Assembly (NCBI GenBank): GCA_944325875.1
Contig: CALVBU010000001.1
Span: 62,001-126,000, forward strand
Source of the DNA: Candidatus Gastranaerophilales bacterium
GTDB taxonomy: Bacteria; Cyanobacteriota; Vampirovibrionia; Gastranaerophilales; Gastranaerophilaceae
Reading direction: 5' to 3'
DNA length: 64,000 bases
Positions 1-64,000 of this stretch are shown piece by piece. Positions within the stretch are counted from its first letter, which is position 1. Every line of letters begins with the position of its first letter. The notes under the pieces were generated by a model. It saw nothing but the letters and a program-made list of their open reading frames with translations, had not been told where the DNA came from and did not search any database. Made by a program: the position numbers and the translations under genes.

Positions 1-618
1 GGTATAATTGGAATAATAGCAGCAATGACTCTTCCAACAGTTGTATCGAAATATAGAGAACAAGTAGTCCTTACTAAGCTAAAAAGAATTTATTCAGTAA
101 TGAATCAAGCAATAAAGCAATCAGAACTTACGAATGGCGAATGTTTATATTGGGAAACTACGTTAAAGCCAATTGACTTTTATAATAAATATTATAGAGG
201 ATACCTAAAAGTTACTAAAATTGAAGAAATGCCTGCAGGAAATGATGATGCTATTTTGATATATTTTGCAGATGGCAGCCTGCTTAAATCTTTCAGACAA
301 GGCAGAGATTATAATTTTATTATTGATCAAAAGAATTTAAAAAAAAATCCGAACGGATTATTAATGGGAAAAGATGTTTTTACATTTAGATTTAATAACG
401 ATTTAGGTGCACAAACATCAGTGCAAGCAAAATATCATAAAGGAAAAGGCTTTGAACCTTATAGATTTGATTGGAAAGGTACTGAAGAAGATTTACATAA
501 TGGAACATACGGATGCGATAAACTTATAAAATACGCAGGACAGCAGGCTGATTATTGTACTGCACTTATACAATTCCATAATTGGAGTATTCCAGAAGAT
601 TATCCGATAAAATTTTAG
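1..618 (+). CDS. Type IV pilin-like / pseudopilin protein, 5' end cut by window edge
   Basis: The reading frame is open from base 1 and begins in the middle of the conserved pilin helix (GIIGIIAAMTLPT), so the start codon and the A-FTLAEVLIT prepilin-peptidase site lie outside the window. The visible part is a hydrophobic helix end followed by a basic stretch (VVSKYREQVVLTKLKRIYS) and a globular domain of about 180 residues. Its last third (KGFEPYRFDWKGT, then ALIQFHNWSIPEDYPIKF) closely matches the end of the pilin-like protein at 35079-35783, so the two are paralogues. Proteins of this kind are membrane-anchored and processed by prepilin peptidase into a pilus or a secretion pseudopilus. 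The actual role here is unknown. The stop directly abuts the stop of the convergent VWA gene. Confidence 0.8.
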   Translation, partial: GIIGIIAAMTLPTVVSKYREQVVLTKLKRIYSVMNQAIKQSELTNGECLYWETTLKPIDFYNKYYRGYLKVTKIEEMPAGNDDAILIYFADGSLLKSFRQGRDYNFIIDQKNLKKNPNGLLMGKDVFTFRFNNDLGAQTSVQAKYHKGKGFEPYRFDWKGTEEDLHNGTYGCDKLIKYAGQQADYCTALIQFHNWSIPEDYPIKF

Positions 619-1332
619 CTATCTATTAGGAATAATTCTTGCTTCTACCTCTTTATGCGCATTAATTGAATTATTCAAACTTCTTGCAAGTTCTGCAGCA
701 GTATTAGCGGTATAAAATTTGCCACTTGTAACAAGTGCAGTACATTCAAGCTGATCCAAGTCATCAGGATTGTCAATATTAAAAGCAATTACATCAATTG
801 AAATATCTTTTCTCACTTTTATAAGCTCCATAACAAATTTACATGGGCTTTCATCACAATTTTCTCCACCATCTGTTAGCAGTATGATATGCTTTTTCCC
901 CGTAAAACCTATAAAATCGTTTCTAACTGCCTCTTTCAATGAAAATGTAATAGGAGTCATTCCTCTCGGATGCACAGTGGATAATGAATTCATAATATTA
1001 AGACTGTTTGATTTTGTAATAGGTACAATCAATGATGAAGCTCTGCATGAATCTATTGGAGTAAATCCCATTTTATGGCCGTAAACTCTTAATCCTACTC
1101 TGCTTTCCGCGCTAATTTTCGGAAGTATTTGTCTCATAGTATCAAGCATAAGATCAAGCTTACTTACACCCTCAAGATATTCCGTCATACTGTTTGAAAA
1201 ATCCAATATAAACAAGGTCATTTCATCATTACTGGATGAATAATTGTAATTATCTGGTCTGTATACTCCGTATTCACTTGCAAATACAGGCAAACAAATT
1301 AATAAACTCAAAAATAAAAAGAATTTCCTCAT
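619..1332 (-). CDS. Secreted von Willebrand factor A (VWA) domain protein
   Basis: This 237-residue protein starts with a signal peptide (MRKFFLFLSLLICLPVFAS, likely cut near residue 18-19). One VWA domain follows. The metal-ion-dependent adhesion site is complete: DFSNS at residues 44-48, the Thr of RGMTPIT and the Asp of LLTDGGEN. It should bind a divalent metal and a protein partner outside the cytoplasmic membrane. Six cysteines are consistent with disulfides. The ATG at 1332 was chosen over an in-frame TTG at 1374 because it places the signal peptide at the N-terminus and sits just after a promoter-like sequence. No Shine-Dalgarno is visible. The ligand and pathway are not evident. Confidence 0.8.
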   Translation of the reverse strand: MRKFFLFLSLLICLPVFASEYGVYRPDNYNYSSSNDEMTLFILDFSNSMTEYLEGVSKLDLMLDTMRQILPKISAESRVGLRVYGHKMGFTPIDSCRASSLIVPITKSNSLNIMNSLSTVHPRGMTPITFSLKEAVRNDFIGFTGKKHIILLTDGGENCDESPCKFVMELIKVRKDISIDVIAFNIDNPDDLDQLECTALVTSGKFYTANTAAELARSLNNSINAHKEVEARIIPNR

Positions 1333-1341
1333 ATAAATTAA

Positions 1342-1371
1342 TTTATAGACTTTAAAAAATTTTTCTATCAA
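1342..1371 (-). promoter_or_regulatory. Candidate promoter of the VWA gene
   Basis: On the minus strand TTGATA (1371-1366) is followed after 18 bases by TATAAA (1347-1342). Only nine bases separate the -10 box from the ATG at 1332, so the transcript would have almost no leader. Confidence 0.4.
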
Positions 1372-1414
1372 CAAACATATAAGCCTCAGATTATATTAAG
1401 AAGCTATTAACATT

Positions 1415-1443
1415 TTGACAATTATTTATAAGTATTGTCTAAT
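1415..1443 (+). promoter_or_regulatory. Promoter of the smc-scpA-scpB operon
   Basis: A perfect TTGACA (1415-1420), a 17-base spacer and TCTAAT (1438-1443) give a strong sigma-70-type promoter. The start of transcription would be near 1450, followed by an AGGGA ribosome site and the ATG at 1466. The upstream in-frame TTG is the -35 box itself, which argues against using it as a start. Confidence 0.6.
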
Positions 1444-1465
1444 AGATATAAGACTAGGGATAATT

Positions 1466-4400
1466 ATGTATATAAAACAATTAGAGATAGATAATTTCAA
1501 ATCATTTGCCAACCGATCAGAAATCCCTTTACTAAAGGGGTTCACGACAGTTTCCGGTCCAAACGGCTCAGGCAAAAGTAATATTATTGACAGCGTTCTG
1601 TTTGCATTAGGACTTGCTAATGCAAGCGAGTTAAGAGCAGAGAATCTATCTCATTTTATTTCAACATATACAAAAAGAAATGAAGCTTATGTAAAAGTAA
1701 CTTTTGGTGATATGGAAGACGGACAGGATTTAAGTATAGCAAGAAGAATCCGCAAATCTTCCCAAGGATATGCTAGTACATATTATCTTAATGATAGTGT
1801 AACAACACTGACTAATGTGCATGCCATTCTTGAAAAATATAATGTAACACCAAACAGTTATAACGTTATGATGCAAGGCGATGTTCAAGGAATTACCAAT
1901 TGTACTCCGAAAAACAGACGCAAAATTATTGACGAAATTGCCGGCATTGCAGACTTTGACCGCAGAATAGAACAAGCTACCAATGAATTAAAAGACGTAG
2001 AACAAAGAGTTGAAAGATCTTCTGTTATATTAACAGAAATTGATTCCATGCTTGAGCAATTAAAAGAAGAGCGTGAAGTCGCAATAAAATATCAAAAGTT
2101 GAGAGAAGAAAAAAACGGACTTGAAAGCCAAATTACTAAAGTTCGATTTTTCGATATAAAAAGAAGCCTTGAGCAAGCTCACTCAAACATTCTTGAATTT
2201 ACAAAAAAGAAAAAAGAAGAAGAATTAAAAAGTAAAGATTTAGAAGAGCGCTTAACGCTTATCAAATCAAAATATCAAGAAGTATCAGCTCTCGTAAAAG
2301 AAAAAGGGGAAGCTCAACAGCTTGAACTAAAACGTCAAGAAGAGACAATTAAAGGTGAAATTGACAGAAAGCAAAATGCTTTGAATTTTGCCGATAAACA
2401 AATTTTAGAAAATATGAAAACCGTTGAAAATGCTAAAAACGGTATTGAAAACTTTAAACAAAAAATTGAAAATACAAAATTAAATATCAAACTAAAAGAA
2501 GAAAATATTGCAAAAATCGAACTTGATATAGTAGCAAAGCGTAATGAATTAAAGAAAATTCTTGAAGATATGACAGGCCTTAACAGCACAGCTGAGCAGC
2601 ATATTGAACGCAGAAATGCTCTAAGAAAAGAACTAGAGAATCTTCAGGATAACGAAACAAATCTTCTGAAAGAGAAACTTCCGTTGGAAAATGAATTAAA
2701 AAACATAACGGAACAATTAGCTCTTGCAAAAACAAAACTTTCTGAACTTGAAGAACTAAAAGCTAATTTTACGTCTAATTTTGACTTAAAAAAACAACAA
2801 GTTGAAGAACTTGCAAAAGAATTGCAAGATTTTAAATCAATTCAGCAAAATACCCTTCAAGACCTCGATAAAACAAACAATGAAATAAATGACTTAAATT
2901 ATAATATCCGTATGGCATATAATAAGCTTTCAAGAATGGAAGCTACAAAACAAATGGCACAAGCCAGTATGGGAAATGCCATAGATACGGTTATGAATGC
3001 TAAGTTACGAGGTGTTCATGCTCCGCTTGTTAAGTTAGGAAAAGTTGATAAGGAATATTCAACGGCTATGGAAGTTGCCTTTGGCGGTAGAATGGCTCAT
3101 ATAGTTGTAGATGATGAACATGTTGCATCAGTAGCTATTGAGCTTTTGAAGTCCTCAGGCGGAGGCAGAACAACATTTATTCCGTTAAATAAAGTTCAAA
3201 AAGCTCCTACTCGTCTTTCACTACCAAAAGACAGAGGGGTTATAGATTTTGCGATTAACCTTGTAGACTTTGATGATGAGTATATCAATGCATTTTATTA
3301 TGCTGTAGGTGACACTATTGTTGTCGAAGATATGGAATGTGCTAAAAAATTAATCGGCAAATACAGAATGGTTACTCTTGCCGGTGAATTATTTGAAAAA
3401 TCAGGTGCGATTACCGGTGGTTCTATGAGAAAAACAGGTCTGAGCTTCTCTCAAAATGATGACGCTGAACTTGAAGAATTCAAAGGTAAAGTAAAAGAGC
3501 TTGAGCAAAGACTCGGAACTCTTGAAAATAAAAAGAATACACTTGAAGATAAATTGCAAACTATCAGACAAAACTATTCAGATGCGGTAAGCGAACATTC
3601 TAAAGCTAAAGTTGAACTCGATAGTATGCAGCGTAACTATGAAAACAGCGAAAACATATTAAATGAAAAAGCTGAATTTATTAAAAACGCAGAGCCTCAA
3701 ATTGCAGAGTTAAATAAGAAACTTGATAAATTAGAAGAAAAAAATATTCAAGTAAATGATAAAATCCTTGAGCTTAAAGATCAAATAGAAGAAATCGAAA
3801 AACTTATCAATGATCAGGATTTGAAAGATTTAAAAGAAAAAACTGAAGGGGTTGAACACGAGATTAAACGTCTTGAAGCACAGTTAATGCAGACTCAAAA
3901 TGATAAAAATGAGTTTGAGCGTGAGATTGCCTTCAATTTAAGCTTGATTAATACAAAAGAAGAAGAAATTACTGCAAAAAATGAAGCAAATGTAAAACTC
4001 GAAGAAGAAAAAGTAATTTTCAAAAATGAAATAGAAGATTTGAATAAGAAAGTAGAAGTTCTAAAAGAAGAAATCGCTGTTATTGAAGAAAAACTTGGAG
4101 AACTTTTAAAACAGCGTGACGAAATTAATGCTGAACTTATGGATATAGAAAAACAAAAACACATAAGTGAAAGTGATATCGAAAAAATTGGAGAACAAAT
4201 TGAATCTTTTAAAGCTCGTCGTCGCGAATTAGAACCTCAACTTGATAATGCGAAAAAAGAACTTGAAGATTCTGGAGTTGAAGTAAATAAATTAGAGCCT
4301 ATAGAAATTTCTATAGAAGAGATCACTTCAAAAATTCAACGTTTAGATAAAAAAATGCAAGAACTTGGAGATGTCAATATGAGAGCTTTGACAACTTACG

Positions 4401-4957
4401 ATGAAAAGCTTGCACGTCAACAAGAAATAAAAGAACAAATTGAAGTGCTCTCAAAAGAACGTAAAGAAATTTTAGATAGAATGCATGGATATGAGCAGTT
4501 GAAAAAAGAAACATTTATGAAAACTTACAACAACATAAATGAAAACTTTAAAGCTGTATTCCATCAATTATCAGAGGGTGAAGGGGAGTTGAAACTTGAA
4601 TTTCCTGATGATCCTCTTAACGGCGGACTTACAATTGAAGCTCAACCTAGAGATAAGAAATTGCAAAGATTAGAAAGTATGTCAGGCGGTGAAAAAGCAC
4701 TTACAGCATTGGCGTTTGTATTTGCTATTCAGCGTTATATGCCGTCTCCATTCTATGCATTTGATGAAGTTGATGCAAGTTTGGATACAATGAACGTTGA
4801 ACGTATCGCCCAAATGGTGCAGAACCAATCTAAAGATACACAATTTATAGTAGTTAGTCACAGAAAACCTATGATAGAATCAGCTAATAGGACAATTGGT
4901 GTAACTCAAAAAGAAAAAGGTATCACAAGAGTAACGGGAGTTAAATTAAGAGACTAA
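1466..4957 (+). CDS. smc: Chromosome segregation ATPase SMC
   Basis: This 1163-residue SMC protein is of typical length. It has an N-terminal Walker A (GPNGSGKS, residues 31-38), a long coiled coil, a hinge domain around residues 500-670 (GVHAPLVKLGKV, then GEL..KSGAITGG), a second coiled coil, and the C-terminal ABC signature SMSGGEKAL with Walker B FYAFDEVDASLD. It acts in the nucleoid as a DNA-entrapping dimer with ScpA and ScpB, which are the next two genes. The stop TAA overlaps the scpA ATG by one base, so translation is coupled. The ATG at 1466 was chosen because it starts the conserved MYIKQLEIDNFKSF and has AGGGA at suitable spacing. Confidence 0.97.
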   Translation: MYIKQLEIDNFKSFANRSEIPLLKGFTTVSGPNGSGKSNIIDSVLFALGLANASELRAENLSHFISTYTKRNEAYVKVTFGDMEDGQDLSIARRIRKSSQGYASTYYLNDSVTTLTNVHAILEKYNVTPNSYNVMMQGDVQGITNCTPKNRRKIIDEIAGIADFDRRIEQATNELKDVEQRVERSSVILTEIDSMLEQLKEEREVAIKYQKLREEKNGLESQITKVRFFDIKRSLEQAHSNILEFTKKKKEEELKSKDLEERLTLIKSKYQEVSALVKEKGEAQQLELKRQEETIKGEIDRKQNALNFADKQILENMKTVENAKNGIENFKQKIENTKLNIKLKEENIAKIELDIVAKRNELKKILEDMTGLNSTAEQHIERRNALRKELENLQDNETNLLKEKLPLENELKNITEQLALAKTKLSELEELKANFTSNFDLKKQQVEELAKELQDFKSIQQNTLQDLDKTNNEINDLNYNIRMAYNKLSRMEATKQMAQASMGNAIDTVMNAKLRGVHAPLVKLGKVDKEYSTAMEVAFGGRMAHIVVDDEHVASVAIELLKSSGGGRTTFIPLNKVQKAPTRLSLPKDRGVIDFAINLVDFDDEYINAFYYAVGDTIVVEDMECAKKLIGKYRMVTLAGELFEKSGAITGGSMRKTGLSFSQNDDAELEEFKGKVKELEQRLGTLENKKNTLEDKLQTIRQNYSDAVSEHSKAKVELDSMQRNYENSENILNEKAEFIKNAEPQIAELNKKLDKLEEKNIQVNDKILELKDQIEEIEKLINDQDLKDLKEKTEGVEHEIKRLEAQLMQTQNDKNEFEREIAFNLSLINTKEEEITAKNEANVKLEEEKVIFKNEIEDLNKKVEVLKEEIAVIEEKLGELLKQRDEINAELMDIEKQKHISESDIEKIGEQIESFKARRRELEPQLDNAKKELEDSGVEVNKLEPIEISIEEITSKIQRLDKKMQELGDVNMRALTTYDEKLARQQEIKEQIEVLSKERKEILDRMHGYEQLKKETFMKTYNNINENFKAVFHQLSEGEGELKLEFPDDPLNGGLTIEAQPRDKKLQRLESMSGGEKALTALAFVFAIQRYMPSPFYAFDEVDASLDTMNVERIAQMVQNQSKDTQFIVVSHRKPMIESANRTIGVTQKEKGITRVTGVKLRD

Positions 4958-5772
4958 TGAGTACAGAAGCAGTTACATTAAGTTATAATCAAATCGATTT
5001 ACCTGAAATTGAAAAACACGTTGATAATGAGGGTATAGGTTTTCTTGTTAATATGGCAAAAGCAGGCAAAATTGATCCTTGGAATATTAACATTGTTGAT
5101 ATTACAGATAAATATCTTGCTCATTTATGTGAAATGAAGTCACAAAATCTTCGACTAACAGGTCGTACACTTTTATTTGCTTCTGTATTATTGAATATGA
5201 AATCCCGTGTTCTTGACGGTGTCGATGTATTACAATTCCAAGATGAACCGGAAAATAATCTTGAATTTGATGATGACGGATTTCTTGTTGAATATCCTGA
5301 AGAGGACTATATTCCAACAGCAAATGCAATGACTATTGATGATGTTTTGCAAAGACGTACAAGTGTTCGTTTAAACAGAAATCGTGTTGTTACATTGCGT
5401 GATTTGATTCGTCAATTAGAATTTTATGAAAAATTAGAAAAAAAACAATCTTTAAAACAAGCTCATGAAAGAGCTAAAAATAGAGTTCGTTCTTACGCAA
5501 GATTTACACCTGACGACATTATTAATCTTGCTCATGAAGAATATATTGAAGATTGTGTATTAAGATTAAAAGAAAATCTCGGACAGATTTTCGAACGTGA
5601 AGAAAAAATAGAATTAAATGAGCTTACACTTCTCGGAATGGATAAAATAAGTGCATATATTGCATTATTGTTTCTATCAGCAGAGTCAGATTATGATTTA
5701 GTACAAGATGAATTCTATTCCGATTTGTATGTAGTCAGAGGTGAACATGGAACAGTTGAAAGCGCGGATTGA
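4957..5772 (+). CDS. scpA: Segregation and condensation protein A (kleisin)
   Basis: The 271-residue protein has the ScpA N-terminal helical domain (residues 22-75, containing GFLVNMAKAGKIDPWNINIVDITDKYL) and a C-terminal winged-helix part. ScpA is the kleisin that bridges the SMC head domains and recruits ScpB. The gene begins at the last base of the smc stop codon and overlaps scpB, the usual condensin operon layout. The middle segment (about residues 90-130) is acidic and loosely conserved, as is normal for this linker. The function is well supported by sequence and context. Confidence 0.93.
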   Translation: MSTEAVTLSYNQIDLPEIEKHVDNEGIGFLVNMAKAGKIDPWNINIVDITDKYLAHLCEMKSQNLRLTGRTLLFASVLLNMKSRVLDGVDVLQFQDEPENNLEFDDDGFLVEYPEEDYIPTANAMTIDDVLQRRTSVRLNRNRVVTLRDLIRQLEFYEKLEKKQSLKQAHERAKNRVRSYARFTPDDIINLAHEEYIEDCVLRLKENLGQIFEREEKIELNELTLLGMDKISAYIALLFLSAESDYDLVQDEFYSDLYVVRGEHGTVESAD

Positions 5773-6262
5773 GGCTGTTTTATTCACAACAGCGCAGGCT
5801 CTTTCCATAAAAGATATAGCTGAAATTTTGGATGAAGAAGACGTGGAAAAAGTTGAAGAAGCCATGTTAGAATTAATTATGGACTATGCATCACGTGACG
5901 GAGCATTAGAAATTGACGACGAAAACGGATACATACTTCAGGTTAAAGAAGAACATATGGATATTGTCGAAAAACTTTGTCCTGTTGAGTTAAAACCAGC
6001 AGTTTTAAGAACGCTTTCTGTAATTGCATTAAAAGAACCAATAAGACAATCTGATTTGAAAGAATTGAGAGGTTCAAATGCTTATGAGCACGTTCAGGAA
6101 TTACTTGAAAAAGGTTTAATAAGCAGAAACCGAGATAAAAACGGCAGAAGCTATAATTTAAAAACAACTCCTAAATTTTCAGAATATTTTAAACTGAAAG
6201 GTGATACTCGTTCTTTAGCCAAACTGTTGGAAGTGGATAAAGGTATTAAGGATAATGCGTAA
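5747..6262 (+). CDS. scpB: Segregation and condensation protein B
   Basis: The 171-residue protein starts MEQLKARIEAVLFTTAQALS, a typical ScpB N-terminus, and contains two winged-helix domains (residues 1-80 and 85-160, the second with LKEPIRQSDLKELRG). ScpB dimers bind ScpA and regulate the SMC ATPase. The ATG at 5747 is preferred over the in-frame GTG at 5741 because AGAGGTG at 5737-5743 spaces correctly to it. The gene overlaps scpA by 26 bases, and the downstream protease gene overlaps its end by 8 bases, so all four genes form one operon. Confidence 0.92.
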   Translation: MEQLKARIEAVLFTTAQALSIKDIAEILDEEDVEKVEEAMLELIMDYASRDGALEIDDENGYILQVKEEHMDIVEKLCPVELKPAVLRTLSVIALKEPIRQSDLKELRGSNAYEHVQELLEKGLISRNRDKNGRSYNLKTTPKFSEYFKLKGDTRSLAKLLEVDKGIKDNA

Positions 6263-7601
6263 AAAGACTTGTTTTTATACAATATTGGCAACATTAGCAA
6301 TTTGTTGCTTAGTTGTAGTGAATTTATTACCTGGCATATTTTTTAAAAAAGGCTTATCTGAACTTAAGCTCAAACATTATGAAGCTGCGCATAAATATAT
6401 TGGCTTTGCTAAAAAAATGAAGCCTAATAATAAAGAATACAAGTACAATTATGTAATGGCCCTGGCAGGAATAACACCAACTTATGATGTTCAAAAAGAA
6501 ATGTTTGAATTAACTGAAAATCAAGCAGAAGATAGTTCCGCTAGATTAGCTCAAGTACAGATTGATTTCTGGAAAAGACGAATTATGAATAATTACGGGC
6601 ATAATTACATAGAACAAACACCTTATGGTAATAACATACTTAGATGGGATATCTCAACTTTTCCGCTAAAAGTATGTATAGACTTCCCGATGGAAGATAA
6701 ATTACCTGCGTACTATCGAGCTGAAATTACAAAAGCATTTTATCAGTGGCAAAGTTCTGCATCTTTCCTTAAATTTACATTCATAAATAATAAAAAAGAT
6801 GCTCAGATCATTGTTAAATTTTTACCTTTGCCTGAAAATAATTGTTCAAAAAGCGGTTGTAAATATGTAGTTGCCTATACTGAACCAACAATAAAAAACA
6901 ACAAACTAAAAAAAATGACAATTACTATGTACGACAAAGATGCATATGGTAATTATTTTTCTGATAAAGAACTTTATAACACTATCTTACACGAAATTGG
7001 ACATTCCCTTGGTATAATGGGGCACAGCTATAGTACTGAAGACTTAATGTATATGTCAAATGAAGAACAGCAGCAAAATAATATCTATATGAGATTTAGA
7101 AGCAGTTTTCAATACATATCTGCAAAAGATATTAATACTGTAACTCTTTTATATAACTTAGCTCCGGATATCACAAATACCGCAATTTCAAAAATTAATA
7201 CAGAAAAGCTTATATACCCTCCAATTATCCTTGGTAGTTTAGAAGAACGCCAAATGGATAAATTAAAAGAAGCTCAAAATTACATAAAAAAAGCTCCACA
7301 ACTTCCTATAGGATATATAGATCTTGGTATTGCATATGCAGAATTGGGCAAAAGACAAAAATCAATAGAAGCTTTATCAAAAGCTCTTGAATTATCATCC
7401 ACACAAAATGATCAATTTATTGCATATTATAATATGGCAGTGGTTGAAATGAATCTTGGTGATTTAAGAAAAGCAATGGAATATGCCCAAAAAGCGCAGC
7501 AAATAAACAATACAGAAGAAATTTCTGATTTGATAAGCAATATTAGCCACGCAGTTAATACTAAGAAAAAACCTTTTGAAGATAACTATATTTCTGATTA
7601 A
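6255..7601 (+). CDS. Membrane-anchored matrixin-like zinc metalloprotease with TPR tail
   Basis: This 448-residue protein has an N-terminal membrane anchor (about residues 6-28). A TPR-like helical stretch follows (35-75), then a metzincin-type protease domain (about 120-300). The zinc motif HEIGHSLGIMGHS begins at His246 and fits HExxHxxGxxH, and a Met-turn (DLMYM) follows. C-terminal TPR repeats (about 345-430) suggest binding to a partner protein. It should act outside the cytoplasmic membrane. The gene overlaps scpB by 8 bases and appears co-transcribed with the condensin genes; nothing in the sequence explains that link. The protein substrate is unknown. Confidence 0.82.
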   Translation: MRKKTCFYTILATLAICCLVVVNLLPGIFFKKGLSELKLKHYEAAHKYIGFAKKMKPNNKEYKYNYVMALAGITPTYDVQKEMFELTENQAEDSSARLAQVQIDFWKRRIMNNYGHNYIEQTPYGNNILRWDISTFPLKVCIDFPMEDKLPAYYRAEITKAFYQWQSSASFLKFTFINNKKDAQIIVKFLPLPENNCSKSGCKYVVAYTEPTIKNNKLKKMTITMYDKDAYGNYFSDKELYNTILHEIGHSLGIMGHSYSTEDLMYMSNEEQQQNNIYMRFRSSFQYISAKDINTVTLLYNLAPDITNTAISKINTEKLIYPPIILGSLEERQMDKLKEAQNYIKKAPQLPIGYIDLGIAYAELGKRQKSIEALSKALELSSTQNDQFIAYYNMAVVEMNLGDLRKAMEYAQKAQQINNTEEISDLISNISHAVNTKKKPFEDNYISD

Positions 7602-7709
7602 TACAAGAATTTTAAAATATATTTATAAATTCTTCACAAAGCCTTTAAATAAAAACGCTTTTATAATATGTTTAATAAGTTGGCAGTATAACAAAGATGA
7701 GGAAAGAAA

Positions 7710-9083
7710 ATGTATAATGTTGCGATAATCGGTGCAGGTCCTGCAGGCATTTTTGCCGCTCTTGAGATTATGAAACTAAAACCGGAATGGAAAGTTGTCT
7801 TAATCGAAAAAGGTGAAAAAATCGAAAAAAGAAAATGTCTTTTAAGAGAAGGATGGGAAAAATGTCCAACATGTAAAAAGTGTGGTCTGCTATGCGGTTG
7901 GGGCGGCGCTGGAGCATTTTCTGACGGGAAATTAACACTAACTCCTGATGTTGGTGGTCACCTTGTAGATTATATGTCAAGAGAAAAAGTTGAAGACTTA
8001 ATCAGCTATTCTGACCAGTTATATCTTGATTTTGGTGCAACCGAAGAAGTTTTCGGAACTGATTTAAAAACATATAAAGAACTTGAAAGAGAAGCTGTTC
8101 TAGCTGAATTAAAACTTGTATATTCACCAGTAAGACACTTGGGAACAGAAAGAAGCCTTGATGTCCTAAAAAATATGCAAGATTACTTAGCTGAAAGAAT
8201 AACTATCTTAAATAATGTCTCAGCAAAAAGCTTGATCGTTGAATGCGAACAAGTAAAAGGAATTGTTCTAGATAATGGAGAAACAATTTCTGCTGAATAT
8301 ACAATTATTGCTCCAGGTAGAGAAGGGGCTGATTGGTTAACTCAAGAATTTGCAAAAAATAAAATCGGTATGGTTAACAACGCTGTAGACGTTGGTGTTA
8401 GAGTAGAACTTCCTGCACCTGTATTTCAACCGCTTACTGATAAACTTTATGAATCAAAACTTATCTATCATTCTCCAACATTTGGTGATGAAGTTAGAAC
8501 ATTCTGTATGAATCCAAATGGAGAAGTTGTACAAGAAAATTATAATGGAATTTCAACAGTAAACGGACACAGTTACGCTGAAAAAACTACTAATAACACA
8601 AACTTCGCATTGTTAGTTAGTGAAAAATTCACTGAGCCGTTCAAAGAACCTATCCAATACGGTCAACATATCGCACGTTTAGCAAATATGTTAGGTGGAG
8701 GCATTTTAGTCCAACGCTTTGGCGATTTGCTTGATGGTCGTCGTTCTACACCTGAAAGAATTAAATCAAGTGTTCTTACTCCGACTCTTAGCTGCGCAAC
8801 TCCTGGTGATTTAAGCCTTGTAATTCCTTACAGACAAATGACAAGTATTATTGAAATGCTTTACGCACTTGATAAAATTTGTCCAGGAACTGCTTCTAGA
8901 TACACACTTTTATACGGTATAGAAGTTAAATTCTATTCTGCAAGAGTTAAATTAACAAATGAACTTGAAACAGAAGGTGTAAAAAACTTATTTACAATAG
9001 GCGATGGAGCTGGAGTTACAAGAGGTTTAATCCAAGCTTCAGCATCAGGTGTACATGTTGCAAGAACAATTTGTGCTAGATAA
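7710..9083 (+). CDS. FAD-dependent dehydrogenase (COG2509-like)
   Basis: The 457-residue protein begins with a Rossmann dinucleotide fold (VAIIGAGPAGIFAALE, GxGxxG). It has a Cys-rich element CPTCKKCGLLCGWGGAGAFSDGKL near residues 52-75 and a second FAD contact at the C-terminus (FTIGDGAGVTRGLIQA). This arrangement fits the uncharacterised FAD-dependent dehydrogenases related to BaiN/GidA-type oxidoreductases. The clustered cysteines could bind a metal or be redox-active. It has its own GAGGAAAG ribosome site and a terminator behind it, so it is probably monocistronic. Substrate unknown. Confidence 0.8.
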   Translation: MYNVAIIGAGPAGIFAALEIMKLKPEWKVVLIEKGEKIEKRKCLLREGWEKCPTCKKCGLLCGWGGAGAFSDGKLTLTPDVGGHLVDYMSREKVEDLISYSDQLYLDFGATEEVFGTDLKTYKELEREAVLAELKLVYSPVRHLGTERSLDVLKNMQDYLAERITILNNVSAKSLIVECEQVKGIVLDNGETISAEYTIIAPGREGADWLTQEFAKNKIGMVNNAVDVGVRVELPAPVFQPLTDKLYESKLIYHSPTFGDEVRTFCMNPNGEVVQENYNGISTVNGHSYAEKTTNNTNFALLVSEKFTEPFKEPIQYGQHIARLANMLGGGILVQRFGDLLDGRRSTPERIKSSVLTPTLSCATPGDLSLVIPYRQMTSIIEMLYALDKICPGTASRYTLLYGIEVKFYSARVKLTNELETEGVKNLFTIGDGAGVTRGLIQASASGVHVARTICAR

Positions 9084-9101
9084 ATTATAAAAATTATAAG
9101 T

Positions 9102-9132
9102 AAAAGACTGCATTAAAAGCAGTCTTTTCTTA
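9102..9132 (+). terminator. Rho-independent terminator after the FAD dehydrogenase
   Basis: A 10-bp perfect stem (AAAAGACTGC at 9102-9111, GCAGTCTTTT at 9119-9128) with a seven-base loop; the 3' arm ends in a T-rich run. Confidence 0.85.
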
Positions 9133-9150
9133 TAAAAAGAATATGAATTA

Positions 9151-9179
9151 TTGTTTGTAAAATTTGAAAGTGATATAAT
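9151..9179 (+). promoter_or_regulatory. Promoter of the histidine kinase gene
   Basis: TTGTTT (9151-9156), a 17-base spacer and TATAAT (9174-9179) with the extended -10 element TGA directly before it. Six bases separate the -10 box from the ATG at 9186, so transcription should start at or next to the start codon. Confidence 0.6.
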
Positions 9180-9185
9180 TTAATT

Positions 9186-10970
9186 ATGGATAATAAGGTT
9201 AGTTTAACGGTTCAAAATCGTTTAATAATTTTTGGTTTGCTATTAAGTACAGTTCTAATTATTGCAATAGCTATTTTTGCAATTTTTAATATTCAAAAAA
9301 AATTAAATGAAGGATATCAGAATTTTGGTCAGGTTTTGTCAAAAACACTTGCAATTGAAAGTGTGGAAATCACAAAAAATTTACCTGAAAATAAAATAAA
9401 AGAAACTTTGAAAACTCATTCTGACAGTATTTTAAAAAGTCATAATGATATTGTCTTTATAGAGTTCAGAGACAAAAACGGCGATATTATATATTCAGGG
9501 AAAAATGAACTTGCTGCGACCAATAAAACAAATATTAGAGTAACGTCACCTCTTACGGCAATTGGTGATACAAATCCTATTGGTTCAGTTACAGTAGGCA
9601 TGTCTGGAAGTATTATAAGCCAGATTTCATCTACAACTCGGGCATCATTACTATTTGTATTTTCTGTTGCTTGGCTTGTATTTGCGTTTGTAATCCTTAT
9701 TAATACATATCTTATTACAAGAGAATTAAGAATTTTACAAAACGGTGTTAAGAAAATTTCTACCGGTGAATTTGGCTACAAAATACAGACAAAAGATGTA
9801 AGCTCTGAAATTGAAGAACTTTTCAATGCATTTAATGATATGTCTACAAGACTTCATATTTATGAAGAACAAAATATAGATAGAATAATGCTAGAAAGAA
9901 ACAAGTTCGAATCTGTATTAATGAGTATCGCAAACGGTGTTGTTGTATGTGATGACAATGATAATGTTGTGCTTGTAAATAATCACGCACAGACTCTTCT
10001 TGAAGTTTCTGAAAATCAGCTTCTTAATACAAAAATTCAAGAATACATTGATACATCAGGAAATGAATGTTTTAAAGATAAAATTGAACAATTTAAAGAT
10101 ACACCACTTGAAATTATTGAGAAAAAGCCTATTGAATTTAACATCAATGTTGATACAAGAGTTATTAAATCAATAATTTCTCCAATGTTTACCAGAAACA
10201 AGGATTATGTTGGATACATTATTGTATTGATTGATATGACAAAAGAAGCTGAAATGGAACAAATGCGAGCAGGATTTATATCAAATGTATCACACGAATT
10301 AAGAACCCCTGTAACAGTTCTGAGAAGCTACATTGATACTCTTTATAATTATGGAAATGAGTTTGATTATGAAACTCAAAAAGAATTTATCGGAACTATA
10401 AACCAAGAAATTATTCGACTTAATCGAATGGTAAATGACATATTAGACTTTTCAAGATTGGAAGCTAATACTGAATTGGAAAAAGAACCTAATAATATTG
10501 AACACTTGATAGAAGAATGTGCAAAACAGGTTGATGTTTTGACAAAAGAACACAATTTAAAAATAACTATAGAAAAACAATCAACGCCACCTGAATTTTT
10601 GTTCAACTATGACAGTATAGAAAGAGCTTTGACAAATTATCTTTCAAATGCAATAAAATACTCACCAGAAAATGGTGAAATAAAAATATCTTTGAATTAT
10701 TCACCAGACAAAAATGAAGTTGAAGTTGCAGTAACAGACCAAGGCTGTGGAATTTCGCTAGAGCATCAAAAGAAAATCTTTGATAGATTTTACAGAGTAG
10801 AAAACAATACACATACAATAAAAGGTACAGGTTTAGGCTTAAACTTGGTTAAAACGACTATTGAAAAACACCATTATGGTAGAGTTTTTGTCCATTCAGA
10901 ACCTGGTCAAGGCTCAACATTTGGATTCATACTTCCAACAGTTGTAAAAGAAGAATGTGAAGTTTCATAA
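9186..10970 (+). CDS. Membrane sensor histidine kinase (HAMP-PAS-HisKA-HATPase)
   Basis: This 594-residue sensor has two membrane segments (about 12-35 and 152-178) enclosing an extracytoplasmic domain of about 115 residues. A HAMP linker (ending near 230) and a PAS domain (about 240-350) follow. The HisKA helix carries phospho-acceptor His370 in SNVSHELRTP. The ATPase domain shows N box (NYLSNAIKYSP), G1 (DQGCGIS), F box (FDRFYRV) and G2 (GTGLGLNL). This is the VicK/PhoR-like architecture. No response regulator is adjacent, so it is an orphan in this window. No Shine-Dalgarno precedes the ATG and the promoter sits immediately upstream. The signal is unknown. Confidence 0.92.
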   Translation: MDNKVSLTVQNRLIIFGLLLSTVLIIAIAIFAIFNIQKKLNEGYQNFGQVLSKTLAIESVEITKNLPENKIKETLKTHSDSILKSHNDIVFIEFRDKNGDIIYSGKNELAATNKTNIRVTSPLTAIGDTNPIGSVTVGMSGSIISQISSTTRASLLFVFSVAWLVFAFVILINTYLITRELRILQNGVKKISTGEFGYKIQTKDVSSEIEELFNAFNDMSTRLHIYEEQNIDRIMLERNKFESVLMSIANGVVVCDDNDNVVLVNNHAQTLLEVSENQLLNTKIQEYIDTSGNECFKDKIEQFKDTPLEIIEKKPIEFNINVDTRVIKSIISPMFTRNKDYVGYIIVLIDMTKEAEMEQMRAGFISNVSHELRTPVTVLRSYIDTLYNYGNEFDYETQKEFIGTINQEIIRLNRMVNDILDFSRLEANTELEKEPNNIEHLIEECAKQVDVLTKEHNLKITIEKQSTPPEFLFNYDSIERALTNYLSNAIKYSPENGEIKISLNYSPDKNEVEVAVTDQGCGISLEHQKKIFDRFYRVENNTHTIKGTGLGLNLVKTTIEKHHYGRVFVHSEPGQGSTFGFILPTVVKEECEVS

Positions 10971-10990
10971 TTCGCAATAATAATTTTAAT

Positions 10991-11031
10991 AAATAAACCT
11001 CATTTATAGAAAATATAAATGAGGTTTATTT
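10991..11031. terminator. Bidirectional terminator between convergent genes
   Basis: An 18-bp perfect stem (10991-11008 with 11014-11031) closes a five-base GAAAA loop. The arms are A-rich and T-rich at the outer ends, so the hairpin can stop transcription from both the histidine kinase and the convergent TPR gene. Confidence 0.85.
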
Positions 11032-11061
11032 TTAATCTATCTAAAATCCTTAAAATTCAAA

Positions 11062-12654
11062 TTAGCTAAATAAGCCATTAATCTTATCAATAATTTCTTG
11101 CGGGTCAATTTCACCGGTAACTTTATTTATATCTTGAGCAATCTGATATAATTTAGCGGCTTCAATCTTATCTCCAGTAATTGTAATAGCTCGAGCAAGA
11201 TTAAAATGAGCAAGAGCATAATTTGGATTACACTCAATTGATTTTTTGAAAAGTTCAATAGCTTTTTGAACTCTGCCTAAATCATCAAGATAAATAACAC
11301 CCAGATTGTTATAAGCAATATCATAATTCTTATCAAACTCGATAGCTAATTCATATTCTTTAATAGCCTCATCAAGTTCACCGTTGCCCCAGTACAAGAA
11401 ACCTAAGTTACAATGAATTTTTGCATTATTAGGCTCTAAATCAAGTGCATTTCTATAAACTTGCAATGCATTATTAAAATCTTCTTTATCATAAAAAGCA
11501 CTACCAAGATTTATATAGATATCAATATCTTCGGGAGTTTGCAAATAAGCACTTTGGTAAGATGTAATAGCAGCATCTAAATCTTTTTTTGATTCTTGAT
11601 AAACAAAGCCAAGAGTTTGGTTAATAACACTTGTCCATTGTTTTTTAGGATTAAGCGTAACGGCAGTTTGGAAATGCGAAATTGCACCATCAATATCACC
11701 TTTAACAAATAATATATTTGCTAAGTTTGAGTGAACATCCGGCATATTAGGCATAATTTGAATAAGCTTTTGATAAATTTCAACTGCACTGTCATAATCA
11801 CCAATTTCTTCATAAGCTTGGCACAAATGACGGTAAGCTTCAATATTTAAACAATCAAGCCATATAGCCATTTTATATTCTGTAATCGCATCATCATATC
11901 TGCCAATAGCGCAATATACATCACCTAATAGAGAATATAATGGCACAAACCCTGGAGCTTTATCAATTGCTGCAGCATAAGTTTCAATAGCTTTATCAAA
12001 CTTTCTTGTTTGCACTAGATACATGCTTTTAACAAGCATTGGGAAAAATTTAAGGTAAGATATAAAACGCCCTACATTCTTCATAGCTTGCAAATCAAAA
12101 GGCAATGTCAATAATGAAAGGAAATACTCATATTGAGATTTCATCTTCATTTTTAAAGATTTTACAGAAGACACATTATATAAATTTGACAGTAAAAAAT
12201 GTGCACAAGAATTAGCAAAAGGCTTATATTTAATAGCCTTACGAGCATTAATAGTTGCTTCCATAAATCTTGATTTCTTAGTATAAGTTTCAGCAAGCAA
12301 ATAATAAGCTTTTGCAAGCTTAGGCTTTTTAGAAATAGCCATATCTAAGTAGTTGATAGCTTTATCCAAATCTCCTTTGTAAAAATGAGCTTGACCTATT
12401 TTAAAATAGATTTCAGCGCTATCAATATACGATTCCAAAGCTCTTTGATACTCAGTAATTGCCTCATCAATGTACTGGCAAGAGTTATAAATATCAAGAT
12501 GCCATGCAAGATATAAATCACCAAGTCTTACATGCAAATCAGCATTAGTGGGGTCTTCTTGCAAGCCAATCTGACATAACTCAATGGCACATTTAACATT
12601 ACCTGTTTTATACTCTTTATTAATCTTCTTCTCTAACTGTTTAGTATTATTCAT
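11062..12654 (-). CDS. Tetratricopeptide repeat (TPR) protein
   Basis: The 530-residue protein is built almost entirely of 34-residue TPR units with typical motifs such as AEIYFKIGQAHFYKGDLDKAI and AKIHCNLGFLYWGNGELDEAI. There is a less regular segment at about 165-215. No signal peptide or clear membrane segment is visible, so it is probably cytoplasmic. TPR arrays form a scaffold for protein-protein contacts. Nothing identifies the partner. It is separated from the convergent kinase by a bidirectional terminator and has no other gene in its transcription unit. No obvious Shine-Dalgarno precedes the ATG. Confidence 0.85.
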   Translation of the reverse strand: MNNTKQLEKKINKEYKTGNVKCAIELCQIGLQEDPTNADLHVRLGDLYLAWHLDIYNSCQYIDEAITEYQRALESYIDSAEIYFKIGQAHFYKGDLDKAINYLDMAISKKPKLAKAYYLLAETYTKKSRFMEATINARKAIKYKPFANSCAHFLLSNLYNVSSVKSLKMKMKSQYEYFLSLLTLPFDLQAMKNVGRFISYLKFFPMLVKSMYLVQTRKFDKAIETYAAAIDKAPGFVPLYSLLGDVYCAIGRYDDAITEYKMAIWLDCLNIEAYRHLCQAYEEIGDYDSAVEIYQKLIQIMPNMPDVHSNLANILFVKGDIDGAISHFQTAVTLNPKKQWTSVINQTLGFVYQESKKDLDAAITSYQSAYLQTPEDIDIYINLGSAFYDKEDFNNALQVYRNALDLEPNNAKIHCNLGFLYWGNGELDEAIKEYELAIEFDKNYDIAYNNLGVIYLDDLGRVQKAIELFKKSIECNPNYALAHFNLARAITITGDKIEAAKLYQIAQDINKVTGEIDPQEIIDKINGLFS

Positions 12655-12670
12655 AATTATTCTTAAATTC

Positions 12671-12699
12671 TTGACATTTTCCTAGAAAATATTCATACT
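12671..12699 (+). promoter_or_regulatory. Candidate promoter of the homocitrate synthase-like gene
   Basis: TTGACA (12671-12676), a 17-base spacer and CATACT (12694-12699, four of six consensus bases). The leader would be about 90 bases and end in an AAGGAG ribosome site at about 12785-12791. No recognisable riboswitch was seen in the leader. Confidence 0.45.
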
Positions 12700-12795
12700 A
12701 AACATTGTAAATAACTTTATATAAAAAAGCAAGTTATTTAATATTACTTTGCATAAGTAGTCTGCCTTTGGATATAAGCAGAATAAGGAGCATAT

Positions 12796-14100
12796 ATGAA
12801 AGAAAACAAAATTTACTTTGTAGACGTTACCAACAGAGATGGGGTACAAACTTCACGATTAGGACTTGCTAAACTCGAAAAAACTATTATCAATCTAATG
12901 TTAAATGACATGGGAATTACACAATCCGAGTTTGGATTTCCAACTACAAAGCACGAAATCAATTATCTAAACGGCAACCTTGAATTAGTTGAAAGAGGCG
13001 CAATAAACAGAACGAAACTTTCAGGCTGGATGAGAGGTATAGCTGAAGATGTTGAATTATCTTTCAAAAACGTTCCAAAACTTAAAAATGTAAATTTATC
13101 ACAATCGACTTCGGAACAAATGATTCATGGTAAATATTTAGGTAAAAAAACTCCTGAAGACATAATTGCAATGACACAAGAAGCAGTGAAATGTGCAGTG
13201 TCTAAAGGTGCAGAAATAATTGGCGTGAATGCTGAAGATGCCTCAAGAAGTGATATAGAATTTTTGATAAAATATGCAAAAGCTGCAAAAAATGCAGGGG
13301 CTCAAAGATTTAGATATTGTGATACTTTAGGCTACGAAGATCCTCAAACGACTTACGATAGAATTTATAGAATAGCAAAAGAAACAGACATGTCTATAGA
13401 ATTACACTTCCACAACGATTTAGGAATGGCTGTAGGCTGCTCTGTAATGGGTGCTAAAGCTGCTATTGATGCTGGAGTCGATGCCTATATAAATACAGCG
13501 ATAAATGGCATGGGAGAACGTGCAGGGAATGCTGATTTAGTATCTTGTCTTCTTGCAATTCTAAAATCTGCAGGATTTCAAGATAAATATCAAATTGATC
13601 CAAATATTGATTTGAGTAAAGCATGGCAACTTGCAAAATACACATCATACGCATTTGGAGTTCCTATCCCAATGAACCAGCCAGCTGTTGGAGATAATGC
13701 ATTTGCACATGAATCAGGAATCCATGCTGATGGAGCCTTAAAGGACCGCAGAAACTACGAATTATACGACTTTGAAGAATTAGGACGCGGAGAACCTGAA
13801 ATTATTGAAACAGGAAGAATGATTACAACCGGTGAATATGGCGGAATTAAAGGTTTTAGAAACGTTTATAACAATCTTGAACTTGAATTTAAAGATGAAC
13901 ATGAAGCAAGAAATATTCTTGAACTTGTAAGATATGCAAACGTTCATACTCAAAAGCCACTTACTTCTAGTGAGTTAAGATTCATCTATCACTATCCTGA
14001 TATTGCAGCAAAAGTTATGACAGTTGAGCCATATTACGAGCCTCAAGGTGCAATCAAAGAACGTGTTGAAACTACTAAAGCACCTAAAAATATTATCTAA
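12796..14100 (+). CDS. Homocitrate / 2-isopropylmalate synthase-family enzyme (DRE-TIM metallolyase)
   Basis: The 434-residue enzyme has the DRE-TIM barrel signatures: VTNRDGVQTS at residues 10-19 (metal-binding Arg-Asp), ELHFHNDLGMA with the HxH metal pair, and NGMGERAGNADL. The post-barrel AHESGIHADG motif is typical of Claisen-condensing acyltransferases. It would join acetyl-CoA to a 2-oxoacid. Its length leaves no room for the LeuA leucine-binding regulatory domain, so it resembles NifV/homocitrate or citramalate synthases. The same-strand LeuC-type aconitase two genes downstream fits the next pathway step. Choosing between 2-oxoglutarate, pyruvate and 2-oxoisovalerate as substrate is not possible from motifs alone. 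Confidence 0.85.
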   Translation: MKENKIYFVDVTNRDGVQTSRLGLAKLEKTIINLMLNDMGITQSEFGFPTTKHEINYLNGNLELVERGAINRTKLSGWMRGIAEDVELSFKNVPKLKNVNLSQSTSEQMIHGKYLGKKTPEDIIAMTQEAVKCAVSKGAEIIGVNAEDASRSDIEFLIKYAKAAKNAGAQRFRYCDTLGYEDPQTTYDRIYRIAKETDMSIELHFHNDLGMAVGCSVMGAKAAIDAGVDAYINTAINGMGERAGNADLVSCLLAILKSAGFQDKYQIDPNIDLSKAWQLAKYTSYAFGVPIPMNQPAVGDNAFAHESGIHADGALKDRRNYELYDFEELGRGEPEIIETGRMITTGEYGGIKGFRNVYNNLELEFKDEHEARNILELVRYANVHTQKPLTSSELRFIYHYPDIAAKVMTVEPYYEPQGAIKERVETTKAPKNII

Positions 14101-14102
14101 AA

Positions 14103-14564
14103 ATGTCAATAGAAAAAGTAAAAGAATATTTTAAACAATTCAATAGAGACAATGATATCTTAGAACTTGAACATTCGAGTGCTACTGTTGAACTTGCTGC
14201 TCAAGCGTTAGGAGTTGAACCTGCAAGAATTGCAAAAACATTATCATTCAAAACTGATAATGGAGCAATTCTTGTAGTTACTGCTGGTGATAAAAGAATT
14301 AATAACAAAAAATTCAAACAAACATTTTCTCTAAAAGCAAAAATGCTAACACCTGATGAAGTTTTTGAATATACAGGACATAAGATTGGAGGGGTTTGTC
14401 CATTTGGACTTCCTGACAAGAATATTAAAGTATATTTGGATGAATCATTAAAAAGATTCAATACCGTTTATCCTGCCTGTGGAAGTGGAAATTCCGCAAT
14501 TGAATTATCAATGAATGAACTTGAAAAATTCAGCAATTTTACAGAATGGGTAGATGTGACATAA
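14103..14564 (+). CDS. YbaK/EbsC-family aminoacyl-tRNA deacylase
   Basis: The 153-residue protein is a single YbaK/ProX domain. It shows the conserved Lys region (ARIAKTLSFKT), the GDKRINNKKFKQ stretch and the late HKIGGVCPFGLP loop that lines the active site. Relatives hydrolyse mischarged Cys- or Ala-tRNA(Pro). The exact specificity cannot be read from motifs. It begins two bases after the preceding stop with no Shine-Dalgarno, suggesting translational coupling, and lies between two genes of what looks like one 2-oxoacid elongation pathway. Confidence 0.85.
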   Translation: MSIEKVKEYFKQFNRDNDILELEHSSATVELAAQALGVEPARIAKTLSFKTDNGAILVVTAGDKRINNKKFKQTFSLKAKMLTPDEVFEYTGHKIGGVCPFGLPDKNIKVYLDESLKRFNTVYPACGSGNSAIELSMNELEKFSNFTEWVDVT

Positions 14565-14616
14565 ATAAATTATTTTATGATAAAATTAAATCAATAATAA
14601 GTAAGGAGATATGTAT

Positions 14617-15858
14617 ATGGGAATGACTTTAGCTGAAAAAATAATTTCTGAACACGCAGGACACGAAGTAAAAGCTGGAGAACTTGTTATTGCAAACGTT
14701 GATGTAGCTGCAGTACAAGATGGTACTGGACCTTTGACCGTTCAGGAGTTTAAAAAACTTGGCATTCCAAAACTGCATAACCCTGAAAGAAGTATTCTTT
14801 TTATTGATCACGCATCACCAAGCCCTAGAAAAGAGCTTTCTAATACTCATACAGTATTGAGAGAATTTTCAAAAGAATATGGAGCTGTTTTATCAGATGT
14901 AGGAGCTGGGGTATGTCACCAAAGACTTGTTGAAACTTTTGTAAACCCTTGTGAAATACTTGTAGGAGCAGATTCTCACACTTGTACATCTGGAGCGTTA
15001 GGTGCATTTGCAACTGGTATGGGTTCTACTGATATTGCAGTTGCAATGGCTCTTGGAAAAACTTGGTTAAAAGTACCTGCAACATTCAAAATTGAAGTAA
15101 CAGGTAAATTTAAACCAGGTATCTGCTCAAAAGATTTAATGCTACATTTAATCGGTATGATTGGAGCTGACGGTGCGACTTATAAAGCTTTAGAATTCTG
15201 CGGAGATACAATCGAAAATATGTCAATGTCAGAACGCTTTACTTTAGCAAACATGGCAGTTGAGGCTGGAGCTAAGGCTGGACTTTTTGTAACTGATGAA
15301 AAGACTAAAGAATTTTTAAAATCCAGAGGCAGAGCTGATAAATTCAGAACTTTGAAACCTGATTCTGATGCTGTTTATGAAAGAGTAATAAAAATTAATG
15401 CAGAAGACGTTGGACATACCGTTTCTTGCCCTCATACTGTTGACAATACAAAACCTGTAGAAGAACTTAAAGATATCAAAGTAAATCAAGTTTTTGTAGG
15501 AACTTGTACTAACGGGCGTATTGAAGATTTAAGAACTGTTGCAGAAATCCTTAAAGGTAATAAAGTTCATCCGGATGTTAGAATGCTAATCTGCCCTGCA
15601 TCAAAAGATGTTTATATTCAAGCACTTGATGAAGGTTTGATTAAAATATTTGTAGAAGCAAACGCAACTATTTTACCACCAGGATGCGGTCCTTGTGTTG
15701 GAGTTCATGCAGGAACTTTAGCTGACGGAGAAGTTTGTCTTGCAACCCAAAACAGAAATTTCCAAGGCAGAATGGGTAATGTAAACGGATTTATATACCT
15801 TGCATCACCTTATGTAGCAGCTTACACTGCATTACGCGGATACATTTCTGCTAAATAA
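14617..15858 (+). CDS. leuC: LeuC / homoaconitase-type dehydratase large subunit
   Basis: The 413-residue protein has the aconitase-superfamily large-subunit pattern. The 4Fe-4S cysteines occur in VFVGTCTNGR and PPGCGPCVGVHAG, and GADSHTCTSGALGAFATGMGSTD is the classic active-site stretch. It isomerises 2-alkylmalates such as isopropylmalate or homocitrate together with a LeuD small subunit. No leuD is found in this window. Its short form fits the LeuC2/HacA group shared by leucine and homocitrate pathways. The ATG at 14617 was chosen because AAGGAG at 14603-14608 spaces to it by eight bases; an ATG at 14611 is too close. Confidence 0.9.
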   Translation: MGMTLAEKIISEHAGHEVKAGELVIANVDVAAVQDGTGPLTVQEFKKLGIPKLHNPERSILFIDHASPSPRKELSNTHTVLREFSKEYGAVLSDVGAGVCHQRLVETFVNPCEILVGADSHTCTSGALGAFATGMGSTDIAVAMALGKTWLKVPATFKIEVTGKFKPGICSKDLMLHLIGMIGADGATYKALEFCGDTIENMSMSERFTLANMAVEAGAKAGLFVTDEKTKEFLKSRGRADKFRTLKPDSDAVYERVIKINAEDVGHTVSCPHTVDNTKPVEELKDIKVNQVFVGTCTNGRIEDLRTVAEILKGNKVHPDVRMLICPASKDVYIQALDEGLIKIFVEANATILPPGCGPCVGVHAGTLADGEVCLATQNRNFQGRMGNVNGFIYLASPYVAAYTALRGYISAK

Positions 15859-15929
15859 TTATAATCTTGCTATAAAAAATATAGTCCAATACAGGTATAT
15901 TTTAGCATGTTCATTTAAGTCGAAAATTT

Positions 15930-15950
15930 CCTTACTATTTGAGTAAGGAG
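15930..15950 (+). promoter_or_regulatory. Hairpin covering the ribosome site of the ECF sigma gene
   Basis: CCTTACT (15930-15936) pairs perfectly with AGTAAGG (15942-15948) around the loop ATTTG. The 3' arm contains four of the six bases of the AAGGAG Shine-Dalgarno (15945-15950) for the ATG at 15959. Translation of the sigma factor could be limited by this stem. This is sequence complementarity only, not proven regulation. Confidence 0.45.
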
Positions 15951-15958
15951 ATTTTGTT

Positions 15959-16558
15959 ATGCCTTCACACAAGCTGCAATATCGAAAACTTACTTTAGAT
16001 GAACTTGTTGTACTATCTCAACAGAGCGATTTCAAGGCTCTTGAAGAACTAATCAGACGTGAGCAAAGAAACGTATTTGCAACATTTTCATACCTTACTA
16101 AAAAACGAGAAGATGTAGCTGACCTAACACAAGAAGCACTACTACGTGTTGCAAAAAATATTCATACTCTGAAGAACCCAAAACACTTTAAAAGTTGGCT
16201 AAATCAAATCGTAACAAACCTTTTTTATGACGAACTAAGAAAAGCTTCAAGAAAACCTGATGTAATCTCTATGGATGAAGAACCTGATGAAAACCCTAAT
16301 TTTTCTTTAAAAGCAATAATACCGGACAAAAAATGTAAACCGGCAGAAAAATGTATTTCATCAGAGCTAGAACAAATTATAAAAAATGCAATTAGAGCAC
16401 TCCCTGAACAGTTTAGAATTGTAATTGTGCTAAGAGAGCTACAGGGGTTAAGTTATGAAGAAATAGCAGAAGCAACAAATACAAGTGTTGGTACAGTAAA
16501 ATCAAGGATTTCACGAGCAAGACTAAAGCTAAAAGACGGACTTAAATCTTATATTTAA
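15959..16558 (+). CDS. ECF-type RNA polymerase sigma factor
   Basis: The 199-residue protein has sigma region 2 (about residues 25-95, with REDVADLTQEALLRVAKNIHTLKNPKHFKSWL) and region 4 (about 135-195, with ALPEQFRIVIVLRELQGLSYEEIAEAT, GTVKSRISRARLKL). It lacks regions 1 and 3, as expected for the ECF class. It would redirect RNA polymerase to a stress or envelope regulon. The gene 11 bases downstream encodes a zinc-binding membrane anti-sigma factor, the usual partner. A hairpin overlaps its ribosome site. Confidence 0.93.
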   Translation: MPSHKLQYRKLTLDELVVLSQQSDFKALEELIRREQRNVFATFSYLTKKREDVADLTQEALLRVAKNIHTLKNPKHFKSWLNQIVTNLFYDELRKASRKPDVISMDEEPDENPNFSLKAIIPDKKCKPAEKCISSELEQIIKNAIRALPEQFRIVIVLRELQGLSYEEIAEATNTSVGTVKSRISRARLKLKDGLKSYI

Positions 16559-16569
16559 AGGAGCGAAAT

Positions 16570-17121
16570 ATGAATCATGAACTTAACTGCAATCAAGTAG
16601 TTACATTACTTACATTTTATATAGAAAATAAACTTGATGAAAAACTTAGCCACTGCGTCAGAGAACACCTGAACAAATGCAAAGATTGCCAAGAAAAATA
16701 CTTAAAATTAAAAAGAATTTTAGAAAATTTTTCAGAAATCAGATCAAAAATCAACGAAGAAGAAATTTCTGATTTGAAACAATACGAAACTCCTCAATAT
16801 GTAACTTTTAAAGAAAATCTTTCGGCATACGTAGATAATGAGTTAAGTGATAACGAAAATATAAAAATTAAAAAAATTGCAATATCAAATCCACTAGCGA
16901 GAAAAGATTTAGAAGAAGTATATGCTTTTAAACAATTATTGCATTCATCATTTAATAAAACAAAGTCAAATTTAAAACAGGATTATGCAAAAAAAACACT
17001 AGAAAGAATGTACTCTAAATCAACCCAAACAAAAATAAATCCATTTTATAAACTAGTAGGTCTATTTTTTTGTCTTATAGCATTTATGATTTTAGGAATA
17101 ATTAATATTTTACACTTTTAA
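16570..17121 (+). CDS. Membrane anti-sigma factor with zinc-finger domain
   Basis: The 183-residue protein begins with an anti-sigma zinc-finger module: an N-terminal CNQVVTLLTFYIENKLDE helix, then HLNKCKDC (H-x3-C-x2-C) near residues 33-40. A second, similar module starts at about residue 80 (NLSAYVDNELSDNE) but lacks the His and Cys ligands. One membrane segment lies at the C-terminus (about 162-182). It should hold the co-transcribed ECF sigma factor at the membrane until a signal releases it. The 3' end overlaps the convergent gene by 12 bases. Confidence 0.85.
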   Translation: MNHELNCNQVVTLLTFYIENKLDEKLSHCVREHLNKCKDCQEKYLKLKRILENFSEIRSKINEEEISDLKQYETPQYVTFKENLSAYVDNELSDNENIKIKKIAISNPLARKDLEEVYAFKQLLHSSFNKTKSNLKQDYAKKTLERMYSKSTQTKINPFYKLVGLFFCLIAFMILGIINILHF

Positions 17122-17790
17122 CCCGGAAGATTTTGCATAAGCACGTCTTTGATATTCAGCCATTGTTATGCCTTTAGGGTGTTCCAAATTTTTCATCTGC
17201 TTGCTATGCATCTTACTTAAAGCTAATTTTTGCTGACGAGCAGCATATTCATTTCTTAAAATAGGGGTTACAAGATTACAAGAAATTATTGAGCCTAATA
17301 AACTTGCACCAACATCTACACCGTTTTTAAATGGCTTAAACTTATCAGCTATTTCATCAAAATTCGCAAGTTTAGTAATATCAAAATCCCACTTTCCAAT
17401 AGGAGATACATCCTTAGAGTTTTTTGGAATTTTAATACCAGTTTTTTTCAAATGTTCAAGAATTGCAGGAGTAGTTAATTTACCTGTTTTAACAAGCTTT
17501 GATGCAATAGCCTTGACTGAATTTGTAATAGCATAAAAAGAAACTATATTAACAGCAGCATCTGCAACTTCTTGCGGGATAAGAAATACTTTTTGTTCTT
17601 TAGAAATTTTATCATTAAAGACAACTGCAGCAACTTGAGCAGCAGAAGACAATATCCAACCTAAAACGCCTGTATGGACAAGCATTGTCCCAGGTTGTTC
17701 ACCATATTTTTCCAAAATTACGTTTTTAAAAGAACCGCACTTTTTGGATGTCCATTGTACAAAATCATTTATCAATCCGGAATTTTTCAT
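17110..17790 (-). CDS. Unknown membrane-associated protein
   Basis: This 226-residue protein is not recognised. It has two or three moderately hydrophobic stretches (about 36-58, 71-95 and 158-176) that could be membrane segments, and a basic C-terminal tail (MAEYQRRAYAKSS). A strong GGAGGTAAG ribosome site precedes the ATG. It overlaps the upstream unknown gene by 4 bases (ATGA), so the two are translated together and probably work together. Its 3' end overlaps the convergent anti-sigma gene. It is probably lineage-specific. Confidence 0.65.
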   Translation of the reverse strand: MKNSGLINDFVQWTSKKCGSFKNVILEKYGEQPGTMLVHTGVLGWILSSAAQVAAVVFNDKISKEQKVFLIPQEVADAAVNIVSFYAITNSVKAIASKLVKTGKLTTPAILEHLKKTGIKIPKNSKDVSPIGKWDFDITKLANFDEIADKFKPFKNGVDVGASLLGSIISCNLVTPILRNEYAARQQKLALSKMHSKQMKNLEHPKGITMAEYQRRAYAKSSGLKV

Positions 17791-18320
17791 TTCTTACCTC
17801 CGGATCCATCGTCTTCTATGAGTAAATTAGTAATAAATTTAGTTAGCGGTGCATCAATTATAAAATTGGTAAATGACATAACTACAAGAGCTACAATAGT
17901 TCCCATAGCATTTTTGTACTGGTCATATGCATCTTTTGAAACTTTTGCGGCATTAGAAGGCTTAAACATTTTTAAATCCATTGCCTTAATACAACCTTTA
18001 CGAATAAGAAATCCTGTTAGAGTACCGGCAATAACTTTACCAATTGTTCTTGCAACAGACACTTTTCTTGTTTTTTCATCAACATTTTTATTATGCGCAT
18101 CAATTGCAGGCTGCATAACAATAGCTGTAGCTCCAAGTATAAGTCTTTGCTCGGCAGAAGAACACTTTCGACCAAATTTCTCTATCCAGCCAATCATGTT
18201 GTCACCCGCTATAGGCTTAAAATTTGGAATAGCATTATAAATCTTTCTACCTGTATTTTTTATACCTGAGGTAAAAGAATTTCCAAAACTTATTTGAGAT
18301 ATTCGGTTATTTGACACCAT
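17787..18320 (-). CDS. Unknown membrane protein with N-terminal F-G tag
   Basis: The 177-residue protein begins MVSNNRISQISFGNSF, which resembles the N-terminal F-x-G tag of several other unknown proteins in this window. Hydrophobic stretches at about 60-75, 90-110 and 137-158 suggest membrane insertion. The ATG at 18320 was preferred over a TTG at 18353 because it starts the tag and TATAAT lies just upstream (18348-18343). It overlaps the next gene by four bases. Function unknown. Confidence 0.6.
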   Translation of the reverse strand: MVSNNRISQISFGNSFTSGIKNTGRKIYNAIPNFKPIAGDNMIGWIEKFGRKCSSAEQRLILGATAIVMQPAIDAHNKNVDEKTRKVSVARTIGKVIAGTLTGFLIRKGCIKAMDLKMFKPSNAAKVSKDAYDQYKNAMGTIVALVVMSFTNFIIDAPLTKFITNLLIEDDGSGGKK

Positions 18321-18434
18321 ACTACTACCCAAGTCAATAAAGATTATAAACAATCAAAATTGCTTAAAAAATTTGTTATTTTAAGAAATTTTTACATTAT
18401 TATTGGTAATAGTAATATAAATCAAAAAAAACAA

Positions 18435-19670
18435 TTAAAGAATAGCACCCTTAGGTACAACAGTGACACCATTTGGAGAGACATGAAAACCTCTTCTCAA
18501 ATCTTCTTCCCTATCATACCCGATTCTTGTGTTAGGTGGGATTTTAACATTTTTATCAATAATTGCTCTTTTAATTCTAGAATATCTACCGACATCTACA
18601 TTTTCCATTAATATGCTTTCATAAACTTGGGAATAGCTATTAACTCTTACCTTTGGGGAAAGCACACATCTAGAAATGCTTCCACCAGAGACAACACAGC
18701 CCTCTGATACCATAGAATTTGTAGCCATGCCAACTCGATCACCTTCCTGCCAAATAAATTTAGCAGGAGGATAATTGTAGTTAAAAGTTCTTAAAGGCCA
18801 ATCCTTTGAATATAAATTCAATTCAGGATTTGAATCTAATAAATCCATATTAGCCTGCCAATATGCATCAATACTTCCTACATCACGCCAATAGCCACGT
18901 TCAGCATCGGTAATTCCAGGAAATTCATTATCAGCAAAGTTATAAATAAATATATTTCTGCCTTCTTGCAATAACATAGGAATAACATTTTTACCAAAAT
19001 CATGACTAGATGACTCAATACGCTCATCTTCATTCAACGCATCTAAAAGAATATTTTTATTAAAAATATAATTTCCCATAGATGCAAGACATTTATCAGG
19101 ATGTCCAGGAATACATTTTGGTTTATTTTGAGGTTTTTCAACAAAATTAGTTAATTTCCAGTTATCATCAACTTCAATAATTCCGAATTCAGAAGCTTCC
19201 TCAATAGGAATAGGAATAGCGGAAATAGTTAAATCTGCATTTTTATTTTTATGGAAATCGAGCATTTGCGAAACATCCATTTTATAAATATGATCTCCAC
19301 CAAAAATACATACATAATCAGGATCTTCATCTGTTATATGAAAAACGTTTTGATAAATAGCATCAGCAGTTCCCCTGTACCAATCAAGACCAGTACGCAT
19401 CTGAGCCGGAGCCAAATCCACATATTGATTCAAAAATGGAGATAATGCCCAACCTCTTGTTATATGCTTATTTAAAGAATCTGATTTATACTGGGTTAGA
19501 ACCTTAATCTTAAAAAATCCTGAATTGATAAAATTATTCAAAACAAAATCAATAATTCTATATCTTCCTCCAAAAGGAACCGCAGGTTTTGCTCTATCTT
19601 TAGTCAATGGAAGCAATCTTTTACCTTCTCCACCTGCCAAAATCATAACCAATGCATCATCTATTGACAT
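18435..19670 (-). CDS. glgC: Glucose-1-phosphate adenylyltransferase (ADP-glucose pyrophosphorylase)
   Basis: The 411-residue enzyme has the nucleotidyltransferase P-loop-like motif [26 protein letters not shown] at about residues 10-35, the substrate region ([11 protein letters not shown], then [11 protein letters not shown]) and a C-terminal left-handed beta-helix. It makes ADP-glucose from ATP and glucose-1-phosphate for glycogen synthesis and is normally the controlled step. AGAGGG precedes the ATG. No other glycogen genes are adjacent. The identification is secure. Confidence 0.95.
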
Positions 19671-19747
19671 ATTAACCCTCTTTTCAACTATATATATAAA
19701 TTATACACAGCTAAATAAAAAAATGCACTAATTCTTAATAACTATTT

Positions 19748-20473
19748 TTATTTACATTTTGTCTTCTTGTCCCACTCTAAATCATCACAGTGCAGATAAT
19801 CCATATTTTCATTAATAATAACCCACGCTGTGCAAGACCTGCCTGTTCCGCCAGAAGATGTCTTACAATTAGAATCTGAAAGTTTTCCTTTAGTATTTCC
19901 TTCTGGAACAATTTTATCTTTATATACGTCAAAATAAAAAATGTCTTTGCCCAAAACATAACGATCCTTTGTAGAATTAGGCAGAGCAATTCCGACTTCA
20001 AGACATTCTTGTGTATTACTGCAACTTGAATAAGTCCAACCGAAAAAAAGTCGAGTCCCATCAGCTAATATCAAAGTTGGATCCTTATACACACCTGTAC
20101 CATGTTTTACACCATTTAGCTTATAAACTAACTTGCCTAAACAATTAACACCAGCATCACAAGATTTTATCACTTTTAGCTGTTTTGCAAACAAACTTTT
20201 CAAGTACTCGGTATTCGTGTAATCAAGTATTGTATCCCCGTTTTCATCTACTTCACCTGTCGAAGTATTTGAAGTAATTAAACTATCTAAAGGCCCATAT
20301 TCATTAGTTATGTTCAATTGTGCCTGCTGCAGCATTGAATATACTTTCTTTAGTTTTACTACAATTTGTTTTTCATTATTTTTTTGAATTAACGCAGGCA
20401 GTGTCATTGATGCAATAACACCAATAATTCCAAGTGTTATCAATACTTCCGCAAGCGTAAAAGCCTTTTTCAT
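19748..20473 (-). CDS. Type IV pilin-like / pseudopilin protein
   Basis: The 241-residue protein starts MKKA-FTLAEVLITLGIIGVIASMTLPALIQ: a short basic leader, Ala at -1, Phe at +1 and Glu at +5, the prepilin-peptidase site followed by the assembly helix. A globular domain with several cysteines follows and ends near CTAWVIINENMDYLHC. The mature protein would be assembled into a pilus or pseudopilus at the membrane. It has an AGGAGG ribosome site and a TATAAT box at 20502-20497. The gene is divergent from a tiny AbrB-type gene, across repeats of TTATAAC. Confidence 0.88.
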   Translation of the reverse strand: MKKAFTLAEVLITLGIIGVIASMTLPALIQKNNEKQIVVKLKKVYSMLQQAQLNITNEYGPLDSLITSNTSTGEVDENGDTILDYTNTEYLKSLFAKQLKVIKSCDAGVNCLGKLVYKLNGVKHGTGVYKDPTLILADGTRLFFGWTYSSCSNTQECLEVGIALPNSTKDRYVLGKDIFYFDVYKDKIVPEGNTKGKLSDSNCKTSSGGTGRSCTAWVIINENMDYLHCDDLEWDKKTKCK

Positions 20474-20485
20474 AATAGTCCTCCT

Positions 20486-20539
20486 GTTATAACAATATTA
20501 TAACCTACGAGGAAAAATATTTGTCATAATAGTTATAAC
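20486..20539. repeat. Triple TTATAAC repeat in the pilin/AbrB divergent promoter region
   Basis: The palindrome GTTATAAC occurs at 20486-20493 and 20532-20539, and TTATAAC at 20498-20504. The middle copy overlaps the -10 box of the pilin gene, the first lies near its transcription start, and the third lies in the spacer of the opposite promoter. The placement suggests operators, but the region is AT-rich. Confidence 0.4.
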
Positions 20540-20550
20540 ATTGTTACAAT
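20521..20550 (+). promoter_or_regulatory. Promoter of the small AbrB-type gene
   Basis: TTGTCA (20521-20526), an 18-base spacer and TACAAT (20545-20550), each five of six consensus bases. The transcript would begin near 20557, followed by GAGG and the ATG at 20568. Confidence 0.5.
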
Positions 20551-20567
20551 ATTACATAAAGAGGCCT

Positions 20568-20717
20568 ATGATAAGAAAAATAATACAAATAGGTAATAGC
20601 TGGGGCGTAATAATACCATTACCTATATTAGAATTATTAAAAATCAATCCTGTAAAAGATAAATTGGAATTTTCTGTAGAAAAGGATTGTATAATAGTCA
20701 AAAAAGTTAAAGGATAA
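20568..20717 (+). CDS. Small AbrB/MazE-type DNA-binding protein
   Basis: This 49-residue protein reads MIRKIIQIGNSWGVIIPLPI and continues ILELLKI, then ends FSVEKDCIIVKKVKG. The G-N-S-W-G-V-x-I-P core followed by a hydrophobic ELL helix and a late beta strand is the swapped-hairpin SpoVT-AbrB fold of MazE antitoxins and AbrB regulators. It should bind DNA as a dimer. GAGG precedes the ATG and a good promoter lies upstream. No toxin gene is adjacent: the upstream neighbour is the divergent pilin-like gene and the downstream one is a convergent formyltransferase. A role in controlling itself and the pilin gene is inference. Confidence 0.75.
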   Translation: MIRKIIQIGNSWGVIIPLPILELLKINPVKDKLEFSVEKDCIIVKKVKG

Positions 20718-20720
20718 TAA

Positions 20721-21344
20721 TTAAGATTTTTCAAAAAATTTATTATGGCAATGCGAATTACAATTTTCGCAAATACTTGAGTTACATTTAGTATTTTCAA
20801 AAAGCTCAGAAAAATCAAAAACCTTATCATTTAGAACAGCATCGATAACTTTAGGATAAAGTAAATTTTCAAGAGCTTTAATTTCTTGTTCAAACTCATC
20901 ATAATGAGTAGTATTTCCGATCAAAACAGGATATTGAGCTAAAATTTTGCCACCATCAGGTTCATTTGTGATCCAATGTACGGTAACACCTGATACTTTT
21001 ACCCCTGACATAAAAGCTCTATATATTGAATCCTTTCCTTTAAAAGCAGGCAATAAAGATGGGTGAACATTTAAGAATTTACCAAGCTCAATAATTTCAC
21101 TATCTAAGTCATGTTTATAATCAGCAACAACTATCAAATCGAAATTTCTTGCACCAAAAAACTCTGCATTTTCCTCATAAGGAACATGAACAAAAGAAAC
21201 TCCTAACTTTTCAGCTTTGCTTAGCAAATCAGAATTTACATTATCTGAAACCACTGTTATATCAAGATTTTTACCCATAAAATATTTATAAATACTCTCA
21301 AATAATTCACTACTATCTGAACCTAACACTGCTATTTTTCTCAT
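20721..21344 (-). CDS. PurN-like formyltransferase with Cys-rich tail
   Basis: The 207-residue protein has the glycinamide ribonucleotide formyltransferase fold. NVHPSLLPAFKG carries the catalytic Asn and His, and VTVHWITNEPDGGKIL carries the catalytic Asp. PurN would transfer a formyl group from 10-formyl-tetrahydrofolate to GAR in purine synthesis. The usual phosphate loop GSGSN reads GSDSS here, so the acceptor substrate may differ. From residue 187 there is an extra tail with C-x4-C-x2-C-x3-C-H that could bind a metal. The ribosome site is AGGAGG. The stop lies three bases from that of the convergent AbrB-type gene. Confidence 0.75.
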   Translation of the reverse strand: MRKIAVLGSDSSELFESIYKYFMGKNLDITVVSDNVNSDLLSKAEKLGVSFVHVPYEENAEFFGARNFDLIVVADYKHDLDSEIIELGKFLNVHPSLLPAFKGKDSIYRAFMSGVKVSGVTVHWITNEPDGGKILAQYPVLIGNTTHYDEFEQEIKALENLLYPKVIDAVLNDKVFDFSELFENTKCNSSICENCNSHCHNKFFEKS

Positions 21345-21455
21345 AACTCCTCCTAAAAATCAAAGTTTACAATCTTAATATAAATCGAGAAATATAACAA
21401 AAAAATATTTCATAGGACTTAATACAAAAAAGATTATAAACAAAAAGGAGTTACT

Positions 21456-21914
21456 ATGCAAATTAATAGAGTACAAAATTCTGCCAACTATGCCCCAAAC
21501 TTTCAATCACTTAAACATTTTAAGCTTCCTACCAAGGAAGTGCTAGAATGTGCTACAGGTAAAATTAGTCAAGAAACATTAGAAAACCCAAATGGAATAC
21601 TTAAAATATTTTCAAAACTTTATGATATTCCAATGAAAAACCTTGCAGATTTACAAACAGTACCACTAGGATTAAATATATATACATTTTCATCTGGCAC
21701 AATTATAAAAGCTAATAATCCTGAAATTTTTGCAATGTCAAAAAGAATTGTAAAACTTCCAAAAACTCTTCAACAAGAAGAAATCAACAGAATTATTCAA
21801 AGAGTTGGCTCTCAACTAGATATTACAATAGACGACAATATAAAAGCTTATAAAACAATTGATGGAGAAATCGTTACGATTAAAAGAAATAAAGAAAAAA
21901 AGGTCACCGATTAG
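21456..21914 (+). CDS. Unknown F-x-G-tag-type protein
   Basis: The 152-residue protein begins MQINRVQNSANYAPNFQSLK. The N-F-Q-S at residues 15-18 matches the N-terminal tag (PNFxG/S) of other unknown proteins here. No membrane segment or known motif is visible in the rest. An AAGGAG ribosome site lies at proper spacing. The last codons and the stop are embedded in a terminator hairpin, so the C-terminal Lys-Lys-Val-Thr-Asp is partly dictated by the terminator. Function unknown. Confidence 0.65.
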   Translation: MQINRVQNSANYAPNFQSLKHFKLPTKEVLECATGKISQETLENPNGILKIFSKLYDIPMKNLADLQTVPLGLNIYTFSSGTIIKANNPEIFAMSKRIVKLPKTLQQEEINRIIQRVGSQLDITIDDNIKAYKTIDGEIVTIKRNKEKKVTD

Positions 21915-21926
21915 GTGACCTTTTTT
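21895..21926. terminator. Bidirectional terminator containing a stop codon
   Basis: A-rich GGTCACC (to 21908), loop GATTA (21909-21913) and GGTGACC followed by six Ts (21914-21926) form a perfect stem of at least 13 bp. The TAG of the preceding gene (21912-21914) spans the loop and the first base of the 3' arm. It also serves the convergent oad operon. Confidence 0.9.
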
Positions 21927-21941
21927 CAATTGAATTATTTA

Positions 21942-23117
21942 TTAATGGCACAATGCAAGCAAAATACCTGCAGCAACACCAGATCCGATAACACCAGCAA
22001 CGTTAGGTCCCATAGCGTGCATTAACAAGTAGTTTTGAGGGTTAGCCTCTAAACCTACTTTATTAGAAACACGAGCTGCCATAGGCACTGCTGATACACC
22101 GGCAGAACCAATCAACGGATTGATTTTTTCTTTTGAGAATAAGTTCATAAATTTTGCAAATAACACACCAGCGGCAGTTGCAAAACTAAACGCTAATATA
22201 CCAAGTACAAGAATAAATAGTGTTTGAGTAGTTAAAAACTGTTCAGCTGACAATTTTGAACCAACTGAAAGACCTAAGAAAATAGTTACTATGTTGATTA
22301 AAGCGTTTTGCATAGTATCAGAAAGTCTTTCTACAACACCAGATTCTTTACATAAGTTACCGAATGTCAAAGCACCGATAAGAGGACAAGCATCAGGTAA
22401 CAAGATTATACAAAGTCCCAAAACAACAAGTGGGAAAATAATTTTTTCACGTTTTGAAACTTCTCTCAATTGTTTCATTTCAATTTTACGTTCAGCTTCT
22501 GTTGTTAAAGCTTTCATAATAGGTGGTTGAATAACTGGAACCAAAGCCATATAAGAATAAGCAGCAACAGCAATTGCACCTAATAATTCAGGAGCAAGTT
22601 TTGTTGTAACGTAAATAGATGTAGGACCATCAGCACCACCAATGATACCAATAGCACCAGATTGAGGCAAGGTAAATCCAAAACAGCAAAGAGCAAGAAG
22701 TAATGCACCAAAAATACCGAATTGAGCTGCACCACCTAACAATGCTGTTTTAGGATTTGCAATCAACGGACCGAAATCTGTCATTGCACCAACACCCATA
22801 AAGATAATCAATGGGAACAACCCTTGGTGAATACCTGCTTCGTAGATAATTCCTAAAAATCCGTGAGGACCAGCAATATCTGCTACAGGAATATTTGATA
22901 ACAAACCACCAAATGCAATAGGCACTAACAATAGTGGTTCAAATTGTTTTTTAATACCTAACCACAAAAGGAAACAACAAACTACAAGCATAATCGGAGA
23001 ACCGAATTGATGTAAGAATTGCTCAAATCCGTTTGTGATAGAAGGATCAACCGGTTGTACAAAATTAGCAAGACCGGTAGATTGCCATAATTTTATTAAA
23101 CTGTCTGTAATATTCAT
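21942..23117 (-). CDS. oadB: Oxaloacetate decarboxylase beta subunit (Na+ pump)
   Basis: The 391-residue integral membrane protein has about nine to eleven hydrophobic segments. It contains the two hallmark regions of Na+-translocating decarboxylase beta subunits: [20 protein letters not shown] with the essential Asp, and [19 protein letters not shown] with the conserved Ser. It decarboxylates carboxybiotin on the alpha subunit and couples this to Na+ export. It is last in the operon birA-oadG-oadA-oadB and has its own AAAGGA ribosome site. Confidence 0.93.
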
Positions 23118-23146
23118 TTTTCTATCCTTTTCAAATTATGATTAAA

Positions 23147-24934
23147 CTAACCGATAGTAACTAATACGTCACCTGTTTTAACTTTACTTCCTACTTCAAT
23201 TTCAACTGATTGAACTGTACCTGAAACTGGAGATTTAATTTCTGTTTCCATTTTCATAGCTTCAACAACAGCAATTACATCGCCTTCAGAAATACTATCA
23301 CCGTTTGAAACAAGAACTTTTAATACGTTACCAGGCAATGCTGCTTTAATAGGAGTACCTTCTCCGCTTGCAGCATGAGTATTTGCTTCAATACCAGCTT
23401 TAACATCGATATCATAAAGTTTACCGTTAACAGTAGCTTTTTTACCTTCAATAGCAACTGCATATTTTTTACCGTTAACAGAAACTGTATAACCGTTCGG
23501 TGTATCAACTTTAGGTTCATTAGCACCTTTTTCACATTTTCTAACACCGATAGTTGCTTTACCTTCCAAGAATAAGATACCTTTTTCTTTACAAGCTGCA
23601 GAAATAAAGATATTTTCATCATTAACAGGAAGACCAGCATCTTCAAGACGTTTTGTAGCTGCTTTGATACCTTTAGTTTCATCTTTATCATTCAAGTCAA
23701 CAACTAATTCTGTAGTTGGTTGAAGATTTAATTGTTCAGAAGCAATTTTGATAACTTCTGCATCTGGTTCACAAGGAGTTTTTCCGAAATAACCAAGAAC
23801 CATTTTTCCATAACCTTCTGCAATTTTTTTCCAAGGACCAAACATAACGTTATTAAATGCTTGTTGGAAATAGAATTGAGATACTGGAGTAACTGATGTA
23901 CCAAAACCACCTTTTTCTACAACTTCTTTCATTGCAGCAACAACTTCAGGATATTTATCCATTAAGTTGTTATCACGAAGCATTTGAGTATTAGCAGTCA
24001 ATGCACCACCAGGTAATGGAGATTGAATAATCATAGGGTTAACTGCTAAAGCTTCTGGTGGCAAGAAGTAATCTTTCATACATTCTTTAAATACTTCTTC
24101 AGTTTCAAGAATTTTTTCAATATCAATACCAAGATCGAACTCAGTACCTTTTAATGCATGCCACATAGAAACAATATCAGGTTGAGCAGTACCGCCAGAT
24201 ACTGGTTTCATTGACAAGTCAATACCATCAGCACCACCATCAAGAGCAGCAAGGTAAGCTGCAAGACCAGTACCAGCAGTTTCATGAGAGTGGAATCTGA
24301 TGTGAGCATCAGCACCAAGAATTTCTCTTGTACGTTTAAGAGTTTCATAAACTTTTCTAGGATTTGAAGTACCTGAAGCATCTTTGAATGCTAAGCTGTC
24401 AAATGGAATACCTGCATCAAGAATGTTTCTCAATACTTTTTCATAGAATGCTACGTCATGAGCACCTTCACATCCGATAGGCAATTCCATCATTGTGATA
24501 GTTACTTCATGTTTAAGACCATTATCTCTGATACATTGACCAGAATAAATCAAGTTATTTACATCGTTTAAAGCGTCAAAGTTTCTAACAGTAGTTACAC
24601 CGTGTTTTTTAAACATTTTTGCGTGCAAGTTGATAATATCTCTTGGTTGAGAATCAAGACCTACAACATTAACACCACGAGCTAAAGATTGTAAGTTAAT
24701 ATCAGGACCGACTGCAGCTCTGATTTTATCCATAGTTTCAAAAGCATTTTCGTTGCAATAGAAAATTGGAGATTGGAATCTTGCTCCACCTGCAACTTCA
24801 AAATGTCTGATACCAGCATTTACAGCTGATTGCAAAGCAGGAATAAAGTCATCAACGAATACTCTTGCTCCGTAAACAGATTGGAAACCGTCTCTGAATG
24901 AGGTATCCATAACTTTAATAAGTTTTTTTCCCAT
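23147..24934 (-). CDS. oadA: Oxaloacetate decarboxylase alpha subunit (carboxyltransferase plus biotin domain)
   Basis: The 595-residue protein joins a carboxyltransferase TIM barrel (MDTSFRDGFQS near residue 9, metal-binding) to a middle PYC-OADA domain and a C-terminal biotinyl domain. The biotin lysine is K561 in EAMKME. It moves the carboxyl group of oxaloacetate to biotin, giving pyruvate. The Ala/Pro linker before the biotin domain is short. Genes for the gamma and beta subunits flank it and a biotin ligase heads the operon, which supports the membrane Na+ pump rather than a soluble pyruvate carboxylase subunit. Confidence 0.93.
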   Translation of the reverse strand: MGKKLIKVMDTSFRDGFQSVYGARVFVDDFIPALQSAVNAGIRHFEVAGGARFQSPIFYCNENAFETMDKIRAAVGPDINLQSLARGVNVVGLDSQPRDIINLHAKMFKKHGVTTVRNFDALNDVNNLIYSGQCIRDNGLKHEVTITMMELPIGCEGAHDVAFYEKVLRNILDAGIPFDSLAFKDASGTSNPRKVYETLKRTREILGADAHIRFHSHETAGTGLAAYLAALDGGADGIDLSMKPVSGGTAQPDIVSMWHALKGTEFDLGIDIEKILETEEVFKECMKDYFLPPEALAVNPMIIQSPLPGGALTANTQMLRDNNLMDKYPEVVAAMKEVVEKGGFGTSVTPVSQFYFQQAFNNVMFGPWKKIAEGYGKMVLGYFGKTPCEPDAEVIKIASEQLNLQPTTELVVDLNDKDETKGIKAATKRLEDAGLPVNDENIFISAACKEKGILFLEGKATIGVRKCEKGANEPKVDTPNGYTVSVNGKKYAVAIEGKKATVNGKLYDIDVKAGIEANTHAASGEGTPIKAALPGNVLKVLVSNGDSISEGDVIAVVEAMKMETEIKSPVSGTVQSVEIEVGSKVKTGDVLVTIG

Positions 24935-24966
24935 AATTTTATATCCTTTCGTAATTAATACTGTAA

Positions 24967-25212
24967 TTATCCTTGAGCTCTAGCGACAGCAATAGCAACA
25001 GCAATTGCTTCATCTTCAGATACGTTCTTTTTAGCGCTTTTCTTTTCAACAACTTCCACTTCTTCTGGGAAAAGTTGATTTAACCATTTTACGATGATTG
25101 ACATTCCTTTCATCGCAAATACCATAATGCAAAGGAAACCAAAAACAACTCCCATACCAATACCAAGGAGTACGCTTCCTTCTTCTAAATGTAGAATAAA
25201 TTGTTCCATCAT
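24967..25212 (-). CDS. oadG: Oxaloacetate decarboxylase gamma subunit
   Basis: The 81-residue protein has one N-terminal membrane helix (about residues 14-36) and a charged, lysine-rich cytoplasmic tail, which is the OadG layout. OadG anchors and assembles the alpha-beta complex. The assignment rests mainly on size, topology and its position directly before oadA. It overlaps birA by four bases (ATGA), so the two are translationally coupled. Confidence 0.8.
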   Translation of the reverse strand: MMEQFILHLEEGSVLLGIGMGVVFGFLCIMVFAMKGMSIIVKWLNQLFPEEVEVVEKKSAKKNVSEDEAIAVAIAVARAQG

Positions 25213-25931
25213 AATATATCTCCTATTGTAAGTACGAATTCTTTATTATTTTTATCGGTAAGCACAAGTTCACCGTTATTTGTAATAGATTTTGCAATAC
25301 CATGAAGCTCTCTGTCAAAAACTTTCACTGTGATTTCATTACCAAGAAAACATGCTCTTGAAACATAATCTTCATATATTTTACTAAACCCATTAATTAA
25401 AAAGTCGTTATATTCAGAGAAAAAATAAGAGCACAAATCTTCTCTAAAAGTTCTAATATCAACATCTTTACCAATTTCCATATTCAACGCTGTAATTTCT
25501 TTATCAGTAACTAGCTTAACAGACTCAGGATTGGCAGTTAAATTAACTCCAATTCCCAAAGCTAACCCCTTGAACAAAGAGCCTTGCATTACTGTTTCAG
25601 ATAAAATTCCAGCAATTTTTTTACCATTTACTAAAACATCATTCGGCCATTTTATCTTTGGTTCAAGCCCATAGCGTTCTAACACCTTACACAAAGCCAA
25701 TGCTAAATACTGAGTTAGATTAGAATATACGCTATGAAAGGTATCAGAAGGTTTTAAAACAAAAGTCATAAATAAGTTTCCTTCTCCCAAATCCACCCAT
25801 TTACGCTGTAAACGACCTCTGCCAGCAGATTGATTTTTGGCATGCACAACAGTCAAATCGCTGAGTTCATCAATATGTGACTTAGCGTACAAATTAGTAG
25901 ATTCGACCGTATCAAGGCTGATCGTTTCCAT
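25209..25931 (-). CDS. birA: Biotin--[carboxylase] ligase BirA (catalytic type)
   Basis: The 240-residue ligase has the biotin/ATP loop SAGRGRLQRKW near residues 36-46, the substrate region PNDVLVNGKKIAGILSE and a C-terminal SH3-like domain (HGIAKSITNNGELVL). It lacks the N-terminal helix-turn-helix of the repressor type, so it only attaches biotin to target lysines. It heads the oad operon, whose alpha subunit needs biotin. A strong GGGGAG ribosome site precedes the ATG. It is divergent from the atp operon. Confidence 0.92.
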   Translation of the reverse strand: METISLDTVESTNLYAKSHIDELSDLTVVHAKNQSAGRGRLQRKWVDLGEGNLFMTFVLKPSDTFHSVYSNLTQYLALALCKVLERYGLEPKIKWPNDVLVNGKKIAGILSETVMQGSLFKGLALGIGVNLTANPESVKLVTDKEITALNMEIGKDVDIRTFREDLCSYFFSEYNDFLINGFSKIYEDYVSRACFLGNEITVKVFDRELHGIAKSITNNGELVLTDKNNKEFVLTIGDIL

Positions 25932-25972
25932 TACTCCCCTTCTTATACAATTTGAATATGTAATAATCTTAC

Positions 25973-26016
25973 CGCAAACAAAAAAAATTTGCGATTTTTT
26001 TTTTACGAGTTAGAAT
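25973..26016 (+). promoter_or_regulatory. Hairpin with T-run and overlapping promoter before the atp operon
   Basis: CGCAAA (25973-25978) can pair with TTTGCG (25988-25993), followed by ten or more Ts to 26004, as in a terminator. The same 3' arm gives TTGCGA (25989-25994), which with a 16-base spacer and TAGAAT (26011-26016) forms a plausible -35/-10 pair. The T-run would be the promoter spacer. Which reading is real cannot be told from sequence. Confidence 0.4.
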
Positions 26017-26041
26017 AAAATCAAGAAGAGGGGAATTGTAC

Positions 26042-26740
26042 ATGAGTCAAATGGGTCATTGGGTTTATAATACAGTAATTGCAGGCCATCAGATGAGTTT
26101 TAATCTTGATACCATTTTTACTATGTGGTTTGCAATGGGTGTAATTATTCTATTTGCAATAATTGCAACAAGAAAGCTAACTCTTGTCCCTAACAAATTA
26201 CAAGCTGTATGTGAAAATATAATGCAATTTTTCTGGGGAACTCTGGATACAATGATTCCTAATAAAAATCGTCAACATGTTCCATTAGTTGCTTCGTTGT
26301 TTTTATTTATATTGTTTGCCAATTTAATGGGGCAATTGCCTCTTAGAATTATACATTTAAAAACCGGTGAATTAGCATCACCAACGAATGATTTAAATTT
26401 GACAGCTGCAATGGCTATTATTGTACTTTTGTATTATTTATTCATGGGTTTCAAAACAAAAGGTTTAAGATATCTTTTGCAGGAATTTAGTTTTACAGGA
26501 ATAATAATGGCATTAGTTGAAATATTAGAAATGATTACAAGACCTTTAAGTCTTGCAATTCGTCTTTTTGCAAATATTTTTGCAGGAGAAATATTAGTAT
26601 CTGTAGCATTAGGATTATCAGCATATTTACTTCCTTTACCGGTTATGCTATTTGAAATCCTTGTTGCATTTATACAAGCAACAGTATTTATGATGCTTAC
26701 AATTGCTTATATCTCCTCTGCAACTGGAGAAGAACATTAA
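26042..26740 (+). CDS. atpB: ATP synthase subunit a
   Basis: The 232-residue membrane protein has five or six hydrophobic segments and the essential Arg in RPLSLAIRLFANIFAGE, which lines the proton half-channels against the c ring. The ATG at 26042 was chosen over a TTG at 26036 because AGAGGGG spaces to it by eight bases. It is the first gene of an a-c-b'-b-delta-alpha-gamma operon, the same order as the cyanobacterial atp1 operon. No atpI precedes it. Confidence 0.95.
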   Translation: MSQMGHWVYNTVIAGHQMSFNLDTIFTMWFAMGVIILFAIIATRKLTLVPNKLQAVCENIMQFFWGTLDTMIPNKNRQHVPLVASLFLFILFANLMGQLPLRIIHLKTGELASPTNDLNLTAAMAIIVLLYYLFMGFKTKGLRYLLQEFSFTGIIMALVEILEMITRPLSLAIRLFANIFAGEILVSVALGLSAYLLPLPVMLFEILVAFIQATVFMMLTIAYISSATGEEH

Positions 26741-26771
26741 TATTAAAAATACAAAAAATAAGGAGAGAAAA

Positions 26772-27014
26772 ATGATTGACACAAACACAACTATGGAATT
26801 AGCAAAACTTGGTGGCGGTATTGCAATCGGATTTGGTGCAATCGGAGCTGGACTTGGTATTGGATTTGCGACAAAAGGTCTTATGGATGCAATTTCAAGA
26901 CAACCTGAAATCGCTGGTAAAGCTTTCGGTTTCTTCTTACTTGGTGCTGCGTTATCAGAAGCTTGTGCTCTTTACGCATTCGTTGTAGCTGCTAAATTAA
27001 TAGGACTTATGTAA
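26772..27014 (+). CDS. atpE: ATP synthase subunit c
   Basis: The 80-residue proteolipid has two membrane helices joined by the RQPE loop (residues 43-46). The ion-binding Glu63 lies in ALSEACALY. At positions where Na+-binding c subunits have Gln (helix 1) and Ser or Thr (after the Glu), this protein has Ile30 and Ala64, so it looks proton-specific. AAGGAG lies seven bases before the ATG at 26772; the upstream in-frame start at 26703 lies inside atpB and was rejected. Confidence 0.96.
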   Translation: MIDTNTTMELAKLGGGIAIGFGAIGAGLGIGFATKGLMDAISRQPEIAGKAFGFFLLGAALSEACALYAFVVAAKLIGLM

Positions 27015-27016
27015 TA

Positions 27017-27484
27017 ATGGAATTCAATGCAACATTCTTAGTTTCAATAATAAGCTTTGTCGTGTTCACTTGGGTTATGAACATGATCTTTTATAAGCCA
27101 ATTGATAAAATAATCACTGAAAGACAGGATTTTATTAGTGAAACGGCTAAAGTTGCGCAAGATATGTCTGATGAAGCTGATAAAATCAATACAGAGAAAG
27201 AAGCTAAACTTTCTAAAGCTAATGAAGATGCAAAAAGTTTAATAAACAAAAACGTTTCAGAAGCAAAAGAAAATGCAAAATTTAAGACTGATGAAGCTAA
27301 AAAGCAAAGTGATTCAGCCATTGCTAATGCTAAAAATGAGCTTCATTCTCAAGCTGAACAGACAAAAGAAGTACTAAGAGGTAACGTAAAAGAACTTGCT
27401 GAGTCAATTTCACAAAAAATTCTTGGAGAAGAATCTAAAATTGACACAGTTGATAATGAAATGATAAATAAGGTAATCAGTTAA
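27017..27484 (+). CDS. atpF2: ATP synthase subunit b' (second stalk subunit)
   Basis: The 155-residue protein has an N-terminal membrane helix (about 5-22), then a highly charged, Ala- and Lys-rich helix to the end. This is the b-type peripheral stalk layout. Being the first of two adjacent b genes, directly after c, it is the b' subunit found in cyanobacteria, chloroplasts and some proteobacteria; b and b' form a heterodimer. It starts two bases after the atpE stop. Confidence 0.9.
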   Translation: MEFNATFLVSIISFVVFTWVMNMIFYKPIDKIITERQDFISETAKVAQDMSDEADKINTEKEAKLSKANEDAKSLINKNVSEAKENAKFKTDEAKKQSDSAIANAKNELHSQAEQTKEVLRGNVKELAESISQKILGEESKIDTVDNEMINKVIS

Positions 27485-27485
27485 T

Positions 27486-27994
27486 ATGAAAGAGTTTTTA
27501 GAAATATGGGACTTAATAGTAAAAAGTAATACATTTAACTTTGTATTACTCGTAGCAATTTTTTGCTTCGTATTCAAAAAAATAAATATTTCAAAAATTC
27601 TCGACAAATTACAAAACGATATTATCAATGCAATTGAGAATGTTAAAAACAGTAAAAGTCTTGCAGGATTAAAATTATCAAAAGCCAAAGATTCTATAAA
27701 AAATATCGACAAAGATATAGAAATTCAAATGGATCAGGCTAATAAAACTGCGAAATCGATTACTGATACTATATTCCAAAATACAGAAAAAAGTATCGAA
27801 CTTATTAACAAAAATATTGATAAAGTAATTTCTACAGAAGAAAAAAGTATTTCTTCTGCTTTAACTGAAAAAACTGCAGAAGCAGCTATTCTTATTGCAG
27901 AAAATCATATCGTTACCACATTAAAAAATAAGCCTGAACTACACAACAGGTACATTGATGAAAGCATACAAGAATTAGACAGGATACAGTTGAT

Positions 27995-27998
<4 letters not shown>
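27486..27998 (+). CDS. atpF: ATP synthase subunit b
   Basis: The 170-residue protein has a hydrophobic N-terminal helix (about 12-30) followed by a long amphipathic helix rich in Lys, Ile and Glu. It pairs with b' to hold the alpha-beta head to subunit a. Sequence similarity to b' is weak, as is usual. It overlaps atpH by four bases, so the two are translationally coupled. Confidence 0.9.
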
Positions 27999-30081
<2,083 letters not shown>

Positions 30082-30091
30082 GGTATAAAAA

Positions 30092-31024
30092 ATGGGCAAT
30101 CTCAAAGACATAAAAAATAGAATAAAAAGTGTTGAAAGTACTAAAAAAATTACGCGAGCAATGAAAATGGTCGCAGCTGCTAAAGTAAAAAAAGCTGAAA
30201 GCACAGTAAAAGCATCAAGACCATTTACGGCAGAATTGAATTCTATGTTTAAAAAACTATTGAATTCAGTCGGTTCCTACAGTGCTCACACACTTAAGAT
30301 AAAGTCTGCGATTGATAACTACCCTGAACTGCTTCAAGTAAGACATATCAAATCAGTCGGTTTACTTGCTATAACTTCGAATAAAGGGTTGGCTGGCGCT
30401 TACAACGCAAATGTTGTAAGAAAAACCGTTAAAAAAATTCAAGAATATAATGAACAAGGAATACATGTTTATTTGTTCATTATTGGTCAAAAAGGGATTT
30501 CAGCCCTAAAACGTAAGATTGAAAATTATGACTGTGAGATTGCCAAAACATACCTAAATGTTGCAAACAACCCATCTGGGAATGCTTGTTTGATGGTAGT
30601 TGAAGATTTAGCTGAATATTTTGTTGAAAAGAAAATCGATAAAATTGAACTTGTTACAACCAGATTTAAAAATATGATGAGCTATTTTGTTGAAGAATGG
30701 GAAGTTTTACCATTAAAAACTCCTGAAGAAGACTACGAAAAGCTTCATGATCACGTTGTCGATCCTATTATGGAATTTGAACCTGATATGCATCATATTT
30801 TACAAAAAATTGTTCCAATGTATGTAACAAATATCATTTATCAAGCAATGTTAGAAGCTCAAGCAAGTGAATTAGCATCAAGAATGACTGCTATGTCTGC
30901 GGCTACAACAAATGCGGAAAAAATGATTACAACACTATCGATTGAATATAACAAATCAAGACAAGCTGCAATTACACAAGAAATTGTAGAAGTAGTTTCG
31001 GGTGCTAATACTCAAGCTAACTAG
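30092..31024 (+). CDS. atpG: ATP synthase subunit gamma
   Basis: The 310-residue central shaft subunit has the N-terminal helix (DIKNRIKSVESTKKITRAMKMVAAAK) and C-terminal helix (ASELASRMTAMSAATTNAEKMI) that form the rotor coiled coil. The segment between VLPL and FEPD, where photosynthetic cyanobacteria carry a regulatory insertion, is only about 25 residues, so the insertion seems absent. It is the last gene of the operon and its TAG overlaps the stop of the convergent unknown gene (shared CTAG). Confidence 0.96.
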   Translation: MGNLKDIKNRIKSVESTKKITRAMKMVAAAKVKKAESTVKASRPFTAELNSMFKKLLNSVGSYSAHTLKIKSAIDNYPELLQVRHIKSVGLLAITSNKGLAGAYNANVVRKTVKKIQEYNEQGIHVYLFIIGQKGISALKRKIENYDCEIAKTYLNVANNPSGNACLMVVEDLAEYFVEKKIDKIELVTTRFKNMMSYFVEEWEVLPLKTPEEDYEKLHDHVVDPIMEFEPDMHHILQKIVPMYVTNIIYQAMLEAQASELASRMTAMSAATTNAEKMITTLSIEYNKSRQAAITQEIVEVVSGANTQAN

Positions 31025-32718
31025 ACGTTTAGAAATTTGTCTTTTTCAATAATTGAATTAGAAGTAAAGTTTTGAGTTTTATTAGCTTCTACAGTTTTTT
31101 CATTAGCAGCGTTAGTTTTTTGTTGAGAATTTTCTTTAGCTGCTAATCTTGCAAGACGCTTAGCTTCGTTCTTTTTAGTCATATAATCGTTTATCTTAGG
31201 GATTCCCCAACCAAGAACAACTGCAGAATATGCATAACCTACTAACTGAGCAATATTTAAATTACGCAATTTAACTCTAGTTAATTTATCTTCTTTTGGT
31301 AATAATTTCATTAATTCGCTAAACTTCAAGGCTTTACCGTCTTTTACAGTTGATATGCCATGTTTCTTTAGCGCACCATATAAGACTTCATCTCTTGTTT
31401 TTAATGAAGAATTTGTCATCCATTTTAAGAAGCCTTGACCATCTTGTTTTGCCATATTAATAAGTGAACCGCTCTTATCAAGAAGTTTAGCAGTACCTTT
31501 TGTAATAAGACTACCTAAAACAAGTAAGCTTAAGAAACCTAATGTATCTTTCACTGCTGATTCTCTGAGTTCATCTTTATCTCTTGCTGAGAACAATCTT
31601 GAAGCAATAGTTACGCCATATACCATTTTTAATTGGTTAATTGTTGGCATCATTCCTTGGAATTGTACTTTTGAAAGTAATTCTTTAGGTTTTGTGGTGA
31701 TAGTTGAAATCGCTGCTGAAGCGAACACAAGACCCAACAACACTTTTTGAATTTTAAATCCTAGTGAATTATCTTTTTCACGTCCGGGTACACCTACAAA
31801 ACCGTCTTGACCAGTCTTTTTCTTAGTCAAATACATATTCATTGGTTGAACAGAAACACCGAATAAAGTTGCAAATCCCAAACCTGCTGCAGCTCTATTA
31901 ATATTGAATTTTCTAAGAGCCTTAACATAATCATTCGCCTTAACATCAGAAACCTGTTCAAAAATTGTCTTAACCTTATCAGACTCAAATGATTTCATAA
32001 CATTATATATATTTGAAATCATATTTTTTAACGAAGTTTGAGATTCTTTACTATAACCTGAGAGTTTTACGTTTTTCTCAGCTCCAGTAGAAGATGTCAT
32101 TATTGAATACAAATATTCTTTTGACTCTTTATCCAACTGTTTAAGATTAGGGTCTTTAAGTTTTTGGTATAACTTATCAACAAACTCTTCTTGAGTTTTT
32201 TCATCAAGTTTTACCCATCCTTTTTCTGCCTCAGCTTCAGAATTTCTAAATTCAAGATTTTCTGCAACCTTTTTCAAAGTGCTTTTTAAAGGATCTTGCG
32301 CTTTTTCTTTATATGATTCACTATGAAAACCTGAAAGTATATCTATAGTACCATTATCAGCAAAAATATGATTAAGATTAAAACCATACTTATCTCTAAG
32401 AGTATAAGCAAGAGCAGCACCTGCAGCAGTACCATACACCCCTACCATTGCATGGTTGAAAGTACCCGCAGATTCACGACGCCCAGTTTCAATACCTGCT
32501 AAAGGGCCCCTATTTGTAAAATCATAAATCGTACGTGGAAGAACCATCGTACATATATCCATAGTATTTGCACCAACAGCCTGATTAACATCGAAAAATC
32601 TTAAAGCTGTAGAGCCTGCAATAGCAGCCGTATCTGCTAAGCCTCTAAATCGAACACTTTCTTTATCATTATCATTTTTGCTATTTACTAATCTCGGGGA
32701 TACACTTTGGACTTTCAT
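31021..32718 (-). CDS. Unknown membrane protein with F-R-G tag (paralogue A)
   Basis: The 565-residue protein is not recognised. The N-terminus is polar (residues 1-22) and ends in VRFRG (F24-G26). An LPRT motif and a RRESAG motif follow near residues 59-82. Several hydrophobic stretches occur at about 88-105, 285-305, 325-345 and 395-415. The C-terminal tail is rich in Lys, Asn and Gln. It aligns throughout with the neighbouring upstream gene (shared LPRT, RRES-G, AAGLG, QPMN/QPIN, MPT-x2-Q, ASR/SSR, LLDK), so the two arose by duplication. AAAGGAAA precedes the ATG. Probably membrane-associated and lineage-specific. Confidence 0.7.
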   Translation of the reverse strand: MKVQSVSPRLVNSKNDNDKESVRFRGLADTAAIAGSTALRFFDVNQAVGANTMDICTMVLPRTIYDFTNRGPLAGIETGRRESAGTFNHAMVGVYGTAAGAALAYTLRDKYGFNLNHIFADNGTIDILSGFHSESYKEKAQDPLKSTLKKVAENLEFRNSEAEAEKGWVKLDEKTQEEFVDKLYQKLKDPNLKQLDKESKEYLYSIMTSSTGAEKNVKLSGYSKESQTSLKNMISNIYNVMKSFESDKVKTIFEQVSDVKANDYVKALRKFNINRAAAGLGFATLFGVSVQPMNMYLTKKKTGQDGFVGVPGREKDNSLGFKIQKVLLGLVFASAAISTITTKPKELLSKVQFQGMMPTINQLKMVYGVTIASRLFSARDKDELRESAVKDTLGFLSLLVLGSLITKGTAKLLDKSGSLINMAKQDGQGFLKWMTNSSLKTRDEVLYGALKKHGISTVKDGKALKFSELMKLLPKEDKLTRVKLRNLNIAQLVGYAYSAVVLGWGIPKINDYMTKKNEAKRLARLAAKENSQQKTNAANEKTVEANKTQNFTSNSIIEKDKFLNV

Positions 32719-32732
32719 TATTATTTCCTTTT

Positions 32733-34439
32733 TTAATTAAAAAATGCTTGAAATGCAGTATTTTTAGATATTTTTAAGTTATTTGAATTATGTACTTCCT
32801 TTTTGCCATTATTACCAGCTAAATCATTTACACTAGCAGGATTTTGAAGTTGTTCTTTTTTTAGAGCTTCCATTTTTTCACGTTCTTTTTTATTAATTTG
32901 AGTTCTTGTATATACAGGAATAAAAATTCCTAATGAAATCAATGAAAATACGATATTCCCTAATTGACAAATAGAACGTAAGTTTTTATTTTTAACTCTT
33001 AACGCTTCATCTTTAAGAGACATTATTTCATCAGTAGATTTAATTGATGTATGTTTAGCCCAATTCCAGAAGCGCTTGAATATATTATCACCCTCTTTAG
33101 AATTTTTCAAGTGGGTAAGTAATTGAGAACCGTTAACATACTTATCAAGAAGTGTCGCAATACATTTTGCAGCATAATCACCCAAGAAATAGAAACTTGA
33201 GAATGTTGCAATATCTCTGATAGTGTTTTCTTTCAATTCATTTGAATCTTCAGCAGCAGCTATACGACTTGAGAACGTTGCAGCTGATATAATTCTTGCC
33301 TGATCCATTGTAGGGAAGATATTCTTAAATTGGAACATCTTTAAGCTAGGTCTGTCCATTAGCATTGAAAGACCTGCAACACCAGCCATTAAAGGTACTG
33401 CAAAGAATTTTTGGACTGTTAGTTTTCTTTTTTCTTCCGGTGTAAGAACTCTTTCTTTATTATCGTTATAAATAGGAGCACCTTTTTTACCTGAAAGTTT
33501 GTGAGTAATCCATCTGTTTATAGGCTGTGCAGAAATAGCTAAAGGGATAATTACGCCAAGCCCTGCCGCACTTTTCCAGTTAACAAGTTTTTTAGCTTTA
33601 GAAAAATATTGCGAAATATTTGCGTCATCCAAATCAACTTTAACAACATTGTGCAACACTTTAGATAAACTATCGCATAATGAACTTAAGTTATTAGAGA
33701 AAAATCCTTTATCACCTGTAAATTTTATATTTTCAGAAGCACCAACTTTACTTACAATTGTTTCATAATATTTTTTATTTAACTTTTTATCCGGCTTGTC
33801 TGAAACAAGATTTTTTGCCCAATCTTTAAGAGTATCAATATATTCAGCATCATCAGCTAAGATATCTTTAAAGTTTTTGATACCACCGTTATCAACATCA
33901 CCGACAACACCAAATAAATTATCAAATGTATTTTTTAACGTATTAAATACTCGTTCTTCTTTTGTTGCACCTTTAGCTTCAGTATAAAATTTCTCAATTT
34001 TATTCAGAGCATCACCATTTGCCCAACACCAAGCAAGACCAGCTTTATTTTTTACAAAATCACCCATAATAGGCTTTTGTAAAGCAGAAGCAACACCAGC
34101 TACAACAAAACTTGGAATAATACAGTTAATGATTAATCCAGAAGATTCTCTACGGAAAGCTTCAAAGCCACCCATGACATTTAGATGTCTTTTATTATTT
34201 TCATTACCATTTTCATCTTTTTTCTTTGAACCAATAAATGTTTCAAAATAAGTACGTGGCAAAATTGCAGTAGACAAATCCAAGAACGTAACATTCCACA
34301 TAGGCTCACGTTCACAAGCCTGAATACCTTTTAAGGCAAGCTCACCTAAGCCTTTAAAAGCTGGTTGTTGATTTGAATTTTTATTACTGTCCTTTTTAGG
34401 GGCGTATTGTTTTCTACTTACACTAATCTTATCAATCAT
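32733..34439 (-). CDS. Unknown membrane protein with F-K-G tag (paralogue B)
   Basis: The 568-residue protein is the diverged paralogue of the next gene, 14 bases downstream on the same strand. It starts with a polar, Lys/Asn/Gln-rich stretch ending PAFKG (F28-G30), then LPRTYFE and RRESSG. Hydrophobic stretches at about 105-125, 300-318, 350-368 and 505-525 suggest membrane association. The end is polar. No catalytic motif was recognised. A TGTTATAAT extended -10 box lies 42 bases upstream of the ATG and would drive both genes. No clear Shine-Dalgarno is present. Confidence 0.7.
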   Translation of the reverse strand: MIDKISVSRKQYAPKKDSNKNSNQQPAFKGLGELALKGIQACEREPMWNVTFLDLSTAILPRTYFETFIGSKKKDENGNENNKRHLNVMGGFEAFRRESSGLIINCIIPSFVVAGVASALQKPIMGDFVKNKAGLAWCWANGDALNKIEKFYTEAKGATKEERVFNTLKNTFDNLFGVVGDVDNGGIKNFKDILADDAEYIDTLKDWAKNLVSDKPDKKLNKKYYETIVSKVGASENIKFTGDKGFFSNNLSSLCDSLSKVLHNVVKVDLDDANISQYFSKAKKLVNWKSAAGLGVIIPLAISAQPINRWITHKLSGKKGAPIYNDNKERVLTPEEKRKLTVQKFFAVPLMAGVAGLSMLMDRPSLKMFQFKNIFPTMDQARIISAATFSSRIAAAEDSNELKENTIRDIATFSSFYFLGDYAAKCIATLLDKYVNGSQLLTHLKNSKEGDNIFKRFWNWAKHTSIKSTDEIMSLKDEALRVKNKNLRSICQLGNIVFSLISLGIFIPVYTRTQINKKEREKMEALKKEQLQNPASVNDLAGNNGKKEVHNSNNLKISKNTAFQAFFN

Positions 34440-34481
34440 AAATATTTCGTCTGGAATTTATTGTTGTCTAATGTACACTTA

Positions 34482-34490
34482 ATTATAACA
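34482..34490 (-). promoter_or_regulatory. Extended -10 promoter of the paralogous pair
   Basis: Minus-strand TGTTATAAT is a perfect extended -10 element. No convincing -35 box is visible. Transcription would start near 34475 and cover both paralogues. Confidence 0.45.
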
Positions 34491-34773
34491 ACACTACAAA
34501 CAGATTAAAAGTAGTGAATAAAAAAAATTGCCCCAACAGCGCTAAATGTAAAGAGAATATTAAGAGCGAATTTTGCATTTTTTTATAAAAATAATATATT
34601 TTTAAACATTTTTTTTATTTTTTATAAAAAAAATAAAAGAAAAAAAGTCATATTTAACCAAATTTCTAAAAATTTTTCTAAAAAATTTTTGTAAAATTTT
34701 GTTAATTTTTTTAAATTTGTGTTAGAAGGTATAGACAAAGTATATAAAAAAAAAAAATAAGTGCATGCCAAAA
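34491..34773. other. AT-rich, A-tract-containing intergenic region
   Basis: No gene was found here. From about 34555 to 34760 the DNA is nearly free of G and C, with many A and T runs of four to eleven bases and repeated AAATTTTT blocks. It could be intrinsically bent and may terminate the XRE gene. A lone TGCATGC at 34762-34768 matches part of the operator on the other side of the XRE gene. Confidence 0.5.
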
Positions 34774-34995
34774 CTAAAAATTTAATAATTCAGCAACAGA
34801 CATATTAAATGCGGATGCAATTTTTAAAAGTGTAAGATACTTGGGCTCCACTATCGCTTGTTCAATTCGTGAAAGAGTAGACGGTTCTAGCCCATTTTTA
34901 TAACAAAGCTCAGTAAGCGTATATTTTTTTGACTTTCTTAATGATTTTATTCTCTCACCAAGTCTTTTAAGTTCTTCAAAATCTGTTTCTTGCAT
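34774..34995 (-). CDS. XRE-family transcriptional regulator
   Basis: The 73-residue protein is a single helix-turn-helix domain: RLGERIKSLRKSKKYTLTELCYKNGLEPSTLSRIEQAI is split over the five helices of the Cro/CI fold, with recognition helix near STLSRIE. The ATG at 34995 was preferred over a TTG at 35043. That ATG lies within a palindromic repeat (34991-35002), so the protein probably binds over its own start. It is divergent from a pilin-like gene across two copies of the palindrome. No Shine-Dalgarno is visible; a TATATT box lies 18 bases before the ATG. Confidence 0.82.
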   Translation of the reverse strand: MQETDFEELKRLGERIKSLRKSKKYTLTELCYKNGLEPSTLSRIEQAIVEPKYLTLLKIASAFNMSVAELLNF

Positions 34996-35048
34996 ACATG
35001 CAATTTTAATGGTAATATATAAGCAAAATTTGCACGCATGCAAATTTT
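34991..35048. repeat. Paired TGCA-N4-TGCA palindromes between XRE and pilin genes
   Basis: TGCATACATGCA (34991-35002) and TGCACGCATGCA (35031-35042) start 40 bases apart, about four helical turns. The second is the centre of a perfect 10-bp inverted repeat (35025-35034 with 35039-35048, spacer CGCA). One site covers the XRE start and the other its probable -35 region, and both lie upstream of the pilin gene. They are strong candidates for the XRE operators. Confidence 0.65.
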
Positions 35049-35078
35049 ATATTATTTGTATCAATGTAAGGAGTATAA

Positions 35079-35783
35079 ATGAGAAAGAAAGCATTCACAT
35101 TAGCAGAAGTACTTATTACACTGGGTATAATTGGAATTGTCGCTGCAATGACATTACCTACATTAATTCAAAAAAACAATAACAAAGTAGTTGAAGCAAG
35201 ATTAGCAAAATTCTATTCAGGTATAAATCAAGCAATAAAACTAGCCGAAGTTGATTACGGTGATAAATCTTATTGGTATCAAGACACAAATAACATTGAT
35301 ATAGATGAAGAAGGTAAGCCTATAAATGGTAGCTCAACTGTAGAAAAATGGTGGAATAAGTATATTGCACCTTATATGAAAACCATAGAAGTAAAATATG
35401 ATACAAACGGACTTCCAATTTTTATTTTTGCTGACGGATCTTCTTTGAAAGCAAATCAAACCAATGCTATGAGGGATTGGGTATTTTATACCACTGATAG
35501 AGATAAATGCATAAAAAAATACAGTTCAGAAGACGAAAGCAGAGGTAAATGCTCTTTTCCGTTTATTTATGCACCAACTAATGAATCATTTCCATATAAC
35601 TATAAAAAAGGATTTGAGCCTTATAAGGCTGGGTGGGATGGAACAAAACAAGGCTTATATGACGGCAATGGGATAGGTTGCAATAACAAAGAAGGAAAAA
35701 TGAATAAAGCATTTTGTGGAGCTTTAATACAGTATAATGGTTGGAAAATACCTGATGATTATCCATTTAAGGTAAGTTATTAA
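35079..35783 (+). CDS. Type IV pilin-like / pseudopilin protein
   Basis: The 234-residue protein begins MRKKA-FTLAEVLITLGIIGIVAAMTLPTLIQ with the prepilin-peptidase site (Ala -1, Phe +1, Glu +5) and assembly helix. The C-terminal 60 residues (KGFEPYKAGWDGT, then ALIQYNGWKIPDDYPFK) match the pilin fragment at 1-618. Conserved Cys residues in the C-terminal part could form disulfides. AAGGAG precedes the ATG. It is divergent from an XRE gene with palindromic sites between. Its end overlaps the convergent CCA gene by 17 bases. Whether it is a structural or minor pilin is unknown. Confidence 0.88.
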   Translation: MRKKAFTLAEVLITLGIIGIVAAMTLPTLIQKNNNKVVEARLAKFYSGINQAIKLAEVDYGDKSYWYQDTNNIDIDEEGKPINGSSTVEKWWNKYIAPYMKTIEVKYDTNGLPIFIFADGSSLKANQTNAMRDWVFYTTDRDKCIKKYSSEDESRGKCSFPFIYAPTNESFPYNYKKGFEPYKAGWDGTKQGLYDGNGIGCNNKEGKMNKAFCGALIQYNGWKIPDDYPFKVSY

Positions 35784-37188
35784 TAAATTCAATTGCTTGC
35801 TCTTTTGTAACTACCTCACCTGATAATTGGGCTTCGTGCAGAGCATTCATAATTTCACCAAGCCTTTTAGACGGTTTTATGTTTAAAATTTTCATTACAT
35901 CATTACCATCAAGTAAAATAGGCAAAGGTTCTAGAGTATCTTTAACACTCAGGTAGAAATTCAAAAGTTTATTTAGATTTGATATATTATTTTCAACCAT
36001 TTCATCAGATACAGCCTCTCCTCTAGCAGATAGTCTATCAGCTTGAGCTAGAATTATGTTATCGATAGAATTATCATCCATTTTTCTAACATAACGCATC
36101 ATAACTTTCTCTCCATTTGCAGAATTATAATCGACTTCAGGAGCAGACATAACTTGAGATGGGTATATGTGATTTCTTATCATAGAAGAAACATATTCAA
36201 TCTGCTTATTAGAAAAATTCATACTTTTCAATAATTTAACAGACATTTTAGCCCCAACATCATCATGTTTTATAAATCTATGACGACCGGTATCTTCTTC
36301 AATAGTCCAAGTTGAGAATTTTCCAATATCATGTAAAAATCCAGCCAGCTTCAAATGAGCTAACCTTGATGCGCCTCCGAAATCAATTTTATCCATATGC
36401 TCTCTTACAACATCAGGAGCACTTTCATAAATTAATTGAATTTGTCTCACGGTTTCAACGGAATGATGAAACAAATCCAAATGATGATGAGTATTTGGCG
36501 GAACTTTTTTTAACTCATTGACTATAGGGAAAATTTCCTCTAAAAGCCAAGTTTTATTCATATTCAAAAGAGCTTTATCAGCGTATTTACCGCCAAACAA
36601 AAGAATTAATTCATGAACAATACGTTCAACAGCAGGCTTATGGATTAGTTTTACAAATTTACATACAGCATGAATAGTTTCAGCAGTAAGTTCAAACCCA
36701 AGTGTAGCCTGAAAACGGTATACCCTTAAAAGCCTCAACGGATCATCTTCAAAATTATGTTCATTGATATAGTTAATAGTATGGTTATGAATATCAGTAA
36801 CACCACCGCACAAATCAATTACTTCAGCAGTTCTAATATTCACAGCTACGGCATTAATTGTTAAATCTCGTCGCATTAAATCCTTGTGTAAAGACCCTTC
36901 TATAGGATTTGTAATATCAATATAATTAATTTTATCAGGTAAAACTAAACGATAGATTTTATTTTCTTCATCTAACGGAACATAGACTGCGTCAAAAACT
37001 TTTTGCAACTTTAATGCAAAATCTTTTGCATCTTCATCTACAACAATAATATCTTTATCAAAGCTGTCCTTACCCATTAGGAAATCCCTAACAGTACCGC
37101 CGACCAAATAAATTTCGTTATCACAGGATGCTATAATTTTAGATAGAACACTATCTGATGCAATTTTAGTTTTGATTAGAGTATTCAT
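35767..37188 (-). CDS. CCA-adding / poly(A) polymerase-family tRNA nucleotidyltransferase with HD domain
   Basis: The 473-residue enzyme has the class II nucleotidyltransferase head (YLVGGTVRDFLMG, then the metal-binding DKD at DSFDKDIIVV), the RRDLTINAVAV motif and the neck EDDPLRLLRVYRFQATLGF. A C-terminal HD phosphohydrolase domain (LHDIGKFSTW) follows. It adds CCA (or A, in organisms with split enzymes) to tRNA 3' ends. Whether it is the full CCA enzyme cannot be settled by eye. It overlaps rsmE by 23 bases. Confidence 0.9.
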   Translation of the reverse strand: MNTLIKTKIASDSVLSKIIASCDNEIYLVGGTVRDFLMGKDSFDKDIIVVDEDAKDFALKLQKVFDAVYVPLDEENKIYRLVLPDKINYIDITNPIEGSLHKDLMRRDLTINAVAVNIRTAEVIDLCGGVTDIHNHTINYINEHNFEDDPLRLLRVYRFQATLGFELTAETIHAVCKFVKLIHKPAVERIVHELILLFGGKYADKALLNMNKTWLLEEIFPIVNELKKVPPNTHHHLDLFHHSVETVRQIQLIYESAPDVVREHMDKIDFGGASRLAHLKLAGFLHDIGKFSTWTIEEDTGRHRFIKHDDVGAKMSVKLLKSMNFSNKQIEYVSSMIRNHIYPSQVMSAPEVDYNSANGEKVMMRYVRKMDDNSIDNIILAQADRLSARGEAVSDEMVENNISNLNKLLNFYLSVKDTLEPLPILLDGNDVMKILNIKPSKRLGEIMNALHEAQLSGEVVTKEQAIEFINNLP

Positions 37189-37906
37189 AAATAATATTTC
37201 CTAACGCTACGATTACTGCCGTTTCTGCTTTTAAAATTAAATCACCTAATGTTAACATAGGGATATTATTTTGTTCAAAGAATTCAAATTCCCTATCGGA
37301 GAAGCCTCCTTCAGGACCAATTATAACAAGAACTCTTTCCCCTTTCTTAATTGGTTTATTTTGACAATAAGAATGGAGAGTTAAATTCGTACGTCTTTCA
37401 CAAAAAGCAATAACTCTATCAAAAGAGTCTTCTTGCAAGAGTTTATCCAAAGTCGTATAGGTTTCGCAAGTAGGAATATCGGCTCTTTCGCACTGTTTTG
37501 AAGCCTCATACATAGTCCGTTGCCATTTTGCTATTTTCTTTTCAATAACGCTTTTATTAAGACTGCAATTATCAGTAAGAATAGGATATACTGCTTCGGC
37601 GCCCAATTCTGTGGCTTTTTCAATAATGACAGACTGCGCGTCACTCCGAAGTGGACTTTGCGCAAGATATAATCTAAAATCAAGGTTTCTAGTAGATTTA
37701 TAAGAAGTTTCAATTTTCGCTGTTATCTCCCTGTTTGTAATTTGCTCAATAACAGTTTCGTATTGAATTTTATTTTCGTCAATTAAAAGTAATTTTTCAC
37801 CGACTTTTGAACGCAATGACTTTGCTATATGCTTATAATTATCTTCATCATTAATTAATGCATATCCACTCTTAACATTTTCAGACTTTATAAAAAAATG
37901 TGGCAA
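37166..37906 (-). CDS. rsmE: 16S rRNA (uracil-1498 N3)-methyltransferase RsmE
   Basis: The 246-residue SPOUT methyltransferase starts MPHFFIKSENV (the usual beginning of RsmE) and carries the knot motifs VLVIIGPEGGFSDREFEFF and LTLGDLILKAETAVIVAL that bind S-adenosylmethionine. It methylates the ribosomal decoding region. The start codon is TTG at 37906, supported by a perfect AAGGAGG (37920-37914) at seven-base spacing; no nearby ATG fits. It overlaps both neighbours closely and is in one operon with them. Confidence 0.93.
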   Translation of the reverse strand: MPHFFIKSENVKSGYALINDEDNYKHIAKSLRSKVGEKLLLIDENKIQYETVIEQITNREITAKIETSYKSTRNLDFRLYLAQSPLRSDAQSVIIEKATELGAEAVYPILTDNCSLNKSVIEKKIAKWQRTMYEASKQCERADIPTCETYTTLDKLLQEDSFDRVIAFCERRTNLTLHSYCQNKPIKKGERVLVIIGPEGGFSDREFEFFEQNNIPMLTLGDLILKAETAVIVALGNIIYEYSNQN

Positions 37907-37918
37907 GGTTAATCCTCC

Positions 37919-38800
37919 TTAAATCATTTTATAAGATAAAATACCGTCTTGCAAGTAGCCTTTTGCCCCAATCGGAATAGTTTGTTTGTCTTTTGCGTGC
38001 GTAAGCTTAAATCCGCCGTAAGCAGGAACATCTAGAATTGAAACAACTTCTTCAAAAATTTCTCGAATCCAAGACTCATCTCCACAATCTAAAAATTCTC
38101 CAAATAAAATTCCTTTACATTGAGATCTAAACTCTTTCATATTAATAAGTTGATTTAGCATTTTATCAATTTTATAAGCAGACTCATTCAAATCTTCAAC
38201 AAATAAAATAAAATCCTCCTCCGGAATAAAATCAATCCCGCAAAGAGATACAATGGTTGAAAGATTACCACCCCATATCATCCCTTCAGTATTACCTGAT
38301 TGTATTGTATATGTAGAAAAATACTCTTCAAATCCACCTGAAAGAACATTAAAGAAAGATTTTTCAGTAAATTCCGTTATATCGTTAAAATCTGACTGAG
38401 CCATGGGCCCTGAAAAAGTAATTAAATCAGAATATTTAGCCATCATTAATGACAGTGCCGTAATATCAGAAAATCCGCAAAATATTTTAGGATGTCTTCT
38501 GATTAAATCAAAGTCTACTGATTTAATCAGTCTTATAGAACCATAGCCGCCTCTGGCACAAACAATAGCATTAACAGAATCATCAAGGAAAGCATCATGC
38601 AAATCGGCGACTCTTTCTTCATCTGTTCCTGCCATATAACGATTTGATTTAAATATATTTTTACCAAGTTTAACCCGCAGATTATGACGTTCAAAATATA
38701 CTTGCGCCTTAATAATTTCATCATACTCAACTGCACCTGCAGGAGCAATAATAGCAATGGTGTCTCCTTCATTCAAATACGGCGGTTTAATTAAGTTCAT
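37919..38800 (-). CDS. LD-carboxypeptidase, peptidase family S66 (LdcA/MccF-like)
   Basis: The 293-residue protein shows GDTIAIIAPAGAV at the start, ARGGYGSIRLI near residue 80 and FCGFSDITAL with the nucleophile Ser region of S66 peptidases, plus ALLFGE-like GILFGEFLDC in the second domain. Family members cut the L-D bond in murein tetrapeptides during cell-wall recycling, or inactivate microcin C. Near an rRNA methyltransferase and tRNA enzyme it has no pathway context. AGGGTGA precedes the ATG. Confidence 0.88.
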   Translation of the reverse strand: MNLIKPPYLNEGDTIAIIAPAGAVEYDEIIKAQVYFERHNLRVKLGKNIFKSNRYMAGTDEERVADLHDAFLDDSVNAIVCARGGYGSIRLIKSVDFDLIRRHPKIFCGFSDITALSLMMAKYSDLITFSGPMAQSDFNDITEFTEKSFFNVLSGGFEEYFSTYTIQSGNTEGMIWGGNLSTIVSLCGIDFIPEEDFILFVEDLNESAYKIDKMLNQLINMKEFRSQCKGILFGEFLDCGDESWIREIFEEVVSILDVPAYGGFKLTHAKDKQTIPIGAKGYLQDGILSYKMI

Positions 38801-38841
38801 AATTCACCCTTTTTCATAACTTTTGTTATATTATTATTATC

Positions 38842-40704
38842 ATGAACGAAAAATATATTCCATTATACAGAAAATATCGTCCGCAAAGATTAGAAGAAAT
38901 AGTCGGACAAGAACATATAAAAAGAGCTTTGACAAACGCGATTGCGATGGACAAGATTTCCCACGCATACCTTTTTACAGGTCCTAGAGGAACAGGGAAA
39001 ACATCTACAGCTCGTATTTTTGCAAAATCACTTAACTGTAAGGAAGGACCTACTATAACACCTTGCGGCAAATGTGAAAACTGTATTGATATTACAAATT
39101 CTGTACCAATGGATGTAATAGAAATCGATGCGGCGAGCAACAGAAAAGTAGAAGATGCGCAAAATATCTTAGAAAAAGTAATGTATGCTCCAGTAAACAG
39201 CAGATACAAAATTTACATCATAGACGAAGTGCATATGCTATCTAACACAGCATTCAATGCGCTTTTAAAAACACTTGAAGAACCGCCTAAAAATGTTATA
39301 TTTATCTTGGCAACTACAGAAGTTCATAAAGTATTGGATACTATAAAAAGTCGCTGCCAAAGATTTGATTTTAGAAGAATAACCACTGATGATATCGTAA
39401 AACATTTAAGATATATTTCTGATAGTGAAAAAATTAATATCACAGATGATGCACTATTTACAATAGCAAAGAACTCAGCAGGCGGAATGCGTGATAGTAT
39501 TGCGCTTCTTGATCAATTAAGCATATTAGATGGCGAAGAAGCAATTTCTACAGATGATATCAATAATCTTCTCGGACGATTATCATTTGATACACTACAT
39601 TCACTATCTACAGGAATTACCTCATCTAATCCGCAAGAAGCTATTGAAACTTTAGAAAAGATATACAATTCAGGAAATGAGCCTGCGCAAATTTTAACTA
39701 ACTTATTAGATTATTTTAAAAATCTTTTAATAGTTAAAAACTGCAAGCCAGAAATAGTTTTTGAACTTACCCAGCTTAATGAAGCTCAAATAAAAGAACT
39801 CCAAGCTCAAGCTAAAAGTCTGGACACGCACCAGATTACATTCCTTATTGATAAAACCGCAGACTACATAAAAGATGTTAAAACCACAAATAATCCAAGA
39901 CTATGGTTAGAAGTTGGGGTAATAGATCTTGCAAACTTGGCTGAAAACACTTCATTAATGGAACTTCAAAACAGATTATCAAGACTAGAAGGAGGAATGC
40001 CTGCTCAAACATCAACAGCATCTTACAAAACTCCTCCAGCACCGGTTTTAAACAGACAGAAGATAAAAGATTTAACTGAAGATAAATCAGTAAAACATAT
40101 TGAACAAAATGTTCAAGAACACAAAAATATTGAGCCAGCAAAACCTGAGCCTGTAAAAACAGAAGCACCTCAACAAGAAGATTTTGCACCAATGCCTAAA
40201 GCAAAATCAATTCCTGCTGATGATATCACAATTTTATGGGGTCAATTATTGGAAAATATCTCAAGCCCTCCTACAAGAGCATTATTGAAACAGTGGGCTA
40301 ATCCTGTAAAAATCTCTGCAGCAGAAACAGTGCTCACGATGAAAAATGAAATTTTCCTAAACCAAATTCAAAACGGCTCGAAAAAGCAAGCACTTATTGA
40401 AGCGATAGATACTCTATTTAGTCAATCAAATTCAAATGTAATAATAAGACTGCCTTTGCCTGATGATGTTACTGTAAAGGCGCCTCCCAGGCAATTAAGC
40501 CAGCCTAAGCCACCAGTACAAAAACCTGCCACCGTACAAACAAAAGATACATCCGAAGAAGTTAAGGAAGAAGATATTGAACAAATAAGAGATGATATAA
40601 ATTCCGAATCTTCGCAAAATGCAAACAATGGCGAGTATAAAGAAGTACATTCGGATATGGTTAATATGGTTATGGATTTATTTAGCGGAAAAATTATTGA
40701 CTAA
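38842..40704 (+). CDS. dnaX: DNA polymerase III subunit gamma/tau
   Basis: The 620-residue clamp-loader ATPase has Walker A GPRGTGKT (residues 46-53), a four-cysteine zinc module (CKEGPTITPCGKCENC), Walker B DEVH and the sensor SRC region (IKSRCQRFDFR). A proline- and lysine-rich tail (about 380-470) is followed by a C-terminal tau-like region. No Shine-Dalgarno precedes the ATG; TATATTATTAT lies just upstream. The 3' end overlaps the convergent MEMO-AMMECR1 gene by 11 bases. Confidence 0.95.
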   Translation: MNEKYIPLYRKYRPQRLEEIVGQEHIKRALTNAIAMDKISHAYLFTGPRGTGKTSTARIFAKSLNCKEGPTITPCGKCENCIDITNSVPMDVIEIDAASNRKVEDAQNILEKVMYAPVNSRYKIYIIDEVHMLSNTAFNALLKTLEEPPKNVIFILATTEVHKVLDTIKSRCQRFDFRRITTDDIVKHLRYISDSEKINITDDALFTIAKNSAGGMRDSIALLDQLSILDGEEAISTDDINNLLGRLSFDTLHSLSTGITSSNPQEAIETLEKIYNSGNEPAQILTNLLDYFKNLLIVKNCKPEIVFELTQLNEAQIKELQAQAKSLDTHQITFLIDKTADYIKDVKTTNNPRLWLEVGVIDLANLAENTSLMELQNRLSRLEGGMPAQTSTASYKTPPAPVLNRQKIKDLTEDKSVKHIEQNVQEHKNIEPAKPEPVKTEAPQQEDFAPMPKAKSIPADDITILWGQLLENISSPPTRALLKQWANPVKISAAETVLTMKNEIFLNQIQNGSKKQALIEAIDTLFSQSNSNVIIRLPLPDDVTVKAPPRQLSQPKPPVQKPATVQTKDTSEEVKEEDIEQIRDDINSESSQNANNGEYKEVHSDMVNMVMDLFSGKIID

Positions 40705-42019
40705 TTTCAATAGCTTTAAATCTGAATACCTGCATAGTATCAGAAAAATAATCTTCGCTCATGCCAGCCTTGAGCTTTAAAGACTTTAAAAACCTCTCTT
40801 TATTTCCGCCAAAATATTCCCAAACAACAGGCAAATAAACAGCTTGATAATCACCATCTCTTATAATTAACCCATCCTCATATGGTGTAATTTTTTCTAG
40901 CAAACTGACTTCACTAGAAAAAGATATCCTAGAAGGTGAAGACAAAATAGATACTGATACTTCTAAAAATTTAAACTCATCTAAAGATAAAGGCTCAAAT
41001 CTAGGATCCTTAAATGCAGCAGAATGCGCATTTTCTATTAAATCAACTATTAAAGACCGATGTGCAATAGCAGACCCCATACAACCTCTTAACTCACCAT
41101 CTATTTTTAGCGTAACAAAGCAAGCTCCAGCTTCTTCTATAACTGACGGGTAAGAATTTATTTCAAAATTCCCTAACTGCAAGCCTGAACTAATACTTTT
41201 TTTACAAATATCGATAATTAAATCTGAGTAAAAAATTTTAAGATAATCTGCCAAACTACCTTCATATAAAAACCAGCTTCCATAACCTACAACCTTTGAT
41301 GAATCACCAGTTATTTTAGCAGAATTAGTCAAACCTATACGGACAAGGTTAAAATTTAAAGATTTCGCAAACTCAACAATACCGCACACTCCAACAGCTC
41401 CACATGCTTGCTCCACATCAAAATTTTGAATATTCCCAGATTCAATCATTTGTGCGGTATAAGAGTCAATTTTTATAGCTTCTCTCTCAGGATAAAAGTG
41501 ACTTAAATCCGATGATATAACAAATGAATTAGTTTTATCATTCCAGTATTTTTTTATAAATTCTGCAATATTCTTATAATCCTCACACCCATAAAGTATC
41601 GGTACAATTTTTGCATTAGGGAAAAAATACTTTATAAAGGGTAATTGAACCTCAATTGAATGCTCATTTTGAAATGCTTCATCATTAATTTCAAAATCTT
41701 TCACAATCTTAATATCTACAAGGCAATTTCCAAGCGGAGTCTGAAATTCATCAAAAGAACAACTCACACACCCAAATAATTTTGCATAATGAGAGGGTGC
41801 AAATATAAAGATCCTCTCTGTTGCAGGATTTAAATACTTATACCCCTGCATTGCAAGCTTACCTGAAAATACATACCCGGCATGAGGCACTATTATAGCT
41901 CTAGAAAAATACTCAGAAGTGTCATTAACACAAGAATAAAAATCATCTAACATAGCCAAAAGCTGATTTTTATCTGATGGATAAAATTTACCTGCAATAG
42001 AACTTTTTTTAATCTTCAT
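40694..42019 (-). CDS. MEMO-AMMECR1 fusion (AmmeMemoRadiSam proteins B and A)
   Basis: The 441-residue protein joins two domains. Residues 1-270 are MEMO-like, with IVPHAGYVFSG and ISSDLSHFYP carrying the metal-binding His residues. Residues 275-441 are AMMECR1-like, with the hallmark LRGCMGS. These two proteins and a radical SAM enzyme form the conserved but uncharacterised AmmeMemoRadiSam set; no radical SAM gene is in the window. The gene has its own promoter (TTGATA-16-TATAAT) only seven bases before the ATG and no Shine-Dalgarno. Confidence 0.9.
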   Translation of the reverse strand: MKIKKSSIAGKFYPSDKNQLLAMLDDFYSCVNDTSEYFSRAIIVPHAGYVFSGKLAMQGYKYLNPATERIFIFAPSHYAKLFGCVSCSFDEFQTPLGNCLVDIKIVKDFEINDEAFQNEHSIEVQLPFIKYFFPNAKIVPILYGCEDYKNIAEFIKKYWNDKTNSFVISSDLSHFYPEREAIKIDSYTAQMIESGNIQNFDVEQACGAVGVCGIVEFAKSLNFNLVRIGLTNSAKITGDSSKVVGYGSWFLYEGSLADYLKIFYSDLIIDICKKSISSGLQLGNFEINSYPSVIEEAGACFVTLKIDGELRGCMGSAIAHRSLIVDLIENAHSAAFKDPRFEPLSLDEFKFLEVSVSILSSPSRISFSSEVSLLEKITPYEDGLIIRDGDYQAVYLPVVWEYFGGNKERFLKSLKLKAGMSEDYFSDTMQVFRFKAIEISQ

Positions 42020-42026
42020 ATCAGCA

Positions 42027-42054
42027 ATTATAACTCACTCTTAACTGTTATCAA
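42027..42054 (-). promoter_or_regulatory. Promoter of the MEMO-AMMECR1 gene inside the ribD end
   Basis: Minus-strand TTGATA (42054-42049), 16-base spacer, TATAAT (42032-42027), then seven bases to the ATG at 42019. The -35 box lies within the last codons of ribD. The geometry predicts a leaderless transcript. Confidence 0.55.
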
Positions 42055-43099
42055 TCGGATAGTAAGTCAATAAAATATCAGGTTCAAAAGTTTTTATACT
42101 ATCTATATAAAAATTCTTACAAAGATTTATGCTATCAGCCTTTCTGTAATTAAAACAAGAAAGTCCTGAATTATCTCCCAGAATTTTAGGTGCAATAAAA
42201 TGATAAACCTTATCAGTATAAACTAAAGCTGATCCATTCAAATGACCTCCTGCTTCAATAAGGACACTTTTTATTCCAAGGTCATACAATTTTTTAAAAA
42301 CAAATTCTAAATTGACTTCATTATTTTTTACAGGGGCCTTTATAAATTCAGCACAAGATGATGACTCAGGCAAATTGATACGCTTATCATAAAATACAAT
42401 AACTCTTTTATTGTTATAGATTTTATAATCGCCTTGCAAGGTTTTCAAATTTCTATCAATAATAACATTACATCTATGCTCCATTGATGGATTATCCGCA
42501 ATTACAGTAGAAGAAGAAGTAAGAATAGCATCATACATATTTCTAATAATCTTAACTTCACTTCTAGCTTTTTCTAATGTGATCCATTTTGAATCTCCAT
42601 TATGAGCAGCGATTTTACCATCTAGAGTAGTCGCAGTCTTTAGAGCCACAAAGGTCTGCTGACCCATCATGTTTTTTATAAACACTTCATTTAAAACTCG
42701 ACATTCTTTTTCTAAAACATTTTCAACTACTTCAATACCTGCATCTTGAAGTTTTCTAATTCCGTTTCCTGCCACAATTGGATTAACATCCCTCATACCA
42801 ATTACAACACGCTTTATTCCATACTGAATAATTAAATCAGCACAAGGAGGAGTCTTACCATAATGTGAACACGGTTCAAGATTAACAACTAAAGTACCGC
42901 CAATTGTTTCCTTTGGGTCTAATTTTAGTAAAGCATCTCTTTCTGCATGGTTTTGTCCATATTGTTTATGATACCCTTCAGAAATCAAATTTCCAGCACT
43001 ATCATAAACAACACAACCTACTAATGGATTTGGCGATACATTACCATACCCTAATTTAGCAAGTTCTATACAATGTTTCATTGATTTTTCGTATTGCAT
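42041..43099 (-). CDS. ribD: Riboflavin biosynthesis deaminase/reductase RibD
   Basis: The 352-residue bifunctional enzyme has the N-terminal cytidine-deaminase-like zinc site (HAE with His51, then PCSHYGKTPPC) and a C-terminal reductase domain. It carries out the second and third steps from GTP to riboflavin. The reductase half looks slightly short and diverged. There is no FMN riboswitch: TATAAT (43116-43111) lies only 11 bases before the ATG. No other rib genes are nearby. Confidence 0.93.
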   Translation of the reverse strand: MQYEKSMKHCIELAKLGYGNVSPNPLVGCVVYDSAGNLISEGYHKQYGQNHAERDALLKLDPKETIGGTLVVNLEPCSHYGKTPPCADLIIQYGIKRVVIGMRDVNPIVAGNGIRKLQDAGIEVVENVLEKECRVLNEVFIKNMMGQQTFVALKTATTLDGKIAAHNGDSKWITLEKARSEVKIIRNMYDAILTSSSTVIADNPSMEHRCNVIIDRNLKTLQGDYKIYNNKRVIVFYDKRINLPESSSCAEFIKAPVKNNEVNLEFVFKKLYDLGIKSVLIEAGGHLNGSALVYTDKVYHFIAPKILGDNSGLSCFNYRKADSINLCKNFYIDSIKTFEPDILLTYYPIDNS

Positions 43100-43170
43100 A
43101 GTTGTATTTTATTATAAAAAATGGTATTTTAGTAGAGTATTTATACTTTTTAAAAAATAAGGAGAGCGTA

Positions 43171-43836
43171 ATGGTTGATTTAAAATACATAGGACACAGC
43201 GCATTTGAATTTAGTACAGGAGACAAATCAATTCTTGTAGACCCGCTTGTATCTATTAATCCAAAATATGATTATAAAAAATCTAACATTGTAGATATAT
43301 TTGTAACTCACGCACATGCAGATCATCTTGGTGAAGCTGTTGAAATAGCAAAAGCAAAAAAAGCAACAATTACAGCTGTACCTGAAATAACAAGCCACAT
43401 TGCAGAAAAGAAATTAAAAACACGTCCTATAAATCTTGGTTGCTGGTTAAATTATGAATGGGGAAGAGCAATATTTCTTCCTGCACATCATTCAAGCTCA
43501 TTTGAAGACGGAACCTATGGTGGAGTTGCAGCTAGCATAATTTTTGATATTCAAGGAGTCAGAATTTTCCACGCTGGCGATACTTGTCTTCATTCAGAAT
43601 TAAAAACTTACAAAGAATTATACAGACCAAATATTGCATTACTTCCTATTGGAGGTAACTACACAATGGATGTAGAACATGCAGTTGTTGCCGCAGATTG
43701 GATTGGTGCAAAAACTGTAATCCCTATGCATTACAACACATTCCCTGAAATCCAAGCTGATTTAAATAAATTCTTACAACTAATGCAAAGCAATAATACT
43801 CAATGTTGTATATTAAATCCTGAAGAAATTAAATAG
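43171..43836 (+). CDS. UPF0173-type metal-dependent hydrolase (metallo-beta-lactamase fold)
   Basis: The 221-residue protein begins MVDLKYIGHSAFEF and has the metal motif THAHADHLG (HxHxDH), then PAHHSSSFEDGTYGG, FHAGDTCLHSE and PMHYNTFPE. This is the UlaG/UPF0173 family of zinc hydrolases. The substrate is unknown. The ATG at 43171 has AAGGAG at the right distance; an upstream in-frame start at 43102 was rejected. It is divergent from ribD and followed by a terminator hairpin. Confidence 0.9.
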   Translation: MVDLKYIGHSAFEFSTGDKSILVDPLVSINPKYDYKKSNIVDIFVTHAHADHLGEAVEIAKAKKATITAVPEITSHIAEKKLKTRPINLGCWLNYEWGRAIFLPAHHSSSFEDGTYGGVAASIIFDIQGVRIFHAGDTCLHSELKTYKELYRPNIALLPIGGNYTMDVEHAVVAADWIGAKTVIPMHYNTFPEIQADLNKFLQLMQSNNTQCCILNPEEIK

Positions 43837-43863
43837 TAAAACTATTTATAAATTAAATATCCC

Positions 43864-43920
43864 AAATATTACCACTTATATTTATTGTTATTAAAATAAA
43901 TTGGTGGTAATATTTTTTTG
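43864..43920 (+). terminator. Terminator after the UPF0173 hydrolase
   Basis: AAATATTACCAC (43864-43875) pairs with GTGGTAATATTT (43904-43915) and runs into a T stretch ending at 43919. The loop region of 28 bases is AT-rich and can pair further. Confidence 0.65.
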
Positions 43921-43936
43921 AAGAAAAGAGGGTTTT

Positions 43937-44917
43937 ATGGATATCTTATTTATTATAGACAGAATTGAACTAAAGTATTTTGAATTTAACAACCTTGTCA
44001 CAAACTTTTGGTTAATTAGAGAAATGCTAAACCAAAACAAGAATGTTTATATTACAACTATTGATAACTTATCTTTAGCTGGAAACAAAGCATACACTCA
44101 TTGCTATGAAGCATACGAAAGAAACGGCAATATCTTTTACGATAAACAAGATATCCATAAAAAAATAGAAGATTTTCAACTCGTTATGTTCAGACAGGAC
44201 CCTCCTGTTGACTTAGATTACATAAATTCAACATACATATTCGACTTTGTAGACAGAAAAAAAACAACCGTATTAAATGAACCAAGAGCAATTAGAGATT
44301 TCAACGAAAAACTTCATACTATAGAATTTTTAGAATTCATGCCTGAAAATATAGTGACAGCATCAAAGAAAGATATCATTGAGTTTTTAAACGAACATGA
44401 TGAAATTGTTCTAAAACCGCTAAACAGATGTTTTGGAGCAGGAGTTATGTGCTTGAAAAAGGGTGATAAAAACACTGCTGTGATAATTAATTCAATGACA
44501 AATAACCAAACTACACTTGTAATGGTTCAAAAATACATTGAAAAAGCAAAATTCGGAGATAAACGAGTACTATTCTTAGGCGACAAAGTTCTTGATTATT
44601 GCGTTCAAAAACTACCTTCAAATGATGACTTCAAATTTAATGAGCACTGTGACTCAAATATTATAAAAGCTGAATTAACCGATATTGAAAAAGCAAAATT
44701 CACACTTGTTGCTGAAAAATTAAACAAAATGGGAATCTATATGGCGGGACTAGACGTAATCGACGGCAAAATTATTGAAATTAATGTCACAAGTCCTTGT
44801 TATTTCATAAAAGAAATTAACAACCACTTTGGCTGTGAACTAGAAAAAGAGATTACGAACTTTATATTAGCAAAAGCAGAAGAAAAGAGGCTACAAACCA
44901 GCCTTAACATCCGCTAG
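43937..44917 (+). CDS. gshB: Glutathione synthetase-like ATP-grasp enzyme
   Basis: The 326-residue protein follows the prokaryotic GshB pattern: FRQDPPVDLDYI near residue 92, NEPRAIRDFNEKL, VLKPLNRCFGAGV in the ATP-grasp loop, GDKRVLFLGDKV and a final IEINVTSPCYFIKEIN metal site. It would ligate glycine to gamma-glutamylcysteine. No gshA is in the window. The last 27 bases overlap the end of the convergent F-R-G gene. The C-terminus (after about residue 310) is a Lys/Glu-rich extension. Confidence 0.85.
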   Translation: MDILFIIDRIELKYFEFNNLVTNFWLIREMLNQNKNVYITTIDNLSLAGNKAYTHCYEAYERNGNIFYDKQDIHKKIEDFQLVMFRQDPPVDLDYINSTYIFDFVDRKKTTVLNEPRAIRDFNEKLHTIEFLEFMPENIVTASKKDIIEFLNEHDEIVLKPLNRCFGAGVMCLKKGDKNTAVIINSMTNNQTTLVMVQKYIEKAKFGDKRVLFLGDKVLDYCVQKLPSNDDFKFNEHCDSNIIKAELTDIEKAKFTLVAEKLNKMGIYMAGLDVIDGKIIEINVTSPCYFIKEINNHFGCELEKEITNFILAKAEEKRLQTSLNIR

Positions 44918-46273
44918 TAAATGCCAATACTCAGGACCTATAAGATTTTTTGCTTTTTGCAACGCTACAAAAATATCTTTATGGTTAGGAATTGAAGCAT
45001 TAAGGGCAGCGTTATACAAATTATTCCAATATCTTACACGTTCTATTTGGGTATCGCGTTCATCTTTACAGTGAATTTGTGAGATTTTATGATAGTATCT
45101 GCGTGCGACTTTATTTTCAGAAAGTTCTCGCATACCCCAAAGCGGTTTTATACCTCCATAGTCGATAACTCTTCCTGCAACTTCATTATTTTTATTAGTT
45201 ATAAGATCATCATGGAATAAACCATATTTATGAAGATTAATCCTTTTAGTAATTGGAGGCATTGCATTATCAGAGAATTCAGAAAGCCCGACATGATTTA
45301 AAGTATTTAAATAATACACATCAATATAATCTGAAGCCCCCATTGGATGTCCTGCTGCTCGTTTTATAAATTGAGTTAAATTACTTTCAGGGCCAATTCC
45401 ATTATATTTTATCTCATCATACATTGTTTCTTTGATAAGCTCCATAAACTTATCTTCTTCATTTTTCATCTTCATTTTGCTATAAATTTCAAGCAAAGAC
45501 TTTTTATATAATTCTTTCTGATTAGGAGGAACTACCTTAGCGGATGCGTGATCCAAAATATTAGTCAAGACATTCAAGTAATCTTTAGCTTTTATATTTT
45601 GGAAATAATTTTTCATAAGTCCAAGAAGAACGTTTATCTGCTCCATTGCAGTTTTTGGAGATTTAAAGCTTAACAACACTTTTGGATGAATAATATCTTT
45701 ATCTTCTTCATTCAACAAACGTAATTTAAAAGTATTCTTATACTTACCTTGATCAATATAAGATAATTCGACTCTATCAGTACCTTTTATAATTCCATTT
45801 TCAACAAAACGTTTTTGCAGAACATCACCAGCCTTTTGAGCATAAGAGTTTAGGACTGATTTATCAGGAGTAAAACGTTTACGCATTTCAGTAATAATAC
45901 GAGGAATGCGTTCTGGTTGAATATTTAGCTTAGCAATTTTAGGTAAAAAAGCATTAATTAAAGAATTAGGCTTCATATTTCGCCCAATCTCAATTTTTAA
46001 TTCTTCTATTCCTGAAAGAATTTCATTTGCTTCATTCAAAGCATCTTTTACTGAAGCAATTTTTTTAGCATTTTCATTTCTTGAATTTGTCTTAAATAAC
46101 TCAAATAAATCCTTTGGAAGATTTCCTACACTTCCTTTTTCCCTTGTATATACTTGACTCAACTTATCTAAATAATCTGGATTAGAAGAAATTCTTCTAG
46201 CCATAATTGAGGTGAGTCCACGAAATGAAGTTGTTCTATTATAGTTATTATTGTTAAAATTTATTATTTGCAC
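44891..46273 (-). CDS. Unknown F-R-G-tag protein with possible kinase-like fold
   Basis: The 460-residue protein begins MQIINFNNNNYNRTTSFRGL, with the N-terminal tag at F17-G19. Residues 172-204 (DQGKYKNTFKL, then PKVLLSFK) resemble a kinase glycine-rich loop and the lysine strand. Residues 354-373 (HDDLITN, then RVIDYGG) resemble a catalytic loop and metal-binding DFG/DYG. Spacing between H354 and D371 is 17, close to kinases, but the catalytic Asn is not at the usual place. The central part is helical. The start is GTG at 46273, with GAAGGA before it. A kinase or aminoglycoside-phosphotransferase-like activity is a hypothesis only. Confidence 0.6.
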   Translation of the reverse strand: MQIINFNNNNYNRTTSFRGLTSIMARRISSNPDYLDKLSQVYTREKGSVGNLPKDLFELFKTNSRNENAKKIASVKDALNEANEILSGIEELKIEIGRNMKPNSLINAFLPKIAKLNIQPERIPRIITEMRKRFTPDKSVLNSYAQKAGDVLQKRFVENGIIKGTDRVELSYIDQGKYKNTFKLRLLNEEDKDIIHPKVLLSFKSPKTAMEQINVLLGLMKNYFQNIKAKDYLNVLTNILDHASAKVVPPNQKELYKKSLLEIYSKMKMKNEEDKFMELIKETMYDEIKYNGIGPESNLTQFIKRAAGHPMGASDYIDVYYLNTLNHVGLSEFSDNAMPPITKRINLHKYGLFHDDLITNKNNEVAGRVIDYGGIKPLWGMRELSENKVARRYYHKISQIHCKDERDTQIERVRYWNNLYNAALNASIPNHKDIFVALQKAKNLIGPEYWHLLADVKAGL

Positions 46274-46360
46274 ACATTTATCCTTCTATTTTTCATAGAA
46301 AGTAAAAACTCTGAATACGAAAAATTGCACAATGTGCACAAAATATTAAATTTTTTTAAC

Positions 46361-47437
46361 TTATTTAACTCTTGAAAAAACTTCTACATTAACATCGTCA
46401 AAAGTATTCGTATTAAAATAAGCACAAGAAGCAACCATAGCAGCATTATCCGTACAATACTTCATAGGTGGCGCAAAAACTTTAAATCCGTCATTTTCAA
46501 GATTAAAAATCTTTCTGCGGATTTCTGAATTTGCAGCAACACCACCGGCAATTACCACTTGCTTATAACCTCTTTCCACAGCAGCTTTTTTTAGCTTTTT
46601 CAACAAAGTAGAGGATACACATTCCTGAAAACTTGCACAAACATCTTTTACAACATCTTCTGGCAATTCTTCAGTTGCATATTCTTTTTTCAAATCCTTA
46701 ACTAGTCTTAAAACCGCAGTTTTCAAACCGCTAAAGCTAAAATTAAATCCATCGACCTTGGCTTCAGGCAAATGATAAGCTTTATTGTTTCCTTCTTGAG
46801 CTAACTTGTCAAGTCTTGGACCTCCAGGGTAAGGCAAACCGATAAGTCTTGCAACCTTATCATAAGCTTCACCAACTGCATCATCTATGGTTTCACCAAG
46901 AATATATTGTTCAGAATATGATTTTACATCAATTATTTGAGTATGCCCTCCGCTAACTAATAAAGCCATAAATGGAGGTTTCAAATCTGTATCAATGTAA
47001 TTACCGCATAAATGAGCATTCAAATGATTTACACCAATAAATGGTTTATCATAAACAAGAGCAAGAGTTTTTGCAGCGTTTAATCCAACAAGCAGACAAC
47101 CAACTAGCCCAGGACCAACTGTTCCGGCAAAAGCTGTAATATCTTTCGGTTCAATTCCAACTGATTCTTTTGCTTGATTAAAAGCTTCTTCTATCACAAT
47201 ATTAATTGAATCCAAATGTTCTCTTGCAGCAATTTCAGGAATAACACCACCAAACTTTGCGTGCGTTTTAATTTGCGAAGCAACTACATTTGCTACAACC
47301 TCACGACCATTTTTTACAATTGCGCAAGCTGTCTCATCACAACTTGATTCAATTGCCATAATATAATTATCATATCCACTCTCTAAGCCAACAGCTACAG
47401 GAGTTTTACTAAACAATTTTTCTTTTATCATTTTCAT
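46361..47437 (-). CDS. tsaD: tRNA threonylcarbamoyladenosine transferase TsaD
   Basis: The 358-residue protein has the TsaD core: MAIESSCDETACAIV, GGVIPEIAAREHL, the metal-binding HLNAHLCG, VSGGHTQI and a late AGGVAANSEIRRK. It transfers threonylcarbamoyl to A37 of ANN-decoding tRNAs. The N-terminus carries about 20 extra residues before the usual start. The ATG at 47437 was chosen because TATAAT (47449-47444) lies six bases upstream; no Shine-Dalgarno is present. It is divergent from obg. Confidence 0.94.
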   Translation of the reverse strand: MKMIKEKLFSKTPVAVGLESGYDNYIMAIESSCDETACAIVKNGREVVANVVASQIKTHAKFGGVIPEIAAREHLDSINIVIEEAFNQAKESVGIEPKDITAFAGTVGPGLVGCLLVGLNAAKTLALVYDKPFIGVNHLNAHLCGNYIDTDLKPPFMALLVSGGHTQIIDVKSYSEQYILGETIDDAVGEAYDKVARLIGLPYPGGPRLDKLAQEGNNKAYHLPEAKVDGFNFSFSGLKTAVLRLVKDLKKEYATEELPEDVVKDVCASFQECVSSTLLKKLKKAAVERGYKQVVIAGGVAANSEIRRKIFNLENDGFKVFAPPMKYCTDNAAMVASCAYFNTNTFDDVNVEVFSRVK

Positions 47438-47476
47438 AGTATTATTATAATACAAAAAAAATTAAGGGATATAGAA

Positions 47477-48760
47477 ATGCAATTTTTAGATAAAACAAAA
47501 ATAAGAATAGTATCAGGACGTGGCGGCAACGGAATGGTTGCTTGGCGAAGAGAAAAATATGTAGATAAAGGTGGCCCTGCCGGAGGCGACGGAGGTAAAG
47601 GCGGAGATGTCTATTTAATTGCAGATAAAAATATGTCCACATTAATGGACTTCAAATACAAATCCGTATTCAAAGCAGAAAGCGGAGAAAACGGTGGTAT
47701 CAAAAACTGTCACGGACGTTGGGCAAAAGACTTATATATAAAAGTTCCTGTCGGTACAGTGGTTAAAGATGTTAAGACCGGAAATATAATTGCAGACTTA
47801 ACTGAACATGAACAAAAAGTTTTAGTTGCAAAAGGCGGAAGAGGCGGAAGAGGTAATGCAAGATTTGCTACAGCTCAAAAAAGAGCGCCTCAGTTCTGCG
47901 AGCCAGGAGAACCGCCAATTGAAAGAGAATTAATACTCGAACTTAAACTTATCGCAGATGTCGGACTTCTTGGTATGCCTAATGCAGGTAAATCAACATT
48001 TATAAGCAGAATAAGTTCAGCAAAACCTAAAATTGCGGATTATCCATTCACAACGCTTATTCCAAATCTTGGAGTTGTGAAAAAACCTTCCGGAGACGGT
48101 TATGTTGTTGCAGATATTCCAGGACTCATAGAAGGTGCATCAGAAGGTGTGGGACTCGGACACGACTTCTTGCGTCACGTAGAAAGATGTCGTTTTCTTG
48201 TACATATCGTTGATACAACAGAAGCTGATCCAATCAGCAATTACGAAAAAATCAATTTAGAACTTTCTAAACACTCTGAGAAATTAGGAAATCTATATCA
48301 AATTGTTGCTCTTAATAAGATTGATTCAATTGATGATGACAGAAAAAAAGAATTGTATGAAGAATTTAAGAAAAAATCTAATGATGTATTCTTAATTTCG
48401 GCCGTTACTGGTGAAAATATTGATTCACTACTTAATCTTATGGCAATAAAAGTTGATGAAATCGAAAAACCAGTCTCTGACATTATTGTCAAAGAGGATT
48501 TAGAAGCTTACAATAACGATGACAGCGCATTTGAAATTACCAAAGTTGCAAAAGATACATTTGTAATAGTTGGTGGCAAAATAGGCAGACTCGCACAAGT
48601 TACAGATGAAAGAAATACAGAACAAGTAATAAGATTTCAAAATATCCTTACAGGCATGGGCGTATTTGATAAATTAAAATCAATGGGTGTCAAAGATGGA
48701 GATACCATAATTGTCGGACATCTAGAATTTGCCTATTACGCTGATGAATTTTACGGATAA
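47477..48760 (+). CDS. obg: GTPase Obg/CgtA
   Basis: The 427-residue GTPase has the glycine-rich Obg domain (residues 1-158, with GGKGGDVY and GGRGGRGN), a GTPase domain with G1 GMPNAGKST near residue 167, DIPGLIEGA and NKID, and a C-terminal OCT domain from about residue 350. It acts in large ribosomal subunit assembly and stress control. AAGGGA precedes the ATG. The intergenic space to tsaD is only 39 bases, so both promoters share it. Confidence 0.97.
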   Translation: MQFLDKTKIRIVSGRGGNGMVAWRREKYVDKGGPAGGDGGKGGDVYLIADKNMSTLMDFKYKSVFKAESGENGGIKNCHGRWAKDLYIKVPVGTVVKDVKTGNIIADLTEHEQKVLVAKGGRGGRGNARFATAQKRAPQFCEPGEPPIERELILELKLIADVGLLGMPNAGKSTFISRISSAKPKIADYPFTTLIPNLGVVKKPSGDGYVVADIPGLIEGASEGVGLGHDFLRHVERCRFLVHIVDTTEADPISNYEKINLELSKHSEKLGNLYQIVALNKIDSIDDDRKKELYEEFKKKSNDVFLISAVTGENIDSLLNLMAIKVDEIEKPVSDIIVKEDLEAYNNDDSAFEITKVAKDTFVIVGGKIGRLAQVTDERNTEQVIRFQNILTGMGVFDKLKSMGVKDGDTIIVGHLEFAYYADEFYG

Positions 48761-48797
48761 TAGCAAAATTTTTCTTGTTCAAGTTTTACCCTAAAAG

Positions 48798-49910
48798 ATG
48801 AGTATGAAAATTTCTAATATAAAAAACTACACAATTACACAATTTAAAGCGTCAAATAAAAGTAATCAAAATGAGCAGAAGTCAAAAGATAAAAGTAACT
48901 CAACAAAAACTGCAATATACATCGGAAGTGCTGCTGCATTGAGTCTTGCTGCTTATTTTATATTAAAAAAGCCTAAAAAAATAAAAACAATGTTAACTTC
49001 TACAGAAAAGATAAACCCTACAGAAAATCCAAAGCCAAAAGTTAAAGATCCGGAAGTGGCTAATATTAATAAAGAAGAAACATTAAAACCTGTTGAACCT
49101 AGTGAAACTAAAGATAAAATAGACCAAACAGCACTTACCCCAAATCCTGAATTAAAACCAAATGTAGACCCGCTACCATATAATCCTGAAATATCCAAAG
49201 TTGAAGATTTTAAACCTTATTTTGACGGCGACTTTGAAATTCAGAAAAAAGAATCAAAGAATGCAAATACAACAACATACATTCAAAAAAGTGAGAATGA
49301 AACCTTCAAAGACATTTTAGTATTTTCAAAAGAAAATAAACTATTGCGCAGAATAACTCAATATTTTAATAAAAATGGACAGATGTGGTCAAGAGTTTAT
49401 CAAGGTGATGAATCTAAAATATTAGAAAACCCTAAAAATTTTCCAAAAAGCATCTATGACTCAGATTTTTTGGTAAAAGAATTTTCAGGAGAAGCAAAAC
49501 AACCTCTTGGGCAAAGTGATATTAGTGAAGGTTACGAAAGACTTACTAGAGTGGCTAAACCTGATGGCACAGCTAAAACATATCAGGGATTCTTTAATAA
49601 AAATAAAAGATTACACGATTATACAATCTACTACGAAAAATTTAACAACAACTTGGGTTGTTTTGATAGAATACACGAATCTCAGCCTGACTATGTTATA
49701 AAATATAATTATGCCTATAACAAAGATGGCAAAATTTCTGCAATCGCTAAACAAGATATTTTAAAAGATAATAACTGGCATGGAGTTTATCAAAATAATG
49801 GATTTGATGGATTTCCGATGTTTGTAGATCTTAAAGACGGCAAAGGATTTAATGAATTTAAAGGGAATCTTGATATGAAATACCCTGAATTTAATCCTGA
49901 TAACTTCTAA
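48798..49910 (+). CDS. Unknown single-pass F-x-x-tag protein
   Basis: The 370-residue protein begins MSMKISNIKNYTITQFKASN, similar to the N-terminal tags elsewhere (F16-K-A18). A polar Lys/Asn/Ser linker leads into one membrane segment (about 39-57) and a KKPKK anchor. A Pro/Glu/Lys-rich spacer (70-135) and a C-terminal domain with repeated Tyr-rich strands (FDGDFEIQKKESK, RIHESQPDYVIKYNYAYNKDGKIS) follow. The second half resembles the YD/MORN-like repeat style but is not assigned. The ATG may be the third codon; the ribosome site is weak. Confidence 0.65.
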   Translation: MSMKISNIKNYTITQFKASNKSNQNEQKSKDKSNSTKTAIYIGSAAALSLAAYFILKKPKKIKTMLTSTEKINPTENPKPKVKDPEVANINKEETLKPVEPSETKDKIDQTALTPNPELKPNVDPLPYNPEISKVEDFKPYFDGDFEIQKKESKNANTTTYIQKSENETFKDILVFSKENKLLRRITQYFNKNGQMWSRVYQGDESKILENPKNFPKSIYDSDFLVKEFSGEAKQPLGQSDISEGYERLTRVAKPDGTAKTYQGFFNKNKRLHDYTIYYEKFNNNLGCFDRIHESQPDYVIKYNYAYNKDGKISAIAKQDILKDNNWHGVYQNNGFDGFPMFVDLKDGKGFNEFKGNLDMKYPEFNPDNF

Positions 49911-49966
49911 ATTTGATATTGCATTTTAGGCTAACCTAAGGTAAAATTAGTTAAAAAGGGGATATT

Positions 49967-51277
49967 ATGAAGTGCTATAAATCTAAATGGATATTGACAT
50001 CTGAGGATCAAGTTCTTGAAGATATGGCTCTTGTCGTAGACGAGGGTAAAATTATCGACATCATACCTAACAGTCAAGTTAATTTTGAAGAAAAATATGT
50101 AAAAGAGCTTGGGAATGCAGTAATCACTCCTGGATTTATCGATTTATTGACTCAGTTTCAATACACTGATGAAAACAGCACAACAGCCCAAGGACTAAAA
50201 AATAAAATTAAAAAATTCTTCATCAACCTTAATGAAAAATATACTTTTGCAGGCGTTTCTCAAAACTCATATTCACGCAAATGGGCGAACATACTCGCAA
50301 AATATTTTGTGATGGACAGAAACCAAAAGATTAAATCTTTTGAAGATGGCGTAAATCTTTCAATAAAAGCCGGTACTACCTGTGTTGCTCAGGTATCAAA
50401 AGAGTTTAAATATTTTGACGTTATAAATAAAATGCCGATCAAAACATACCTTTTCTTTGAAGTGTTTGCTGACACTTCTATGAAAAGTAAAAAACAATTC
50501 AAAGAAATACGTGCAAAAGTAGAAGACCTAGTTATGCACAAAGGCGAAAATACTCATATAGGCATAATGCTTAACTCAATATCAGGAGTTCATAAAAAAT
50601 TATGGGAATTATTCTCTAAATACTGCAGAAAGCATAATATGCTTTTAATGACAAGATTCGCTGAATCTAAAGATGAAATCGAATGGCTTGAACACAATTT
50701 TTCTGATATTGATTTACTTCACAAGTTTATGGGTATGAGAAAAATTACACCATACGAAAAAGATTTAAATCCTGTAGATTACCTTAACAACTTAAAGGTA
50801 TTAACAAAAAAAGTAATTGTAGCTAACGCCAATTATACAAATGAAGAAGAATTAGAAGCACTTGCTCAAACCGGTGTAAAATTCATCTATCAGCCATCTT
50901 ATAATGAAGAAATTTGCGGTAGAGGATATTCACTAAAAACAATTTTAAAATATTTCCCGCAAAACTTTGGCTTCTCAACGCAAAGCTTTAAGTCTGATAA
51001 GGACTACAGCCTTCTAAAAGAAGCAGTGGAAGCAAACAAAGATGGAGACTTAGACGTAGTAGAACTAATTAAATATTTAACTATTTATCCTGCGAGAATT
51101 CTAAGATTAGACAATTCAACAGGTTCTATAAAAATAGGAAAATGCGCAGACTTCAACGTATTCAAACTTGAAGACGGAGAAGATTACAGAGATTTAGTAA
51201 AAAAACACAGCCCTTACGCGACTTATGCTAACGGCAGAAAACTTGTTAAAAGAGGAGATATCAGGTACACATTATGA
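49967..51277 (+). CDS. Amidohydrolase-fold protein lacking all metal ligands
   Basis: The 436-residue protein aligns along its length with ATZ/TRZ/SsnA-type amidohydrolases (PGFIDxHxH, HLAETxxE, LAHCVxLS, GTDG). Each metal-binding residue is replaced: the first His pair by Leu61 and Gln63, the HLAE His by Arg230, the AHC His by Asn287 and the final Asp by Gln339. The end IGKCADFNVFKLEDG is normal for the family. It should be catalytically dead as a metal hydrolase and may be a binding or scaffold protein. It overlaps yjbQ by four bases, so the two are coupled. Confidence 0.85.
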   Translation: MKCYKSKWILTSEDQVLEDMALVVDEGKIIDIIPNSQVNFEEKYVKELGNAVITPGFIDLLTQFQYTDENSTTAQGLKNKIKKFFINLNEKYTFAGVSQNSYSRKWANILAKYFVMDRNQKIKSFEDGVNLSIKAGTTCVAQVSKEFKYFDVINKMPIKTYLFFEVFADTSMKSKKQFKEIRAKVEDLVMHKGENTHIGIMLNSISGVHKKLWELFSKYCRKHNMLLMTRFAESKDEIEWLEHNFSDIDLLHKFMGMRKITPYEKDLNPVDYLNNLKVLTKKVIVANANYTNEEELEALAQTGVKFIYQPSYNEEICGRGYSLKTILKYFPQNFGFSTQSFKSDKDYSLLKEAVEANKDGDLDVVELIKYLTIYPARILRLDNSTGSIKIGKCADFNVFKLEDGEDYRDLVKKHSPYATYANGRKLVKRGDIRYTL

Positions 51278-51690
51278 CAGTAATTAATGAAAAATTTATT
51301 GTTCATACTAAAGGAAATACCGAAATAAAAGATATAACAAGACAAGTCCAAAATGCTGTGTATAAGCACAATTTACAAAATGCAGTTGTTCATGTCTATG
51401 TTGCAGGTAGCACTGTCTCTATCACTAATATCGAATATGAACCAGGACTTTTAAAAGATTTTCCAGAAGCTCTTGATAAAATTGCACCTGTTGAAAAAGA
51501 ATATCATCACGATGAGACCTGGCACGATGGAAATGGTTATGCCCACGTCAGAGCCTCAATTGTGGGGAATAATACAACCGTTCCTCTTATAGATGGCGCA
51601 CTCCAACTTGGGCAATGGCAACAAATAGTCCTTGTGGATTTTGACAACAAAGCAAGAACAAGAACTGTCTATGTTCAAATACTGTACTAA
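51274..51690 (+). CDS. yjbQ: YjbQ-family protein (UPF0047)
   Basis: The 138-residue protein has the family signature HDETWHDGNGYAHVRASIVG, then VPLIDGALQLGQWQQIVLVDFD. YjbQ has weak thiamine-phosphate synthase activity in E. coli, but its real role is unsettled. It starts at the last bases of the preceding amidohydrolase-like gene. Its stop overlaps that of the convergent XRE gene by sharing CTAA. Confidence 0.92.
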   Translation: MTVINEKFIVHTKGNTEIKDITRQVQNAVYKHNLQNAVVHVYVAGSTVSITNIEYEPGLLKDFPEALDKIAPVEKEYHHDETWHDGNGYAHVRASIVGNNTTVPLIDGALQLGQWQQIVLVDFDNKARTRTVYVQILY

Positions 51691-51908
51691 TCTCTAAATT
51701 TTAAAAGAGTTTCAATATCTACCCCAAGAGCATTAGCAAGCTCAAGAATTTTGCCTAATGACATATTTTGACGTCCACACTCAATACAGGCAATATAATT
51801 TTGACTTTTATCAACCAATTCTGCAAGCTTTTCCTGAGTCAAGTCTTTTTTAATACGCTCTATTTTAACATTTTTGCCAAACTTCTTTAACAATTCTTGC
51901 TTATTCAT
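51687..51908 (-). CDS. XRE-family transcriptional regulator
   Basis: The 73-residue protein is one Cro/CI helix-turn-helix (KNVKIERIKKDLTQEKLAELVDKSQNYIACIECGRQNMSL). TATAAT (51922-51917) lies eight bases before the ATG at 51908, with no Shine-Dalgarno, so the message is probably leaderless. It is divergent from a pilin-like gene, with repeats between. It is similar in size and fold, but not closely in sequence, to the XRE protein at 34774-34995. Confidence 0.88.
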   Translation of the reverse strand: MNKQELLKKFGKNVKIERIKKDLTQEKLAELVDKSQNYIACIECGRQNMSLGKILELANALGVDIETLLKFRD

Positions 51909-51928
51909 AAGTAATAATTATACAAAGT

Positions 51929-51957
51929 TTGACTTATAACTTCTATTGACTTATAGT
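51929..51957 (+). promoter_or_regulatory. Promoter of the pilin-like gene with repeat-embedded boxes
   Basis: TTGACT (51929-51934), 17-base spacer, TATAGT (51952-51957). The direct repeat TTGACTTATA occurs at 51929-51938 and 51946-51955, so the two copies overlap the -35 and -10 boxes. Further TTATAG copies lie just downstream. A repressor bound to the repeats would block this promoter. Confidence 0.5.
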
Positions 51958-51995
51958 GTTTAATATATAAGTTATAGGTTATAGTTAGGAGGGTT

Positions 51996-52670
51996 ATGAG
52001 TAAAAATGCATTTACGTTAGCTGAGGTGCTAATAACATTAGGGATAATCGGAATAGTAGCAGCAATGACATTACCGACTCTTGTTAACAGAACAAGACAG
52101 AAAGAACTAGAAACAGGATTCAAAAAACAATATACGCTTTTACAGCAAGCCGTCATGAGTATAAGTTATGAAGATAATTTACCATTTGAGCGAAATAGCT
52201 ATGGTGCAAAATTTAAAAAAAGACTCGCCGAAAAATATAAAGCAACAAAAGATTGCGGAGCAATAAATAATAATACAGGTTGTGTTATTAATAATGAAGA
52301 TAGCACCTTTACATACTACAAAACCTTGAATGGAAATACTCTAAGTAGGATGTATTTTGATGATGGAGGATTCATTACAATTGAAGGTACAACATTTTTC
52401 ATAGAACAAGGTGCGCAATCAAGCGATACCGGCTATTTAGTTTCAATAGATGTGAATGGGTACAAGAAAAAGCCTAACTTAATGGGATATGACTTTTTTA
52501 TGTTTCAAATAACAAAAGAGGGAAAGGTATTACCTATGGGCTCAGAAAAAACTTATTGGGCAGATGAAAAAGAAGAATATTGCTCTAAAACATCAAGCTC
52601 CAGCATCAATGGTTTTACCTGTGCTTATTATGCAGCAACAGACGAAGATTACTTTAAAAACCTGCATTAA
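51996..52670 (+). CDS. Type IV pilin-like / pseudopilin protein
   Basis: The 224-residue protein begins MSKNA-FTLAEVLITLGIIGIVAAMTLPTLVN, with the prepilin site (Ala -1, Phe +1, Glu +5) and assembly helix. The globular domain differs from the other three pilin-like proteins and has several cysteines near the end (EEYCSKT, FTCAYY). AGGAGGG precedes the ATG. It is divergent from an XRE gene. A minor pilin or surface-adhesin-type role is possible but not shown. Confidence 0.88.
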   Translation: MSKNAFTLAEVLITLGIIGIVAAMTLPTLVNRTRQKELETGFKKQYTLLQQAVMSISYEDNLPFERNSYGAKFKKRLAEKYKATKDCGAINNNTGCVINNEDSTFTYYKTLNGNTLSRMYFDDGGFITIEGTTFFIEQGAQSSDTGYLVSIDVNGYKKKPNLMGYDFFMFQITKEGKVLPMGSEKTYWADEKEEYCSKTSSSSINGFTCAYYAATDEDYFKNLH

Positions 52671-52678
52671 AAACACTC

Positions 52679-52707
52679 TTGTAATTAATTTATGTTCCTG
52701 ATAAAAT
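52679..52707 (+). promoter_or_regulatory. Promoter of gpmI
   Basis: TTGTAA (52679-52684), 17-base spacer, TAAAAT (52702-52707) preceded by the extended -10 bases TGA. Confidence 0.5.
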
Positions 52708-52744
52708 CATAGCATTGTAAAAAATCACTAGAGGGGATATAGAT

Positions 52745-54271
52745 ATGAGTAAAAGAGTTTTATTGTGTATTATGGATGGCTGGGGTATTAGTAAAAATCA
52801 CCCTGAATATGATGCAACTAAACTTGCTCAACCAATACATGTTGACGCATTAGAAAAAGATTACCCATCAATCACTATTCATGCAGATGGTGAATACGTA
52901 GGATTACCGGAAGGTCAAATGGGTAATAGTGAAGTAGGTCACCTTAATCTTGGTGCTGGAAGAATTGTTTATCAAGATCTTTCTAAAATTAACAGAGCTA
53001 TCAAAGACGGTTCTTTCTTTAAAAATGAAAGATTTTTAATGGCAATTAATCACGCTAAGAAAAATGACTCAGCTCTTCACATTTTTGGACTTGTGTCAAC
53101 AGGCGGAGTTCACTCATCACTTGACCACGTTATGGCACTTATTAAATTAGCTGCTGACGAAGGTTTGAAAAAAGTTTATGTACATGCATTCTTAGACGGA
53201 CGTGACACACCACCTCAAAGTGCTTGCACATACTTAGAAAAAGTAGAAGAAGAATTAAAGAAATACAATCTTCCTCCTGTTGCAACAATTATCGGAAGAT
53301 ACTATATAATGGATAGAGATAATCGTTGGGACAGAGTAGAAAAAGGATACAATGCTTTATTACTAGGTGAAGGCGAATATAGCTCATCAGCTTGTGATGG
53401 AGTAAAAGAATCTTATGCAAGAGGCGACAATGATGAATTTGTACTTCCAACAGTAATTGGCGGAGAAGAAAGCAGAATTCATGATAATGACGCTATAATT
53501 TTCTTTAACTACAGACCTGATAGAGCAAGAGAAATTTCAAAAGCTCTTATGTTTGAAGATTTCGATGGTTTTAACAGAAAGAAAGTTCTAAACAACATTT
53601 GCTATGTTACAATGACAAGCTACAATGAAGATTTCACATTCCCAGTAGCATTCCCTAAAGAAAAACTTGTAAACATTCTAGGCGATGTTTTGGAAGCAAA
53701 CGGCATAAAGCAATTCAGAACTGCAGAAACAGAAAAATACGCTCACGTTACATTCTTCTTTAACGGCGGAATTGATGAGCCACAAGCTCATGAAACAAGA
53801 GTTTTGGTACCATCACCAAAAGTTGCAACTTATGATATGCAACCTGAAATGAGTGCTCCAGAAGTTTGTGACAATGTATTAAAAGCTATCGAAAACCCTG
53901 AATATGGATTCATTTTAGTAAACTTTGCAAACCCTGATATGGTAGGTCATACAGGTGTTATCGAGGCGGCAACTAAGGCTTGTCACGTAGTTGATGAATG
54001 CGTAGGTAAAATTGCCGAAGCTTGTAAGAAAAATGATATCGTTATGCTTCTTACAGCTGACCACGGCAACAGCGAAGTTATGGTAAATGCTGAAACAAAC
54101 AAACCTCAAACAGCTCACACTACAAATAAAGTTCCATTTGTAGTAATCAATGGACCAAAAGATCTTCAGTTAAAAGAAGATGGAGCATTATGCAACATTG
54201 CACCAACTGTACTTCAGCTTCTTGAGATTAAAAAACCTGAAGAAATGGATTGTGAATCACTAATAAAATAA
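52745..54271 (+). CDS. gpmI: 2,3-bisphosphoglycerate-independent phosphoglycerate mutase
   Basis: The 508-residue Mn-dependent enzyme has the catalytic Ser62 in GQMGNSEVGHLNLGAGR, the substrate motif DGRDTPPQS, GRYYIMDRDNRWDR and late metal ligands (NFANPDMVGHTG, LLTADHGNSE). It interconverts 3- and 2-phosphoglycerate in glycolysis. AGGGG precedes the ATG. Nineteen bases separate it from the helicase gene, suggesting co-transcription. Confidence 0.97.
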   Translation: MSKRVLLCIMDGWGISKNHPEYDATKLAQPIHVDALEKDYPSITIHADGEYVGLPEGQMGNSEVGHLNLGAGRIVYQDLSKINRAIKDGSFFKNERFLMAINHAKKNDSALHIFGLVSTGGVHSSLDHVMALIKLAADEGLKKVYVHAFLDGRDTPPQSACTYLEKVEEELKKYNLPPVATIIGRYYIMDRDNRWDRVEKGYNALLLGEGEYSSSACDGVKESYARGDNDEFVLPTVIGGEESRIHDNDAIIFFNYRPDRAREISKALMFEDFDGFNRKKVLNNICYVTMTSYNEDFTFPVAFPKEKLVNILGDVLEANGIKQFRTAETEKYAHVTFFFNGGIDEPQAHETRVLVPSPKVATYDMQPEMSAPEVCDNVLKAIENPEYGFILVNFANPDMVGHTGVIEAATKACHVVDECVGKIAEACKKNDIVMLLTADHGNSEVMVNAETNKPQTAHTTNKVPFVVINGPKDLQLKEDGALCNIAPTVLQLLEIKKPEEMDCESLIK

Positions 54272-54290
54272 ATAGCGAAAGATTGAAAGT

Positions 54291-57260
54291 ATGACAGAAG
54301 AAAACACCTTAAATATAGATTTTGCACTAAAAAAGAATAACATTGATGAATTATTTTTTAACCTTTCAGAAAACCCAGAAGGTTTCAAAAATAAAGATTT
54401 CAGATACACACTGAGTCTTATCTATCAAATTGTAGAAGATGAATTTAAGGATGTTTTTGTAAGCCCACATTCACCGGCTAGAAATACTAATTTTTATTTG
54501 GTAAATGAAAACGGCAAACTTTCGTTTTTCGTCACTCCAACAAACAATTTTGAATATTACCTAAAATCAAAAGGCTCATTATTCCGCTTTAAGTCTCAAG
54601 TTTTGGGAAATGAAGTCGGATATGCAATGAGCCTTGATTTGGTAATGGATTATTTCGGAGGATTTGGAGATATCGTGGATATGGAATCTCTAACTCCGAC
54701 CTTTATCTATATGAATACCCTTGCACACTTTGTTATGAAATTAATTGAAAAATTATATTTCATTCCAACTGTAAAAACTAGGGGTTCAATGTTCAAAATT
54801 GTATATGAGCCAATTATTCCAAACCAACAGGTTGCAAGAATTATCAACCAATTTGAAGAAAATATACCTGAAAAGCTTTTCATAAAAGGTGATAAACCTG
54901 AAAATTTTGTAAATGATTTTATTCATAATTATATGAATTATGTTATTTATAAATTTTTAGGCATTAAGGCATATAAGTTTAAAGATGTAAAATCAGGAAC
55001 TTATATGATAAAAGACCTTGAACAAAAAGCACAAATGAGAGGGGTTGACATTGCAGAAAACATTTCTCAATGGTTCGATGAATTATATCTTGGAAAATAT
55101 GACGTAATCCCATTCTTTAAAATTGATAAAGTTGAAGATGAATTATTCAGACTTAAGGTTTACATCAAAAACCGTAAAACGGACGAAAGCGTCTTAATTG
55201 ATGAGTTGTACCATAAAGATAAAATCTTTGATGCTCAATCTTCTGACATAGCAAGAATTGTTGAAAAACAATTAAATTATGCGATTCGTTATATGCCTGA
55301 ATTAGAAGATTTATTTGAAGATGAAGATAAACTTGCACTAGATTTGAATCTGAACGAAGTATACAAAATAATTACTCAAACTGCATATTATCTTCAAAAA
55401 GCTCAGATTGAAGTTATTCTACCAAAAGAATTGGTAAATATCGTTGTACCAAGAGCTTCTATCAATGCAAAAGTAAAAGCTTCACGTTCTCAAGACTTAG
55501 CTGATTTATTCAACAATACATCATCTTCTAAAATGTCTTTGGAAGATATTCTTGATTTCTCATATGAAATTGCAATCGGTAATGAAAAGATTTCATTAGA
55601 AGAATTTAAAAAACTTGTAGAGAGCAGTAATGGTCTAATCAAATATAAAAATAAATATGTCCTAATTGATAAAGAAGAAAGCAAAAAAATCTTTGAACAG
55701 ATTGCAAAAGCAAACTTCAAATCAATGTCTAGGATGGAATTAATCCATGCATCAATGTCAGGACAATTAGCTCAGTATGAATTTGATTACGATGATGCTT
55801 TTGCTAGAGTAATCCAAGACTTTACCAAACCAATTGAAGTTACACCTCCTGAAACCTTAAAAGGTGAGCTCAGACCATACCAACAAACCGGTTTAAAATG
55901 GTTATGGACTAACGTATCAAAAGGTTTTGGTGTATGTATGGCTGATGATATGGGACTTGGTAAAACCATTCAGATTATCAGTTTAATACTAAAAATGAAA
56001 GAGGAAGGAAATCTCAAAAAACCTGTATTGGTTATTTGCCCTACAACATTGATGGGTAACTGGATGAAAGAATTACAAATGTTTGCCCCAAGTCTTGATG
56101 CTGTAATTTATCACGGAGCAGAAAGAAAACTTGATGTAAATCACGATGTCATTCTTACAACCTATGCAATTATGAGAATTGATGTAGAAGAGTTGAAAAA
56201 ACACACTTGGGGTATGGTAATTGTAGATGAAGCTCAAAACATCAAAAACCCTGATACCGCACAAACTCTTGCTATCAAAACCTTAAAAGCTGAAGTTAAA
56301 GTTGCTATGACAGGTACTCCTGTAGAAAACAGATTAACTGAGTTATGGAGTATCTTTGACTTTATAAACCAAGGATACTTGGGCTCACTAAGAGAATTCC
56401 AAAAAAGCTATGCAATACCTATTGAAAGATTCAAAGAAAATTCTCGTGCAGCTAAATTAAAAATGTCTGTATCACCGTTTGTACTAAGACGTCTTAAAAC
56501 AGACAAACACGTCATTTCCGACTTACCTGAAAAAATGGTACTCAACGAATACTGCTACTTATCTAAACCTCAAGCAGTTCTTTATGAAAAAACTCTTAAT
56601 GAAATGATGGCTAAAATTAGTGAATTTTCTGGTATTAACAGACGAGGAAATATATTCAAACTTATTACAGCCTTGAAACAAATCTGTAACCACCCATATC
56701 AGTTCTTAAAATCAGGTGAAATGAGCAGAGAACTTTCAGGAAAAATGGATAAATGTATTTCGACAGTCCAAAGCATAATTGATAACGGAGAAAAGACTCT
56801 TATCTTTACTCAATATAAAGAAATGGGTGAAATCCTAACAAAAGTAATTACAGAAGAATGCGGTACCGAACCTCTGTTCTTCCACGGTTCACTAACAGTA
56901 CCTCAGCGTGAAGAATTAATTAATAAATTCCAAAACGAAGAAGACTCAAAAGTTATGATTTTATCATTGAAAGCCGGAGGAACAGGTCTAAACTTAACAA
57001 GTGCAACAAATGTAATCCACTATGACTTATGGTGGAACCCTGCGGTTGAAGATCAGGCTACAGATAGAACATATCGTATCGGTCAAGATAAGAACGTAAT
57101 GGTACACAGAATGATTACACTTGGTACTTTTGAAGAAAAAATCGACGAAATGCTAAAAGCTAAGAAAGAACTCGCAGATCTTGCTGTATACGAAGGTGAA
57201 AAGATTATTACAGAGCTTTCAGACGAGGAAATCTACGAAATCTTTACTTTGTCAGCTTAG
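54291..57260 (+). CDS. SNF2/SWI2-family DNA helicase-like ATPase
   Basis: The 989-residue protein has a C-terminal SNF2 motor (about residues 525-985): motif I DDMGLGKT, motif II DEAQ, motif III MTGTPVEN, and later motifs LSLKAGGTGLNLTSA and DQATDRTYRIGQ. Such proteins translocate on double-stranded DNA and remodel protein-DNA complexes such as stalled RNA polymerase. The N-terminal 500 residues match no domain I recognise and contain no SWIM zinc finger or cysteine cluster. It is probably co-transcribed with gpmI; the ribosome site is weak. Confidence 0.93.
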   Translation: MTEENTLNIDFALKKNNIDELFFNLSENPEGFKNKDFRYTLSLIYQIVEDEFKDVFVSPHSPARNTNFYLVNENGKLSFFVTPTNNFEYYLKSKGSLFRFKSQVLGNEVGYAMSLDLVMDYFGGFGDIVDMESLTPTFIYMNTLAHFVMKLIEKLYFIPTVKTRGSMFKIVYEPIIPNQQVARIINQFEENIPEKLFIKGDKPENFVNDFIHNYMNYVIYKFLGIKAYKFKDVKSGTYMIKDLEQKAQMRGVDIAENISQWFDELYLGKYDVIPFFKIDKVEDELFRLKVYIKNRKTDESVLIDELYHKDKIFDAQSSDIARIVEKQLNYAIRYMPELEDLFEDEDKLALDLNLNEVYKIITQTAYYLQKAQIEVILPKELVNIVVPRASINAKVKASRSQDLADLFNNTSSSKMSLEDILDFSYEIAIGNEKISLEEFKKLVESSNGLIKYKNKYVLIDKEESKKIFEQIAKANFKSMSRMELIHASMSGQLAQYEFDYDDAFARVIQDFTKPIEVTPPETLKGELRPYQQTGLKWLWTNVSKGFGVCMADDMGLGKTIQIISLILKMKEEGNLKKPVLVICPTTLMGNWMKELQMFAPSLDAVIYHGAERKLDVNHDVILTTYAIMRIDVEELKKHTWGMVIVDEAQNIKNPDTAQTLAIKTLKAEVKVAMTGTPVENRLTELWSIFDFINQGYLGSLREFQKSYAIPIERFKENSRAAKLKMSVSPFVLRRLKTDKHVISDLPEKMVLNEYCYLSKPQAVLYEKTLNEMMAKISEFSGINRRGNIFKLITALKQICNHPYQFLKSGEMSRELSGKMDKCISTVQSIIDNGEKTLIFTQYKEMGEILTKVITEECGTEPLFFHGSLTVPQREELINKFQNEEDSKVMILSLKAGGTGLNLTSATNVIHYDLWWNPAVEDQATDRTYRIGQDKNVMVHRMITLGTFEEKIDEMLKAKKELADLAVYEGEKIITELSDEEIYEIFTLSA

Positions 57261-57322
57261 TAATCATCTATATTATTTTATTTATCCTAACAAGAAGCTA
57301 ATAAAGAAATTTAATTCATTAC

Positions 57323-57362
57323 ATTCTGCAATGTTCACTTGTAATTACAAATTTAGCAGAAT
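57323..57362 (+). other. Hairpin-forming sequence downstream of the SNF2 gene
   Basis: ATTCTGC (57323-57329) pairs with GCAGAAT (57356-57362) and encloses the palindrome TTGTAATTACAA (57339-57350). No long T-run follows directly, so it could be a weak terminator or leader structure for the next gene. Confidence 0.35.
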
Positions 57363-57393
57363 AGAATTTTCTTAGGAAAAGGATGATTATAAA

Positions 57394-57861
57394 ATGAAAA
57401 TAGATACAAATACCCCAATTAGAAGAAGTCCAAACTTTAATGGCAGTTGGATAGAAAAAGTAGACCAAGCTCTTGGAAAATTAATTAAACCAAAAGAATA
57501 CGTAACTAAAGATAATCAAACATTAATAACAAAGTGTGCTGAAATTGCCCATAGATTTTACAATCCAACATCACCGGAACCTGTTAAAATTAGCGTTAAA
57601 AATGGGAATAAAGAATTTGAATTTATATATAACAACTCAGCTTGGCACAAAATAAGATTATCTCGAAAAGGTGTTGAAGTTAATGAAGTTGAAATTATGC
57701 ACGTTAAACAAGATAACGATTTTGCATTTTACTCAACAGGAAATTATTACTGCAAAATTTATGATGATAAATACATCAAAAAATATAATGAAATGCTTGC
57801 AGACTGGATGCCAAGACTTATAAAAAAATATAATAAAACTAAAACTCCTCCATCAATTTAG
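57394..57861 (+). CDS. Unknown small protein with N-F-N-G tag
   Basis: The 155-residue protein starts MKIDTNTPIRRSPNFNGSWI, carrying the tag PNFNG (F15-G17). The rest is a mix of strands and helices (VKISVKNGNKEFEFIYNNSAW) with no membrane segment. It is not recognised. AAAGGATG precedes the ATG. It lies alone between the helicase gene and the TPR gene. Confidence 0.6.
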   Translation: MKIDTNTPIRRSPNFNGSWIEKVDQALGKLIKPKEYVTKDNQTLITKCAEIAHRFYNPTSPEPVKISVKNGNKEFEFIYNNSAWHKIRLSRKGVEVNEVEIMHVKQDNDFAFYSTGNYYCKIYDDKYIKKYNEMLADWMPRLIKKYNKTKTPPSI

Positions 57862-57966
57862 AAATCAAACATTAAAATTTATTAAATTGTAAAACTGTAT
57901 AGCGACATTGAGATATACAATTAAACTTTATTGTATTATTATATAATTGATAAGAGGGCTTACTAT

Positions 57967-60078
57967 ATGAAAAAATCTTTTTTGGCAATAATTAGTTTAC
58001 TCTGTATTATGAATCCTGCATTTGCAGACTTCAAAGAGCATTTTGATTTGGGACAACAATACTTGTCTAATTATCAATACTCAGGTGCAGTTACTGAATT
58101 TAAAAACGCACTTAGAATCAACTATTTAGATAACTCTGCCAGAATAGGGCTTATTAATTCATATTTAGCAAGAGGAGCCTATTACGCGAATAACGAAAGA
58201 AATTGGGAAAAAGCAGCGGACGATTATAGAAGTGCCTTATTTTATATGATTTATTACCCAAACTCTAATCAGGCAAAAAGTTCTGCACAAGGAATAACTC
58301 CGGTTACTAACAATTTAAACAAATGCTTATCAATGCTTAAATTCAACACAAGCCCTCAATCAAGATATGAGGCAGCAAAACAACTTCGCGCAGAAGGAAA
58401 TTTTGCAGCAGCTGCATACGAATTCAATCAATCCCTTGGAGATAAAAACCTCATCAAGGATAGTTATGAACAAGTGGGCGATATTATGAGATTACTAGGA
58501 AACGACCCAAAAGCTGCCGAATATTATAGAAAAGCAATTTCCGTATCACCAACCGATATTCCACTTAGACTTACTTATGCAAAACTTCTTGATAAACTAG
58601 ATCAAGAAGAGGCAGCCGTTGAAGAATATAACTACATCCTAACCAAAAGTATTGATAACAAGGACGTGTTATACTCACTAGAAAGAATTTATAAGAAAAA
58701 ACTTGAAGCAAGTCCTTCAGATTCAGATTTAACCTCTAACTTAGGTGCAATTCTCCAAAAACAAAATAAACTTGATGAAGCACTTGCATATTACAAAAAA
58801 GCAGAACAACTTGATCCTTCAAATATTAATACAAGAATCAATGTAGGAACTCTTTATCAACAAAAAGAAGATTACAAAACAGCAATTGTTGCCTACGATT
58901 CTGTATTGATATTATATCCGGATAACTTGAATGCCAATATTTATAAAGCACAATGTCTAGCCGCACTTGGCAATGTAAAAGAAGCTCAAGCTGCGTATAA
59001 AAAAGTTTTAGCTCTTGATCCAACTAATGCCGAAGCTCAAAACGGCATCTTTGAAAGTGCAAAAAAAGCTATGCCTGTTGCTCAATACATTGAATACGTT
59101 AAGAAAAACGCTAACGGTCAAGATATGTCAGGAATGCTTTACTCATATGCACTTGACTTACATAAACAAAATAAACTTGATGATGCGATAACAATTTATA
59201 ATGAATTGCTCAAATCTGATACAACCGGTGAAGTTTATATAAACTTAGCTATTGCGCAAAATCAAAAAGAAGATTACGATGCAGCAATCAACACTCTTAA
59301 TGTGGCAAAAGCGAAATTTCCAAGTAATACCCAAATTGCGACAACAATTGGCAATATTAAAGAAGGAGCAATGAATGCCAAACTTTCACAAGCTGCAGAC
59401 TATTACAACAATAAAGAATATCAAAAAGCTATAGCTGAATATCTAAAAATACAACCAGCAACAGTAGATTCAATGCTAGGAGTTGCATCTTCCTACCAAA
59501 ATATGGATGACAATGCAAATGCTATTGAATACTACAAAAAGGCTCTGGCTCTAAAACCAACAGACTCAGAAATTGCATACTACATCGGAGCATTATACGC
59601 AGACGAGGAAAGATACGTTGATGCTGAAACATATCTAAAAAAAGCAATAGCTCTTAACAAAAACAATCAACAAGCTCAAGAACTATTAGCTCAAATTCAA
59701 GAACAAAATAAAGCAACAGCTCTCAATGACGCAATTGAATTTTATGATGCACAAAAGTACGACGAAAGTTTAGCTTTATTAAATAAAGTTCTATCAACGG
59801 ATTCAAATAATACTTACGCATTATATTATCGGGGTATGATTTATGATGCCCAAAAGAAATTAAATGAAGCAATTACAGATTTTAAAAAAGTTCTATCTCT
59901 AAATTCTACAGACTTTTTAATCCTTAATTACATGATTGCAGCTGATTATGATACACTTGAAAATTATAAAGAAGCATACAAATACTATTCATCATTTGCA
60001 AATTCAACAGCCCCTGATGACGAATATAAACAATATGCCAAAGCACGCATGGAAGAATTAAAACAATATGTCAAATAA
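57967..60078 (+). CDS. Secreted or envelope TPR-repeat protein
   Basis: The 703-residue protein has a signal peptide (MKKSFLAIISLLCIMNPAFA, cut near residue 20), then more than a dozen TPR units across its full length (for example LTSNLGAILQKQNKLDEALAYY and IAYYIGALYADEERYVDAE). It should be periplasmic or envelope-bound and act as a protein-binding scaffold. The ATG at 57967 was chosen over an upstream start at 57931 because AGAGGG spaces to it and the signal peptide begins there. It overlaps dusB by 11 bases. Confidence 0.88.
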   Translation: MKKSFLAIISLLCIMNPAFADFKEHFDLGQQYLSNYQYSGAVTEFKNALRINYLDNSARIGLINSYLARGAYYANNERNWEKAADDYRSALFYMIYYPNSNQAKSSAQGITPVTNNLNKCLSMLKFNTSPQSRYEAAKQLRAEGNFAAAAYEFNQSLGDKNLIKDSYEQVGDIMRLLGNDPKAAEYYRKAISVSPTDIPLRLTYAKLLDKLDQEEAAVEEYNYILTKSIDNKDVLYSLERIYKKKLEASPSDSDLTSNLGAILQKQNKLDEALAYYKKAEQLDPSNINTRINVGTLYQQKEDYKTAIVAYDSVLILYPDNLNANIYKAQCLAALGNVKEAQAAYKKVLALDPTNAEAQNGIFESAKKAMPVAQYIEYVKKNANGQDMSGMLYSYALDLHKQNKLDDAITIYNELLKSDTTGEVYINLAIAQNQKEDYDAAINTLNVAKAKFPSNTQIATTIGNIKEGAMNAKLSQAADYYNNKEYQKAIAEYLKIQPATVDSMLGVASSYQNMDDNANAIEYYKKALALKPTDSEIAYYIGALYADEERYVDAETYLKKAIALNKNNQQAQELLAQIQEQNKATALNDAIEFYDAQKYDESLALLNKVLSTDSNNTYALYYRGMIYDAQKKLNEAITDFKKVLSLNSTDFLILNYMIAADYDTLENYKEAYKYYSSFANSTAPDDEYKQYAKARMEELKQYVK

Positions 60079-61027
60079 CAGAGTTAAACCCTTAATACAA
60101 AGCAGAGTATCTCTTGCCCCCATGGCAGGTATAACGGACTATGTTTTAAGAAGCTTAATAAGAAAATATTCAAAGAGCTGTCTTCTTACAACAGAAATGA
60201 TAAGCTCAGAATTTCTTGCCCAAGTGAAAGGTGGCGACATAATAAAAAGAGACGAAGATCATTCGCCTATATCATATCAAATTAGCGGACACAAACCACA
60301 CCTAATGAAAGCCGCTGCAGAATATCTAAGCCCAATTGCAGACATGATTGATATAAATATGGGATGTCCTGTAAATAAAGTCGTAAAAGGTCAGGATGGC
60401 TGTTCTTTAATGCGAAACCCTTCATTAGCTGCAGATTTGGTAAAAGCCGTTAAAGATGGTACGGACAAACCTGTAAGTGTAAAATTTAGACTTGGATATA
60501 CTTTTGACGAACTAAATTTTGTAGAGTTTGGTCAACAAATGCAAGAAGCTGGAGCTGAATTTATAACAATTCATGGAAGAACTCGTTCTCAAATGTATTC
60601 TGGAAATGCTGATTGGAAAAGTATTAGAAAATTAAAAGAAAATGTTGATATCCCAGTATTTGCAAATGGAGATATTACATCAATTGAAACAGCAATAGAA
60701 TGTCTTGAACAATCAAAAGCTGATGGAATTGCAATTGGTCGAGGAGTACTAGGAGATCCTACACTTTTGCATAGAATTGAGCAATATTTACACAATGGAA
60801 AATATATACAGCCACCAAGCTTAGAAGAGCGACTTGGTATGTTAAAATGGCATCTTGACGAAGAAATTAAACTCCGAGGTGAAAAAGTCGGTATTAAAAT
60901 TTTTAGAAAATTTTATCCTTATTATATTGCCGGAATAAAAAATGCCGCGAAGATACGCAGCATTCTTGTTACCGAAGATGATTACGGCAATATTTTAAAA
61001 ACGTTAGAGTTACTACTTTCTGTGTAA
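60068..61027 (+). CDS. dusB: tRNA-dihydrouridine synthase
   Basis: The 319-residue FMN enzyme shows SLAPMAGITDYVLRSL, the catalytic Cys100 in INMGCPVNKVVKGQDGCSLM, VKFRLGY, FITIHGRTRSQMYSG and the FMN-phosphate region IAIGRGVLGDP. It reduces uridines in the tRNA D-loop. It starts inside the end of the TPR gene and so is translated with it. The 3' end overlaps the convergent YcxB-like gene by 15 bases. Confidence 0.95.
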   Translation: MSNNRVKPLIQSRVSLAPMAGITDYVLRSLIRKYSKSCLLTTEMISSEFLAQVKGGDIIKRDEDHSPISYQISGHKPHLMKAAAEYLSPIADMIDINMGCPVNKVVKGQDGCSLMRNPSLAADLVKAVKDGTDKPVSVKFRLGYTFDELNFVEFGQQMQEAGAEFITIHGRTRSQMYSGNADWKSIRKLKENVDIPVFANGDITSIETAIECLEQSKADGIAIGRGVLGDPTLLHRIEQYLHNGKYIQPPSLEERLGMLKWHLDEEIKLRGEKVGIKIFRKFYPYYIAGIKNAAKIRSILVTEDDYGNILKTLELLLSV

Positions 61028-61639
61028 TTTATTATTTACATAATTATAGAAAGATTCAGATTCTTCTTCTATAGGAAATGCTCTTTTTGGGATTATAAGA
61101 GCTGAACTTTCTCCAACATAAGCAAGATATGACTTTTTAGTATCATAAATATCAATAATATCTTTCCATTTGTATAAAGCAGATAAATTTCTACCACTAC
61201 AATAAAGTCCATCCTCTTGCGGAGTTATTTCAATATCTAATGACTGATTTTTGAAAATATTATAAACTTTTGTAGATTCTGCATGAAATAAATCATTTCG
61301 AGAAATAAACCAAGCAACTACAAAAATTACAGCCCAAATAATGAAAATCGGTAAATTAAAATTCCAAAAATGATCAACAATACCATCTAACAAAAGTGAT
61401 GAAAAATCAGATTTTAAAAGTTCTGAAAATGTCATCGAATATTCTGCTGCAACATAATTAAAAGCTTTAAATACAAATGGAATTTCCATTACAATACTAA
61501 AAGCCAGAATAATAAAAAATAAGATAAATAAAGGCTTAAATTGTCTAAACACAAATTTCTTAAGCCGTGGAATTTTCCTTTGATATTTGACATAATCACG
61601 GCAGTCATCCAATGTCAACGTATACTTGATTTTATCCAT
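61013..61639 (-). CDS. YcxB-like membrane protein
   Basis: The 208-residue protein has two membrane segments (about 34-55 and 93-115). Its C-terminal domain has LYKWKDIIDIYDTKKSYLAYVG and ALIIPKRAF, which match the YcxB family of membrane proteins with a PH-like domain. Function unknown. The ATG at 61639 was chosen over TTG at 61645. Only 12 bases separate it from the diguanylate cyclase gene upstream on the same strand. Confidence 0.75.
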   Translation of the reverse strand: MDKIKYTLTLDDCRDYVKYQRKIPRLKKFVFRQFKPLFILFFIILAFSIVMEIPFVFKAFNYVAAEYSMTFSELLKSDFSSLLLDGIVDHFWNFNLPIFIIWAVIFVVAWFISRNDLFHAESTKVYNIFKNQSLDIEITPQEDGLYCSGRNLSALYKWKDIIDIYDTKKSYLAYVGESSALIIPKRAFPIEEESESFYNYVNNKLHRK

Positions 61640-61651
61640 ACTCAAATCCTC

Positions 61652-63436
61652 TTATTTACCAACTTGATTTCGTCCATTATTTTTAGCATTATACAAACGT
61701 TTATCCGCAGAGTCAATAATCTCTGCAGCTGATTGTCCGTCATAAGGGAAAGTCGCAACTCCTAAGCTAATTGTAACAGAAGTTTCTTTATCATTAGAAA
61801 GCTTAAATTTCCTATCAGAAACCCTATTACAAATTTTTTCTGCAGTAGAATAAGCAACATCTCTACCTGTATTTGGCAAAATAATGCTCATCTCTTCTCC
61901 GCCATATCTACAAACTATATCTGTAGCACGAACGTTTTTCTTTAGAGTTTGTGCAACTTGTCTTAAAACGGCATCACCGGCCTGATGTCCGAATGTATCA
62001 TTAAACTTTTTAAAGAAATCTATATCCAAAATTATCATAGAAAACTCAGTCTCATATCGCTTAGAGTTTTCAATTTGTCGTTTCATCTGCTCTTGGAAAT
62101 ATCTGTGATTATAAAGTTCTGTAAGTCCATCTGTTGTTGCAAGTTTATATTGTTGTTCAAAATCTCGAGACTTGATAAAATATTTAACAACAAGAGCAGA
62201 AATAAAAGCAATAAGCGCAAGAATTAACGGATAGACTAATTCAATCCATAAATTAAAGAACTTCATCGCATAATATGAAGAAAGAACATATATTAAATAA
62301 ATTGACAACGAAGCTAAAGATGCAACAAATGCAGAACTTAACTTCATTACAATAATACCAGTCAATATTGCAAGTATGACACCAGCAATTACAGTAAATA
62401 CCTTATCTGCTTTTTTTATAAAATTATTATCAATTAAATTGTTCACATAAGTCGCTTGAACTTCAACTCCTGGATATATTCTACTTACAGGAACCGTTTT
62501 TATGTCAAAAAGACTTGAAGCTGTAGTACCAAAATAAACAATTTTATCCTTAAAATCATAATTTTGATTTTGCAATTCGCCATTTACAATTTTAATAAGT
62601 TTATAAAGTGGAATATGTTCATAAGTCGCAGTAGGCCCATACCAATTTAAAATAGCATTTCCATCTTCATCTAAAAAGATTCTTCTATCACCTAGTTCTA
62701 AGCTTGAATTTTTATCAATAGTTAGTTTGTCAATAGATAGCTTATCTTTTGTATTAAGATAATGAAGTCCGACTTTTAGACCAAGTTGAGGATAATATTT
62801 ATCCTGATATTTTACAAACAAAGGCATTTTTCTTAATATACCATCCTCAGCTCTAGAGACGTTAATCATCCCAATATTTGAAGTAGCATCCAAAATGCCT
62901 TGCAAGATCAAACGACAATTTGTATAAGTTTGCTCTTCAAAATTTATATTCTTAGATAAATTATCAACATTAACAGTTAACTTCTCTGGTAAAACAGGAG
63001 GGATTCTCAAATCCGCAGGCTGATTATCTAAATTCATTGCCGTAAATAGATTATCATACTTTTTAAATGTATTAATTAAAGCCTCATCTGCCTCTGGCTG
63101 ACTTTTCATCGACTTTACAAACATTAAATCAAAAGCAACAGATTGGGGCTTTTGAGCCTCAATATAATCAACAATCTTTGCATAAATATCCCTAGATAAA
63201 GGCCATTCGCCATATTTATCCAAGATATATTCATAACTTGCATCATCGACCGCCACAATTACAATATTCTTATTTGGTAACTTTGTTTTATTATTAACCA
63301 TGACATTTTGTCTTAAGTCAAAAGTTCGGTTTTCGATAACATTTATGAATGCATTAAAATTTGCACTTTTGACACTGACAAAAATAACCAAACAAAATAG
63401 AAATAACCAAATTGTATATAAAATTTTCTTAAGCAT
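61652..63436 (-). CDS. CHASE2-GGDEF diguanylate cyclase
   Basis: The 594-residue protein has an N-terminal membrane segment, an extracellular CHASE2 sensor (about 30-330, with VAVDDASYEYI and PQSVAFDLMFV), three membrane helices (about 345-420) and a GGDEF domain. The active-site loop reads GGEEM (512-516) rather than GGEEF, and the inhibitory site RxxD (RATD, 503-506) is present. It should make cyclic di-GMP, with product inhibition. The signal sensed is unknown. It forms an operon with the YcxB-like gene. Confidence 0.9.
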   Translation of the reverse strand: MLKKILYTIWLFLFCLVIFVSVKSANFNAFINVIENRTFDLRQNVMVNNKTKLPNKNIVIVAVDDASYEYILDKYGEWPLSRDIYAKIVDYIEAQKPQSVAFDLMFVKSMKSQPEADEALINTFKKYDNLFTAMNLDNQPADLRIPPVLPEKLTVNVDNLSKNINFEEQTYTNCRLILQGILDATSNIGMINVSRAEDGILRKMPLFVKYQDKYYPQLGLKVGLHYLNTKDKLSIDKLTIDKNSSLELGDRRIFLDEDGNAILNWYGPTATYEHIPLYKLIKIVNGELQNQNYDFKDKIVYFGTTASSLFDIKTVPVSRIYPGVEVQATYVNNLIDNNFIKKADKVFTVIAGVILAILTGIIVMKLSSAFVASLASLSIYLIYVLSSYYAMKFFNLWIELVYPLILALIAFISALVVKYFIKSRDFEQQYKLATTDGLTELYNHRYFQEQMKRQIENSKRYETEFSMIILDIDFFKKFNDTFGHQAGDAVLRQVAQTLKKNVRATDIVCRYGGEEMSIILPNTGRDVAYSTAEKICNRVSDRKFKLSNDKETSVTISLGVATFPYDGQSAAEIIDSADKRLYNAKNNGRNQVGK

Positions 63437-63443
63437 ATTAATC

Positions 63444-63617
63444 TTATCCCAAATCTACATTATCAGTATAATTGATAATAGAAGATTTGGCAACAAAATT
63501 TTTCACAAGAAACCTTTTTTCAAGAATAAAATTATTTAACTTTAAAATTTCTGTAGAATACGAAAGCTCATCTGGATTTTTAAGATATCGAAGCAAGCAT
63601 TGTTCGTGTAAATTCAT
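63444..63617 (-). CDS. Small unknown protein upstream of the diguanylate cyclase
   Basis: This 57-residue open frame begins MNLHEQCLLRYLKNPDELSY and ends NYTDNVDLG seven bases before the cyclase ATG. AGGTGG lies ten bases before its ATG. The composition (Leu/Lys/Asn-rich, likely helical) looks like a real protein, and its position suggests a leader gene of the cyclase operon. It matches nothing I know, so existence is not certain. Confidence 0.5.
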   Translation of the reverse strand: MNLHEQCLLRYLKNPDELSYSTEILKLNNFILEKRFLVKNFVAKSSIINYTDNVDLG

Positions 63618-63867
63618 ATTATCTAAACCACCTATAAAAAAATACGCCTTACAGCAACATATTTATTATGGCAAACTAGAAAAATATTAACATCAACTTT
63701 TTATATAAGATTACATAAAAATACTAATACAAATAGAGGAACTAGCATTTTATTATAAATAAGTACTTGGACATACTTGCACTTTTATTTTTCTGTAGTA
63801 TTATATAGTTAGTCGAAGTAAATTAATATCAAGTTTGGAATCTTGAGAAAAGGAAAGAGGTAAAACA
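63618..63867. other. Intergenic region before rpmE
   Basis: AT-rich sequence with no convincing gene. It holds the rpmE promoter and the upstream region of the divergent small open frame. Confidence 0.5.
63777..63804 (+). promoter_or_regulatory. Candidate promoter of rpmE
   Basis: TTGCAC (63777-63782), 16-base spacer, TATTAT (63799-63804). The leader would be about 55 bases and includes an AGGAAAGAGG ribosome site. Confidence 0.35.
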
Positions 63868-64000
63868 ATGAAACAAGGTATTCACCCTGATTATAAGAAA
63901 ACTGTTATCAAATGTGTTTGTGGTAACGAAATTGAAACAGGTTCAGTAGTAGATAACATTACAGTTGAAATTTGTAACGCTTGTCACCCATTCTATACAG
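63868..64000 (+). CDS. rpmE: Ribosomal protein L31, 3' end cut by window edge
   Basis: The visible 44 residues start [20 protein letters not shown] and include the zinc-binding cysteines KCVCGN and [11 protein letters not shown], so this is the zinc-containing form of the large-subunit protein L31. AGGAAAGAGG precedes the ATG at 63868. The gene runs off the end of the window, missing about the last third. Confidence 0.95.

Follow-up and report, generated by a model that had tools for sequence, protein, structure and literature searches.

Aminofutalosine (6-aminodeoxyfutalosine) deaminase, a zinc enzyme of the futalosine pathway of menaquinone synthesis, is structurally represented by 7lkj and 7lkk from H. 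pylori and by Nis_0429 from Nitratiruptor (3v7p). The MTA/SAH deaminases (4gbd, 4f0r, TM0936) are built on the same barrel and have an active zinc site. In mononuclear deaminases such as ADA and TM0936, the beta-6 His is catalytic and is not a metal ligand. The amidohydrolase superfamily also includes a retained inactive homologue, the pseudo-dihydroorotase (pDHO) of Pseudomonas ATCase, which works like a scaffold (PMC7053772).

The locus analysed here lies in a 64,000-nucleotide stretch of a Candidatus Gastranaerophilales genome (the window) and encodes an amidohydrolase-like protein that overlaps yjbQ. The window protein resembles aminofutalosine deaminase in fold, with Z scores of 39–40 over about 390 residues, in its best whole-sequence matches and in the Glu of the HxxE motif, and its intact relatives track the Mqn pathway. 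However, neither the beta-6 His nor any of the four metal ligands is present in it, and its host lacks MqnA/E/C. It also shares the barrel of the MTA/SAH deaminases (Z 37–40), but these are not the nearest by family model. Like pDHO, the window family has lost its metal ligands while the gene is kept under selection. It belongs to a different branch, however, and the partner of pDHO cannot do without it, whereas in the present case each gene also occurs alone. The window yjbQ is an ordinary member of the YjbQ/UPF0047 family (TIGR00149); the overlap is the sole unusual feature seen.

Fold and active site of the window protein

The window protein matches the Pfam family Amidohydro_1 (1.1e-17). 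Its best family model is aminofutalosine deaminase (NCBIfam NF006269), with a score of 94 bits that is far under the curated cut-off of 320. An AlphaFold model built from 46 homologues shows the full fold, with a pLDDT of 94 and a pTM of 0.93. The model adopts the ATZ/TRZ-type (subtype III) fold, including the composite beta-sandwich domain, and gives Z scores of 30–40 to the family. Its matches include the MTA/SAH deaminase 4gbd (Z 40.5), 7lkk (Z 40.2) and 3v7p (Z 39.4). A sequence-only reading of the locus had proposed that the fold signatures are kept, and the Amidohydro_1 match and the Z scores of about 40 to zinc deaminases bear this out. The four-base overlap and both ORFs were also found as that reading described (Table 1). 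YjbQ matches PF01894 (E 3e-33, 114.9 bits against a curated cut-off of 27) and TIGR00149 (97 bits against 67.75).

Table 1. Features of the locus, in window coordinates
Feature	Position	Strand	Remarks
Lineage-specific ORF	48798..49910	+	370 aa; lies between obgE and the amidohydrolase; evolves fast or is missing in relatives
Pseudo-amidohydrolase ORF	49967..51277	+	436 aa; ATG start; aminofutalosine deaminase-like fold without metal site
Leu61-Thr62-Gln63 codons	50147..50155	+	replace the HxH ligand pair
Arg230 codon	50654..50656	+	replaces the beta-5 His ligand; unchanged in all 62 class A proteins
Glu233 codon	50663..50665	+	retained catalytic Glu of HxxE
Asn287 codon	50825..50827	+	replaces the beta-6 catalytic His
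Gln339 codon	50981..50983	+	replaces the beta-8 Asp ligand
Arg433 AGG codon	51263..51265	+	candidate Shine-Dalgarno for yjbQ; 8 nt before the yjbQ ATG
ATGA stop/start overlap	51274..51277	+	amidohydrolase to yjbQ
yjbQ (UPF0047)	51274..51690	+	138 aa; 'secondary thiamine-phosphate synthase'
Small XRE/HTH-like ORF	51690..51905	-	convergent with yjbQ; judged by eye
Type II prepilin-like ORF	51996..52670	+	between yjbQ and gpmI

HMMER alignments to both 3v7p and 7lkj place R230 in the beta-5 His column. Against 3v7p, L61/Q63 also pair with HxH, N287 with the beta-6 His and Q339 with the beta-8 Asp. A multiple alignment that includes 13 intact homologues gives identical active-site columns, in agreement with the placement of the ligand site first made by motif. 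The pocket of the window protein is compared with those of intact homologues through these alignments, the folded model being of the window protein alone.

The metal ligands of ATZ/TRZ-type zinc deaminases, namely HxH, the beta-5 His and the beta-8 Asp, are absent, and so is the catalytic beta-6 His. The Glu of HxxE is present as E233 in all 96 sequences of the homologue set. The earlier claim that every metal ligand is replaced holds for Leu61/Gln63, Arg230 and Gln339, but Asn287, which had been counted among them, sits at the catalytic His. By alignment, then, four metal ligands and one catalytic residue are all replaced. The zinc-deaminase fold thus persists without its metal site.

Homologue classes and the menaquinone pathway

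The homologue set comprises 96 distinct proteins from relatives and from GTDB genomes titled Candidatus Gastranaerophilales, including Candidatus Scatousia. Classes are defined by the residues at positions 61, 63, 230, 287 and 339. Class A (n = 62) carries L/F/M-Q-R-N-Q, class B (n = 3) FQRNE, class C (n = 16) HHRYN or HHRHN, and class D (n = 2) HHCHD or HHSHD. Class E (n = 13) is intact, with HHHHD.

The futalosine pathway was surveyed in 59 genomes with MqnA (PF02621), MqnE/MqnC (TIGR03700, E<1e-60) and a strong UbiA prenyltransferase as markers. These are confined to families f2, f3, f4 and f8, in which the homologue is intact wherever found. Genomes of the host's own family and of f7 have no Mqn markers or strong UbiA, and the homologue there is degenerate or absent. 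In particular, MqnA, MqnE and MqnC were not found in G000 or in any of the 36 own-family genomes searched. Every genome with an intact homologue has MqnA and/or MqnE/MqnC, and no genome with a degenerate form has any of these (Fisher 1e-9, relatedness of genomes ignored). In f2, the intact gene adjoins MqnA; this f2 homologue is distant and sits on a long branch.

For all scanned intact homologues of f2–f4, the aminofutalosine deaminase model gives the highest score, and for L018 and L030 the best match among solved structures is Nis_0429. The scanned intact homologues reach at most 177 bits against the cut-off of 320. No futalosine hydrolase MqnB exceeds its cut-off in the Mqn-positive genomes, f2–f4 carrying MqnA/E/C without a recognisable one, and the MenD route falls under cut-off in every genome. 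Since MqnB was not detected, the ancestral step, deamination of aminofutalosine or another adenosine-type deamination, is inferred. Together with the sub-cut-off scores, this makes the ancestral substrate uncertain.

Gut Melainabacteria were described by Di Rienzi et al. as having no quinones or electron transport, and vitamin K synthesis was also proposed in one type (PMC3787301). Among open-licence papers, none was found on this pseudo-amidohydrolase family or on futalosine genes of Melainabacteria.

Stepwise loss of the metal site

In trees built with the ligand columns left out, classes A, B, C and D each form a clade and class E a basal grade, with the nesting E > D > C > B > A. Four class changes are needed, the minimum possible. 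A mixture-model tree of 36 rows gives 99–100% bootstrap support for each class. The order of loss read from the trees is the beta-5 His first, then the beta-6 His and the beta-8 Asp, and HxH last. The class D protein L016 has a Cys at the beta-5 His position that could still bind metal; binding may therefore have outlasted the first step.

Intact orthologues had been named as evidence against a pseudoenzyme. Such forms do exist in other families, but the tree makes them ancestral and the losses derived and stepwise, which strengthens the pseudoenzyme reading.

Selection on the altered site

The replacements are fixed in the lineage, a point that the sequence-only reading had proposed to check in orthologues. 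Q63, R230, N287 and Q339 show zero variation in the 62 class A proteins, all from Gastranaerophilales. The median dN/dS of class A is 0.095 (range 0.01–0.19), compared with 0.14 for class C and 0.16 for class E (Nei-Gojobori, sequence pairs with dS<1.5). Furthermore, 18 columns are fixed differently in classes A and E, catalytic loops among them. The invariant new residues, low dN/dS and class-specific fixed columns point to constraint on a new state and not to decay.

A gene heading for loss after the menaquinone pathway disappeared would fit the absence of the pathway and the frequent loss of the gene within the host's own family (a match is present in 77 of 192 genomes). This is very improbable, however, given a dN/dS of about 0.1 or lower, the intact reading frame in all 62 class A sequences and the unvarying new residues; the selection data largely refute it. 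The frequent loss does indicate that the role is dispensable. With the metal site lost and its replacements fixed under such constraint, selection for a non-hydrolytic role, as first proposed, is the best reading.

Strict re-fixation of polar residues at the old site, with Glu233 kept, would also fit a new metal-independent enzyme that uses Arg230, Glu233 and the pocket amides for a different reaction. We consider this improbable, as no conserved pathway neighbours were found and we know of no metal-free enzyme in this branch of the superfamily.

Overlap with yjbQ

A yjbQ gene lies directly 3' of the class A gene in 56 of 62 loci from many genera, nearly always with the ATGA overlap. The region often has the conserved layout obgE–[amidohydrolase–yjbQ]–gpmI–snf2. 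Most related loci have, between yjbQ and gpmI, either prepilin-like ORFs of weak similarity or no such ORF.

The last conserved Arg codon of the amidohydrolase is AGG in 37 of the 56 coupled genes, in none of the six uncoupled genes and at about 10% of other Arg codons (p about 1e-21 against other Arg codons and 0.003 against uncoupled genes, relatedness ignored). Uncoupled class A genes end in TAA. The AGG bias in coupled genes, at the right Shine-Dalgarno spacing, suggests that the coupling is probably under selection, and co-expression of the two genes by translational coupling is likely.

The overlap and the embedded Shine-Dalgarno could also reflect a dedicated pseudoenzyme–enzyme pair, in which YjbQ would have the pseudo-amidohydrolase as its scaffold or allosteric subunit, with the Pseudomonas pDHO (PMC7053772) as precedent. 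Such a pair is unlikely. Two clades of three proteins each have a class A gene without an adjacent yjbQ and keep the new residues invariant. Moreover, yjbQ was not found anywhere in genomes G003, G006 and G008, which all retain a class A protein with the new residues unchanged (dN/dS 0.027 for one pair). Conversely, yjbQ occurs without the amidohydrolase in many genomes, even within single genera and in some cases at the same obgE-side locus. Across 192 near-complete genomes the two genes show no significant co-occurrence (67/76 versus 94/116, p=0.23), and classes B–D were never found beside yjbQ. Since either gene persists without the other, an obligate partnership is not supported. The link between the two proteins that had been drawn from the overlap thus stands at the level of the coupled loci but not as a general dependence. 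Judged from gene content, the function retained by class A can do without YjbQ.

No partner gene recurs in more than a third of the 15 loci scanned for the 16 class C proteins. The three class B loci have common flanks, but they are close relatives.

Within the host's own family, window-type YjbQ and ThiE are weakly exclusive (Fisher p=0.036, phylogeny ignored), which fits the name 'secondary thiamine-phosphate synthase'. YjbQ as a substitute for ThiE was considered as an explanation of the pseudoenzyme and rejected: the exclusion is weak, and most yjbQ-bearing own-family relatives also lack full-length ThiC. A ThiC-family frame outside the window (G000:C15:10754-11902) has one in-frame TGA; its sequence diverges from that of ordinary ThiC, as does a similar gene in G002.

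Discussion

The window protein is probably a pseudoenzyme derived from a zinc enzyme of the aminofutalosine deaminase type, whose metal site decayed in order and which is kept for a non-hydrolytic role. The ancestor would have been a zinc deaminase serving the futalosine menaquinone pathway, the genes of which are absent in the lineage leading to the quinone-less gut Gastranaerophilales family. The metal site decayed from the beta-5 His through the beta-6 His and beta-8 Asp to HxH, probably after loss of the pathway, and the new residues are re-fixed and held by purifying selection. The refashioned polar pocket (Gln63, Arg230, Glu233, Asn287 and Gln339) may bind a ligand, or the barrel may act as a scaffold, in either case without hydrolysis. 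The overlap with yjbQ would serve mainly co-expression and not an obligate complex. The strong selection after loss of the zinc site, together with the frequent yjbQ overlap, makes a new, non-catalytic job probable. More tentatively, the old zinc site may have become a metal-free ligand pocket, and the protein a metabolite sensor or regulator made from an orphaned menaquinone-pathway deaminase and, in most lineages of its clade, translated together with YjbQ.

These proteins provide a rare graded record within one bacterial order, from an intact site through the loss of one ligand and then of three active-site residues to the loss of all, tied to the disappearance of the pathway that the enzyme most likely served. 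The natural intermediates could be used to test at which point metal binding and activity disappear and what selection favours thereafter. Such genes should not be annotated as deaminases, nor should their presence in gut Melainabacteria be read as a sign of menaquinone synthesis.
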